Assembly: GCA_015039365.1 (NCBI GenBank)
Contig: WION01000153.1
Coordinates: forward strand, 56,778 to 120,777
Reading direction: 5' to 3'
Origin: Amanita rubescens
Lineage: Eukaryota; Basidiomycota; Agaricomycetes; Agaricales; Amanitaceae
Length of the DNA: 64,000 nt
In this document: positions 1-64,000 of the stretch, one piece after another
Layout of the letters: every line of letters begins with the position of its first letter
How positions within the stretch are numbered: the stretch's first letter is position 1
Notes under the pieces: generated by a model
Told to the model about the DNA's origin: nothing
What the model saw: only the letters and a program-made list of their open reading frames with translations
Database searches by the model: none
Program-made: the position numbers and the translations under genes

Positions 1-126
1 TTCATCGATTCCTTGCATGAAACAAGCGGTTCTCTCAGTTTCTAGTACTGACACGTACGTTGAGCATGTAATATAGCATGTACATTAGGCAAACAGCATC
101 GAACTATGCAAGATTCCTTTCCAGGG
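1..126. repeat. Dispersed repeat A, copy 1 (5' flank of the small membrane gene)
   Basis: About 120 bp, close to 90% identical by eye to 3677-3798. It lies upstream of the small membrane-protein gene at 366 and probably belonged to that gene's promoter region. The second copy lies upstream of the DUF2235 gene. Confidence 0.85.
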
Positions 127-365
127 TATGCTGGGGTGCGCACCGAATTTTGACTTGAAAAGCGCAGTAGGTCCACGCGTGGTTCACATGAATTGTGAAG
201 TTGTATTACTCCTTGATTTCATAAAGTCTAAATGTCCTTCGTGTCGATGGAACATTGAGTCAAACGATGGGACCCACAAGTTTATATACTCCCACGACAT
301 TTCCACAGCTTTTAATTGCAAGCGCCAACGTTTATTCCTTTTACCAAACCGCATCAGTAGTTCCA

Positions 366-863
366 ATGCCCCCGTTCTGGACTATGAACCACAGAGACGA
401 CACCTACGAGCAAATCAGACGCGAAATTGTTCGCGTGTCACAGCAAGGTACGGCATCTCACCTACGTGCATGATATTTGTCCAGGACATCTGAGTGGCGT
501 CGATTTGAAAAGGCTTTGACATGACGACGCAAATTCTACGTCGGATCGTGCTATTCATTCTGCAACTTCCTCAAATGATCGGAAACATCGACACCGAACA
601 AGCAAGACAGGCCCTTCTCAGCGGAGAACACGAGGGTGAGGGCAATCTTTATACGCCGTATTGTCACTGAACAATGCATATTAGGGATTAAATTTGTTGT
701 TGAACATGAGCGACTCCTTGCACTGATTTTGTTCGTTTTGTCATATATGATGATTTTTGGGACCATTCTCAACATCTTCTTCATTCCGCGACACATTTCA
801 CTTGTCGTCCTTTGGTGTCTTGGCTTCAGGAGAGACGGAGTAGAAGATGGTGCGTTGTGTTAG
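366..863 (+). CDS. Small membrane protein, 127 aa, three exons
   Basis: I do not recognise the family. Exons are 366-447, 513-635 and 685-863 (384 nt, 127 aa), joined by GT-AG introns of 65 and 49 nt. The ATG at 366 follows a TATA-like TTTATATACT at about 281-290. The N-terminal half is charged and helical; the second exon contains a hydrophobic patch (VLFILQLPQM). The third exon has a strong membrane segment (LALILFVLSYMMIFGTILNI) followed by IFFIPRH and a short polar tail. That arrangement suggests a single-pass or hairpin membrane protein. Fragments of a second copy of this locus flank the DUF2235 gene at 3677-3798 and 7567-7645, so the gene has been duplicated nearby. The tail may be truncated. 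Confidence 0.6.
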
Positions 864-1220
864 GCGTCTTTGCACCACTATCCTCACATTTTCTTCCCAG
901 CTAGCTTTGCTTCCAGTTACCAATCGCGCAATTATGGCGGGAATGTCCTGCCCAATAGCCCCTTTTCTAGATGTCAGTCGATAGGGGCGGCCGGGTTCCG
1001 AGTACCTGTTAACGAGGAGCTGGTCAGCTGGGTGTTTTGGATAGCATCTATCTGCCTCTATGCAGATTATTTGTATCGGCAGCAGGCATAATGTCAATTT
1101 ATACTCTGTGAAGAATTCCACCCACCTTTTTAAAGAAACCAAGGGAGTAAATGCGCGGAGTTCTGTCCACCTTTTTTTGTACCGAACAGTCATAGTACGT
1201 AAGACCTCCCAAACCCTCAC

Positions 1221-2091
1221 CTACAAGAGAGCCCAATCGTCCGGTTTCGTTGCCTTTCGTAACTTCTCCATTAAATCCTTATCAGTTCTAACCTGCTCCC
1301 GATAATATCGAATGAATGGAAGCAACTCTCCTTTACTCTTGCCTCCGTACACATCGAATTCGATGGTCATGTCATTGTCAGCCAGCCATACGACCATGAA
1401 ATCGAGATCTCTTCTATCGGAACGTCGTTTAGACACCGCCTTTGGATATGTGGAGTCACGATTTTGATACCACCGCTTTATCTTGGTAAGTAAAAGGACC
1501 CCGGGGTGCAGGATTTCAATCTCTGCGAAGAACACTTATAAGAGGGGAACATATGTAAAGGGTATGGCCTACGCAGTCCTGATTCGTGCGGAATTTTGAC
1601 TGTGGGCCCCACAACGGTGGGAAGACCCAACGATCCAGTTGAGAGCGTTTCAATCAAGACGTTGTCTTTGCTTGCCCGAACTAGCTCTTCACCAGTTAGA
1701 TTGTCTTTGAGTTCCTGTATTTCTCGATTCACACCCTGTATGATTTGAAACGAAAAATAACCTGCCTTTACGAAGTAGAGCTTCAAGCCCACAGAAGCAA
1801 ATTGGTTGTTAGAATCTAATATCTTCTGGCGCAAACCCTCCATTGTCAAGCTTTTCGTGTCAATAAGCACATCGATATCGTGGATAGAGATTAGATAGGG
1901 GTACGGAGAAGACCTGTCGTAAGACTTATCTGGGTGGGGCGAGAGCTGCCAAGCAGCGACCACGCAAATCCACCAATATACGCATGAGGGCACCCCAGGT
2001 GTTGGAGATACGCTGATAGATATGCGGCGGCTTTAAAATGGTCGAGTTGAGATGTTGTGATCGAAATTATGTTCGACCGTGGCGTGCTCAT
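1221..2091 (-). CDS. Nucleotidyltransferase-fold protein with an AT-AC intron
   Basis: Exons in transcript order are 2091-1930, 1879-1573 and 1522-1221 (771 nt, 256 aa). The N-terminal part has the nucleotidyltransferase signature: IGGFAWSLLG, then RPTQ-DIDVLI with the paired aspartates, as in the MNT/AbiEii-like and fungal NTase-fold proteins. The substrate cannot be told. The second intron (1572-1523) is a normal 50-nt GT-AG intron. The first (1929-1880) begins ATAAGT and ends AC. It is also 50 nt and has a CTAAT branch-like site. Only this splice joins RPTQ to DIDVLI, and no GT-AG pair keeps that motif. The start at 2091 is the in-frame ATG nearest the conserved region. The gene diverges from its neighbour at 2145. 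If the AT-AC intron is not spliced, this is a pseudogene. Confidence 0.75.
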
Positions 2092-2144
2092 AGTACGAGT
2101 CCAAGTCAATAGATTAGTGACGCGTGACGCGTGACGTAGAATGC
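2092..2144. promoter_or_regulatory. 53-bp bidirectional promoter with doubled ACGCGT box
   Basis: The start codons of the two divergent genes are only 53 bp apart. The gap carries overlapping ACGCGTGACGCGTGACGT at 2119-2136. ACGCGT is the MluI cell-cycle box bound by MBF-type APSES factors in yeasts. That it acts this way here is inference. Similar doubled boxes occur near 49161 and 56188. Confidence 0.5.
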
Positions 2145-3002
2145 ATGTCAACATCTCAGATAACCTGCAGCCACGTTGCACCTCTTAAACAGAACAACGA
2201 TGACATTCTACGTCGCGAACCTGCGGAAGTGGTGGACATGGCATTGGGAAAATTACAAACAGCAGGCATAGTTATGTTAGAGTGGCTGGCTTTGCTTTAC
2301 CGCAGGATGAATGTTCCTGTTATCATAAAGGCACGTATTTTCATTTCTATGCCCGTTCCAATGGCAATATCGAGAATTTCTTAATAGAACTATTCATACC
2401 TCGTGCCAGACGAGCAGCTAGACAAAGCCTCCGCCCTTCTCTCTTCAATGGGCCTCCCCCTTTCGCCCCACTCGACGCTTCTTCTGATGACAGACGGGGA
2501 CTTTCACGCCAAAGCGCGCCTCCATCGGATCACCATTTGGACCTTGCCTTCGTCTGTACAGCATCTGGCCCTCTATCCGCAATCATTTTCTACCCTCGAC
2601 GACTCGGAACTGGAAGAAATGCCGCCTTCCCACCTCTCTACTACCTCATCCCTATGTAAATCGATCCGTGTACCTTCTCCACCAGCGGTCTACGCGTCAA
2701 TCTTTCGCTTGTTGCTTCGTTACCCAAAACATTGCGCTACAACAACTGTACTTCTGTCGGATCTATCGGAACTTATCGGATACGATCTCCTTGGCTTGGA
2801 GGATGGATATTTGGATCCATACGATAAAGAAGCATTAGCTGCAGTGGGACTGAACCAGAGGTTGAAGCACGGTGCCAAGATTGTATTGCAATGGGGAATT
2901 GACGGCGCTTGGCGCCCAGGTGAAGAATGGATAGGAGATGCACTGGCTGCGGTCGTTGCAGGGACAGGAGATCTTGAATGTCTTCCTTTGAAGGATGAGT
3001 AA
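2145..3002 (+). CDS. NTase-like protein, partner of the divergent gene
   Basis: Exons are 2145-2330 and 2388-3002 (801 nt, 266 aa). The protein resembles a family of degenerate nucleotidyltransferase-fold proteins common in Agaricomycetes: a helix, then AGIVMLEW and MNVPVIIK, then SYLVPDEQLDKA and a C-terminal helical region ending ECLPLKDE. The intron starts GCACGT and ends AATAG (57 nt), so it is a GC-AG intron. The alternative GT donor four bases downstream destroys the SYLVPDEQ frame. The start is the ATG at 2145, immediately after the shared promoter. The function is unknown. Close divergent pairing with an active-site-bearing NTase suggests the two are co-expressed, and perhaps an active/inactive pair. 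That last point is inference. Confidence 0.65.
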
Positions 3003-3169
3003 CCCGCGGTTTTGGGGCGTTTTGCGGTAGGTCGTCCTTCGTCAATCCTATTACGACCATTAGTTGATGTTTGTGGTGTGCTTCTAGGCAGTTTACGTCA
3101 TACAAGGAACCGGCATGGTATATTTCAGATAAACCTGATTGCGTACTCACACCGACTTTGAGCACGAGT

Positions 3170-3245
3170 CCGTCAAGACTCGATCGAGATTCAACACCGT
3201 CGTTCCTTTGATCGCACACCTACGATCATGGCGTGCGGCACGCGC
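3170..3245. repeat. Dispersed repeat C, copy 1
   Basis: It shares the core CCTTTGATCGCACACCTACG with 9069-9165, plus flanking similarity ending in the GTGCGGCACGC region. It lies next to repeat D here, and next to the ATG13 fragment in the second copy. Confidence 0.7.
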
Positions 3246-3255
3246 CGACATCTGT

Positions 3256-3445
3256 AAGTCAATATCATGGAGTATGCAAAAACGTTGTGTATATGAGAGT
3301 AGTAAGTACATGCAATGTACAGATAGTACAATATATGCTCATAAAAAACAGAGATGAGTAATCTGTTAGAAGGAAAAAATGGTAATGCAGGATCCGGTCA
3401 GTTGTGCAAGAAGGGGGGGAAGAGGAACCTTGACTTGAGTGGACT
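3256..3445. repeat. Dispersed repeat D, copy 1
   Basis: About 190 bp, close to 90% identical by eye to 11311-11514. It includes AGTAAGTACATGCAATGTAC and a G-tract (AAGAAGGGGGGGAAG). No coding potential is evident. It may be a short non-autonomous element, but I see no terminal inverted repeats or target-site duplications. Confidence 0.8.
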
Positions 3446-3676
3446 CCTGAGCTAGCGCTGAACCCAGAGAGGCGTGTTGTATCAAGCCTCACGCGCGTGA
3501 GCTGCGCGTTGCGTAGTACCCTAAACCCTCACATTCTTTCTTCCAGAAGGCCTACTAATCACCACCCATCAAACCTCGCGGACATTTCATACACGATATC
3601 AGCCAAGTCCCGCCGGCAGGTACAAAGCACGTGTGACTAACCCATTGGCTTTGTATTGATGATAGCGTCTGTTGCG

Positions 3677-3798
3677 CATTCCTTGCACGAAAAAAGTGGT
3701 TCTCTCAGTTGCTGGTACTGACAAGTACATCGAGCATGTAATGTAGCATGTACATTAGGCAAACAGCATCAGACTATGCAAGACTCCTTTCCAGGGTA
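3677..3798. repeat. Dispersed repeat A, copy 2
   Basis: It matches 1-126, the upstream flank of the small membrane gene. Together with 7567-7645 it marks the outer ends of a decayed copy of that locus, in which the DUF2235 gene now sits. Confidence 0.85.
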
Positions 3799-4051
3799 GG
3801 GTTACCCGTGGTGATGCCTAACTGCCACAAGGTCACACCGCGTTGCAGAGTCACCGCTGCCAGCTTGTGTAGCGCTGATAGACCCGGTTTGTTTGGTCCA
3901 GTTTACCGCGGCTAGTATAGTTGGGGTAACTTGAATGTGTGTTCATTTCATATTAACTGGCGCAGCGTGCCAGTTTGGGCCTCATGTTTTCCAGCTGCTT
4001 GCGCGGTTTGAAATCCAAGGTGAAAACCCATACCACAAATCCCCTACTACA

Positions 4052-7000
4052 ATGACTCCCCCCGGCGAGAACAAGAGAACATTCTGCACGTGCTTTGACA
4101 ACTCCACTCGTCCGGGTCGCAACCTCGTCGTTTGCATCGACGGCACCTCAAATCAGTTCGGAGACTATGTTCGTCATTTTTCCCCGCACAGTTATGGACT
4201 CCGAGTTTGATACCGACTGTCCCAGAACACCAACGTCGTCGAACTCTACAGTCGGGTTATTGAGAGCGAGAACCAACTCACATATTACAACAGCGGTATC
4301 GGCACCTACGCGAATCTATCATGGGCCTCATGGTCGTCTTGGAGACAATGGTTCGATAATATCGTTGACCTTGCAATTGCTTGGTGAGCCGCAACAATTC
4401 TTGAACGCAAGTCAGTTATGAAGAGTGTAACAGGAACTTTGATCGTGTTCTTCGAGGCGCATATCGATGGCTCTCCGATAATTACCAGGACGGGGACCGG
4501 ATCTACCTATTTGGTAAGTCTCATGCCATTCTTTATGTTCTGTCTCCCTGAATCCTCAAGGCTTTTCTCGTGGGGCATATCAAGTTCGCTCTTTGGCGGG
4601 GATGATTGAGACGGTATGTACATCGTTGCATAAGGATATACCGTCTTTTAGCTTGACTGCTTGTTAAGGTCGGGCTGATCCGCAAGGGAAACGACGAACA
4701 GATTCCGTTGTGAGTAGATCGTTTTGTTATTGACCTCAAATATTCCGCGATTCAGAACTGCTACAGTGCGTACGAGCTATATATGGGAGTGAACTCGACG
4801 GATGGACGGGCCTCTCGCATTTGGAAGGTCCTGCAAATATTCTATTTCGTGTTTGTTGATTTTACCATCATTTTCCTGGCGTGTATCGCTCGATACATCC
4901 CCATTGGGGACCGGAGCTATCACGTCGGGGACACAACGGAGGAGCAGAAGGAACCAAAGCCTCATGATGACAATGTTGACCAACATCATACACCTATACT
5001 ATGGTCTCGGTGGAATCGGTTGTTGACTATCTTGAGGCGTTTGGACTTCGCCTCTCCTCAACCATCCGACCAGCCGGAATCTTGTACAAACTATATCACG
5101 AATATGACCATCCCAGGGCGCTATCCCGGAGGGGAAGATGTATTCAGTGGCGATATGGGAGGAGCCGATGTGGCATCAAAGCCGAACGTTTGGGTTAGCA
5201 GCGCGCTTCAAAAAGACGTTTAGTCGAAAAAACGTTCGCGTGCATTTCGTAGGCGTGTGGTTAGTGTCATTTTTTCTAATCTATCCCCCCCGCCCCCCGT
5301 TCCGTAAGGTCACCTTGATTTACGTTCTCCAGGGATACGGTATCGTCTGTGGGCCTATTCAAGGATAAGAGCTTTCCGCTAACGGACACCGCCAACCACG
5401 TTTGTTATTTTCGCCACGCCCTTGCCCTCGACGAACGTCGTGTAAAATTCATTCCAGAATACGTGCGTGGGACCGCCTTTGATTCCGAGGAGCGTGTGAA
5501 GGAGGTTTGGTTCGCAGGAACCCATTCAGACATGTTAGTATCGATGTTTCTCTCTCGTGTTATGATCTAATTACATAGTGTATAGCGGGGGCGGTAATGA
5601 AGAAAACCAGGACTGTAAATTAGGCTCCGTATCATTCCAGTGGATGGCTCGAGAGGCCATATTGCGCGGCCTGCAACTCGCAAGTCCCACTGAGGAATGG
5701 CAATTTCATAAGCTGGGTGAGGTGAAAGAGTCGCTTAGAGGGTTTTGGCAGGTCTTAGAGCATCTCCCGATCGACTGGCTGTCATATGATAACGAACATT
5801 TCCAACGAGGATCTTTGCGCTCGACGAATTCGTGAGTTCATGTCAAACGCGTTTTGAAACTTTCTCTTACCACCAGAAAAAAGCATGCACCAGGGTGCGT
5901 CGCGGCAGATTATGGAAGGTCAGACGGTCCACGCTTCTCTTGCTTTTTGCCAGAGCGGCTATCATCCAAAAGCCACTCTTCCTCCTTCGTTTCGTAACGA
6001 CTGGAAAACCCTTGTTAATCCCGAGAAGGGTTCGAAGATCGAAAGCCCAGAGGAAAGGTCGCAGTTTATAAGGGAGATCTGTGAATTGTGGAACACGGAA
6101 GGCTCACCTATTACAATCGAGATGGATATTTTTCATTACGAAGGCATAGTACACACTTGGCACAGGCTGATGTCCTCTTCGGGGTCTGTAAGAGATTTGT
6201 TGGCATATCGCCTCTCATCTAGCATGGCATCTGGTTAGATATCTTCTTCCCTCCGACTCTTTCCAGCGATTAATCTTGATTTACAGACGAAGAAAAAAAA
6301 CTGATAAAGTACTTGACGAGCAACGCATGCCATGATCTTCCCGTAATCTTACAAATGAAGGGGGAATATGTCCGGACATCGGTTCGCGTGGTTCTGGTAA
6401 GATTGATGTATCGACAACTTTCCGATCGCTACCCGTCCAGCGTGACATTACGAGACGAAGAAAGGGTGAAGCAGGAACTCGCCAATTCGATCGACGGTAT
6501 GTATCGAATGGGGGACGAGTGGGTGAAAGAACATGGTATAGACATTTTCAAATTGCTATTTGCGAGCGGTAAGCACACGTTGAAGGCTATGGAGTATAAA
6601 TCTATCACTCATCGTTTGACTCCGACTAGACGAGTCGCAGGACCTTGCGCAAGACAAGCCGAGCCTAGTACCGCCTCCAAAAATCCTTTCCATGCTCGAA
6701 TCGACTAAAACTCGCGGCATTTCCTGCCCGATAGTTCAAATAGCCCTCGACAATTTACCTCTCGTCGCTGAACAGCCCGGCGCAGTTGAAATCAGTTTTT
6801 TCGAATTCTGCACCTACGCACTCGAGAAAGTGAAGGAAGATGACATCGATGAGAGCGTTAAGAAAGTCGTCGTCGCACTCCTTACATTTGCTTTATGGCC
6901 CGAAGGTAGCCAAAGACCAATCGTTCGTCTATAGATTGAATGCTAATTTAATTTGATCCATGCAGGCCGTATAAAGGAAGTAACGGATATTTATGTATAC

Positions 7001-7572
7001 TTCCTGGAGTCAGAGCCGAGCGAAGTCTTATCCGAGCACGATATGGAGGTTATGAGTCGCTTGAGCAAGGACTATATGCGCATCTTGAGTCACCGTAAGT
7101 ATATAGATCCAAAGGATCATCAAGATCATCAGCTAAAATTAGTTGCTGTTAGATCTGGCGGCTAGAAAATTGTCTAGGGCAGAAGTTCGCGAAGCTCTCT
7201 ATACTTTGAGAGACAAGTTCTCGAATAAGCCCATAAAGGCGATCATCACCGCTGCAATTTTTGACCTAGACACAGGAGGAAACATACTAGGCGGTCTAAG
7301 GCAGATTGGGCTTTTGAATCAGATTATAACGCGTTCATGGGAAGGTTAGGCTCATTCGGGATTCGGATATTCTAGCGAACCTGGACCGCAGGTTCAAGGT
7401 GCAGTTCTCATATTTCGTTGAACCCGATCCCCATTATCATGTACCATTGAACACACTATTGAATTACATATTGATGCCAGCTGGGTCACGCATTACGATT
7501 AATAGTCCCCCCACAAGAAACCGACGACGAAAGAAGCCTCGCGCTGAGCAACCGCCCTCCGTCCCGCGCTGA
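4052..7572 (+). CDS. DUF2235 (Tle1-like) alpha/beta hydrolase 1
   Basis: Exons: 4052-4168, 4226-4383, 4434-4513, 4561-4613, 4669-4709, 4767-4788, 5117-5259, 5333-5533, 5586-5831, 5884-6233, 6287-6568, 6630-6905, 6966-7094, 7153-7344, 7376-7572 (828 aa). The DUF2235 hallmarks appear in order: VVCIDGTSNQ near residue 27, NTNVVELYS, YYNSGIGTYA, the nucleophile elbow GFSRGAY near residue 120, VHFVGVWDTVSSVG, HALALDERR and HSDIGGGN. The family includes bacterial Tle1 phospholipase effectors; the fungal substrates are unknown. The C-terminal ~450 residues are helical and unassigned. Two joints are uncertain: 4789-5116 would be a 328-nt intron, much longer than the rest, and the last intron (7345-7375) would be only 31 nt. 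The stop codon lies in a relic of another gene (repeat B). Confidence 0.85.
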
Positions 7573-7645
7573 TTTTGTTCGTTTTGTCATATACGAGGAT
7601 TTTTGGGACCATTCTCGGCATAATCTTCTTCATTCCGCGACACAT
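7567..7645 (+). pseudogene. Repeat B: exon-3 relic of the small membrane gene
   Basis: About 78 bp matching 714-793, the exon encoding the membrane segment of the 366-863 gene. It shares GATTTTGTTCGTTTTGTCAT and CTTCTTCATTCCGCGACACA. It overlaps the 3' end of the DUF2235 gene, whose TGA stop is inside it. Confidence 0.8.
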
Positions 7646-8272
7646 TAAGTGGAATGGGTGCTAAGAAGGTTGGGCCGATGATTGAAGTCGCCGCAAAACC
7701 GTTGTTGAGTTGACAACCGTCATCCCCAAATACGCAATGTAACGCGTAACTTCGTGACATGCTATAAAAAAATCACAATCGAGTCGCGACTCTCCGCGTC
7801 TTGGTTCACCCAATTTTCTTCTCAACGCCAAAGTGCAACCACGCGATACTGTTCACTTTTTCACAAGCCATGGGTCCCATCCCACTTACTATTCTCGGAG
7901 AAGCAGAGCAACTATCGATATCAGTCTGCGAATAGCGGTGGAGCCGTAGTTCGACTTTTGTGGTCTCATTTCACCCCTTTTTCGGCTTATCGTCGGTTGC
8001 GAGACATACAGAAGGCGTTAATGATCCCTATCATTCGGCTGCTCTGCTACCATTTTTGCCACAGGTCAATGTCCGAGGAACCACGGGAGTTTTTGTGATT
8101 TGGGGAAAACCACGATAGCTGCAAATCGACAGTATTTTTAGGTCCCATTATTACTTTCTTCTCATGCCAATCAGCATAAATCTGCCCATACGTTGTGAAA
8201 CAACAGAATCATTCGCTTCGTATAACCTCACGCCTCCAATCCCACCCATTGTGGTACCTCTTGTCCGCAACG
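7646..8272. other. Intergenic stretch, no supported gene
   Basis: There are short open frames only. A fragment from 7870 beginning MGPIPLTILGEAEQL could be an upstream exon of the 8273 gene, but no splice chain could be established. Confidence 0.4.
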
Positions 8273-8859
8273 ATGAAGGGTTTGCTAGAATGTGTAATAC
8301 AAAGTGGTACGAACATTTATTTGCTTTTGCCTAGACGTTACTGGATATGTTTTAGTTTATCACATAGTTTCAAAAAATCCTCGCTACACGGCATTAGTCT
8401 TGATGTTATGGTCACTTAACCTATCCATGCCCTTCAAAATATGCTATATCGTATTCTACAATTTCCCAAAAGCCATTCTTCTTCACATTATCAGTTGTTT
8501 CAAATTGAACGACTCGTCCCGACAAAACGGTATGGCACTTCCGGTTATCACATACCTTTACCATTGCTGATGGCTATTCAGACCCATGTACTATGACCGA
8601 ACGTCGCTCACTGCTGCACGAATATAGTCCATCTGGTCGTTATTTCGCAACGCATCAATCCTACAATATTCCGGCTGATCCATATGACTTTGATATTGAA
8701 GACCAAAACATAGTCGGCGACAGCACAGTGCTGTGTTTCATCGACGTGATTACAAAGTGGATTAGCATGCAGATGTTTTTTGCAGCTCTGGTCATCTTCA
8801 TCAGGTCTTTTCGCGTGCCGGTTGATGTACCTAGCCGCGTGCCAAAAAATGTCTTTTAA
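8273..8859 (+). CDS. Small membrane protein, paralogue of the 23.5-kb gene
   Basis: Exons are 8273-8279, 8335-8529 and 8582-8859 (480 nt, 159 aa), joined by 55- and 52-nt GT-AG introns. The layout and motifs match the gene at 23178-23886: NPRYTALVLMLWSL here against HPRYTALILLIWSL there, then a spacer with a SYQSY/HQSYN-like motif and an acidic stretch. A C-terminal hydrophobic segment follows (FFAALVIFIRSF here, SLFFSFVIIMV there). The ATG at 8273 gives a first exon of two codons; an earlier exon may have been missed. The family is not recognised. It is probably a membrane-associated protein of unknown role. Confidence 0.6.
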
Positions 8860-9514
8860 ATTATTTGTATGATATCGACATTGGGTGATACCGCAACTGA
8901 AGATTCCATGATTCGATAGAGCTACAATACCGAAGCCTCATTGTTGGAATATTAATCCATGACCTCTGGCTGCCATCAGATCGTTAGCAATGTAGCATCA
9001 CATCACATTGAATAAGTACTTCAAAGCCTTTTCTGGGCGATGCCCGATTGCTAAATAGATGTGGGTGCGTCAAGATTCGATCGGGATTTAACATCATCGT
9101 TCCTTTGATCGCACACCTACGATCATTCCGATTGCTTGGGTGGCGTGCAGCACGCTGCCGACTTACACCCGAGCCCTACAAATCGTACTGCTAGATCCCG
9201 AACCGAAACTCGGGCCTAGAGACGATCCAGATTGGAGCGGGGGTGAATATGGCGGGTGCGGGTTGCTCTGAATGGTAGGGAATGGTTGTTGTGATTGGGA
9301 AAAAATGGGATAACGCGGATGAACGAGGTGGAGAGCGCGAAAATGGTAATTCTCCCCGAACTAGCATGTCGCAGCGAATGGATAGAATGTATCGAGTGGA
9401 GCCTGCACTATTCCAGGTGCACCGTGCGTCTGTCCCTGTCCCTGTCCAAGCACAGTCTAATGGCGGGATTCTACTGTTACAAACTAGTGTTTAAGACTAC
9501 ACGGCAATGACACT
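8860..9514. other. Gene-free stretch holding repeat C copy 2 and an ATG13 fragment
   Basis: 9069-9165 is repeat C copy 2 and 9185-9465 is the ATG13-derived fragment. Nothing else is recognisable. Confidence 0.6.
9185..9465 (-). pseudogene. Truncated ATG13 fragment
   Basis: About 280 bp closely matching 13210-13500, the Ser/Pro-rich middle exon of ATG13. It starts at GCTAGATCCCGAACC and runs to the GTGCGTCTGTCCCTGTCC region. Small insertions and deletions break the frame, and there are no flanking ATG13 exons. It is a relic of partial duplication, lying between repeat C and the 3' end of the secreted-protein gene. Confidence 0.85.
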
Positions 9515-10030
9515 CTAACTGCCTTCCCTGCACCAACCATCGCTGTCGGTGATGTAGTCAAGAAGTCCAGATGGTTGCCTCTGGCCGCCTTTGTTGGTAG
9601 CGGTGTCAGCGTAATGGCACGACCTGTACATCGAGCAAGTTAGCTCCGTGCTGCCATTCTGCGAAAAGCCGTTAGATCGCGTCAACTTGTACCAAAAAAT
9701 GGAATACAGCCAACCTTGCCGTTGACATCGTAGTAAGCTGAGAGAAATTCAGTGTCGTACATATTCATGTGGAGGAAATCGGCTTGCTGTTGACAAAGCC
9801 ACACTTGTAATCGCTGACCCCATCGCAAGCCGCGAAACAAGCTTAATCACAAGTCAACATCGAACAAAAGAATATAGAGTCACAGCCTTACCCTCGGGGG
9901 TTGAGACAAGTTTATAAGTGAGATAGTCAGGTGCCACTGTAGCTGCGTCGAGGTTGGAGAAAGTGGAAAGGTAATAGGCTGACGCCGCAGTGGCAGCACC
10001 GAGAGCGAGGATGAGCGAAGCGAAGCGCAT
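9515..10030 (-). CDS. Small secreted cysteine-rich protein, PriA-like
   Basis: Exons: 10030-9892, 9841-9788, 9737-9715, 9658-9515 (360 nt, 119 aa). The N-terminus is a clear signal peptide (MRFASLILALGAATAASA). The mature part has the pattern of a widespread Agaricomycete secreted family that I recall as PriA-like or fruit-body-specific: CFAACDGVSDYKCGFVN, TYYDVNGKNGS, LTCSMYRSCH, TNKGGQ, DYITDSDGWC. The conserved cysteines suggest a disulphide-rich extracellular protein; the molecular function is unknown. The middle intron (9787-9738, 50 nt) starts GCAAGC and ends CAG, so it is GC-AG. It is required to join FVN to TYYDVNGK. The upstream region carries a 74-bp tandem duplication. Confidence 0.85.
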
Positions 10031-10117
10031 TGCAAATGTAGACTGTAGGCGAAAGACGCGAGTCTGAGGTTGACGCCCTACGCACCAGGTTAAATACCTT
10101 TGTTGTTTACATATGTT

Positions 10118-10265
10118 CAATTGCTATCGTGACTCCCGGACCGTTCACCACTCAAATCAGAGAGCTAGGAACGCCTAAATGTCGTTCCGTCCAATTGCTA
10201 TCGTGACTCCCGGACCGTTCACGACTCAAATCGGAGAGCTAAGAGCGCCCAAATGTCATTTCCCG
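10118..10265. repeat. 74-bp tandem duplication upstream of the secreted-protein gene
   Basis: Two adjacent copies (10118-10191 and 10192-10265) share CAATTGCTATCGTGACTCCC and the following GGACCGTTCAC and ACTCAAATC blocks, with a few substitutions. They lie 88-235 bp upstream of the start codon and may double promoter elements. Confidence 0.85.
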
Positions 10266-11739
10266 AACATGTGCAGGTCGCTCTCACTCGCATACCATGA
10301 CTACGATACATGACTTGAAAATCCAAGGCTCAATCATAATCCTTCATCGCCTTCGTTGTGCTTTAGTCTGTTAAACTTGTTTGTCGGCCTTGGCATAAAT
10401 TTCAAATCTCCTGGATATTCTATCCTGAGTGAATGATTGTTCAAAATCCACGGGTGACGTACCGGACATTGACATTGGCGTGACGTTAGGTCCCCTGACC
10501 GCTGACCATTAGAGAGACATGAACATCTGAACGTCGGGTCTATTTATATACCGTTTGCTTACAGTCTTACAGGCTAGTTTCGTAATTCCATCGTTTGTAA
10601 TCGCGGTGGCCGTAAGTATCTCTCCTTGATTGAAATGAACCTAGGGTCAAACAAGATATTGGTCAGGATTTTACCGAACTTGGAATCCTGTCTCTGTTGC
10701 GCGGTCCACATCCAACCGCAACTCACACCACTGTGAGCTATGTCTCTTCCATCTCAGGCGATGTCCGCTGATAAAGACCCAGAAAGTACATATGCAAATT
10801 CGACATGAATGGGCCAGTCCAGGAACGATAAACAAGAGGGGTACGATGTCGTACGTGAGCGAATGAGGGAACTGAAACGGGTGTTAGGCGCTCAGATCTT
10901 GGTGTGTTTTGTTATCTACACTCAGATGTCAGTTTTGGGGAAAGGATCATTCACGAGAGGAAGTGGGATAGACTTTACTTGAGTGGGTCCTTGAGTCAAA
11001 AGGGATGGGCGAAGCCCTCCGGCCCGAAACCCTGGGGGTTGACAAAGCGAGCTGTGAGAGTGGGCGGGCACCGAGCAGGTCAGCCTTTCGACTTTCGACA
11101 GCGCGTCGGACTAAGGAGGGAAGATGTCTGAAGGGCAGCTGCGAGTGGGGCGCGAAAAGGTTCGGAGGCTGCTGTAACGCAACCGAGCAGCTCTAATGGC
11201 GCGTCACGAGAGCGAGAGGCTGGAGTCAGTCAACTAGTCACGCGGGTCGAGATGGCAGGAAAGAGTGTAGACCGTGGCAAAGGCCGCACAGCCACTTCGC
11301 TATACATCTGTAAGTCAAATTGTCGTGCAGGATGCAAAAACTTGTGTATAGGAGAGTAGTAAGTACATGCAATGTACAGATAGTACAATATATGCCCATA
11401 TGCAATTGTAAAAAAAAGAGAGATGAGTAATCGGTTAGAAGGAAAAAAAAAGGTAATGCAGGATTCGGTCAGTTGTGCAAGAAGGGGGGGAAAGAGGAAC
11501 CTTGACTTGAGTGACAACCTCTGCCGACCGCGACCAGGAGGGTAGAATGGGAGAAAAATCAGATGGACAGATCGTCCTCCTACCAGACCCAAAATAAGTT
11601 CTACAAACGTGAGAATAAGAAAAAAGGAAAAGAAAAATTGAAATCACCCCTTGGTAAATTTATCGCAACAAGTCAGTGCCAAAGCGGAACGCGGATTAAA
11701 ACCCAGTCGAACGGCGTTGCGTGATGTTGATATCCTCAA
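10266..11739. other. Intergenic stretch with repeat D copy 2
   Basis: Repeat D copy 2 occupies 11311-11514. No gene is supported elsewhere. Short frames are not conserved-looking and have no splice context. Confidence 0.5.
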
Positions 11740-14700
11740 TCAATACCCTCTATGCCTCATCAAAGTCGGCGGCTTAAGACTGCCCGTCCCCACTCCAAGC
11801 TGTTCCCTCTCCGACGAATGTTGTCTCCCATCTGGCATCAGCTCGATCGCCCCGATCACCTCTTCCGATCCTTGCTGACTCAAGTTGGCCAAACCACTAG
11901 GTACAACGCGGTTCCTGTCTCTTCCCCGGCCCGGAATCACGGGGCTGCCTCTCGTACTTGAGCCCGCACCCGCACTCGTCGTTCCATCTTCGCTTCTCCC
12001 CTCTACGCTCGAGCTCCTGCTGGTGCTGTACCGTGTCCCGGAACCAGAACCACTGGTCCATCCATCTCCGAGCCCAGCTAGGCTCTTCAGGAACGTTTCG
12101 TTCATCTTCTTTAGCCTGACCTCGACCTCGGCTTGGGACGTGGGTATCGCTCCTGGAGGAGATATAGACGGTTCAGCCATCGCGGCTCCACTGCTGCAGC
12201 CAGGGGTGGTAGCGCCACTTGCAGCAGCAGTTGCTGTTGTGGTGGTAATACCGGACCCGGGCCGAGACGGTGACAGCTGCGACCGACGTCGAACACGGGT
12301 GGGTGATACTGGCGAATGAGGGTTCAACTGAGCCTGTGCTTGTGCTTGAGGCGAATGGCGGGGTAGCCGTGGACGAGGAGAAAGAGGCGAAGGCTGATGT
12401 GGATATGATTGGTACGTGTGGCTCGCCCGTCGGTGAGATACCGTCGCATCCGCATCTCCGACGTTAGTGTCGATCGGGCTTGGGCCCGAGTCTAGAATTG
12501 CGATAGGCGGATTTTCTCCTCCTTGGGACCCTTTCATCGTCGCTTCCGAAGCGACGCTTCCTCTACTAGTTTTTGTCATTTCGTCCGTCCCGTCCGATCT
12601 TTCCCTCGCATGCCTTCTTCCCCCGCTGTCATCGGTCACCAGCTCCCCACTATTACTACTCCCTTCTCTCTCATGTGCAGACATCCTCCACCTTCCACTC
12701 AACGGCTTCCTCGTTTCAATATCCTGCATAAACAACGAAATATCATCGTCTTCCGTCCTCTTCCCGAGGAACGACGAGCTCTAAATCACCCCCCAAATGT
12801 ATTCGTCAGCTCCCTTACTCTTACCGATAAGAGAAAGGAGACACAACGCACCCTAGATCTAGACTTCCCAGCAACATCTTCCCCAGGTCCCGGACTAGGC
12901 GTCCCTCTCCCTTCCTTCGCCCCCAACCCACTCGACGGCGACCCAAGCGCAGGCGACACACCAACCGGACTAGCAGACCCAGTCGACGAACCTCCCGGCG
13001 CAACCACCCCAGTAGCACTCCCAACCGACCCCGAAGTCGTATACCGATGCGAAAAGCTGCTCGAATACCGCTTCCTCTGCCCCGGCTGACCCATCTGTAT
13101 CGTAGGCGTACCCGGCGACGGTTGCCCTCCTTGTCCTTGTCCTTGTCCCAACTTTTGTGAAGGCAGTACGGGGGACGAAGGTGAATGCGGGAACGCAGAC
13201 CCTAGCGAACTGCTAGATCCCGAACCAAAACTCGGGCCTAGAGACGATCCAGGTTGCGGTGGGGGTGAATACGGCGGGTTGCTTTGGATAGTAGGGAATG
13301 GTTGTTGTGATTGGGAAGAATGGGATAACGCGGATGAACGAGGTGGAGAGCGTGAAAATGGTGATTCTCCCCCTCCTGCTCCTGGGCCTAAAGGTGAACT
13401 AGCATGTCGCAGCGAATGGACAGAATGTATGGAGTGTATGGAGCCTGCGCTAGTTCCAGGTGCACCGTGCGTCTGTCCCTGTCCTTGTCCAAGCACCAAT
13501 CCGAGCCCTGACCCGGATCCCGAGCCAGATCCAGGTACTGGTGAGCCGCCACCCGTACCGCCACCCAAGAGTGTATTCGTCTTGAACGGGTTGATCGTAC
13601 TCAGTCTTCTAATAGGGAGCGCTTGCGTCCCAGACTGGTTGGTTGAGCCTGGTGACAGGGGGATGGGCGATTGGGATTGGAGGAGAGACGCTGAGTGGGG
13701 CTGCGTCCCCTGTGCAGATTGTTGTGGAGGTTCAAGCGCCAGACCTAACCCCGAGATTGGCGCTGCTAGTGCTGGCACGGGAACGGGAATAGCAACGGGC
13801 ATTGCAGGCGTCGTGGAAGAAGATGACACGGGTACGGTAGGTGTTGTCAGAGGAATCGTCGACGGAGGTGCGGAGAAAGAGGGTGATACGGCTGTAACGG
13901 GTGACGAAGGCGATGATAACGAGCCAGGCCTTCTGCCAGGGAGTGACTCTAACCTGAGTCTGGACAACGCTGGGAGTGTCGTAGGTGAGGGTGAGCTACC
14001 ACCGACGCCACTGGTCGGGACGGAACTCTCTGAGCGATGCTGTTGGTGCTGGGAGAGTCGAGGTGGTTGGTGCAGTAGGGAAGGTTGCCTTAAGTGCGAA
14101 AGTCCATGCCCGGGAGAAGACAACGTGGACCCAGCAGCTGATCCAGCACCTATTCTCGGAGGCACCCCCGCACTCAGTGGTGGAATAACGAACTTCTCTG
14201 CAATCGACTCTGCCTGGGAGGCAACGGAAGACGAGGTCGTCCCAAGCGCCGTGGCGTCCAGCCTCGGCTTACTCGTCAACGTCGGCACGAATCCCTCATC
14301 TAGGAACCCTGATGATAGAAGGGATTCTAGATCGTCCAGCTGGAACGTGGGGGACTCGAGGTATGTAGCTGACAGCGAAAAGGAGCCTAGTGGGTGCGGA
14401 ATGGGTGGAAATGTTTGTGTTAGGGTGGGTAATGGTGGATGTGTAGGCGAGGGAGGCATATCTACAACGCATTTCGTCAACATTGACACGAACACTGAGC
14501 ATATACGCGAAAATGCGTACCGAAAAGCAATGCATCCTCATCCCGTCCGCCCACTTGGTCCCTATCTGACACACTCAATTGAATGGTCAACTGCGAACTT
14601 GGCCCCGTCGTCCGCCTCCTCAACTTCTTGTAAAGCTTCCACACTGGCAGTATCCTCAACATGCTGTACAAGCTGCGGAAAAGAGGTATCCCATGTTTGT

Positions 14701-15283
14701 ATATCGTTGGGAGGGCTACTGCAGTGTCTGTTGCTTGGCTGGACGATCCTATTGGCGTAAAAGGCGAATGATCCAAGGAACTCCGGGGAACAAACTTCAA
14801 TTCCCACTTTTCCAACAGGACATACCGAGGGGTAGGCTCGATTCGGATTCTTGCACCGGTCCCGGGGGTATTGGACTGAGCAAGGGCAACAAGAACGTTC
14901 CCGTTTCCGGTACCCGCGCCATTGGTGTTTGGCTTTGGCACGGACAATAACACGTGGATGAAGAGTGGCGCAGGATTACCAGTGGTTGATATCGCCTTGT
15001 AAGTTTCCCGAAGCTCGCGGGGGAAGAAGTCAGAGTCTGGAGTTTCGAGGTTGAACCAGCGGTCGATCTTGGGTTTGCGGTCCCGGTCTCGGTCCCGTTC
15101 CCGTTCCCTTTCCCTTTCTCTTTCCCTCTCCCTCTCTCTTTCCCGTTCCCGTTCTCCTAATCCCTCCACCAAAGCTCTTGCTTCATAAACAACATGAAAC
15201 AGCTTGGTATATACGTGGAGCGCAATCTGGTCCGACTTTTGCTGTTCGTCAAGCGGAGCTCCCGCGAGGCTAGAGCCAGACAT
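11740..15283 (-). CDS. ATG13: Autophagy-related protein 13
   Basis: Exons are 15283-14521, 14461-12825 and 12780-11740 (3441 nt, 1146 aa); the introns are 59 and 44 nt. Residues 1 to about 255 form the HORMA domain, with KSDQIALHVYTKLFHVVYEA, then KIDRWFNLETPDSD and PVWKLYKKLRRR. A long Ser/Pro/Gly-rich disordered region follows, as expected for the part that binds Atg1 and Atg17. A conserved short motif, DDDISLFMQDIETRKPL, lies at about 810-826. The protein is the regulatory subunit of the Atg1 kinase complex that starts autophagosome formation. The HORMA domain is interrupted at about residues 44-72 by a pure Glu-Arg/Asp-Arg dipeptide tract. The large open frame on the other strand (13279-14760) is a shadow of the biased composition. 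Confidence 0.95.
15090..15155. repeat. Hexanucleotide-like microsatellite coding the Glu-Arg tract of Atg13
   Basis: The + strand reads as imperfect repeats of TCCCGT, TCCCTT and TCTCTT. On the coding strand these translate to alternating Arg and Glu, ending in Asp-Arg. Confidence 0.9.
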
Positions 15284-15776
15284 CGTATTCGTAGCTTGAG
15301 TATAGCGTTGGCTTTAACTCCGGGGAGGGGAGAGAAGGCCAAGCTGCGAATGCCAGCGTATCCTGTACAAGGACAGTCGTACGAGGCTGCGGAGTCACCT
15401 GTCACCGGACCTCTCCCAATTCGAGTCAGAATGGTGTACGGGCGTCTTTGAATGGAATAGAAGCGAGGCTCAAGTCAGAGCGCTTTGATGCCCGCACTGG
15501 TGTGCCTGCCAGCTGCCCAAGCTGCGTGTCACGTGACTTGTGACCATATATCACGTTAACCGCACCAGTGCCATGGTAAGTACTTGGCATTGGGTTATGG
15601 ATGTACCATGCCAACTATCTCCTGCGATTACGTGGGAAACATCAATAACGAGAATGACTCGACCGGTGAGGATCCCTGGGTAGGAACAATACATGTTAGG
15701 CCATTACGAGTGAAGTTATTTACCAATAATCCGTGTATAAAATACATTTATTAGTGAACTTCCCTAGGATCCAAAA
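15284..15776. other. Intergenic stretch, nothing recognised
   Basis: About 490 bp between the ATG13 start and the 3' end of the F-box gene. No conserved frame was found. Confidence 0.5.
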
Positions 15777-17782
15777 TCAAAACACGACTCTCCTGCGATA
15801 CCTTCTCTCAAACGGTCTCCCAATCATTGGTATCCCACGCTCGTGTACAACCAACATCACACCTGTCTTTCTCCCTTCTCCACGCCAATCCTCCACCTCG
15901 TACAGTCCTTCCTGCTTCAAATGATTCGGACACCGTTCCTTTGCCCACCGCACGCTCACCGTCTTGACTTGTCTACACGTTCTCGCCACCCGTTCAGCCG
16001 TTGCAATCATGCTCTCATCACCTCTATATCGATGTCCCTTGGTTAACGAAAACCTTTTGAGGTTCGGCATTTCCTTGAGATGCGCCAACAGTTGGTCAAG
16101 TGACTTCTACACGTCCCCATCGCACAAAATCAACAACACACATAAAAAAAGACGAGAACGACAACGCACCTTTGCAAATGGCGTCGTACACATAAAGTGC
16201 AACTCCTCTAATCCTTTGCAGCAAGCATTGATCAACCTCCCGAAAAACATGCTATTATCCCTCCCTTCCCCTCCTTCCCCCTCTGAAACGACGTGAACCC
16301 ATATATCCAAACACTTCAATCCCGGCATTGTGCTCAAAACCTCGCACGCCTTATCGACCCGCATCTCGTACACAGGTTCACACGTCAAGTCGACCGCCTC
16401 AATCATGCTCCTATGTTCGATTGGTAATTCTGCAAGCTGCTGGTATATCCCTACGAAAGTCTCAAGTTTGGGCAACGAGCAAGGGGTGAGCGACATAGGC
16501 ACCACATCGGGCGATACCCATCGCCTGAAATTCCATAGGAGGCGAAGATAGGTCAAAGACGGATGTTGCGAGAGGAAATCGCCGAAAGAGGGATCATAAG
16601 GAGGGCCGAGGCTAAAATTAGATTGGTATCCAAACGAACCGAGCGTAAGGGATGCGAGGCGCGGAAACTGGTTTCCGTCTCCGCTCGATAATGACGACGA
16701 GGATGACGTTGTCAGAAGAGGCGTGATATCAAAAGTGCACGTGTAAGGTGAGAAACTGCATATGGTTAGCTCTGTCAATTCTGGACACCGCTTCAAGATC
16801 ATTTCCCAGAACGCCTCGGGCAAGTGTTGAAGAGGTGGGAAAAGATCCAAGTCGCCGTCACCTCCAGCACCGAGGTTGTGCCTGACCACAATCGAAAACG
16901 TCGTCAAATCGTTAAACTCAAATAGCTAACCGTGACAAGGTCAGTAAGCACGGGGGCCCAAGAGACTGAAACGCGAAAAAAATTGTTCTCACCTTGCTCC
17001 GAGTATCGACTAGCCGCATACCGAGGTTCGTGGATATGTTCCGAAGTAGCGGGCAACTGGGCGTGGCAGAGAGAGTTTCAGATCAATATCAGGCCTTCCT
17101 AGGCCGCACAATCGCCCCACCACCGAGTACTCACCTCACTCTGAGCGCCTCCCAAAGCCTATCACTCGGGACCTCGAGCCCGTCCCAATCGAACGCGTTC
17201 AGGAGGACCAAATTCGGCGCAATATCAGCAATCATCGTGGCAACCCACTCCTCGTCGACGAACTTGTCTCGTTTAGGCCAAGAAAGGTAATAGTTCGGCC
17301 GTACGAGCAGTTTCCGGATATGGCCGCATAGGTCTGGGCGGTCGGACAGCATCAGAAGCGTTCGTCGGCATTTGGAGCTAGAACGGAGGATAACAGTGCT
17401 GTACAGCACTGGAGCGAGGAGAGCGCGGAGGGCGGAAGACTGTAGAGAAGTTAAATTGATAAGATAACGTTCCGGTCACAGGCGGTCATCATCGTGGCGC
17501 ACATACCGTCATAGAGAAGCTCAGAACGTCTGCGGAGGAAAGTAGCGCCGCAATGGTCAGGATAATGTCTGGGGGGGTGGGCGAGTGTGCAGTGGATGTT
17601 GTGAAAGTGGCTGAGGATGCTGTTGAGTTGGCGATGCTACTCGGCGCTGGAACGTCGCCGCCAGCGCTGGCATCTTGAGATGAAAGACTCGTAGGGATGT
17701 GAAATAATGATTTGAGACTCCTACGGCGGCTGGAAGGAGGTTTCGCCTTTGCGGCGTGCGCCGGGGCAATAGAAGAGACCAT
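15777..17782 (-). CDS. F-box / leucine-rich-repeat-like protein
   Basis: Exons: 17782-17507, 17439-17135, 17056-16993, 16925-16170, 16103-15777 (1728 nt, 575 aa). A Ser-rich N-terminus leads to an F-box-like helix pair across the first intron (PPDIILTIAALLSSADVLSF, then SSALRALLAPVLYSTVIL). Irregular LRR-type segments follow, such as PLLRNISTNLGMRLV, PRLASLTLGSF and LPKLETFVGI, and a C-terminus with MPNLKRFSL. This architecture is typical of the large set of basidiomycete F-box substrate adaptors for SCF ubiquitin ligases; the target is unknown. The start is the first true ATG in frame, since longer versions begin with a non-ATG codon. Confidence 0.8.
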
Positions 17783-20700
17783 GAGGGAAGGAGGGAGAGG
17801 GAGCCCTGGGCGAGGATAGCATGTGCTGGCCCGGGTGTGGCCATCATGATGCCGCGGCTGTTTTGAGTCGTCACGTGCCTTACCGTAGTTTCCGGCGTTT
17901 ATGCTATCCGACAACACTATACATACGGACAGTTACATAACTACATTACAAGAGTACTATCGTACATTTATTGGTTCGGTCATTCCTTTCTGGCTCCATG
18001 TTTTAGCAACAATTCTGCAATATGCTTGTTATTATTCTCCAGGGTAGCGTGAAGAGCAACATCAAGGTGCTCTTGTGGCCGATCTTTCCTGCCTATCCAT
18101 CTACTTCCACGAACTCGTTTTCTACTTCGGTAGTGGTCCGCACCGCAAAATCAGTCGCTGCTAGCGAACGCACCCCGGGTGGCATCCGTTAATTGGCCTA
18201 CTACCCCGCAAGAAAGAGGAAACGGAGTAGTAGCTGTGGATCTACGGCCAGCTGCTGCTGGTGCCAGGTAACGCGTTCCGGACATCCGAGGCATCGCTGA
18301 CGAAACACAGCAAATGTTAGGCGCGATGAACTCACTCCCGTGGCGTCGGTTTGAGTGGAGGTCATGGCAAGGACCGAAGCTTGCACGCCCGCCAAGAAGG
18401 GGCAATCAAAGCTGGAGGGTTCCATCCATGATGCGAAAAGGCGCGGCACTTACAATGACTGCCAAGCTGCGATATCCTGTCGCGACTAGTTTGATATACT
18501 CTGAAACGCGACCTTCCCATTCCTTTGCCTCGATCGCACCACCTTCACTATGTGTCCTGCGTCGTGCAGATTTAGCCACTTCATTTGGAAGATATGGTTA
18601 AAACCTTGCTTACCCTGCCCCGAGGGAAATTCTGATGGAAAGATCACAGTGGAGAGGCTCTGAAGCCTTGTCTGGGACAAATTAGTGTCGCTTTAGGCAA
18701 CCCCCACTAATGGCACCCATTCTCCCCTTGTGATGATGGTATGTTTGACAACTAGATGAACGGAAACGGGTAATAATTGTCGATGTGTCATGTACATCTA
18801 TAATGATAATAATGATATTGTTGTATACAAACGTCTTATTGTGTCCAAGGATGGACTCGAAATCAGTTTCGCGATTTTCTTTGACATTCCTAATGAAAAC
18901 TGTTCGATATCAGAAAGACATGGAAGGAGGATACCACTGGCAGCAATTCTTGGGTCGGGGCACAGGGAGATCTCCAACCGAATCATGGCTCTGTCAGTGT
19001 CCACGATGTCAATAATTTCAGTTGAGGCATCCGGCCCAATTAAGGACCTGGTGATGTGGGCTACCGCTCCATGTCCGAGGCCGTCCTTAAATTGTGAGTG
19101 GATCTTAGGGACAACCGAACGAACACGCGAGGACAGCATAGGTGTAGCGTTCGCTACGGGTTCCCCGCACAGAGACCCCGTGCCCGTACTCAGCACCCGT
19201 ACCCGTTTTCAAACCTATGGGTACGGGTATTACTAGTACGAACTCGCGGGTAGAGGCATGTCCCAAAATGACCGTGCGAGTGACTAGCCCATCTCCACGT
19301 CTGGTCTTGAATAGTGATAGCATAGTTGTCACCTTGAACGGGTAATCAATGAGTTGTTCACAGAGTCAAAGCGTTGGAGGCTGACCGAGTTCTCCCGGAG
19401 AAACATGACTAATTCCAAGCATCGACGTGCACCACCTGTGAATATGTATGACGATCAAACACTGAGCGAGCGTGAGGATGGACGCACCTATATGGCCCTT
19501 TGTAGTCCAAAGTCAAACTTTCTCTCTGATCATGGCCTACGAAATCCAGTTCACCACCACACTTCTGCTCCCGTGCAAATTTGACCTATACATTCTCTTC
19601 AGATGTTTTTCTTTCTGTCGCTCGCTTCTTTGCGGAGCATTGTGATGGTCTACTGGGCTGGGCGCTTAGCTCCTCTCGGTTCACAAACCAATTATCTCGC
19701 GAATGAGTCTAGCTTCATTGTTGGCTTTCGGGGAAAACCGGGTTGCCCTGGTAACATCATTCCCCCTTTCTACTGATGCAACCCATACAAGTGGATTTTT
19801 CCCTTCATCGCTGGATTTCTCGCTGGCCCGGGGCGACGGGGCCCTTACTCACCCAAGTCGCTCTTTCTAAATCATCGCTCTATTCTCTGCGATATATGCG
19901 ATATATGCACCCAACAGACATAACACGATGCGTAAATCACGCCATTTGACATCCGAGTCAGGCCATCCGAGAAGGACGTTCCTCAGTCAACTTACATGGT
20001 GCCTACATGGACCATATCTCAAGACGGAGCGAAGCTGTTACCTTTTTCTCAACAACGTCTCCATTTCACCTCTGCCTTACACTTGCAGATGGTTTTATCA
20101 AACCCCTCTCGCCATCGTGCGTCCAGAGTGAACTACACCAATAGCGATGCGTAACCCTTAATGCTACTCATCCCGCGCGATTCAGTCCTCTCGGTTATGG
20201 TCGTGTGTCAATACCTGAAGGCGAACGGAACCAAAAGCTGACTTTGATGCGCATTCATTCACCTCCAACGCGCGCCGTCGTGGTTGAAGAAAACTTGGAG
20301 TGTTGGGTGTAGGTGGGGTTGTGGAATTGAAGACGAGGCGCATAGCAAACAAGACTTTGCAGCGAACGCTCGTTCCGTTGCTCACCGGCGTCTTGTGCAT
20401 CATACAGCAAGAGATTTCACGAGGCCGAAAACGAGTAGCGTTGTATATTTCAAAAAGAATTCTGACGTTCGTCTGCAGAAGAGGGTCAGCCACATCAATG
20501 CTCGTCGCAGGTTTCCATGTCGGGTACGACAGCTTCCTGACAATGAGTCCACAGCAAAATGATTACAATCCGAAATCTTCATTATGTTATTCATCTGCTC
20601 TCGCCCCCACGGCCAAAACTGCAGTGCAAATGACCTCCGCGGGCGCAAACCTCATAGCCGTATGTTCTCTTATGCCTCCCCAGCATCGTGCTCAGGTCAA

Positions 20701-21261
20701 CAAATAGCTATGGGATCATCCCTGAAGGAATGCTCACAAGGGTGGGGAGAACCAGCCGAGAAATAGAGTAGTTTGCAGCGCGTGTAAACTTCAACTGCAA
20801 CATCAAACTGTTACAATACATCAGCAGACGCGTTCGGCGCGCCGCCCACATGGTTAGCCTATGTATCTTCCCAAGATCCCTACCACTCGCCTATGATAAC
20901 CGGCCCCGCATCCTACAAGGGTTAAGTAGTAAAAATGGCAACGGGAGCAGTCTGCTGGGCTCGGCATCTATGGCCAACTACTATTAGTATCACATGACAG
21001 TCATCCGAATTTGAATTTCCCATCTACCTCCTCCATTCCATCGAGATGACCACCTGTTCTTGCAGCTATTCTTGATCTACGCGATCCCCGTGGACTGCAT
21101 CCTATGACTTCTACTGTTGTGGGTTTCAACCTCAGTGCCTCATGCCCCGGCCCGATCGGCGTCCGGAAATACCCCACACTAGCACACGCCGCGCTATTCC
21201 TATTTAAACACTAGTTCTTCTCCGGTTTAATTCCCCGTTCTTTCGTAAACAGCCAGCTGGC
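17783..21261. other. Long gene-free stretch (3.5 kb)
   Basis: There are several overlapping open frames on both strands, but none has recognisable motifs or a consistent splice chain. An inverted GTACCCGT / TACGGGTA motif cluster lies at 19188-19235. I see no transposon signature. Confidence 0.45.
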
Positions 21262-23137
21262 ATGGGTCGTGGGGTTGGTTTTTTATTTTTTCCACTTCTC
21301 ACACACTCACATACTCAACGCAATGTAGTACAACGCTGCAATTGCCTCCAACCCGGTATGCACTCCCTCTTCGTCCACTGGTAAGCTGAATTAACGCGTT
21401 TTTTAGTATGTAGTGGGCTCCTTCGCCTGCATCGGAGGAGGCCTTTTTGGCCTGGACATATCCTCCATGTCCGCTGTCCTCAATGTACGCACTTTCACAA
21501 TTCTCCCTCCTCTAACTATCTTCCAACTCCACCCACAAAGAACGATGCATACTTCGAGACGTTTCACCACCCAGGGGCTACCGCTCAAGGGGCCATCGTC
21601 GCCGCAATGCCTGGAGGTTCTTTCTTGGGCGCTCTGGCTGTAACCCAACTCGCCGACCGCATCGGTCGTAAACCCACCATCATCATCTCCGGAATCTTCT
21701 GGGTAATCGGTTCTATCCTTCAATGCGCTTCCGTCAACCGTGGGATGCTCGTCGTCGGTCGTATCATCTCTGGATTGGCTGTAGGCCTCGCATCCGCCGT
21801 CGTACCCATCTACCAAGCCGAAATTACTGCTCCTTCCATCAGAGGGCGCATGGTTTCTCTCCAACAATGGTCCATCACTTGGGGAATCCTAATTCAATAC
21901 TTTATCCAATTCGGGTGCTCATATATCAATGGCGTAGCTTCTTTTCGAATCCCGTGGGGCTTGCAGATGATACCCGCCATCGTTCTTAGCTTGGGCATGA
22001 CGTTATTCCCGGAAAGCCCCCGATGGTTGTTCGACAAGGGCAGAGAAGACGAAGCTTTGCAAGTCTTGGCCGATTTGCATGGTGGAGGCGACGAATCTAA
22101 CGCACTTGTTCAACTCGAATACGCGGAAATCAAACAACAAGTCGAGTTCGAGCGCAAGGAAGGCGCCAAGTCCTACTTTGATTTGTTTAAGCCTGGGAAC
22201 CCGAGGAGAGTCTTCTTGGGCTGCTCATTACAGATGTGGTCTCAACTGTCAGGAATGAATATTATGATGTATGTTATCCGTATTGTCTCCGTTCTGAAGT
22301 TGACTTTGACCGACATACAGGTACTACATTGTCTATGTCTTCCAAGGTGCCGGCCTGACCGGTCGAAGAGCAAATCTCATTGCAGACGTAAGTTCAGGCC
22401 TCGTCTTTCTATATCCATTCTGACACTCGCCTCTTCAGTCAGTCCAATACGTCCTCAATGTCGCATTCACTGTTCCAGCCATTATCTACATCGACAAATG
22501 GGGCCGCCGTCCCATGCTTCTAGCCGGAACGCTGCTTATGGGATTCTTCCTCTTCCTCGTCGGAGGCCTCCAAGCGAGATTTGGTGAATGGGGCATCGTA
22601 AACGATTCACGTACGCTTTCCTTAGTTAAACTCATCCACATACATCTCTGATTACGCATATATAACGCAGGTATCTGGGTCATCAACAATAACAAAGCAG
22701 CAACAAAAGCCATCATCGTCTGCTCGTATTTCTTTGTCTGCAGTTTCGCCATCACCATGGGCCCCGTCTCATGGACATACCCGGCGGAACTTTACTCTCT
22801 CAAAGTACGCGGGAAAGCCGTTTCTCTTGCCACTGCCACGAACTGGTTGTTCAACTTTGCCCTCGCATTCGCCGTTCCCCCCGGCCTAAGCAGCATCGCG
22901 TGGAAAACATACTTTATCTTTGGGACGTTCAATTTCGCCGCCTTTATCCACGTGTTTTTCATGTTCCCTGAGACGGTGGGCAGGACTTTGGAGGAGGTTG
23001 AAGAGATCTTCGAGAGCGGCCACGTGTTTTCGCCATGGAAGGTTGGTAGGGACGTCGGCAGGCGGACCTTAGGAGAGGTTAGAGGTGAAGCTGCGGTTGA
23101 TGATGAAAAGGATGAGAAAGATAGTGGTAGTCATTGA
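21262..23137 (+). CDS. MFS sugar transporter
   Basis: Exons: 21262-21273, 21329-21355, 21407-21484, 21541-22268, 22321-22387, 22439-22610, 22671-23137 (1551 nt, 516 aa). It has the signatures of the sugar porter family: GGGLFGLDISSMSAV in TM1, DRIGRKP after TM2, PESPRWLFDKGR before the central loop, and PETVGRTLEEVEEIF after TM12. Twelve membrane spans are expected. It probably carries a hexose or related sugar with protons across the plasma membrane. The first exon is only 12 nt (MGRG) and the second 27 nt. The alternative ATG at 21323 is followed at once by TAG, which here serves as the end of the first intron. Confidence 0.9.
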
Positions 23138-23177
23138 CGTTTTTGAATTTCATGTCCTACTAACGATGTACAATTTA

Positions 23178-23886
23178 TTATGATTTTCCTGGCTCTTTCC
23201 CTCCCTCACCCTCCTTGAACGAATTCACCATTATAATCACGAAAGAAAAGAACAACGAGGTTTGCAGCAGCAACCTTATAAACTTGATCGCGTTTATAGG
23301 TCCTTGACAACAGCACCCATCACGGCACTCGCATTCTTCGTCCTCTTCGTCATCTAAGCCGGGTGCTCTTCCCTCTTCCGTGCGACTATCGGAAACGGCT
23401 CCATAAGACTGATAAGACTTCAGTCTCAGTTGGAGCCTCTCCAAAAGCCCATCGGGTCCTTCCGTTCCTTCTCCGTGCATCAGCGCAGCAAGGCTTCCTG
23501 ATAACCGCGCAGTCGGGTTCGTAAGTCATATCCGAGCTTTGGGGAGGGATACACTCACCAGGTCGGACACCCTGATCTGGCGTATATCCTATCCAATCCT
23601 TGATTTCCGTAATCACTTGCACTGGGAGCTGAACCAGCACCGCGTTAAGAATCTGACATGGTAGAAACGGGACGAGCGACCAAATCAAGAGAATGAGCGC
23701 CGTATATCGAGGGTGATCCGCAGCTGAGTTGTATACTGTTCAGTGTAATCGATGGTACGCGTGCCGGTGAGATATGTGCATTTGGCTGGTTATGAGAGAA
23801 GATCGAAAGTACTACTTAGAGTATTGACACGAACCTTTCTGCAGAGCAGGGTCGATGTAATCCTTTAAAATGTGGTTCATATCCAT
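23178..23886 (-). CDS. Small membrane protein, paralogue of the 8.3-kb gene
   Basis: Exons are 23886-23835, 23735-23559 and 23497-23178 (549 nt, 182 aa); the introns are 99 and 61 nt. The second exon encodes HPRYTALILLIWSLVPFLPC with an amphipathic or hydrophobic helix. The third has a polar region with SYQSYGAV, a run of acidic residues and CECRDGCCC, then a hydrophobic segment (LLLQTSLFFSFVIIMV) and a lysine-rich end. The family is unknown but shared with 8273-8859. Its 3' end converges closely with the sugar transporter. Confidence 0.65.
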
Positions 23887-24963
23887 GATGGAGGGAGAAC
23901 AAGTTGAACTTTGTGCACGAGGAACACTGGTTTTACATGACAGGACGGGAGTTATGGCTACAGGCTGAGTATATATATAGCCTAGCTTATCATCTTAGCG
24001 TGGGAGACGGAGTTGGACGTGGTTCTCTCACTGTGCCGCATTTACGTAAATCCGCTGGGGAGTAGGTAGACCAGAAATGGATGATTCTATTGTCAGAAGA
24101 CCGGTCTAATCAAGCTGGGGTCATATGACGAGGGAATACTTAGGAGACTGAAGCGAAATAGAGACAGATGCGAAACAATATGCCAACGTTGGCAGTGTAC
24201 AATATGCTCTGAATTGGTTTAGTGGACGTTCTCGGGCCCCGGCTTTGCGAGCTGCGTAAACTTAATCTTCCGATTTCGATGTTTGTATTGAAAAGATGAC
24301 TGTCATCAGCATTGATTGACATGGGATATGTTTGGGCGTACTCGGCACCCGCCGTATTGATTGATGCGCTGTGATGTATGTCGAAGTGAATGTAAAGCCT
24401 TGATTTGCCCAGAATATGTCCGGATACTGGTTGGTGAGTGACAAAAGAAAGAAGCGGAGAGAAAAGAACCACCACCTACCTCCGACGAAGCCCTCGGCAT
24501 TGTAAGGCTCGTCTCCTCAGATTCACGGACATCCCGAGAACGCGGGCATTAGCGACCTTTCCTCCTCTCGTCCTTCCTCGTAAATCCGGATTGGGATGAG
24601 CAAAGAGCTAGGGCATATATACTCTTAAAGATGGACGTGAGCGAGTTCACATTTGGGGACAGTATAGTCATAATCGATTATCGATGCTGGAGCAATCGGC
24701 GCAGGCTTCAAGGCGAGCATTCGACATTGCTCAGGCAGATGGGAGTCCGGCCCATAGTATGCGCTGGCGGGCTGACTCCCTACGGAAGAATGGGCGAAGG
24801 TGCTGCAATCAACTTTTCCTCCGATACGGGCTTTGCGTAATAGTCAGCATATGTGCTGTGTTCGACGAGTGTATACCAGCGCAGGTAGATAAAGATAGAG
24901 ACCCATCTAAACCTTTAAGTAAATAAAATATTGTAATGTGTCAACGATAATAGAGGTAGTAAC
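23887..24963. other. Intergenic stretch, nothing recognised
   Basis: About 1.1 kb between the divergent 23.5-kb gene and the 3' end of the SDR gene. There is a TATA-like run TATATATAGCC at about 23973. No supported gene was found. Confidence 0.5.
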
Positions 24964-25962
24964 CTAGTTTACATTAACTGATTCCCATGTATGCTCCCAG
25001 AGTTTCTTTCTTTGCCCTTCGTCGCCGAAATAACGTTTGGTGCCCAAGTTTTCGCCGCGAGAGCCAATTCTCCACGCACCCTGAACACCAGCACTTCCTT
25101 CATTCTCCGAGGTGTTGAAAATGCCATGCCACATATATTCCGCACATTCCTCACCAGACACGGTAAAGGGGTAGAACAAGCCAAGCATGGACTTCGATAA
25201 AGTTCGCAAAAAAGCAGAGTCGAACCGGGAAATATAAGATGTGCGTACAATCCCAGGATACGCATGAATGAATGGTATAGATGGATTTCTCAATGCAAAT
25301 TCCTGCAGTAGCGGTAAGAACTGGGTCACATTCGACGATTAAGGGACACTCACCTCTACCATTAGGTCGTTATACGTCGGGGCGGCACCGCCAGCTGCTG
25401 CCACGGAAAATCCCTTCTTCAACCCAAGGTCATCTGAATCAATCGCAATCCCTTTTCCCGCACCCAATACCGACACAACCTTCGCTTCCTGACCAGCATC
25501 TTTCGCCCTCTGTATGCTAGGAAGTAAATCTCTCGTAAATTTCCACCTCGAATAGTAGTGCGCTGCAAGTTTCCTATCGATCCCTTCGGGTGTCTCGTCT
25601 CGATCTTTCATACTGAAAAACCCAGGAGACATGACAAGGAAGTTGACCGTAGGGTATCGCCGAAGAAGCTGCTTCGTGACGGTATCGACGTTCTTCATGA
25701 GGGTGACGTCGCACTGTATAAACTCGTGCGTAAAGTTGTTCTCGGAAGCGTTGGATTTGGGAAAGGACGCAAGTATAGACTCTGCAGCGTCACGGTTCCG
25801 ACCGATGAGGACGATATGTGCGTTGCCTTTTGTATAGCGAGCGAATGTTTCCGCCATGCCACGTCCTATCCCTGAGGTTCCACCGACGAATATGGCGACG
25901 GGTGCTTGAGGTAAGATGTGTGAAGCATTGGAAGCGCGGATGGCTGCTAATGATGAGAACAT
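24964..25962 (-). CDS. Short-chain dehydrogenase/reductase
   Basis: Exons are 25962-25354 and 25302-24964 (948 nt, 315 aa), joined by a 51-nt intron. The Rossmann cofactor motif is VGGTSGIGRGMAETFARY near residue 30, followed by IVLIGRNRDAAESI and CDVT. The central strand LVMSPG replaces the usual NNAG, and the canonical YxxxK is not obvious (there is a YYSRWKFT segment). It therefore belongs to the divergent fungal NAD(P)-binding SDRs that are mostly uncharacterised. The start at MFSSLAAIRAS is preferred. An upstream in-frame ATG would add a hydrophobic leader (MIIFHAVALTTAILVLY). A fragment resembling part of this locus lies at about 28069-28190. Confidence 0.8.
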
Positions 25963-27040
25963 GGTCGATCTGTATAGGACGAGGATAGCGGTGGTGAGGG
26001 CTACTGCGTGGAAAATAATCATAATAAAACGCATACCAGAGGTTGATATATAAATGAGGGTACCGGTTAATGCGACTCGGCCGAAGCGACGCGTAACATG
26101 CCTCGCATACGTCACACGGCTCGAATGGTACCGATTTTGAGCTGCGTCCTCAGTCCTGGTCATCGCCCATGTGTCATCATATCCAAGAAAATGAGCGGCA
26201 GCCGTCCACGCGTTCACGCGTTGGACGATGATGAATTGATGTGGTGTTGTGCCGAGAGAAGTTAAAGCGGAGTTTGTAAATGCGCTCAACGTCATCGTTT
26301 TGCAACTTCGCATCGTTGATTCACTGTTGCCTCTGAGCGATACCCGACAATCTTTCTGGAGAAATTAGTGCAGCCCTGACCGTCGAATCGACAAATCTCT
26401 GGTCCATCTCCGACAGTTGTTCACGGTAGATGTCTTGATCAACTCCACTTGCGTCCAACAGCCAACTTCCAGTCAGTCCACATCGTTCAAACCGCATCGT
26501 TTGTTCACGTTTCAGGTGCCCGATTCTTGAGCTGCACCAGCTATCCATATCATCCACGATCTCTTATCGATAGGGCCACCTCATCCTCGACCTCAAGCAG
26601 ATCATGTTCGACTGGTAATTTACTGCCAACGTCTTTGACGCCGTTTCCAAGTTTTGGTTGTGCTGAGAGGTGCCGCATGAGAAGCGAGTCACCATCGGCT
26701 GAACCCTGGCCACAGGCCGACTTAAATGAGAGATAAAAATAGGGGGACGTCCCTTGTCCTGCTACTGACGTTTGCTGAGCATGCAGAAGTGCAACCACCT
26801 TGGCTGTATTGGATAGCGGGTACGTTTATATATTTGTTTTCCGTGAGGCGAATTGGTTTACATGCGATAAAAGACAATACTAGAAGTGATACCAACCATT
26901 TTCCCAAAGCAGAACAGGCGCAAGACTCGTGGCAACCAATAGAGGGAAGAACATGAAGTACACAGTGAATTCAGAACTACAACGAACAAGGTAAAGGGCA
27001 GGTCTGCTACGCGATTTGATTTTTTCTGACGACGCTATGA
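25963..27040. other. Intergenic stretch, nothing firmly recognised
   Basis: Open frames exist on both strands, including an extension of the SDR frame to 26313, but without motifs. Confidence 0.4.
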
Positions 27041-27596
27041 CTACGGTGTGTAGATAAACGCAGCAATTCCCTCATAAGTGTATCCATCATTCGCAACAGC
27101 GTTATCCTTCTCAGCGGCACCCATGGTGTAGAAATGGTCGGTGCCTCCGCCACTATATAGACGAAAAAGAGGCTGACAGCCGCACCTCCCGTCGGGGTAG
27201 ACAAATCCAGTGATGCCTTCGTTACTGTACCCGAGGTTATGAATAGCGTTGTCCCTCTCGGAGGCGTTGGTGGTATAAAAATGGTCTGTGGCGCCTGGGC
27301 TGTACATCCTGTAGAGGGGAATGGTGCCAGCTTGTTGGTCGGGGAAGATGCGGCCGACAACGCCCTCGAAATTGTACCCGAGATTGTGGACGGCATTGTT
27401 CATCTCGGCGGCATTGGTTGTGTAGAAGTGGTCTATAGCCGATGGGCTGTAGGCTCTGAGGAGGGATATGGCTCTGGAAGGGTTTCCACCGTGACCATCA
27501 CCTGCAACAGCGTAGGACTATGTGAAGTGAAATTAGAGTCCACGCCACGTGTGAGTGAGGGAACTTGGCACACACCTCGAGCTCGGAGGCTGACAT
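27041..27596 (-). CDS. DUF5648 repeat protein
   Basis: Exons are 27596-27576 and 27517-27041 (498 nt, 165 aa), with a 58-nt intron. After a short start (MSASELE) the protein is three copies of the DUF5648-type repeat of about 45 residues. Each has a tyrosine-rich strand and the hallmark DHFYT (AIDHFYTTNAAE, ATDHFYTTNASE, GTDHFYTMGAAE), followed by NLGY/NDGY and EG. The repeat is thought to form a beta-propeller-like or lectin-like fold. A TATA box (TTATAAAATGG) lies about 70 bp upstream. There is no signal peptide in this model; an alternative splice would change only the first residues. Confidence 0.8.
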
Positions 27597-27660
27597 AGCG
27601 AGAGTGGAATCAACCAAGACAGGGAGGAGGGATGGGGATGAGGGAAGGTGGCGACTCCAT

Positions 27661-27671
27661 TTTATAATGGT
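27661..27671 (-). promoter_or_regulatory. TATA box of the DUF5648 gene
   Basis: On the minus strand the sequence reads TTATAAAATGG, 65-75 bp upstream of the proposed start codon. Confidence 0.5.
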
Positions 27672-27783
27672 CAGTCGTGACCAGAACCAAACAACTAGTT
27701 ACGGTCAAATGACCGTCAGACTAATATCGTTCCCAGACGCAATGAGCGAGTGTGGTTAAGTGCCGTCAGCTAGAGCCTCCTTA

Positions 27784-27961
27784 GTGACGGCAGTTTCCAG
27801 TTATCATTCTGTTGGACGAGACGCAAATGCAATGCCCCCTATATGTACATGTACACTAGACACGAGACAGCTTCCTTACTGACGGCAGTTTCCAGTTATC
27901 ATGGGAACATTGTCCACGGTTGTCGGACGAATTTGCCTACACAATGCCCCCTATATGTAGT
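27784..27961. repeat. Imperfect tandem duplication
   Basis: Two units (27784-27848 and 27879-27961) share GACGGCAGTTTCCAGTTATC at one end and AATGCCCCCTATATGTA at the other, with different middles. Confidence 0.8.
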
Positions 27962-28068
27962 GACTGGAAGTTGAGGTAGCCTCCATTCAACTTTTCGACT
28001 CATGCATGCCAGGTTGTACTATAATAATCCTCGGACCTTACCACGTGAAGTGGTGGCCCACAACCCAC

Positions 28069-28190
28069 AAGTGTTGAAAAGCCATGCCACATATATTCAG
28101 CAGATTAACTTGGGGTAGAGACTTGATGCAATACGAGATCAGTCACGCAGCTGACGTTACAGTGCCGAGAGTCTAGTTTAAAGCGGAGTT
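28069..28190 (-). pseudogene. Relic resembling the SDR locus
   Basis: GTGTTGAAAAGCCATGCCAC and ATATATTC match 25111-25145 in the SDR second exon. Further on, GTGCCGAGAG and TTAAAGCGGAGTTTGT match about 26250-26278, upstream of the SDR gene. About 1 kb between these blocks is missing, so it looks like a collapsed copy. Confidence 0.5.
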
Positions 28191-29382
28191 TGTTTGCTAG
28201 CCTTGCCGGCTTCTGGTGGGCCTGACTCACGTACAGGCTATACACCGTGGATTCAGGTATACGCTTCTTCAAGTTGAGCGGCACTATACCATCAAAGATC
28301 TCTTTCTAAACCTGCCCACCATCGGCATCGACTCAAGAAAATGCTCCCATTTGCGGTTGAATCTGATCGTGTTGTGAGCGAAAGAATCTTTCATTCGTCA
28401 CTTGATCAACTCGTCAGGCCACTTTGGGCGAGTAAGTGTAGTTTCCTGATTGCACAGTGAGCTGAATTGTTTGCCACAGTAGTTCCAAAACTACTGTCAG
28501 CGATGTGAGTTGAACCACGAGATCAGAAGGTGGCGGTCGCCGACCCTGTTGTACGCCAGATTGGCCGCTTGGATTTCCATGGGTCACTGACCACGACGAA
28601 GGGGAAATGTCGCTCAACATTAACCGAATCTTAATCGCCTAACCCTAGCTGGGCATCCCATGACCACGACGGAGGATTCCGCCACTGTGACGCGATCAGG
28701 CCCAGCCGCATGATAGCCTTCCGCCACGAAGGCGGAACTGCAAGCTGAGCCTTATCGACGGTTAATAGTGTATACCTCGTACAAAGGAACCAGATCAGGA
28801 AGGCGAGGAATTGAAGGCGACCATGTCTACTCCCTACTCCTCGTCGAGCGCGCATGCTCTACGAAAGGTACGCCTTGATGATCTCAGTGTAGGTATATGC
28901 CCAAGAATTCTTTCCCTACACCATCATTCATTCCCACTCTTTCCTTGCTTAAACCCGGTGATCGCATCTCGAAGTGAGCAACGACAAATAACAATGATCA
29001 GAAAAATGAGAGACAACGAGTTACGACAGACATTCAAGTTGAGCAACGGAGCATCGTCCTGAGGGTTGGCGTTATTCGCGGTGAGCTTGTCAGTTCCGCG
29101 CAGCACCGCTTTATCGCCAAACATGATATAACCACGTCAGGGTATTTGAACAACTCTAACTAGAATAGATGATACGTGTAACAATTGACCATAACCTGAC
29201 CCTAGCAACAACTGGGTTATACTTTCTAGTAGTACTACGTTTGCGAGTCAAGTATCGTCGCGAGACTCAAGAGTTCTGTGCAGCCTACCAGAGGCAAGTA
29301 TAGTGGTGGCCGAAGTTCTTTAGGGAGCGGAAAGGCTAACATGAAATGGCAAGGTTACGAAATGCCCCGCAAACCAACGGTT

Positions 29383-29553
29383 TATATACTATAAAGCTCA
29401 CCAGCCTGGGGACCGTTCACGTTCACGGCCTTCACTATCGATCTTCACACAATGTTTCGTAAGTCTCAACAATGTTTCCGGCAGTTATTATCTAAAGTAC
29501 GCAATCCCTGTTTCAGTTGTCAAAATTGATAGATCTGATCAATGTTAGCAGAA
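29383..29553 (+). other. Possible promoter and tiny first exon of a decayed gene
   Basis: TATA-like TTTATATACTATAAAG precedes an ATG at 29452 followed by a good donor (GTAAGT) and an acceptor (TTTCAG) about 55 bp later. The reading frame closes after a dozen codons. I could not extend it, so it is probably a gene remnant. Confidence 0.2.
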
Positions 29554-30632
29554 TATGCATTGCTGCATTGTCGTATATGCATACGAAGTTTGTATGATGG
29601 GTCACCCTTTGGTCGAGACGAACCTGAAGCTTCTTATTCCCGAAGCGGCCGAATTGCACCGGTTTCGAAATGAACTGGTTCTCGCGGTTCTCTACAACTT
29701 AGAGTGCTAGTGGCAGAGACGTTAACGAAGTGCGCTAGTTAATGCTCTCTCGATGATGTTAATAGCCTAGGTTCACAAGTTAAATCGAACCAGCTGTCCA
29801 GCCCGCGGGTGCAATTGCGCCAGATACACGCCAAGAGTAGAGGGGGAAGCTGACCAGAAGCAATCACCTTAAACTAGCTTCTGTACATGTGCTTCTCAGG
29901 CACGTCCATGGGGCTGGACTATATCCAATCTTGCATCATCATCCGAGCGTTGTATTTTCGTACGTGCTTCCCAATACTTTTTCATGGGTTCCAAAGACTT
30001 CATCGACGTTCAAGGACGGGTTTCGAAGACGATAGGGTTGACTTCATTTCCGAAAAGGCTCCAAAAATTGTGCTCGTGTAGATGTGCGCCGCCTTCATTT
30101 TTCAAAGTGTATGAAGGCTATAAATAACCCGATGGTTGCCGTGGGATATGCGGCACCTTATCAGGTCAGAAGTCCGTGTCACTGACAAAGGAAGCAAATG
30201 TTAGTATGATCACCAATGGGTGTGGATTTGTAAAATTGCAAGGCTGTCGCATGTGATTATACTGGAATGGCACATGGTGGTGTAGTGGAGATGTTGGAAC
30301 GTGATATTTCGCAGTGATAGTCATCAAACGGAATAACGCCGGCCCGGTGACACTTACCACGGTTTGACGGTAACGTGGCGTTTGTTTACGTCCACTTGAA
30401 CAGAAATCTTTATCTCCTTATCATTTTGTATCGCAGGCTTTCACCTCCGTCATAAAACCATTTCAGGCTGGATGGATTAGCTGGAAGCAAGAGCGGCTAT
30501 ACGGCCTTCTATTGTCATTCGACTAGTGCCTTTGTCGTCACGGTGACAGCGATCTACGTAAACGTTGACGGTATGGACGATAACCTACAGTATCGTCCGT
30601 TCTAAATGCGCTGAGCTGGTCCGGCTAGCCAT

Positions 30633-30839
30633 GTGCTTCCGAATCTTGATGCCTCCGTATCTCTGGTGGAACCGGAACTCGTGGCGCCTACCATTGCATC
30701 AAAGTCCAAGGTCAAGACAGACGACATTCTTGCTCACGTGGTTCAACTAAAAACTGAATTGAGCTCCATAACGAGCCCAGATGATTTCATTTCAGGCTTG
30801 ACACCAAGGGTCATTCCACATGTAGGGATTGATCAGTGA
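30633..30839 (+). CDS. Possible terminal exon of an unidentified gene
   Basis: A 68-codon open frame with coding-like composition (VSLVEPELVAPTIASKSKVK, then DDILAHVVQLKTEL and a stop). It has no ATG at its start and no identifiable upstream exon. It may be the 3' end of a gene or a relic. Confidence 0.25.
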   Translation: MLPNLDASVSLVEPELVAPTIASKSKVKTDDILAHVVQLKTELSSITSPDDFISGLTPRVIPHVGIDQ

Positions 30840-30927
30840 TCACCTCATAAAGCTTAGAACGCGTCTCAGCTGTCAGCGGCTTCTTTCCCCCTCCTGAGAC
30901 CCCGTCCTTCCTCCTCCGTTGGTCACC

Positions 30928-33325
30928 ATGGACGGTCTCCAGCCTAGCACCACCATCGCCATTGCGGAATTTGGAGACGCTGGTAAACATTACGGAATTC
31001 GGGATGAGAAGACTGCAGAAGACGGGTCAGAGAAGTATGAGCTGGACGGGATTCATGACGGCTTAGTATTTCCGACTGAAGAGGAACGAGCAACTCTGAG
31101 AAGAGTCCCCGATTCCATTCCATGGAGCGCCTACCGTACGTCCTGGTTCTACTCTTTTCATGTCATATCCCTCAATCGAACTCTGCAGTCATCGCGGTTA
31201 TTGAATTGGCCGAACGCTTCTCTGTCCGTGTCTTTCCTTATCGTCGTTCCCACAACTAACGGAACCCCACTCAGTTTTACGGTTCCTCCGTCGTCTTTGT
31301 GAGTTGTCACTTTTTTCTACAATGTTGAACCCTCCCTGATGGTAATCCACAGGTAAACTTCATTCAACAACCACTCCCTCCGGGTTCTCACACCGGTGCT
31401 GGAGGTAAAGACGGTCAATCAGGTGCCCTAAACCTTGGCCAACAAGCTTCTACCGGTCTCACGACGTTTTATCAGTTCTGGTAAGTTTTTCACATGCCCG
31501 TTCCATATGCGGTTTGACATTGACATCAATTTTCCGAACCTGAAGGTGCTACGTAACGCCTCTCCTCGGAGCTTGGATTGCAGACACGTATCTCGGGCGA
31601 TTCAATACAGTTTGCGTCGCTGTTGCTATAGCTCTTGTCGGCCACATCATCCTCATCATCTCAGCCGTTCCTGGGGTTATCGAGCATAGCCACAATGCGA
31701 GCGCTGCATTTGCCGTCGCGATCATCGTTACCGGATTGGGTACTGGCCTTTTCAAGGCCAACATCTCCCCTCTCATAGCTGAACAATATCGTCGTACGAA
31801 GCTCTTCATCAGGGAGGGAAAAAATGGAGAACGTGTCATCGTCGACCCCGTCTTGACCGTATCCAGCATATACATGGTATGTTCTCAGGCTATCTATACA
31901 TACACTGGTTACAATCTGATCGACTGTCGATCGATCAGTACTTTTATTTGTTCATTAACATTGGCGCTCTCGTCGGACAAATCGGCATGACGTACTCCGA
32001 AAAGGTACTTACCATCCGGGTTTATTTTTGTCAATTCATTTTATTAACTGATGCCGCACTAGTATGTCGGATTTTGGTTGGCGTATACTCTCCCTACGAT
32101 CGTTTTCATGTTATGCCCCATCATCCTTTTGATTGGCCGGAAACGGTACATCCGCTCACCGCCAACTGGTTCAGTGTTATCCGCTGCAATGAAGTTGTGG
32201 TGGTTGGCAGCAAAAGGAAGATGGTCTTGGAATCCTGTACGGCTCTGGAACAACCTCACTGCATCCGATTTCTGGGATAGCGCCAAGCCTAGCCGTCTGG
32301 CGGTGAAACCATCGTGGATGACGTTTGATGATAATTGGGTAGACGAGGTTGGACGTGGGTTCGCCGCTTGTGGAGTTTTCTTGTGGTACCCGATCTATTG
32401 TACGAGCCCGCGTTTCCTTCCTGTGACATATGGTTAACGGTTATGAATAGGGCTGACGTATAACCAGTTGAACAACAACCTTACGTCGCAGGCTGCAACG
32501 ATGAGCACTCACGGGCTTCCCAACGACGTTCTGTCCAACCTTGACCCCTTCGCGCTGATCATCTTTATTCCCATCTTTGATCTTATCGTACGTCATTTGG
32601 TTGTTGGCTTCTTCTATTCTCTTTATTGACGCGTGCATAGATATATCCTTTCTTCCGGTACATAGGCTTGAACTTTTCGGCTTTGAAGAAGATCACGGCG
32701 GGTTTCTTCACTGGTGCCATGTCTATGGTCTGGGCAGCAGGTAAAGTGTCTTTCATACATAATCACCATAACAAGGCTAAACTCGGGATTTTAGTCGTGC
32801 AACACTACATTTACAAGGTACGCTATTCTCATTCCACCCACCTAGCCTTGATTTTGATTCTGTCATAGACCAGTCCTTGTGGTTACCAAGCCGGAGCATG
32901 TGTCGCTCCTCAAGTCTCCCCACTCAACGTCTGGATCCAATCCGGATCGTAAGTCCGCCCTTCCCTTCCCCCCAGCAACCCCAAACTCTGACATCCGCAC
33001 CAGATACATCCTCATCGCATTCAGCGAAATCTTCGCGTCCATCACAGGCCTCGAATACGCCTTTACCAAAGCGCCTCGAAACATGAAATCCCTCGTCATG
33101 GCTGTCTTTTTGTTCATGTCCGCCCTTAGCTCCGCCCTTGGAGAGGCGTTTGTCAGTCTTTCGACTGACCCCCTGCTTGTGTGGAATTATGGCGTTATGG
33201 GCGTTCTCGCTGGGATATCTGGCGTCTTCTTTTGGATTCACGTCCGAAAGCTGGATCAGCAGGAGGATGCTCTCAATAATCTGGCTGATGGCCATTTTGG
33301 AGATGAAGTTGAAGTTACCCATTAA
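30928..33325 (+). CDS. PTR/POT-family proton-coupled peptide transporter
   Basis: Twelve exons: 30928-31135, 31189-31223, 31275-31298, 31353-31480, 31546-31876, 31939-32004, 32063-32399, 32451-32587, 32641-32740, 32795-32817, 32869-32948, 33004-33325 (1791 nt, 596 aa). The N-terminal cytosolic tail leads to AVIELAERFSFYGS, the start of TM1 in the PTR2 family. GAWIADTYLGRF and the PTR signature YFYLFINIGALVGQIGM follow, with further spans up to the C-terminal FMSALSSALGEA and FFWIHVRKLDQQ. It should import di- and tripeptides with protons across the plasma membrane, like yeast Ptr2. All eleven introns are GT-AG and 51-65 nt. Confidence 0.93.
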
Positions 33326-33339
33326 GGCATTCGATTTTA

Positions 33340-34275
33340 TGTGACTTTTTTTTTTTTTTTTTGCTTGATCTTGTTGGGTGGTTGTGGTTCTTGTAACAGT
33401 TGTGAAAGAGTAAAACGAGTGTACATGTAATGATTATGATTCAGAATCTGTACAAACGAGTAAAACATGATGTGGATGTTACGGGGTACATGGGACTCCA
33501 GATAAGGAAATCAACGAGGAAAGGGTCAAGAACCTTGAGCGGCGTATCCTCTAAGATATGATATTTCCCAGTATGCATTGTTGTACGTAGATCCAGGACC
33601 GATGACATTGTCGTTTACCTATAAGGACTATTCAGTCATTGTGCTTTCCTATTGTATAGAGGGCAACTTACGCAAGAGTTTGTTCGAGTGTGGCAAGTGG
33701 AGTCGTAGATCCAGGGTACTCCAGCCCTGTTCGTGAAAACGAAGAAACGAAAAAGGTGATTTGGTGAGTTACGGATGCAGGGATGAGGAAAAAAGAGGAA
33801 AATTACCAATCACCGCATAGGGTCGTTGTGAACAAGAGCTGTTGAGGTGCAAAGAATTCATTGTAATCGCAGGTTGAGCTAGAGTACGCAGCACTAGGTG
33901 GTCCCCAGGTCGACGTGTCGAGAGTAGATGTAGACGTTGCAGTCTGAATGTTTTCCGGGACATTAGGTCGCTATGCAACATGAATCGCGTGAAATAGAGC
34001 CGAATTTAAAAGTACCCTGGGTAGGATTCACGCTCCAGAACGCCCGACACGTCAAGTTGAGCCGCATACACGCCTCCTGCTTGTGCAAAGCCCGCGCCGT
34101 AGCTGTTTGCTTTGTCTCTGCCACGACGCATCCAGCCGGTATTGAATAATCGGTGCCCAGGATGTGTCCGGTGTGCGAACGGCTGGTGTCTTTCTTGCAG
34201 CCAGAGGTGGTGTACAACGCGTATTGGTTGTTCATCAAGTTGATACTTTCGATCTCGCCGCCATCTGGCCCAAAT
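33340..34275 (-). pseudogene. Decayed 3' half of a GH16 glucanase gene
   Basis: The segment matches 44280-45215, including the 3' flank and the last exons of the intact GH16 gene. Exons 1-3 are missing. The catalytic motif GEIDIIE is reduced to GEIES by a small deletion that removes the acid/base region. A one-base deletion (ACAAAGCAAAC where the intact gene has ACAAAAGCAAAC) breaks the frame. It is non-functional. Confidence 0.9.
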
Positions 34276-34790
34276 GAGTAAGACAGGCGAGCTTCCGCCC
34301 ATGACCCAAGTTCAACACGGGAGGGCGGAGGCATTCCCTTGATAGCGTTCGTAGTTGATCTGCTGCACCCCAATCCAGCCAACCGCCGTTATTGTCGCCG
34401 CGGCAGCAATCATGGAATTGACGTCCACGCTTCGCCACTGCTATTATAGCCGGCGCAATGATGGAGGATAAGGCATAGATAACGGAAGCAAAGGACGAGA
34501 CACTTGCAGAGAGTGGCCGCGCTGGGCGAGGGTAAAAGCATCTTGTTGAAATTTTCGATGTTCGATGTGCTGACGAGTGTTTATGCAGGGACTCTCTAAC
34601 GGGTGATGGCATTTCAAGATGTTCAATTTGACGCTTGGCTTGGCTGGCTTCTGGAACAGCTTGCATCGGAATGTGGGGTTACCGGTAAAGCGATCCAGAT
34701 TACGTTTGCGATTTCTGCTGCACCGAACCTCATTTTTCTTGGGTGCACCGCACTCGTATGTGTATCCATGATAACCTGATCCTTTATTAT
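34276..34790 (+). pseudogene. Collapsed amino-acid-transporter relic
   Basis: 34276-34350 matches the first exon of the transporter (46478-46560; shared AGACAGGCGAGCTTCCGCCC versus AGACAGACAAGCTTCCGCCC). 34371-34790 matches its last two exons (48280-48690, ending GGGTGCACCGCACTCGT). About 1.7 kb between them is gone. It adjoins the GH16 relic in the same order and orientation as the intact pair. Confidence 0.88.
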
Positions 34791-35997
34791 GAGATGTAAT
34801 TTATGGACATGCATCAACTGGGTAGGATGAGCATATGTTTTTTCGCGGAATTTGTCGAAATATGGAAGATAACCTTTGGGCTTAACATCTGGGCTTCCTG
34901 CGTGGAGATTGTTTCGGGAATGTGCGCTGTGAGGCAGTGGCCATGGGTTTTACTAAGCTACCACGTACCCGGTCTAGAAATCTCGACCCGCCGCCCACTT
35001 GTGCTCCCATGCTTGTCAAGCAATCCAGTTCTATGAGGAGGGAAGGTAGGAGCTAGTGAAGACGATGTGAGGTGTCATTGGAATGATGGCGGAGCAGACT
35101 TGCGCACGGACCAAGTGTTCCTGCAAGTCCCATCCTTGAATTCACTTGCACCACCACCATATTCTCATGCTCGATGAACAACAAGCGCGGCAAAGCAGAT
35201 GCTGTCTTCGCGACTGCGGCAGAAGACAGCCAGGAATATATTGTGGATGGGTAGGAAAAGGAAATGGGAGGGCCTCGTGCCCTCCTGTCACCTGTGTTGT
35301 GTTGCTGCATGATGTGTGGTCCGAGTAGTGATCTGCGCGCCCTTGGAGCGCGCATTTTTTTTCTCGCTGTGGGAAGGGTGTAGAGCCTTCTCTTGCCGAA
35401 AAGGTGGTCGTTCGCGCGGAGGCCGGAAATTACCGGCCAATCGTGCCAGCATCGCTGCGGCAGAAATGTACGCCCACCGCTGGCACGAGGTATCAAAGCA
35501 AAAAAAAAGTATGGCTTTCGCGACGTTACCGCGTTTCGTGCTTACACTGTATGAAGGATATATGGCAATAGCTGCACTTGAGGGTCGCTTGTCGGTAACT
35601 GAACGCGTAAGATGATCTGATTGCCTGTGCGAACCATGCATTTATGTTAGGGCATTTTCAGGCACCAAAATCGTCGTGCGTCACTAATTCTGGTAATGGG
35701 ACTTAGTTTGCGTCTATTTGCTCAGTGATTAATGATTAATCAGGCAATGAGCAGAAAGACTATTTTGAAGGGAACGAGGCATACACGTTGAAATCACATT
35801 TGAGTGAGTATAAACGTGTTCTGGCTCTGGCCAACCACTCAAAACCCAGCTCCACTTCAGCAGACCAACATTGGTAGCCCGAAACGCAGAGACCTTCTAT
35901 TGTCGTCACCGACTCGGAGAAGTCGGTCAACAGCGCTCAACACCCACATCCGAGGACATATAAACACATAAAGAAGCGAGTCCCTCAGGCTGTCCCA
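34791..35997. other. Intergenic stretch, nothing recognised
   Basis: About 1.2 kb. Open frames have no motifs. A TATA-like CATATAAACACATAAAG lies about 40 bp upstream of the 35998 start codon. Confidence 0.45.
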
Positions 35998-38128
35998 ATG
36001 TCCAATCCAATGCAACCCCACTTTTTTGCCCAACGATCTTTGAATGTCGAAGACTACGGAAACACCGCCAGCACTACCGTCCGATCAGTGCTTAAATCGC
36101 TCGACGCGCAAGTCGTTCAGTACGTACCTATTTTATCACCCCCAACCCCAGCACCGTCTCCGGGACCGTCCAGAAGCTCTGAAGGCCAAAGAATTCGGGA
36201 TCTCTCATACATGTCCCTCGGTTACCCAATACCTCCTCGTGACTTTCCCCTTCGACGCCAGTACCTCTTTGAAGTCCTTAAGTCATGCACTCCGTCTGAA
36301 CTGCTCTACATATCTACTTCAATCTCACCGAGGCTCAAACGTGATTTCCTCCATTTTCTACCAGTTGAGCTGGCTATCCACATCCTGGGTTTCATCGATG
36401 ATCCGCGGACTCTTGCGCGTGTAGCGCAGGTCAGCAAATATTGGAACACCCTAATGCATGATGAATTTGTTTGGAAACGGATGTGTATCTGGAACGGCTT
36501 TGATGATTGGTCAACGGACGGAATGGAAGAACGGAATTCGGCGGCATGGGACCCTGTAGTAAGTTCTCAACCGAGATGGCTCGTGATAGGCAAACTAATT
36601 ACACATGTACAGCCAAGCGACGATTACGCTAAGCCAAAATTATCCTCGACTTATCGGCATTTTAAGCTGTCATATACGACAAGTTCGTTCGATTTCCTCG
36701 AGTTTTGCGTAGCCTTACACTTCTACGGACAGTGATGAATTGGAGACATGGCGGCCAATTGCTTCGTTCGCATCGCATGCCTGTTGTCACTCCCAACAGC
36801 GGAGTCGTAACTTCGTTGGCTATCGATAATGAATGGGTGATCGTCGGGCTTACCAACTCACGAATCCATGTCTTTAGTGCACAAACGGGTGTATTACACA
36901 GAACGCTTGTCGGGCACGAGTCAGAAGTATGGGGCGTTTGCCTCGTCAGCCGGGGCGGACATCTTGCCGCGTTTCCAACAGAACCAGGCTTGTCCAAGCA
37001 CCGGACGAATACTAACGACAGAATACACGGGCTGAACTCGAGGCTCGCGCTAGGAGTGGATATGCCTAACGTTGCTCAATCATCTAATGTTTCATCTTCC
37101 AACCTGTCTGGCTCTTACAGCGATCAATGCTATGCGTCAAAAGGATGGGGGCAACCTAATGCTCTAGTTGTGAGTGGTGGATGCGATAGAGTTCTCCGAG
37201 TGTGGGACATCGAATCAGGGTAAGCATCGCAAAAAGTTTTATCTTGTGAGGACTGAGGCATAGAGGTTCTTATTCTCAGGCTGCGCAAATATGAATTACG
37301 CGGCCACACATCTACAATTCGTTGCATCCGCGTGTTAGATAATCGGCCGATAGTGGTCACCGGCTCTCGCGATGCAACATTGCGCGTGTGGGATATTCAT
37401 CGTGGAGAGATGCTTCGCGTGCTTGAGGGACATACTCAGAGCGTACGCTGCTCGGATGTTAGCGGAAACAAAGTCGTGAGTGGCAGTTACGATACTACTT
37501 GTCGGGTCAGTACTCCCTTCACATTCATGTCTTATCCAACCGATCCTGTTAATTTCCGTCACCCAGTTGTGGAATATTGATACGGGAGAGTGTTTACATG
37601 TCCTCAGCGGCCATTCCCTTCGGATTCATTCTGTTGCGTTTAATGGAGTTAGGATCGCCTCTGGAGGGTTGGATACAACGGTCCGCGTCTGGGACGCGAA
37701 TACAGGGTCAGAAAATAAAACCATAACGCAATACACTGTTTTCTTACCTTTTTCTCATTTACAGGCAATGTTTGGCACTTTTACAAGGACATAAAGCGTT
37801 GGTATGCCAACTACAACTTTCGCCCACCATTCTTGCCACAGGCGGGTCAGACGGCCATGTCATCATCTTTTGTCTGAAAACCAATAATGTTCTCCACCGC
37901 ATCGCAGCCCACGACTCGTCCGTTACATCATTACAATTCGATGACAACTTTTTAGTCACGGGTGGGAAGGATGGGCGCGTGAGACTGTTCGAGACGCAAA
38001 CCGGGAATCCTGTGCGGGAATTGAATGATTCTAGCGAACGTGTGTGGAAGGTCGCATATACGAAGGAGACGTGCGCGATTATGTGCAAGAGAGCAGGACA
38101 TACCGTGATGGAAGTTTGGAGCATGTGA
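35998..38128 (+). CDS. F-box / WD40-repeat protein (Cdc4/Fbw7-like)
   Basis: Exons: 35998-36558, 36613-36682, 36733-37219, 37280-37505, 37567-37706, 37765-38128 (1848 nt, 615 aa). The F-box is at about residues 119-160 (HFLPVELAIHILGFIDDPRT, then VSKYWNTLM and W-K). WD40 blades run from about residue 235 to the end, for example VVTGSRDATLRVWDIHRGE, VVSGSYDTTCRLWNIDTGE and IASGGLDTTVRVWDANTG. This is the architecture of SCF substrate receptors such as Cdc4, Met30 and Fbw7, which bring phosphorylated targets to the Skp1-cullin ligase. The exact orthologue is unclear. The first donor could be 36556 or 36559; the GTAAGT at 36559 was chosen. Confidence 0.9.
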
Positions 38129-38755
38129 ATAGGGTAACCTAAAGGAAGGTAAGTGAAGACGAAGAGAAAGGAATAGTAGACGTAAACGCGCCTCAGTCTC
38201 GTACAGTATCGGACAGAGGTGACAACACTATGGCAGACGATTGTATTTATATGTACGTAGGCTTAGCAACTTAACCGAAAATGCATCGAAGAGGTGAACG
38301 TTGAACATGAAAGACGACATGGCCTTTAAGCAGGTGGTCGATTGCTGTAGTACGTGGTGATGCACACAATGGCGCGGTGACGACGTCGTGATGTCTTTCA
38401 CTCCTTTCAACAGCCTGAGAGCATGCAGAGGCCTTGAGGCCCAAAGACATCAGGGTTTCGGTGGGGGCCCGGGTTTACGGCCGGGCCCAATCGTAACACC
38501 TCCTCGTGGTGAAACATTTACTACTTCTTCAGCAAGTGGATGGAGGTGGACAAGTATTGCACGAAGATCTCTCAGATTCCTCGGCACTAATCATCGGCGG
38601 CGAGGATAATTGTCGTGCGCTACGGAGCGTAGATGTAGTATGTACCTGCAAACATCATGGAATCCAGTTCGGGTCGCTATTAATGACGTCTGTAATTATA
38701 GTTAAGAATGCATGATTCTGATTGCCTCCGCCAAGTACAGGAATAAAAATCACTA
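38129..38755. other. Intergenic stretch, nothing recognised
   Basis: About 630 bp between two convergent genes. It contains a G/C-rich block, GGGGGCCCGGGTTTACGGCC, at 38463. Confidence 0.5.
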
Positions 38756-41700
38756 TCATAAGACGTATTCGAGCATGGGCGAGTCCTTAACCGTGTCCCA
38801 ATTTTGTGCGTGAGGTTTATATCCTTGCTCAGCAATCCGGAGTTTGACAGTACTATGAACCAATATCTTGTTCTCGTAAAACGGAATGTACCTGCCAAGA
38901 CCGAAGTTACACCTATGGCAAAAACTGTCAACTATCGAATGCATATACAAGCTTCGCAATTGCTTACATCCGCCGACGGATCCAGTTTCCTTGAGAATCT
39001 TGATATGTCGATAACGTAGGAATAAATTCGAGTATCCACCAAAAGCACATAAAGAGTTGAATCACATCAACGATGTCGCGTAGGTACCCGTGTGAGTGGG
39101 TTTGGGGAGATCTGTTCGGGGCGACAAATGGCTGGGAAAGCGCTTTTGAAGGGCTTTCCCCAGCGTATTTCTCGAGTTCCTGATATGCTTCGCCCAACTC
39201 CTTCAACTTCATATTTCTTCGTCTCATCTCCGTCATGACGTCAAGAAAATCGAATTCTAACTCGTCCCGCAGATACTCCACATTGAACTGAATCCCTGTC
39301 TTTGCCAAGATACATTCCTTTATCATCCAACGCAGTGGTATGAATGATAGATTGGTATTGCGTCGCGTTGAAGGAGATCCTCCGCCAACGTCTGAATGGG
39401 AACCTGAGGTATGTAAGTAGCAATAACAGACACGTTTGCTCAAATTAAATCACCTGCAAACCAGACCTCTTTCACGTCAGTGTGGTCACGTTCTGGAGCT
39501 GTGTATTGCCACTTATCGCATTTGCTTTGCTCAACTTCCCAAGTAACAGGAAAATCGACATCCAGTTCTTGTTCATGCTCCACCGTGGCTTCACTCCACA
39601 CATTAGGGCGGAACCAGGCCCTGCGTTCATCGAGGGCAAGAGCATGTCGGAAGCACTTGATACTATAATTTACCGATGTGTACGGGTGCATCTGGGGAAT
39701 GATTCCCACAGAAGAAACGGTGTCCCTGTGTGCAAGGTAAACGCTCGAACAAATGATAGTAAGACGTTACCTTACCAAACACCAACAAAGTCAATAACGA
39801 CAGATGGGCTGATTGCAAAAGTTGGGTTAAAGCAGACGAGCTCGAGGAGAGGGAATAAGCATACTAGAACGCAAATGTCGATTTGAACTCCCGGCCGAGC
39901 TTATAGCCTTGATAGCCAGTGGTCATATATATGTTGAAGGCAAAGTCGACGTGCTGAGGATTGTCCCTTGACAAAATCCCAACCTTGAAAAGAGGCAGAC
40001 GTGTCTTTTCAGATCTGTGATAATAGAGTTGGCCTCACCTTGTAAACCATGCCTGCTACTGCTCGGGCCGTATGGGCTGAGAATACACCGGATCAAGACA
40101 TGTATAATTCCATAACAAAAAGACATACCGCCCCGTGAAAAACCGAACAAACAGATTTTGTCTCCAGGTTGGTAATTTTGAATAAGGAATGTATAACTGA
40201 GGAGTGTCAGTTAGTAATTATTGTAGGGAAGAGACGCCATTTTACCCATCCTTGATACAATCATCAAGGTTCCAGACTAATATACCAATACCCGGCTGAT
40301 ATCGATAATTGGTTAGCCGAAGGAAGCTGGAACAGTTGCGGACGAACCTGATAATACACGACCTGCTCTCTGTCAAGCTTTTTGAGAGCGCGAAAGAACC
40401 GGACGATGTTCGATTCCTGATGAAAAGTCAGTAGGATCCTCTGGAAAGTTTAAATTTGCATACTCGCTGCAAGAAGATTTAGCAAGTCAGTCAAGACTCG
40501 GCGAAGGATCGACACTAACCTCCCCGAGCTTGGCCCCTGTGCCGTCGAAGCACAGTATCAGAACTCTGCCGGAATCGCGGGAAGGACTGTTCTGAGGGCC
40601 GGGATGTAAGATGTCAAATTTTGGCGGCTCTTCCAGATTTGGGGTATGATAGGAAGTGCGAAACGGACTTGCGATATTGGGCACGGACGAAACCGGCGAT
40701 TTCGGATGCGTGATAGGCACGGCGTCACGGAAGGGACCGTCCTGAAGGGACTGGAGATGCAAGATGTTGAATTTCGACGACTTTTCCACATTGGGGATAG
40801 GATAGAAAATGCGAAGGGGACTTATTGGCCGCTCTTCTAATGTGGGTGTATCAGGGGGCGTGCCAGGAGGACTTGCGATATTGGATACAGACGAAACCGG
40901 CGAATTTAGATGTGATGTCGCGATAGGTACGATGCCAGTCCCTTGCATTTTGGGACTGGAGGTGTATGAGGGAGATTTGAGAGGAGTAAATAATGAATAT
41001 TTCCTACCTATAAGGGTCTGCATCTCTCTGGAGTTTCTTATCACGGTCATTCAAGCCGCTGGCATTAAACTAGCAAAAGGAAGAGCATGAGCTTTCATAT
41101 TGGCTTGCCCGAGCCACAGTTGCATACCTTATCCGACGGAACCGGTGAATTTAGACGTGATGTCGCGATAGATACGATGCCAGCCCCCTGCATTTTCGGA
41201 CTGGAGGCGTAAAAATAAGATTTAAGAGGAATGAATAATGAATATTTCCTACCTGTAAGGGTCTACATCTCTCTGGAGTTTCTTATCTCGGTCATTCAAG
41301 CCGCTGGCATTAAACTAGCAAAAGGAAGTGCATGAGTTTTCATATTGGTTCGTCCGAGTCACAGTTGCATACCTTATCCGACGAAACCGGCGAATTTAGA
41401 CGTGATGTCGCGATAGATACAATGCCAGCCCCTTGCGCTTTCGGACTGGAGGTGTAAAAGGAAGATTCAAGAGGAGTGAATAATGAATATTTCCTACCTG
41501 TAAGGGTCTACATCTCTCTGGAGTTTCTTATCTCGGTCATTCAAGCCGCTGGCATTAAACTAGCAAAAGGAAGTGCATGAGTTTTCATATTGGCTTGCCC
41601 GAGCCACAGTTGCATACCTTATCCGACGAAACCGGCGAATTTAGACGTGATGTCGCGATAGATACGATGCCAGCCCCCTGCATTTTCGGACTGGAGGCGG

Positions 41701-42066
41701 AAAAAAAAGATTTAAGAGGAATGAATAATGAATATTTCCTACCTGTAAGGGTCTACATCTCTCTGGAGTTTCTTATCTCGGTCATTCAAGCCGCTGGCAT
41801 TAAACTAGCAAAAGGAAGTGCATGAGTTTTCATATTGGCTCGTCTGAGTCACAGTTGCATACCTTATCCGCTAATGTAGGTGAAATATTTTTCTGAATAG
41901 TGTCCGTAGATTTGTGCTCAATAGTATGTGTAGCTGATTCGGATTTGGATGTAAATGCCATTGGCGCCTTCTTGTAACAAATTGTAAGCCGTGCCAATAT
42001 TCCTCGGATGGATGTTAATTTATCGCATCTTACCTGCTCATCCAAATCCACATCTAAACTTCTCAT
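38756..42066 (-). CDS. DUF2235 hydrolase 2 with spliced tandem-repeat N-terminus
   Basis: Exons: 42066-42034, 41970-41863, then four repeat pairs (41804-41743 + 41690-41618; 41559-41498 + 41445-41373; 41314-41253 + 41200-41128; 41069-41008 + 40955-40520), 40466-40464, 40416-40348, 40295-40246, 40196-40129, 40076-40039, 39983-39871, 39808-39776, 39725-39454, 39403-38968, 38912-38756 (2283 nt, 760 aa). After the 45-residue repeats comes a linker with SPVSSV-NIASP motifs. The DUF2235 core follows: LILCFDGTGAKLG, SNIVRFFRAL, YYQPGIGI, nucleophile elbow GFSRGA near 408, VIDFVGVWDTVSSVG, HALALDERR and SHSDVGGG. The C-terminus (YIPFYENKILVHST, QNWDTVKDSPM) is typical. The substrate is unknown. The start at 42066 is uncertain: it lies 88 bp after the stop proposed for the upstream gene, and the two could be one transcript. 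Confidence 0.82.
40880..41862 (-). repeat. Four 245-bp tandem repeats, each two exons plus two introns
   Basis: The period is exactly 245 bp (for example TTCCTACCT at 41001, 41246, 41491 and 41736). On the minus strand each unit is intron 58 + exon 62 + intron 52 + exon 73. The two exons sum to 135 nt, or 45 codons, starting FNASGLNDRDKKLQRD and ending LNSPVSSDK. Three units are complete. The fourth runs on into the gene body after SPVSS. Confidence 0.92.
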
Positions 42067-42154
42067 ACAGATAATACATTAGATACATGGGAAAATGTCA
42101 AAGTAAGACTCACCTTTTTAGAATCACGCTTCCTATCCGATGTGTAGGTCACTA

Positions 42155-44228
42155 TTAAACAAAACAAACTTTGAACGATTGGTTACCATTCTCAATCACT
42201 GCTTCGTAAGACCGTTTTATATTTGTGAGTAAGCCATCGATATTAGGATTTAAAGCATCAGCAACAAAGTCCTGCAAAATGACTCAGCTTCCTGTTCGAC
42301 ACTTGAGAAAATAAATGCGTACGTCTGGCAAGTGATTGCGCCATTCGCTGTCGTGCACCATAGCAACTTTAGCCTCCGGTTTCTGTTCGGATATGAGTCT
42401 AAACACCACTAAGTCCGTCAAGTCTCACCAGGCGTAAAAGCTCGACATTGATCAAATCCGAAGGGTGTAACTTATTAGAATGAGTTTAACCATGTGAAAC
42501 GTATAGGAAATTAGGAATACACGAGTACGCACAGGAGCTGTTGCACCAACAAGCTCTTCTAGCATGACATCTCCGAGCCAACCATGTTTCGGATCACCCA
42601 CAGTTCCAGAGTCACTGGACATATTAGCTGCCTTGGTTGTCTGACTGTATTCAAGGCGCACCTGTGTATGGTCTGGCTTGCATGTTGTCTCGTACCACGG
42701 CTAGGATCTCGAGCGCTACGACCATCGCTCATACTTGGATGAAATGATTTCGTTTGACTTCCGGACGTACTGGGGTTCGGAGAGTGGTCGAATGTTCCAG
42801 TCGATGGTGAGGGAAACTCGCCATCCCGGGATGGATCAACCGCGATCGCATCCTTAAACAGGTTGTTCCATATGTCTTGTCGAAGCATGACTTTATATCC
42901 GCTTAAGAACACGCATTGATTTGGTTCCTCGTCAGAAGGAATTATATCCGTCGATTCTGGTCCCTCTCTAGCATCTACCTTGCCGCAGTAGTCCCACTGA
43001 CACGATTCGCGGCTAAAAACGAACCGCAGATAATCGCCAGGTATCGGACGCGCATAAAAGACCGCGGTGCCCCAATTAATGGACTTGATGCATCCGGTAA
43101 CAAAATAAAGGGACCCGTTGGAAATGTCTCTCCCTTTGTCAATTAGCATATATTTGTACCAATTGATGGCATGACACGCAGCATGCTTCCGGAAGTGAAG
43201 CTTATTCATTGCTTTATAGAGAGTGGCGCCTTTGGGCAGTGCAAGAGCAGCTCCTTCTGTTGCATGACACCGCAAATGTCGATACCTCCAGCTTTTGGGT
43301 AGTAAACGGCCCATGCAACCTGGTTCACCACGGCCAATTTCGTCGACATGAATACCGGGTAGAAGTTTCTCAGGACCAATTGCAAACACTTGCTTTTCAA
43401 TTTGGATACCAGATTCCGGTGAAAGAAACTCGAAGCGATCAGGAAGTTTAGCCAGATTAACCGCTGCATCTCGCTGATCGTGGTCTTGACAAGCATTGAA
43501 CATAAAATCAAAGGCACCCTCATCGGTTATTGCGCCGACGTCCCCGACTCTTATACCATACTTTCGATATACTGTTGAAAGTCCGGATGGCGTGGGCTCG
43601 TAGAGAGGATAACCCTTCCCGCACATCAACATATCACGGGCGTATATTTGAGCCCAGGTTGGGGCATCGGTGTCTATGTCATTGTCGATAGGAACAACCG
43701 TGCAATCCGCAATCATTGTCTACGCAGCACGTGAACTACAGTATAATCAATATGGACACGTCACTCACCGAGTCATCCGGAGGATCCGGGTCTACGGGAA
43801 TGGCAGTTACGTGTGGCTCGGATACGCTTCTCTGAGTCTCATGCTGGGGTGCCTTGTTTCCAGAACCACGTCCATCTCCGGCCACCGGTATTTGGGGCCG
43901 GTAAATTTGTTCAGGTTGAGATTCTGAAATTAGCATGTCATCAGTAGATATGGGACACAGTTGAAGTTGCTATCAAACCTTGAGCGTTTTTCTCCTCAAA
44001 CTGTGGTGTGCTCCGGGAAGAAGTATCGCCCATGGTTACAAAGTTCAACATGTTGATGTTATATTTCCTGAGGCTGGCATTGTCACGTAAGTCGGACATG
44101 TCACTGCCCACTATGCTGAAATCTTTGGGTTTTTCGAACCATCCACCCTCTCTGGAGTCAGACTCGGCTGGCGGCATGGAATACAACTTGCAGTTCAGCA
44201 ATGCGAATAACGCTTCCGTGACAGGCAT
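42155..44228 (-). CDS. Agaricomycete-specific protein of unknown function
   Basis: Exons: 44228-43979, 43923-43769, 43719-42735, 42672-42533, 42471-42430, 42382-42323, 42271-42155 (1749 nt, 582 aa). The long third exon has a conserved-looking core I associate with a recurrent Agaricomycete hypothetical family: WAQIYARDMLMCGKGYPLY, GIRVGDVGAITDEGAFDFMF and ATEGAALALPKGA, with a second domain around NWGTAVFYARP. The C-terminus has WLGDVMLEELVGATAP, VAMVHDSEWRNHLPD and ADALNPNIDGLLTNIK. There is no transmembrane segment or recognised catalytic motif. The model ends at a TAA. A 35-nt intron could instead continue the frame towards the DUF2235 gene just downstream, but the phases do not join cleanly. 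A decayed copy of exons 1-2 lies at 48715-48965. Confidence 0.65.
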
Positions 44229-44448
44229 TCTGACTGGTCACGAGATAATAACGCGTGCCTGCCATGAGGCCAAATTTTATTTTTTGTTGCTTGGGTGGTG
44301 GTAGTACTTGTAAGTTGTAACGGTTGTGAAGAGTAAAACGATTGTACATGTAATGATTATGATTCAGAATCTGTACAAACGAGTAAAACATGATGTAAAT
44401 GTTACAGGGTATATGGGACTCCAGGTAAGGAAATCAACGAGGATTGGG

Positions 44449-45790
44449 TCAAGAACCCTGAGCGGCGTATACTCTGAGAGATGATATTTCCCAGTATGCG
44501 TTGTTGTACGTAGATCCAGGACCGATGACATTGTCGTTTACCTATAAGGACTATTCAGTCATTGTGCTTTCCCATTGCATAGCGAGCAACTTACGCAAGA
44601 GTTTGTTCGAGTGTGGCAAGTGGAGTCGTAGATCCAGGGTACTCCAGCCCTGTTCGTGAAAACGATGAACGAAAAGGATATTTAGTTAGTTACGGATGCA
44701 GGGTGAGGAAAAAAGCGGTAATTACCAATCACCGCATAGAGTCGTTGTGAACAAGAGCTGTTGAGGCGCAAAGAATTCATTGTAATCGCAGGTTGAGCTA
44801 GAGTACGCAGCACTAGGCGGTCCCCAGGTCGACGTGTCGAGAGTAGATGTAGACGTTGCAGTCTGAATGTTTTCCGGGACATTAGGTCGCTATGTAACAC
44901 GAATCGCGTGAGATAAAGCCGAATTTAAATGTACCCTGGGTAGGACTCACGCTCCAGAACCATATATAAACGCCCGACACGTCAAGTTGAGCCGCATACA
45001 CGCCTCCTCCTGCTTGTGCGAAGCCCGCACCGTAGCTGTTTGCTTTTGTCTCTGCTACGACGCATCCAGCTGGTACTGAGCAATCGGTGCCTATGATGTG
45101 TCCGGTGTGCGAACTACTGGTGTCTATCTTGCAGCCCGGAGTGGTGTGCAATACGTATTGGTTGTGGTTCATCAAGTTGACGGCTTCGATGATATCGATT
45201 TCACCGCCATCTGGCCAGGTAACGTCTGCGCCTCTTGTCCAAAATGAGGGCCAGACCTGTTAAGGAACGGTTATGGGTGACGTGAATGACAGGAGGTGGA
45301 ATCTCACTGAGCAGCCGTAAGGTATGTGAAGTAGATCGATCACGATGAGGCTTCCGGCGCCGTACGAGTCCTGGGATGTGATTCTGACCTGCAGCAACAA
45401 CGTTAACGCGTGAATTCAAGAAACGAACGTGATGAAAGTCGTACCGAAGCTCGGTTGACCACGGATGCTGGTGCGATGTACGTCGTGTCGTCGACTCTCA
45501 TGATAGCGTTGCCCGCCGAATTCACGGTCGCAAGGCCGCTGGACATGGCATCTTGGCGATCCAGATACGTCACATTTCCTGTGCGCGACAGCGTAAGTAC
45601 CAGCATTGGGAATTCAATACGTGTAACGCTTACCCCAAGTCGTGTTATCGACATTGCCGTAAAAATCCCATCTGTCAAAGAACGAGCTGCCGCTGTATTC
45701 GCGGAGGAGTGAATAGACTGCTCCGGCCGGGGCAACTAGGTTAGTTGCCAGCAGGAAAAACGGGAAGGCTAAGAATTGCCTGTAACCCAT
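44449..45790 (-). CDS. GH16 endo-beta-1,3(4)-glucanase
   Basis: Exons: 45790-45634, 45578-45445, 45388-45308, 45256-44951, 44889-44726, 44649-44595, 44541-44449 (990 nt, 329 aa). The signal peptide MGYRQFLAFPFFLLATNLVA leads into a GH16 laminarinase-type domain. Motifs include YTSS-like N-terminal strands, CSVWPSFWTRG, the catalytic GGEIDIIEAVN (E143, D145, E148) and CSVPAGCVVAETKANSYG. IYIWFWS-like YIWFWS, STLDTSTWGPPSAAY and a Cys-rich end follow. The enzyme should be secreted and cleave beta-1,3 or mixed-linkage glucan in fungal or plant walls. All introns are GT-AG, 51-76 nt. Its 3' half is duplicated as a pseudogene at 33.3-34.3 kb. Confidence 0.93.
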
Positions 45791-46321
45791 TTTTTAATGG
45801 TGTGCGGGATCGAATTGGGAAGCAAGTAGAACTTCTACGAATGCTTGTTTGTCTTGGGAATGTTATGGAGGAGCTAGTCCTTTTAGGGTGGTTTGTAATT
45901 CCGTCATGTGAGTTCCATCAATGAGGGTTTGATGGGTTGAACCAAAGCACCCCGTGTGTGCTGCCAGTGAAAGCAAAGAGGTTCTTAAGTAGAACCAAGT
46001 GAGGCCGCCATTCAAGTTCTAGTAGTTCTAATTATAGGTAGGTATGGCAATTTTAGGTCAATTGAAACTCAGTTCGCTACTCACCGCCCACATCCCCGGA
46101 GGCGCATGGGCATATAGCTTCCGTTCTGTTACTCTTCCCCCAAATGCCCCAGTCTGACCGATCCAGGTCACCACGATGCGGGTGCTATGTCTACTCTTTC
46201 ACGCGGGCGCAGCCAGGCTTTGTCAAGGTTCTATCCATAACATCGTTTCGGGAAGGAATATGCCGTGTGCTGTAACACTTCGCTTTTAAGGAGACCTTGC
46301 TCATCGGAAGCAATCCCACCC
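45791..46321. other. Intergenic region between divergent GH16 and transporter genes
   Basis: About 530 bp. It probably holds both promoters. No other feature was recognised. Confidence 0.5.
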
Positions 46322-48685
46322 ATGGATCCTAAACCCTCAGAGGTCGTTATCCACCCAGCGCAATCTGAGGTTGTCTTCGAGGAATACCTCTTTTACGCGG
46401 CGTTGCAACGAAATGAAGAAGGCGGCCTACCAGTCTTTCCGCTCAATTCGCAAATCGATATCCCTCCTGACTCGAAAGAGATCTGGATGAGCAAGACAGA
46501 CAAGCTTCCGCCCATGACCCCAGATCAACATGGGAGAGCGGAGGCATCCCGCGTACTTCGAATAGCGTCTTGGATGTCGGTTTTTTGGCTGCTTACCACT
46601 GACATCGTTGGGCCATTCACCGCCCCGTACGCAATCTCCCAAGTAGGCTGGGTCCCTGGTGTTATTCTCTTCGTCTTCCGTTGAGTCTATCTCTTGATAA
46701 CATCCTTTGCGCTTATTCATTATTACATGTTTCCAGTGGGGATACTATCGTCATACTCCGGGATTCTACTATGGGCATTGTTCCTTCGACTTGATTCTCT
46801 CCGGTACCCCCTCAGAACGTATGCCGATATCGCGGATCGGATATACGGGATGTATGCCCGCCGTGCTTTCAATCTTTTGCAATCAGTACAATTAATGATC
46901 AATGTATACTTTTTTCTCCTGCGATATCCTCGCTGGCCTGATCTTTCCTTTCTTCGCAGGTTGGCGGGATCAGCTTGGCACTTGGACAGAGTTTATCCCA
47001 AATAACTCAAGGACGGGTGAGTGATCATTATTAATCCCGGTGATGAACCCCCTCAAAGCTTTCTATAGTTATGTTTCTCGATTTGTGTTCTCATCTTTCC
47101 GATAATCAACATGATCATAGGCCAAATTCGAACGCTCAAGGTACAACCTTTCGTATACACTACCCTACCTCGTCCCTCAATTTATACCCATCAGAATTTT
47201 AGTTGGTTTGCTATATCTGTTATATGGTGCGGTGGTACTACTTATTAACATTTAGTGTCTAATCGATTTACTATCAGGCTTAATATCGCCATAATGTGTA
47301 TATCCATGGTGATAGTAACTCGTAGTCTGCCTGATTATGCTGCAGCCGAAAAATCATTGGGAGTTTTACCCGGGCCTGTCGTCACCCAGACTTTCACCAA
47401 ATTACCATTGTATGCAAAGGTAGCATCCTTTTCCTCTATCGCGTAGATATGAACATATCTCAACGTTTGCCTAGGTGAATGGAGTTATGAACCTGGTTAG
47501 CGTTGCACAGCCTTCACTCATAACTTATCTCATATCGCCTCATAGGTTCTCGCATACGGAGGCGCTATAATTTTTCCGGAGATTGTCAGCATCTTCAACC
47601 GAATCTTCGATTTCTCTTTGCTCATCAACATTCATAGATGGCTGAAATGAGGAGACCAATGGACTTTTGGAAATGTCTGGTTCGTCCTAATTCTTTTCGC
47701 TTTACGAGGCACGAAGGCTTACTCTCTTCCTCATAGGTACTTACACAGACCTTTTGCATTATCGTCTACCTCCTCTACGGCTGTTTTATCTACGTATGTT
47801 CAAAGCAGTTCCCGGAAAGGCAAAACTAATGTATGGTATTCTAGGCATATCAGGGACAATTCACCCTACCTCTTGCGTATCAAGGCATTAGCTCGTACGC
47901 ATGGCAAACAGCCGGTCAGTTCTACATTTGTAATGCATATCCAGTCGCGAAATCGACGCTTTGAAGGAAACGTTCTGGCGCTCGTCGTTGGTATGACCGC
48001 CGCCGGACTTTATGGCAATATCGCCATCAAGGTTATATACACCAATATAGTTGAAGACATGTTTAAAGGCCCTCGGCTTATGAGTTTCAAAGGGTATTTT
48101 GTTTGGATGGGTAGGCGATTATTACAATTTCTCTACGTTATTACCGACTGATGTGTGGGATTAGGCCTCGTCATTGTATACTGGGCGATTGGTTCGTACT
48201 AAATCCACCCCCCCCCAACGCGTATTTGTACGGTTAACATCGACTTTCCAGCATTCGTAGTTGGCTCTGCCATTCCTCAAGTCCAAACAATCACTGGTAT
48301 CATCGCCGCGGCTGCAATCATGCAATTCACATATACGTTCCCTCCTCTTCTTTGGTTTGGATACCAAGTTAAAACCGACGCCATGATCGAGGACAAGGCA
48401 TACAGTCCAGGTGACGGAAGTAAAGGGCGGATAGACACTTGGAGAGACTGGTCACGTTGGAAGAGGGTAAAGACGTCTGCTTGAAATCTTCGATGTTTGA
48501 TGTGCTTACAAAGGATACAGGGACTCTTTAGCGGACGATGGCATTTCAAAATGTTCAATCTGACACTTGGCTTGGCGAGCTTTGCAACAGCTTGCTTGGG
48601 AATGTGGGCCGCTGCTAAAGTGATTCAGGCGGCGTTCGCGATTTCTGGTGCTGCGACATCGTTTGGATGCACCGCACCCGTGTAA
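46322..48685 (+). CDS. Amino-acid/auxin permease-family transporter (AAAP)
   Basis: Fifteen exons: 46322-46679, 46737-46903, 46960-47016, 47069-47140, 47195-47226, 47278-47419, 47475-47495, 47546-47584, 47638-47679, 47737-47793, 47845-47914, 47967-48110, 48165-48191, 48252-48466, 48521-48685 (1608 nt, 535 aa). The cytosolic N-terminus is followed by membrane spans starting FWLLTTDIVGPFTAPYAISQ. LRTYADIADRIYG, GQSLSQITQG, a central PPNY-like LPDYAAAEKS loop and LAYGGAIIFPEI then follow, with MAEMRRPMDFWK, YQGISSYAWQTAGN and a C-terminal GCTAPV. These match the fungal branch of the AAAP family (vacuolar or plasma-membrane amino-acid transporters). Exons of 21-42 nt are unusually short. A collapsed duplicate is at 34.3-34.8 kb. 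Confidence 0.88.
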
Positions 48686-48714
48686 TGTGTGCGCATCGCG
48701 TGCTACGAACTGCG

Positions 48715-48965
48715 TCCATCTCTGGTTCCAGGTGTTTGGGCCGGGTACATCTGTTGAGGTTGGTATTCTGAGATTAGCATGTTATCGATAGATGTGGCAC
48801 GCATATTGCCATCAGACCTTGAGCGTTTCTCTCCCCAAACTGCGGCGTGCTCCAAGATTTCCTTAGGCTGACATCGTCACGTAAATCAGACATTATGCTG
48901 AAATCCTTGAATCTTTCGAACCATCCGCCCTCTCTCGGGGCAACGCGCAGGCTGGCAGGCGTTCG
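48715..48965 (-). pseudogene. Relic of exons 1-2 of the 42.2-44.2 kb gene
   Basis: It matches 43863-44180 with deletions. Shared blocks include GTCCATCTC, TTGGGGCCGGTA-like, GATTAGCATGT, CTTGAGCGTTT, CATCGTCACGTAA, ATGCTGAAATC and TTCGAACCATCC. The coding frame is broken. Confidence 0.8.
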
Positions 48966-49464
48966 GATTCAGGGACAAATAAGTGGCATTGCCTGATGGT
49001 ATTATAATATTAATAGGTATCGAAACACGCACCGGTTCCAGGGGTCCCTCGTCGCGCGTTCTCAACTCTTTGACAAACTCACCCCTTGCTACACTCGCAC
49101 CGCCCTGCGCGAGGCTCTCGACTCTTCGTTCAAACGTAGCAGTTTTACGCTGTCGCTTGAATTACTGTCACACGCGACGCGTGACACCCGCGTCCAACCT
49201 CTCTGATCGCACCCGGGCCATCTATTCCAAGCCTCACATACTAGTAGGTCGAGCCACATGACTCACAGCATGCTTATCACTGCTCTAGCATCCATCGTTC
49301 TTTTTCTGAACCAGACACTCCATTCAAGTTCTTGCTTCACACACTCAATTCTCAACTGTGAACCGTCCAAACACATTATTGTTACTTCTTTCCTCTTTCT
49401 CATCTTCGCCCAATCCCGGCATCACTCTTGCACTATCCCACTGCCAAACACTTTATTGCTAGTG
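48966..49464. other. Intergenic region and promoter of the G-domain/kinase gene
   Basis: It contains an ACGCGACGCGTGACACCCGCG box at 49163-49184, similar to the box in the 2.1-kb bidirectional promoter. CpG-normal sequence gives way to CpG-poor sequence near 49,420. Confidence 0.45.
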
Positions 49465-52400
49465 ATGGCAGATAGTGCACTTTCATTGAGTAATCCAATA
49501 TGATATCTTTGGCATTATCATCCTCTGATGGATGGAATCAGGCACAGATGAGACACATGTTAAACTGCTCAGGGAACAATATCTATGCCCATACTTTCGT
49601 ATACTTGTCATTGGGAGGGCTATTGCAGGCAAGACAACCATCCTTGAGAAGGTTTGTGGTGTAGCAAAGGGGACAAAACCCATCATATATGACAAGGATG
49701 GTAAGTCAGTCTGAGCTTGCTTGTGCTTCTTTTGATTGTTGAGTTTGTTGCAGGTAATCAGCTTGAACAGTCTGAAATACATTTGATGCCATCACTTGAG
49801 GTGAGCCAGATCATAATGGTGTATGGATGTATCCATTCACATGCAATGATGACAGAAACGCTTGCATAATATTGACCATCAAATTACATACCCTGGAAGT
49901 AACTTTATCTTCCATGACTCTCAGGGTTTTGAACCTGGTTCAACTGAGGAATTGGAGATTGCTTGGAAGTTCATTGAAAGGAAGTATGCAGAAACTGAGC
50001 TGAAGAATCAGCTACATGCAATTTGGTATCTTGCTTTATCCCTTTACATTACTGACTGACCAAGCCACCTGTAGGTACTGTATACCCATGGACAACTCTC
50101 ATCCTATTCAACCTGCAGAACTTGAATTCTTCAACAAAGGGACAGGCAGAGGTAGGTCCTAATGAATTCATATCTCATCTTGTTGGTTTTGGAGGGATTG
50201 TTTTCCCTTAACTATTGTTACCTCCTTTCCATTGATCAACTTGTCACAAAATCTACTAGTACTGACTAGTAAATATTCATTTTACAGTTCCTTTAGTGAC
50301 TATATTCACCAAATTTGATACTCAAATAGCCTGTGAATTTGACAAGTTGACTGATGCAAAGGATGAAGATGAGTGGGAGAGGGCCAGGGAAATTGCTGAA
50401 AGCACTTTTCAGACAGTTTATCTCCCTAAAGTTTTGAATGCTAAATATCCTCCTATAGCATATGTGAGATTAGAAGGTGAGAATAGTGAACATTTCTTCC
50501 TTGAAAATAAAATAAAAATGCTGCTTTATAGACATGGATTTGCCAGAGAAGGATTGCCCTGAATTGACTCAGAAAACTGCTGATGCAATTGATACAAGCA
50601 TACATCAACTGTTTGTTCTAACGCAGATGAATAATCTGGACTGTTCAGTTAAATCTGCACTTCGGTGAGGGTCACATTCAAAATGTCATTTACTAACATT
50701 GACATTGTTTAGACATGTTCTGAAACATAAACATTGGACATGGGATGATGTCATCATCATAGTTCTTTCAAAATTTCCACATTCCTGGGTATGCATTTTT
50801 GTCAAACTACACATCAGCATAGGAAATTCAAATGTCAATAGGTGGACAGGGAGGTAGGTGGCATTCATATGGAATGATAAATATCTGCAAAAAAGTTCAT
50901 TAGGAGGTAAGTAACATTCCAATACCATCAGATGAAAACAAGATTAGTCATGCTTCAGATGGCTAATAAACAACTGAGTGAAACACAGGTTAGTTGTCAC
51001 CATATTCTTGGTGGCAGGATCTAATGTTATTGATATCAGTGGGTAAGTACATAACATTGAGCTAGGATAAATCTTATATATTGTCCCATGACAACAGTTT
51101 GTGAGTAATGCTTCCTTTTGTGATCAGCAGTTTTGTCCCATAATCTACAGGAAGTGAGTAACTCTTTTTTTTTTGGTGAATTATCCCATGGCACATCATA
51201 TGATCAATAGCAAGTGAGTTAATCTATCACTCCAAGCAGACTTGTCAATCCAGTCTCTTGTGGACAGGGAGTGAGCAATACAACATTGCCTCACACCACA
51301 TCTGACCTGCTTAAAGAAAGTAAGCAACATTGATGTTTGTGCAGTTTATCAGATATAACTTGAGGAACAATAGAAAGTCAGTGACATACTTTATCTGAAA
51401 GAGAGTCCCAGCAAACTTCATTGAATCAACAACAGGAAGTAAGTGACATTTCCTTTCTGTCTGCTGGTAAACTGTCCCAAAACAACAGACAGTAAATATT
51501 TCTCCTTTTCAAAATCTCTTCACAAGCTACAAGCTATTGCAAAACAAATAGGACGTATGTGATACTTGTGTGAGATATGAATTCATCATATGAAATGCTA
51601 TTGCAAAAGAGGGTCAGTGGCATTGTATTCTTTTCTCCCAACTCATTATACCAATTCAATTCTAAAAGGAAGTGAGTGATGCTGGCCACTCTGCTGCAAG
51701 ACAATTTGGACACATTCTTTTGTTCTACAGACTGTGAGCGATATTGCAAGTTTTGTGAAAAGTAATGAAATCACATCTCCAACAGTCTGTGAGTGACATT
51801 GCACATTTTGTGAAATGCAGTCTCATCACATCATTTCCTATAACAAACAGCTAGTGAGTGATGTTGCACATTTTTTTGAAAGGCAGTCTCACCACATCTT
51901 TTCCTGTGACCAATAGCCAGTGAGTAGCATTGCACATTTTGTGGAAGGCAGTCTGATCACATCTTTTCCTATTACAGCTTGTGAGTAGCAGTGGATATTT
52001 TGTGAAAGGTAGTCTCATCACATCTTCTGCTATGACCAACAGCTTGTGAGTGACATAGCACATTTTGTGAAAAGCAGTCTCACCACATCTTTTCCTATGA
52101 CCAACAGCAAGTGAGTGACATTGTACACTCTGCAAAAGGCAGTCTCATCACATCTTTCTCTATGACCAACAGCAAGTAAGTAGCATTGCACATTTTGTGA
52201 AAGGCAGTCTCATCACATCTTTTCCTATGACCAACAGCAAGTGAGGTGCATTACACATTTTGTGAAAGGCAATCTCATCACATTTTTTCCTATCACCAAC
52301 AGGAAGTAAGTAGCATTGTACATGTTGTGAAAGGCAATCTCAACAAATCTTCTCCTATGATCAACAGTTTGTGAGTGACATTGCACATTTTGTGAGAAGC

Positions 52401-55400
52401 AGTCTCATCACATATTACAAACAGCCAGTGAGTGAAATTGCACATTTTGTGAAAGGCAGTCTCCTCACATCTTTTTCTATGACCAACAGCAAGTGAGTGG
52501 CATTGCACATTTGAAAGGCAGTCTCATCACATATTTTCCTATCATCAACAGCCAGTGAGTGACATTGCACATTTTGGAAAGGAGTCTCATCACATCTCTC
52601 CTTATGACCAACAGCATGTGAGTGGCATTTCACATTTTGTGAAAGGCAGTCTCATCACATCTTTTCCTATGACCAACAGCCAGTGAGTGACTTTGCACAT
52701 TTTGTGAAGGCAGTTTCATTACATCTTTTCATGTGACCAACAGATTGTCAGTGACATTGCACATTCCATGAAAGACAGTCTCATCACACCTTTTCCTATG
52801 ACCAACAGATTGTCAGTGACATTGCACATTTTGTGAAAGGCAGTCTCATTGCATCTTTCCCTATGACCAACAGTTTGTAAGTGACACATTTGTGAAAGGC
52901 AGTCTCATCACATCATCTCTTATGACCAACAGTTTGTGGGTGGCATTGCACATTTTGTGAAAGCCTGCAGTCTCATCACATGTTTTCCCTTGACCAACAG
53001 TTTGTGAGTGGCATTGCATATTTTGTGAAAGGCAGTCTCATCATATGTTTTCCTTTGACCAACAGGTTGTAAGTGACATTGCACATTTTGTGAAAGGCAG
53101 TCTCATCACATCTTTTCCTTACCAACAGCCAGTGAGTGAAATTGCACATTTTGTGAAAGGCAACCTCATCATATCTTTCTTATCACCAACAGCCAGTGAG
53201 TGAAATTGCACATTTTGTAAAGGCAGTCTGATCACATCTTTCCCTATGACCAACAGCAAGTGAGTGACATTGTACATTCTGTGAAAGGTGGTCTCATCAC
53301 ATCTTTTCCTATGACTAACAGCTTGTGAGTGACATTGCACATTTTGTGAAATACAGTCTCATCATATCTTTTCCAATGACCAACAGCTTGTGAGTAACAT
53401 TGCACATTTGTGAAAAGTCTCATCACATCTCCTCCCATGACCAACAGCAAGTGAGTGAAATTGCATATTTTGTGAAAATCAGTCTCATCCTATGACCAAC
53501 AGCAAGTGAGCAACATTGTGCATTGTTGTGAAACACACCCTTATCACATCTTTCCTATGAACAATAGCGTGTAAGTGACATTGTACATTGTTGTAAAACA
53601 GTCTCATTACATCTTGTCCCATGACCAACAGAAAGTGAGTTACATTGGATATTGTGTGAAAAGCAGTCTTATGTACTACAATATCAGGAAGTGAGTATTA
53701 GCCTCACCTTTTCTATTTCTTTGCCTTACATTATCACCCATAGATTGTAAGATTCCTTTTCAGCTTACCCAATCCTGGGGCCTCATGTAATCATTCCTGA
53801 CTTACATGATATCCTTAATTTTCAGGTAAGTGAAACTTGCTCATGAGACATTAATTTCATATCAGTTTGCATGCTAGTGTGTAGGTCTCATAGTACATTG
53901 AAGGATTTCCTCTTTCTTATTACTAGCATGCACTTTTCTCCATGTTTGGAGGTCAACAAGAGAACTTTGCAGTCAATGTATGGTTTTCTTTTCTATTGTA
54001 GTGCAAAACTGATACTATTGCAATAAGCCTACTGCTTGCCAAATTTTAGTTTGTAAATTATTCCATCTCATTTGCTCTATTTATGCTGAAACTTTCAAGC
54101 AATGATTATCATTGCCAAGTTATCATTTTGGATCAATAAACCATTTCTGCCATCAGTCATGGAAGCTTTTGATCAATTCAAGCAAAATGGCTTTATTGAG
54201 AAGCTGAAGACTGACATTACACCTCAGACTAATCTTATGCATTTTGGTCATCAAGAACTTGTTGAATTCCTCTACAAACAGGTGACTGACATTGATGGTA
54301 TGTGCTTTATCTACTCATGTGCCACATATGAACAATTTATGGCAAAGCAAACACTTCTTTGCTTTGGGATCGGGAGACAAAAAATGATGCAAGGGCAACC
54401 ATGGCAGCATTGCTTGCAGCCCTCCATAAGGTATTGCCTGTACCTCCCCAAGCATCTACCACATCTAATGACCTAGTCAACACTGCTTGGTGGTTCAATG
54501 GTTACCACACTCACCCTTGATCTTATGGGTGAATTGTTGCGCCTACCTGAATATTCTGTCCTTGCATCTGAACTGAGCACCTCAAACATTGAGTTGTTGC
54601 TTGATTTTATTCTTCATGTATGTATACACTTTTTGTCAGTTTATGCATACTAACTCTTTCTCTTTAGGCACTCTGCAAGGACAAATTTTCAAGGTTACAC
54701 ATGAGTTGGAGTGCAAATCAAAAGGCTAGGAGGCTTATGTTTGAACTGTTGTCCAAGATTCCCAACATCATACCAAAATCTCTTTTTATGACAGCTGATG
54801 TCAAAACTGAGATGATGATTGCTATAGGAGGCTATGGGCGTGTTTTCAAGGGTGTATACAAAGGATTACCAGTAGCACTGAAATTGGTGGACAGGGGTCA
54901 TACCAATGTTAGTGCTTTTCCAAGTTTTTCTTTTAAACAGCACTGACTTGTTTCATTTGAAGGATTCACTTGGCAAAGACTTTTGCCGGGAAGCTCTAGC
55001 ATGGAGATCACTCTCACACCATTTCATTCTTCCTCTCTTAGGGATATTTGAGGAGAGATCACAGCTCTTTCTTGTATCACCCTTCATGGCTAATGGGACA
55101 TTGACTGCATGGAGAAAGACATTGCAGGGAACAAACAAGATTCCTGAGATTCACAGACTGGTAACCAGGCTTCTGCCATGCTTTGATGATGAATTTGCTA
55201 ATGTTGTCTAGATGCTAGAGGTAGCAGAGGGTGTGAAGTATCTTCACTCGGAAGGAATTGTTCATGGTGACTTGCATGGAGTAAGGGTTCCAATTTATGC
55301 TCCCAAATCAGTCTATCACATTATTCACCAGCGTAATGTCCTCCTCAATTCTGAATTCCATTGCCAAATCACTGATTTTGGATCAACTCGACATTTCGAA

Positions 55401-55837
55401 GCCACCGTTACACGATCTACAACAGCATTTGCTATGAATTTTGTTGCGCCTGAGCTCTTTGGCATGTGTACCACGTGTGGTCTATTCGACTGTGACGGAT
55501 GCCGGGGAGATCAGGCTGCACAGAAAAGACGCAAAACAATGGAAACAGATGTTTACTCTTTTGGTTGCCTTTATTATGCTGTATGTATAGATTTCCGCTT
55601 GATCAGTGGTGCATTAATCTGGGAGCTGTACAGACATTCTTTGATTCCATCCCTTTTCATGGAAAGACCGAAATTCAAATTGTTCGACTCGTCACGAATG
55701 GAAAACGCCCGGATCGATTAGAAAGTCCAAGTATGGAAGACGATATATGGCATCTCATTCAGAGATGTTGGGAGTCCATTCCTTCTAAACGTTCGACGAT
55801 AAAGGACATCACGACGGCGTTAGCTTCACGTGCTTGA
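49465..55837 (+). CDS. G-domain GTPase - microexon array - protein kinase gene
   Basis: The proposed protein is 839 aa from 67 exons. N-terminal exons: 49465-49489, 49542-49700, 49754-49800, 49856-50025, 50075-50151, 50288-50476, 50532-50664, 50713-50788, 50842-50853. They give a G domain with P-loop GRAIAGKT (33-40), FIFHDSQGFE (Walker B/G3) and FTKFD (G4, TKxD-like). After the microexon array come 53927-53977, 54028-54052, 54100-54297, 54348-54430, 54477-54617, 54668-54907, 54963-55160, 55212-55280, 55332-55580 and 55634-55837. These encode a kinase domain: GGYGRVFKG at 574, VALKL lysine at 592, HGDLHGRNVLLN at 684, DFG at 704 and VAPELFG. HGD replaces HRD, as in many fungal TKL-like kinases. 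A GTPase feeding a kinase across a hypervariable linker suggests a signalling receptor or switch; this is inference. If the array is not spliced as microexons, it would be one 2.9-kb intron. Confidence 0.72.
50854..53926 (+). repeat. Array of 47 single-codon microexons and their introns
   Basis: Every 46-70 bp an acceptor (mostly CAACAG) is followed by exactly three bases and a donor (mostly GTGAGT or GTAAGT). Triplet starts: GAG 50904; TGG 51040; TTT 51098, 52368, 52874, 52933, 53001; GAA 51151, 51436, 51669, 52303, 53688; CAA 51211, 52108, 52173, 52238, 52490, 53257, 53448, 53503; GGA 51268; AAA 51317, 51374, 53632; ACA 51489; GAC 51552; AGG 51610; ACT 51731; TCT 51786; CTA 51851; CCA 51917, 52425, 52552, 52680, 53129, 53193; CTT 51978, 52043, 53322, 53387; CAT 52615; ATT 52744, 52809, 53744; GTT 53066; CGT 53568; TGT 53878. 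A 30-nt exon (50959-50988) also lies within. All are phase 0 and none is a stop. Confidence 0.75.
51734..53640 (+). repeat. Core of near-identical ~62-bp intron repeats
   Basis: About 30 units of the form GTGAGTGACATTGCACATTT, then TGTGAAAGGCAGTCTCATCA, then CATCTTTTCCTATGACCAAC, then AG and a variable triplet. Divergence is a few percent in the middle and rises towards both ends. This indicates expansion from the centre by tandem duplication. Confidence 0.9.
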
Positions 55838-57033
55838 GGTCCGTCTATGAATTCTATATCATGGCCCGCCAGAAAACGTCAACTCTACCTTTTTCAGAAA
55901 TTAACTGAGCTCTGAAAGGACGGAGTGGGTTAAGAGTGTCGTTTCAAGGATTCCGGTCATTTCACAACTTGTCATCGATGTACTATAATGAGTGTTGTCC
56001 AGCGGTCGCATAATTGGACATGTTTGCGCATGAACCTGGACCTGAGCTTGACCGCTTAGCATGATAGTAAGTTGTGGACCTGGCGCGTGGCAAGGTGCAG
56101 TGCCAGGGTGCAGTTGTGTGGCAGACTGAGTTACCGTTACGAACGTCCTGTCGTCCTGTCATGGTAGAATAACTTAACCCCTAGGAGACGCGTGACGCGT
56201 GATAGTATGTAACCTCGACTCGAATTATCTCATCGTCCACTAGGACCTGCCAGCCAGCTATAAACTACACCGCTAACCCAATCTTGGAAACGATGCTAGA
56301 TTCACCCTCGTCAAAGTTGCGGAGTCATAGACCCTTCAAAGCGACAACCCATTTTGAGATCACATTGGTGCGGAATGTCTGGGGAATGGTGGAAAAACTC
56401 AGGACAAAGAAGATCGCTGGATGATGGTACTGCTATCTTGGATTTTCCACTGATGAACAGTTACAACGTGTCCGACGGCGAGAGTCCTCAGCTACGTCTA
56501 AATCGGAGAGCAATTTCAGAAATAAAGTGCGGATCCGTGAAAAACGGCTCTTTACGATGCTTCAGCCACCCCAGATCCCTCTGAGGACAACCGGCCGAAT
56601 ATCAACCTGGCTTTTAAGTCCACTTGGCTTATAAGCGAACTGATGGCTTACTAGCGAGACGGTACCAGTATCCAGAGGGATACCGTCCGAACGCTTTTTG
56701 AGCGAAATACAAACACTGAGTTCCGACGCATGAACAAATCGGCAGTGAATCATGTTTCGTGAAAACGACAAAAGTGACATGTTAACGTTATGATATGAAA
56801 CCAAGTTTCGAAGTCCTGTACAGTAACGTAATTGAACAACGGAAACCAGATCATGGTATTGTGAAATATGAAGGGCAAGAGTACTGATGGATATTCTAAC
56901 ACCCGACTCGATTCACAGCTTCACATCATGATACTTGTTCAAGTGATAATGCATACAGGTAACAATACAGATATCCACTTCGTTCGTGCAGGTACAAATA
57001 ACGTCTAAAGTCTATCACAAGTAAACGGCCACT
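55838..57033. other. Intergenic stretch with an ACGCGT doublet
   Basis: About 1.2 kb. ACGCGTGACGCGTGAT occurs at 56188-56203. Open frames near 56354-56584 have no recognisable features. Confidence 0.45.
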
Positions 57034-58388
57034 TCAAGCCGAAAGTTTTTTCTTGAGGAGGTTCTTGAGAGTGACGCCATCTTCGGCAAACTTCTTGATG
57101 CCCTCGTGCAACTTGTCAAAGGCCATCTGTTCCTGCAAGAGATCCCAGCGGAACTCTGCCTCGTTGTTAATATAAGAGACTTTGGCGAGGGGCTCAGCTT
57201 GCGCAGCTAGAGTTATCAATGAGACGACGGCATCGGTCGAAGCCTGTGCAATACGTACCATTTGCTGCGCTGAGCTTCTTGGGAACCGGGTTGCTCGAGT
57301 TCTTAAGCTCGTCCAAAAGGGCAGGGGAGATGGTCAAGAAATCTACTCCCGCCAAGGCCTTGATCTCTCCGGTCTAATCACGGATAAGATACCAAAAATA
57401 ACAGATAACGACAAGGCCTACGTTGCGGAATGATGCGCCCATGACGATAGTCTTGTAACCATGCTGCTTGTAATAGTTATAGATCTTCTTTACGGACTGG
57501 ACACCTGGGTCCTCATCGCCCTCATAGTTTTTCCCGGTAGCCTTCTTGTACCAATCGAGGATCTATTCGTGATATCAGTTAACTCTGGTCGTTATATATA
57601 GAGCGTAAGAAAGTGGGCATACTCGACCGACGAAGGGTGAGATCAGGGTAATGCCTGCCTCTGCACAGGCCACCGCTTGAGGGAAGCCGAAGAGAAGAGT
57701 GAGATTGCAGTGGATTTGGTCATCCCGTTCTAATTCCCGCGCAGCTTGGATGCCCTCCCAGGTAGATGCGATTTTGATGAGGATACGCTCCTTTGGGACG
57801 CCGATAGACTGGTAGAGAGCGATCAACTCTTTTGCCTATATGCGCGGCGATTAAGATATGATTAAGATTAGATAGCATGGGAGATCAAACGTGCCTTCTT
57901 CTTTGTGCCTTCCTTATCGAAGGACAGGCGTGCGTCCACTTCGGTGGAAACTCGGCCCGGGATGATCTTCAAGATCGCACTGCCAAACTCGACAAGCTGA
58001 CAATTGGTGATCAGTCGTGTTGTTACGACACTACTTATTAGACCTACGAGTCTGTCGAGAGCGTGATCCGCCTGAGCATCGAGATCGCCACCCCTTTCTT
58101 TGCCATATTTGATAGCAGCGTCAATGAGATGCGCATAGTTGGGCTTGTTGGCGGCGGCAAGGATCAATGAGGGGTTTGTCGTGGCATCCTAAATTGAAAC
58201 TGTTAAGAGAATGATAAGACGTTTCGACTGCTGGACGCACTTGAGGCTTGTATACATCGATAGCTGAGAATTTTCAGGGTCAGTCTATCTTATCTTGAAA
58301 CGCGGGGAGGGTACGTACATTCGAAATCTCCGGAATCGGAAACCACAACGGTTCCAGTTTGCTTGAGTTGGTCGAGTGAGTTGGACAT
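57034..58388 (-). CDS. TAL1: Transaldolase
   Basis: Exons: 58388-58319, 58263-58241, 58188-58048, 57996-57895, 57835-57623, 57562-57422, 57373-57259, 57206-57034 (978 nt, 325 aa, the normal length). Class I transaldolase motifs run throughout: [24 protein letters not shown], the Schiff-base lysine at about 133 in [58 protein letters not shown] and LTISPALL. The enzyme exchanges a three-carbon dihydroxyacetone unit between sugar phosphates in the cytosolic pentose phosphate pathway. The fourth intron (57894-57836, 59 nt) starts GCACGT and ends ATAG. This GC-AG intron is needed to keep [12 protein letters not shown] in frame. Confidence 0.96.
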
Positions 58389-60191
58389 GATGATGGTTGA
58401 GTGAGAAAAAAGCTTGGGACGTTGAGATCGCACCAATGCAAATATAAGCGTTGCCGATCAAATTGGGCGAAATATCACATGACGTATCCAATGTTACGTC
58501 ATGAATTCGGATGTGTAAGCGACGCTCGGTCGGTCACTCGGGTGTGGTGGTATACGCGTACGCGTCGCTTTATTAGTTTGAAGACAAGTTTGGCCAGGAA
58601 CAAGTCCATGTCAATGTCAAAGCATCCGAGATTAAAGAGATACGGTAGCCTATCCGAAACATATACGACTCAGCGGTCATCGGTCAACATTTTTCATGTA
58701 GCAATATCAATTGAACAAGTACGTTCGGTAGCGCGACTCGGGAACGTCAAGCGCTAAGGGCCCGCTTGATTCATACGCGTTTTCCGTGGCAATACGAACC
58801 CGTGCCCTAACCCACGCAAGATAACGTAGTACCCCTGCGCCACGCCTGTTTAATAACGCCCTCGGTGAAAGAAACTTCTGGCGGCCGACGCGGTTAACAC
58901 CCTGCACAATAAGATAACGCCGCCGCCTTCAGGAACGTTCATCTTGTAGGCGATCCCCAACGGATTATATGGATGCTCCACAATGGGCATTTCGAAGCAC
59001 CGTCGATAAAACCGGAAATATTGACAAGGCGATTTTCGAGCGTTTGTCGCCGTTGGAGGAGATCGTAATTGATTTCCTTAGTTGGTTAAACACGGAGATT
59101 GCGCATTTGTTCGGGGCGTGACTCGAATAGAGTGGGATTCTGATGCGCTCATAGCGAAGACCAAATGTTTAATTGGCGCCGATATAGTTGGGGCGATGTA
59201 TGCCTGCCCTGGGAACAATGAAAGTGGAGTCTAGTCTCCAAAAGGTTAGAAAGCAAATAAGGGCATGAAAGTGCGCCGGGAGGATGTCCCCATACTGGGA
59301 AATGAGAATGAAAAGGGAGTTAACGCAATTGTGTCGAGAGCACAGGTGACCGCAGTTTTCGTCAGTGCAGATGACGAGGAGTCAGAAAAGCTGTTGAGCG
59401 AATTTGGCGTTCTTGGAATTCTTCCCAGCGCCCAAGCTGAGAGGCTGTGCATTGAGACAAGGATTTTTTCTCTTGAGGAAACTTGAAGGTGACGGAGTTG
59501 CGATAATTCAATACGATGTCTTGCGTCATTTCGAGCGCGCTGGATTTCCAATTGAAGATAATGGCAGCCGATATGATTCTCGTTAGTCATTGGCATTCAT
59601 GTCGGTCGATAGCCGAAGGGACGTGGATGTCAAGTGTGTCGCGTGTCACAAATATGGTAACGTCACAATTTCACACGGTGGAGCGCCTTCGCATGCAAAC
59701 CGACCGGACCTTCGAATGAACGCAAACACCGCCTCAAATCACTCGTATGTCATCATTATGAGAAGATCCCGAAACGTGTCTCGTGCTAGTAAGTCTGTAC
59801 ATGTCATAGGTTCATAGCTTGCCAAAACCCAACACTAGTATCCGTAGTGAGATGAGATTACCATGTGCCTTGAAGAGCACTGCGCGTTATATTCTTGCTC
59901 GTTGGATTACCGAGCAGGCCTACGTTGCCTTAACGGCTACGCACATATTGTCGGCATACGGAATGAATACACCTCCGCCTCCCGGGATTTATAATTCCTG
60001 ACATACCGACGCTCGCCCAGATTTGTATTCTGATGACTCGGACTGACTTGCTATCAGGGTCAAACGCAAATACGGGTATCTGTACTTGTTTTGGATTGCG
60101 ATGAGTAGGAACTGCACGCGTAGACAGTATATTAAAGGAGGGAGTCGAAGGAGCATCTATATCGACACCGTCTCCTCTCTGTTCTCTTGCA
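58389..60191. other. Long stretch without a supported gene
   Basis: About 1.8 kb. An open frame at 59265-59486 (+) and the overlapping one at 59246-59596 (-) both look compositionally plausible but have no motif I know. Neither is annotated. Confidence 0.4.
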
Positions 60192-61013
60192 ATGTCACGC
60201 CATACGTCTGGTTCGCAATCGCCCACGGTCCTCCTCTACGATTTGAAGGGAAGCTCTGCCCAACCTTGGGCACCGAATATCTGGAGAGTCAGGTTAGCCA
60301 TTATGATTATCACGCTAGGCACTCGCTGACTCGTTTCCACTAGATTCATCCTAAACTACAAACGCCTAGCATACAGAACCATTTGGTTGGATTTTCACGA
60401 AGTGGAAGCCCAACTGCTGGCCATCGGTGCCCCGCCGACGGCATTCAGGAGCGATCGGTCCCCCATTTACACCTTGCCAGTATTGGTCGATACGACGCTA
60501 AACCCACGTGCTCCTACCATCCTATCCAACCCTAATCAAATCGCGGAATATTTGGAAGCGACCTATCCCGCTCGCCCTGTCTTCCCAGACGGCTCTCGTG
60601 CCATGCAAGTTTTATTCGTGCACTACATCCAAGACGTTTTCATCAAGCCGCTGCTTCCAATTATGGTACCCCTGAGTCATCCCCAGTTCCGCGACGGATA
60701 TAGCGCCGGTGGCACGCCGCGTTCCTCTCCCGGAGGTGCAACGCTCTCAGGGCCACAGTGGGAGAGCGCGTGGAGTCAGGCCAGAACGCAATTCGATTTC
60801 CTGGCCACGATACTTGATAAGAACTCGGCGGACGCCGAAGGCACTGTTGCGCAGGGTCGGGACCTGACGTACGCTGATTTCGCAGTCTGTTCAGTGCTTA
60901 TCTGGATTAAGCGAATGGCTGCGCGTGATGGATGGGCACAGGTTAGAACTTGGGGAGGGGGTAGATGGGCTCGCCTGTATGATCGATGTAGAGAATACAT
61001 GGACGAGTTTTAG
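60192..61013 (+). CDS. Glutathione S-transferase (UstS/LigE-like)
   Basis: Exons are 60192-60292 and 60344-61013 (771 nt, 256 aa), with a 51-nt intron. The N-terminal thioredoxin-like half has VLLYDLKGSSAQPWAPNIWR, then RFILNYKRLAYRTIWLD, YTLPVLVD and the conserved PNQIAEYLEATYP that contacts glutathione. The C-terminal half is helical, with GRDLTYADFAVCSVLIWIK, a typical GST C-domain core. This matches the fungal group related to bacterial beta-etherase LigE and to UstS. A role in detoxification or cleavage of aromatic ethers is plausible but not shown. Confidence 0.88.
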
Positions 61014-61381
61014 GTTTCCAGTATGTTTTCCTTTTCTTTTTATTTCCATACTGGGTATGGATGGGATACGGTAATTCTAGATGGGCTCCATATCTTGGGG
61101 ACTATTATTAGACTCCCAAGATCTCGACGTAGCTGACATATTGACTAGTACCCACATGTATATAACTATCTATTTATTTATATAATGAAAGCGAAGTGCT
61201 TTCAGAGTTACTCAGCAAACTGATAGGCTCGGTCGGCCTTGGAGTGATTATCGGGAACAATAATCCTGTCGATCATTTTTATCAGGGACGTAAGCCTGAG
61301 GCAGGAGTTGAGCGTTACGTGATATGTCTTTTGCAGATCATCCAGTGCGATAAATATATAGCAAAGCTGAAACCAATAAAC
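61014..61381. other. Intergenic stretch
   Basis: About 370 bp. AT-rich TATA-like runs lie near 61158-61180. No other feature was seen. Confidence 0.45.
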
Positions 61382-61681
61382 ATGACGGCGTCTGTAGCCG
61401 CCGACACGTGTTACATTTTTATATACTTGCTAGATGTGCCTGAACAGACTGAATACAGTCAGGACGGACAACTGTTTCCGCAGGGGATACCGGTTCCAAT
61501 ACCCATAACTGTCACCATCAGGAACTCAACAGGACAAAACGAAGCTTCTCGAAACACATATTTAGTCGGGTATGAGTATTCCGATTGGCAGTCCACTCTA
61601 AAACTGCACCGGGGTGACTGTGACCGAGCTCAATTGACCGCTTTCGTACTGTTGCAACGCCCTGCAGCGCCTGCGATGTGA
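61382..61681 (+). CDS. Small hypothetical protein, 99 aa
   Basis: A single exon begins MTASVAADTCYIFIYLLDVP and ends LLQRPAAPAM. It has a beta-rich look (IPVPIPITVTIRNST, NTYLVGYEYSDWQS) and no signal peptide or membrane span. I do not recognise it. An upstream exon is possible because the frame is open back to 61196 without another ATG. Confidence 0.4.
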   Translation: MTASVAADTCYIFIYLLDVPEQTEYSQDGQLFPQGIPVPIPITVTIRNSTGQNEASRNTYLVGYEYSDWQSTLKLHRGDCDRAQLTAFVLLQRPAAPAM

Positions 61682-61804
61682 GCATTACGCGAGCCGGATG
61701 TGGCGGATCCGGATCAAACACGTGCAAACACAGGTCGTCGCAAGGTCCGAAAAAGGCAAGGAGAACAAGCAGGCGAGTAATATTGGAATTTATGACTCTC
61801 TCAA

Positions 61805-64000
61805 ATGGTCTCGTCGCCGTCACCCTCGTTTAGCTCGCCTTCTTCATCGGCAGTTACAATACCAGTACCTGGAAAATCCATTCTCAAACACTCAACTCCT
61901 GCTCAAAACACCCTTCTCTCGCGTATCACTCGATTTCTTCCCAACCAGACTCAAATCCAACCCAGCTCAGAAGATGTACAACCATTGAAGAGGGCACACT
62001 TTATATTACCAGAGATTGCGGTCGTTTACCCCATCTCATCAGTGAATCCCCCTTCCACGCCTACCCTGAAGGAGGAGAAGCGGTCGATCGAGGATAGAGA
62101 GTATGAGCGGCGGCGGAGGGTCCTGCGCGGTAATTCGGGATCCGGAAAAGACGGTAGTGATGATTTTTGGTCGATGGAAAAGGTGGAATCGTTCTATCGG
62201 GAGTGCTGTGCGGGTTGTGATGAGCAGCCGGATACAGCCATTAGTACTTCGTTCAAGGTCCGTGTCGTTCTTCATTTCCGACTTACTTGTTAGATAAACA
62301 TTTCTCAGAATGCTTCTCCATCAAATCCGCGTTGTGTAGACTTTTCGGGTGTGCAGCTCAATTCAACATCAGCGTCTATATTGTCAGATGTATTCACTCT
62401 CGAGTGGGGCCTACGCAAACTCATACTTCGCGAGTGCGACCTTGACGACTTTGTGAGAACGTTGTTGAGCGTCTCTTAACACCGCTGATCTATTGTCTGC
62501 TAGACGCTGAAGCCGATCCTGCACTCGCTCTTGATTCCCGGAACGCTATCCTATCTATCAATAGCATCCAACAGACGCTTCAAAGCCCCCGCTTTCCGAC
62601 TGGTTGGCGCGTACGCGTCAAAGGTGCGTAAGATTGTTCAAGTTGGTGTAGTCTGTTTTCAGACCTATGGCAGGCAAAGACCCTGCAGTTTCTCGATGTA
62701 TCACAAAACAGCTTGGACAAAAAGTCTGTAGAGTATATCGTGGCAGCGCTAACGCCTGCTCCAGAACAGGGAATTTTAACACTACGCATGGACGACTGTC
62801 AGCTGAGACCAGCAGCTTTGGAGACGCTGTGTGAGCGACAAAAGCATCGACGTTTCTCTTTCCTCTACTAATCAACGTTTCAGGCCGGGCCGTCCGGACG
62901 TCATCCCTACGGCACATCTCGTTAAGATATAATCGAATCAGCGCTTCAGGAGCCGTGGCCCTCGCTCTGATGATCCGAGATTATCCGGACGTGGTCCCAG
63001 CGCCTCTATCACCGTCGCCCTTTTCCAGTACCCCGTCAACTCCTACATCATCAACAACCAACCTTCCCCTACCATCTAGCCCAACAAGTCCCGTACCACC
63101 CCCCGCCAAGTTAGGCCCTGTACTCCCTCCCCCGCGGCACCCAACCGCCACTTCGGTTCAAACGACATACACGCCCTATGTACCCCGCTCAAAGCGTGGC
63201 AACCGCCCTCCCTCCATCACACCCATTCCACTAACACTTACAGGACAACAGATCCTATCATCACCTCTTCATCTCAGGGTGGAGTCACCGCCCGACATCC
63301 ACCTCCACCTCCGCCCGTTTACCCCGATACCCCACGTCACAATTCCGGACCAAGTGCAGCATTACTAGACAAAGTTCGAGCTTTAGACAATCTGCCTAGA
63401 CTAGGTGCCCTCAGAACCCTAGACCTGAGGGGAACGATCTTCGTGTCAGTTGTTACTTTCCAAGTCTCGGTGTCAATTTTGATATATGATTTGTAGAATG
63501 GGATCATTTACATCTCGCAAGTGTTGAAACGGAACCGGACGCTCAAGGTGCTGAACATGAGCGAGAATAAGTTGGATGTACAATGTCTTGTGACGATCGC
63601 CGAGGCTTTGGTGAGCAAATAATGCATTACAATCTGTTGACTGCGTCTGAACATCAAGAATGATTTAGAAATACAATTCTTGCCTCGAAACGCTCGATTT
63701 GAGTAAGAACCCTTGCTGCGGTCCAGGCTTGGAAGGCGTACGTCTTCTCATTTTCGATTCCCAGCCTAACTGAAAACTTAGAATGTGTAACACAACTCAG
63801 ATCCAATCACTAAGAACAGCGTTTACCCTCAACACCGCGCTCAAACGGTTATTCCTGTCTTCTACGCATATGACGTCGGCTGGTGCCATCGCTCTTGCGG
63901 AATTTCTTCCAGAATCCATGTCCCTCCTCCACCTCGACCTTGCGAACAACGTGCTTGACATCGCAGCTGTCATGGCCCTTAGCTCAGGGCTAAAAGCAAA
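61805..64000 (+). CDS. Leucine-rich-repeat (RNI-like) protein, 3' end beyond the window
   Basis: Exons: 61805-62257, 62309-62452, 62504-62623, 62674-62830, 62884 to about 63180, 63278-63442, 63497-63610, 63669-63737, 63801-64000 and on. The N-terminus is Ser-rich with GKSILKHSTPAQNTLLSRI and KRAHFILPEIAVVYPIS. Ribonuclease-inhibitor-type LRRs follow: LRKLILRECDLDDFT, LQFLDVSQNSLDKKS, LRHISLRYNRISASG, LKVLNMSENKLD, LETLDLSKNPCCGPG and LLHLDLANNVLD. A Pro/Ser/Thr-rich insert (63000-63250) separates the repeats. The donor before 63278 could not be fixed. The layout resembles fungal relatives of protein phosphatase 1 regulatory subunit 37; that assignment is tentative. Confidence 0.75.

Follow-up and report, generated by a model that had tools for sequence, protein, structure and literature searches.

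Arrays of predicted one-codon exons in a family of GTPase genes of Amanita rubescens

The window gene and its exon layout

The window, the whole stretch of 64,000 nucleotides of Amanita rubescens DNA that was analysed, carries a gene in which an array of very small exons lies between a G-domain half and a protein kinase half (Table 1). The domain calls for this gene rest on a Pfam scan of its homologues P0026, P0001, P0003 and P0019. The first three match MMR_HSR1/Arf below the curated cut-off, and P0019, an Amanita brunnescens model that starts just after the array position, matches protein kinases (PF07714, 5.5e-42; PF00069, 1.4e-41). Since P0019 starts right after that position, an array is predicted in A. 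brunnescens as well. No NACHT, ANK, WD40 or TPR domain was found in Pfam for these four homologues (NACHT and ANK up to E 0.1).

Table 1. Features of the gene in the window
Feature	Position	Strand	Remarks
G-domain half	49532-50788	+	Exons 49532-49700, 49754-49800, 49856-50025, 50075-50151, 50288-50476, 50532-50664, 50713-50788; open frame, GT/AG sites
12-nt exon VDRE	50842-50853	+	VDRE in 4 of 6 decoded genes, including this one
Probable isolated one-codon exon GAG (E)	50904-50906	+	Placed by hand, after paralogues
30-nt exon MANKQLSETQ	50959-50988	+	Decoder starts it upstream at 50932
Array, 46 one-codon exons	51040-53880	+	Peptide WFEQGKKETDRETSLPLLQQQEFPQPHPIIFFFVPPQLLQQRKEIC; decoder and assembled model; first exon 51040-51042, last 53878-53880; introns 46-131 bp
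Array exon starts 1-23	51040 51098 51151 51211 51268 51317 51374 51436 51489 51552 51610 51669 51731 51786 51851 51917 51978 52043 52108 52173 52238 52303 52368	+	Decoder, model
Array exon starts 24-46	52425 52490 52552 52615 52680 52744 52809 52874 52933 53001 53066 53129 53193 53257 53322 53387 53448 53503 53568 53632 53688 53744 53878	+	Decoder, model
More homogeneous array core	51779-53669	+	Tandem Repeats Finder: 65-bp period (intron + codon), 29.7 copies, 79% matches
Post-array exons	53927-54430	+	53927-53977 (HALFSMFG..), 54028-54052 (PTACQIL), 54100-54297, 54348-54430; match P0019 and P0001
Protein kinase half, several exons	54668-55837	+	Reading frames

The initial annotation had proposed about 47 single-codon exons. 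Of these, 46 were decoded as a consecutive run, and the 47th, at 50904, is only probable and rests on the paralogues. The decoder's own choice there was a single 57-nt exon (50932-50988); 50904-50906 and 50959-50988 were set by hand because a single codon, E or V, forms an exon at this place in each of the other five decoded genes. A peptide like MANKQLSETQ is contiguous with WFEH.. in the homologue P0032. At the VDRE position, ADRE is found in L044, and no exon was found in L046, among the six decoded genes.

The array introns have a median length of 60 bp, and just 3 nt separate one intron from the next. Of the motif AGNNNGT[AG]AG there are 39 copies within the 3,089 bp of the array, compared to two in 59,500 bp of the window that lie beyond it. 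Donors are weaker at two units, ACA at 51489 (GTAAAT) and TGT at 53878 (GTAGGT). As had been claimed, every 3-nt exon of the assembled model starts in phase 0, there is no stop among them and the frame is open across the array; the frame is therefore kept with any subset of them. Beyond 53977, the most likely continuation of the coding sequence is 54028-54052 and then 54100-54297, as in P0019 and P0001. A model of 60 exons, from 49532 to 54430, has a single open frame of 467 codons. The totals given originally for the whole gene (67 exons, 839 codons) were not reproduced, because the other kinase exons were taken directly from the reading frames and not scripted. If fully spliced, the array would carry WFEQGKKETDRE.. 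in order, making the molecule 138 nt longer than those that skip the array.

The gene family and the behaviour of its triplets

What had been taken for a single exceptional gene belongs to a large family, with many paralogues of the same structure. The G-domain half of the window gene has 150 scored matches across its own genome, and the array unit has 2,779 close matches in the assembly (at most 3 mismatches; 0 for the reversed control). Among the matches listed, with placement based on the first ~100 places per search, a G-domain hit is found no more than 5 kb upstream of 15 of the 18 array clusters, but not of the other three. Judged from these matches, the arrays in the placed clusters appear tied mainly to one GTPase gene family with many members. 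Decoding covered six genes including that of the window; L040 gave no chain, and six loci lacking an anchor were left undecoded.

Several features of the triplets point to codons. Of 952 strict genome matches, 920 have AG and GT exactly 3 nt apart. At a lower threshold, the same holds for 763 of 791 acceptor-donor pairs 0-19 nt apart in 23 loci, some overlapping or allelic; the other pairs are spaced by 0 nt (4), by 1, 2 or 4 nt (9) or by 6 or 9 nt (15). Across the exon, 6.7% of spacings deviate from the mode, compared with 21-39% for four within-intron spacings used as a control. There are no stops in 670 distinct triplets, counted by distinct contexts, where about 37 would be expected, and genome-wide there is 1 TRA triplet versus 375 CRA. 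Locus L039, identical to the window, was left out of the acceptor-donor spacing and stop counts, in which the allele L040 and overlapping loci were kept; L039, L040, L051, L052 and two overlapping loci were left out of the spacing control and of the codon-versus-intron test. One TGA triplet is present, and 2- or 4-nt units occur in the arrays of L048 and L055. Four of five indels between near-identical copies fall in introns, the fifth in the ordinary SKFPHFW exon of L051, whose frame is broken by 1 base.

Codon order at the array start is also shared, with WFEQGK in all six decoded genes and TDRE in five of them; L047 and L052 are near-identical. Two JGI proteins allow comparison with homologues that lack the introns, as the initial annotation had suggested: P0026, an ORF of 386 codons within a 1,446-bp contig, and P0032, an ORF of 311 codons in 1,903 bp that begins inside the G domain. 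Both read contiguously through residues matching the array codons, and since they lack the introns by which the homologous genes of A. rubescens are interrupted, they are probably transcripts. Both depart from the expected frame after the linker, and they are the only ones of 23 JGI proteins in which a linker of this type was seen by eye. When the decoded codons of five genes were aligned to P0032 and P0026, none of 2,000 shuffles did as well in any of the 10 comparisons; with P0001-P0003, more than 5% of shuffles were as good in 9 of 15. The linker centres of P0026 (+14.4 bits) and P0032 (+11.3), with ends set by hand, fit the pool of one-codon residues better than any ordinary-exon segment scored. 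No fit to this pool is seen for the linkers of P0001, P0002 and P0113, and that of P0003 barely fits (+1.3). Array skipping was suspected in P0079; its piece is off the residue pool (-5.9 bits), and no claim is made. Taken at the level of sequence, a single-codon, in-frame reading, with the triplets acting as translated codons, is strongly supported.

In the structural model of P0001, the pLDDT falls below 50 for residues 294-358 and is 79-83 and 72-94 in the blocks on either side; the array-encoded segment is thus predicted to form a disordered stretch within a helical domain. A Foldseek search with this model placed dynamin-like and immunity-related (IRG) GTPases at the top, with TM scores by query of at most 0.37 and rmsd values of 10-13 for IRG. 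With such low TM and high rmsd, the similarity is only loose. A PDB sequence search with P0026 gave one meaningless match, to an antibody chain (E 0.23).

Codons and introns appear to have evolved partly apart, although the decoupling is less absolute than first apparent. Where both flanking introns are identical, the codon is the same in 29% of 416 unit pairs (407 from L048, 9 from L045), with chance levels of 22% in L048 and 13% in L045; the shares are 29% and 23-33% when the introns of a pair are identical or nearly so. In collinear parts of four related arrays, none of 19 changed codons is synonymous, the pairs being non-independent and one a 4-nt unit. With only collinear units counted, codon-base changes range from 2/39 to 11/48, and the contrast persists but is smaller. 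Unit turnover weakens the whole-array comparison of these four loci. Ongoing hypermutation of the triplets was suggested by the four loci and the identical-intron pairs, but finds no support in two allele pairs, which have no excess codon change (1/102 and 0/141 codon bases), or in L047 versus L052 (0/159 exon bases).

Explanations for the array

The reading that we consider very probable is that the array consists of units of an intron plus one codon, that the codons are spliced singly and translated, and that a GTPase family thereby builds a variable loop residue by residue. The loop would sit in the domain after the GTPase domain, flanked there by helices that are better predicted. Since each unit holds an intron and one whole codon, gain or loss of units through unequal exchange would lengthen or shorten the loop by one residue and keep the frame. 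With neighbouring splice sites so close, the introns are likely taken out one after another and not all together. Introns in the centre of the array would have been homogenised, and the codons would have stayed or become diverse. By analogy, the loop would likely recognise non-self or partner molecules, with the GTPase, plus the kinase in some members, providing the output. A bolder proposal is that some ~3,900 one-codon exons (an estimate) lie in GTPase receptor genes and that whole codons are replaced, by extreme selection or some unknown process, between introns of more than 100 bp that stay identical; this we hold to be rather unlikely.

The array could instead be a minisatellite within one long intron, its triplets never translated and its splice-like motifs mere passengers of amplification. 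The core is indeed a tandem repeat, and six of the seven public A. rubescens models examined end at or before the array. However, the exact 3-nt spacing, the lack of stops, the common codon order and the matching probable-transcript homologues strongly support the original contention that the pattern is not a by-product of this kind; a minisatellite-only reading is rejected on frame and stop statistics, and we give this alternative hardly any credence. It is also very unlikely, though slightly less so, that the units mainly walk the spliceosome over 3 kb in short steps like those of recursive splicing, the codons being incidental. Short introns with splice sites 3 nt apart would suit such a ratchet, but there is no known need for a 3-kb gap there, the codons at the array start are common to paralogues, and locus L053 has a G domain with no array in 6.5 kb.

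An origin like that of introner-like elements would make the codons old and the introns new, near-identical introns having been copied into the codon boundaries of an older continuous exon. This would explain why units with similar introns have only a weak tendency to share the codon and why the first codons are contiguous residues in two homologues. Random insertion, however, would not space nearly all introns by exactly one codon. Array length also varies (29 to 62 three-nt exons per decoded gene), identical neighbouring codons are in excess (82 versus a mean of 58, above all 1,000 shuffles), and large gaps, several of which come close to multiples of the unit, distinguish the four related loci. 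We therefore judge this origin improbable. A more plausible addition, which we hold only tentatively, is that alternative skipping of codons gives many loop isoforms per gene, as in the truffle NACHT-ANK genes described in reviews. With every 3-nt exon in phase 0, such combinatorial skipping is possible in principle, and it is compatible with the residue-by-residue loop, the two not being exclusive.

Related systems and implications

The micro-exon genes of schistosomes likewise have many tiny, symmetric exons, but theirs are longer, encode secreted proteins and belong to an unrelated family. The initial annotation knew of no fungal precedent. One exists in the NACHT-ANK (nank) genes of the truffle Tuber melanosporum (Iotti et al. 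2012), which are described with tens or dozens of 3-bp mini-exons and alternative splicing (PMC4986451, PMC10197012, PMC3689799, PMC9815663). Going by these accounts, both are expanded fungal families with a diversified segment and tens to dozens of codon-sized exons, predicted from sequence in Amanita; the truffle genes, however, are ascomycete NLRs with NACHT and ankyrin domains, whereas those of Amanita are basidiomycete GTPases with or without a kinase. The one-codon-exon design was found reported only for the truffle family, and the Amanita GTPase family is a separate basidiomycete case. No report of such arrays in Amanita was found in the open-access literature, which is no proof of novelty.

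Homogenised introns with diverse codons resemble the concerted evolution with diversifying selection of fungal non-self-recognition repeats. In the WD repeats of Podospora anserina het-d/het-e, concerted evolution and positively selected codons are described (PMC1805685). Near-identical tandem units with few hypervariable codons per unit, common to a gene family, are shared with Amanita, where this pattern was seen only in the arrays of L048 and L045. In Podospora, however, the whole WD40 repeat is coding, whereas in Amanita a unit would contribute one codon and otherwise consist of intron. Introner-like elements are described as inserted in many genes of fungi and other eukaryotes (PMC4457414, PMC9860276); they too give many near-identical spliceosomal introns in one genome, but the Amanita introns are tandem and, in the placed clusters, appear tied mainly to one gene family. 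Single-nucleotide exons, as described for Arabidopsis APC11 (PMC4674806) and Fusarium CYP621A (PMC12940212), indicate that exons this small can be spliced, in a fungus too, although these are single exons and not arrays.

If transcripts confirm the reading, two fungal families as different as the ascomycete NLRs and the basidiomycete GTPases would have arrived at arrays of codon-sized exons, and this would suggest a general route to recognition loops. Models of splice-site recognition would be strained by 46 successive exons with splice sites 3 nt apart, and the arrays would account for the six of seven public models examined that stop at or before them. They would also offer a natural test of how the codons and introns of one repeat come to evolve separately. 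Should whole-codon replacement prove true, the loops would be rewritten residue by residue, with the splice units untouched.

Structure and reading of the codon array

The initial annotation proposed a linker built from about 47 single-codon microexons between a G domain and a kinase domain. The predicted run of phase-0 exons stands, with 46 consecutive in the window and the frame open through the model, which has 60 exons and 467 open codons, to 54430. Every 3-nt exon is entered in phase 0. Exons 50904-50906 and 50959-50988 were placed by hand on the pattern of the paralogues; the decoder favoured a single exon at 50932-50988.

Features of the window gene
Feature	Position	Strand	Basis
Ordinary exons, G domain	49532-50788	+	Open frames
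Short exons	Between G-domain exons and array	+	Decoding and assembled model
46 consecutive 3-nt exons (array)	51040-53880	+	Decoding and assembled model
Kinase half	3' of array	+	Frames

The motif AGNNNGT[AG]AG occurs 39 times inside the array, versus twice in the 59,500 bp of the window outside it. Intron lengths in the decoded stretch follow no multiple-of-three rule (remainders of 2, 1 and 0 in 26, 11 and 10 introns).

To gauge whether the triplets are likely to be translated, donor and acceptor matrices were derived from the intronic bases of the window units, leaving exon length free. At 23 loci, of which some overlap or are allelic, acceptor–donor pairs at 0–19 nt number 791, and 763 of them are 3 nt apart. 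The rest fall at 0 nt (4), at 1, 2 or 4 nt (9) and at 6 or 9 nt (15), with none at 5, 7 or 8 nt. Four intron-internal spacings depart from their mode 3–6 times as often as the exon spacing does. Exact counts in the A. rubescens assembly (75.7 Mb, 786 contigs) give 920 at 3 nt versus 952 over 0–15 nt.

The observation that no triplet is a stop extends to all 670 distinct one-codon exons, versus about 37 stops expected under independent positions, a rough figure because the positions are interdependent and NTA triplets are scarce as well. A simpler contrast is the genome-wide count of one TRA versus 375 CRA. At the third position 630 of the 670 have A or T and three have C, with G seldom present, unlike the ordinary exons of the window gene, 11 of 13 of which end in G. 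NNA triplets have A (209), G (112) or C (31) as second base and T in only six, so that NTA is nearly missing. An NTA or NCA triplet before GT would put TAG or CAG a single base into the donor, and such false acceptors may be selected against.

Elsewhere in the window, a 245-bp unit is repeated head to tail about four times at 40890-41870 (92% matches); inspection of the sequence revealed no tie to the one-codon array. Frames at 57034-58188 on the minus strand yield peptide that resembles transaldolase.

A gene family and its linkers

The idea of one exceptional gene gives way to a family. The strict unit pattern with up to three mismatches has 2,779 matches in the assembly (1,437 forward, 1,342 reverse; reversed control, 0), and the G-domain exon has at least 150 (150 scored of 263 candidates). 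The matches listed form 18 array clusters; for 15 of them a same-strand G-domain match lies no more than 5 kb upstream, the others being at C3:127-135 kb, C35:172-174 kb and the end of contig C12. Locus L053 has a G domain with no array within the 6.5 kb fetched. The window's first kinase exon has at least eight near-full matches at ≥65% identity, plus shorter ones, with 150 scored out of 406 candidates, from which the kinase seems confined to part of the family.

Locus L039 (C363:49756-56255), 6.5 kb on a separate contig, equals the window gene base for base, and L040 (C146:63042-69541) is a 99.5% version with 584 additional bases 5' of the array; the assembly therefore contains some regions more than once. 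The strict pattern recovers 403 of 564 units at 14 loci, which scales to perhaps 3,900 one-codon exons in the assembly, where some regions are present twice. Arrays L048 and L055 contain a few 2- or 4-nt units that would shift the frame, and are possibly decaying. In L051 the ordinary SKFPHFW exon is one base shorter than in the near-identical L047, so that this copy is either defective or misassembled.

Dynamic programming with exon lengths forced to multiples of three was used to decode six genes, and W F E Q G K opens the array in each of them. K E T D R E follows in the window, L046 and L044, T D R E in the near-identical L047 and L052, and different codons in L048. In all 10 comparisons, the codon strings of five genes match the linkers of two JGI open reading frames, P0032 (MANKQLSEAQWFEHGKKDTDKQI) and P0026 (TNEQLSETKWFEKGKKESDREI), better than every one of 2,000 shuffles. 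Both linkers are read without interruption (P0032, 311 codons on a 1,903-bp contig; P0026, 386 codons on a 1,446-bp contig). Their centres, with ends chosen by the analyst, score +14.4 (P0026) and +11.3 bits (P0032) for the one-codon residue pool; ordinary segments reach at most -1.7 (1,396 of 38 residues) and 5.0 (1,414 of 20 residues). Because the homologous A. rubescens stretches are split, with stops in between, both are probably transcripts, of another Amanita to judge from the best A. rubescens matches listed (≤89% identity per exon). Both depart from the expected frame 3' of the linker.

The JGI relatives P0001–P0003 and P0113 have a linker of different composition at the same place and are perhaps family members without one-codon arrays. 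In 9 of 15 comparisons with P0001–P0003, more than 5% of shuffles are equally good; for P0113, 12 to 53 of 2,000 are. An AlphaFold model of P0001 (26 sequences, mean pLDDT 77.8) has a G domain and a helical domain, with pLDDT below 50 in the linker (residues 294-358) and block means of 79–83 before and 72–94 after it. Since that linker differs in composition, the model informs only on where the variable segment sits. Six of seven public A. rubescens models (P0025, P0027, P0033, P0039, P0065, P0081, P0090) end at or before the array position; P0081 alone extends beyond it, lacking the linker.

Known codon-sized exons and the evolution of the array

The initial annotation knew of no fungal gene with such a structure. 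PMC4986451, PMC3689799, PMC10197012 and PMC9815663, reviews among them, describe tens or dozens of alternatively spliced codon-sized exons in Tuber melanosporum NACHT-ANK genes, and the kind is therefore already known. Arrays in this protein family, phylum and scale were not found in the open-access literature searched.

L048 supplies 407 and L045 supplies 9 of the 416 unit pairs that are flanked by identical introns on either side. Of these pairs 29% share their codon, as do 23% of the 131 L045 pairs at ≤3% intron distance; chance levels are 22% within L048 and 13% within L045. Whole arrays of four related loci differ by 0.7–1.0% in introns versus 36–49% of codon bases, a comparison made uncertain for distant units by unit turnover. 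In their collinear first 10–14 units, introns differ by 0.5–1.6% versus 5–23% of codon bases, and of the codons that changed, 19 when added up over pairs that are not independent, none did so synonymously. Comparison of alleles, in contrast, finds a single synonymous change among 102 codon bases in one pair and none among 141 in a second. Identical adjacent codons number 82 versus a mean of 58, above every one of 1,000 shuffles, which fits single-unit duplication.

PMC1805685 describes concerted evolution and selected codons together in the WD repeats of Podospora het-d/het-e, although there the repeats themselves are coding. On the comparisons above, the codons of the A. rubescens arrays have, by whatever process, been diversified or retained while their introns were homogenised.
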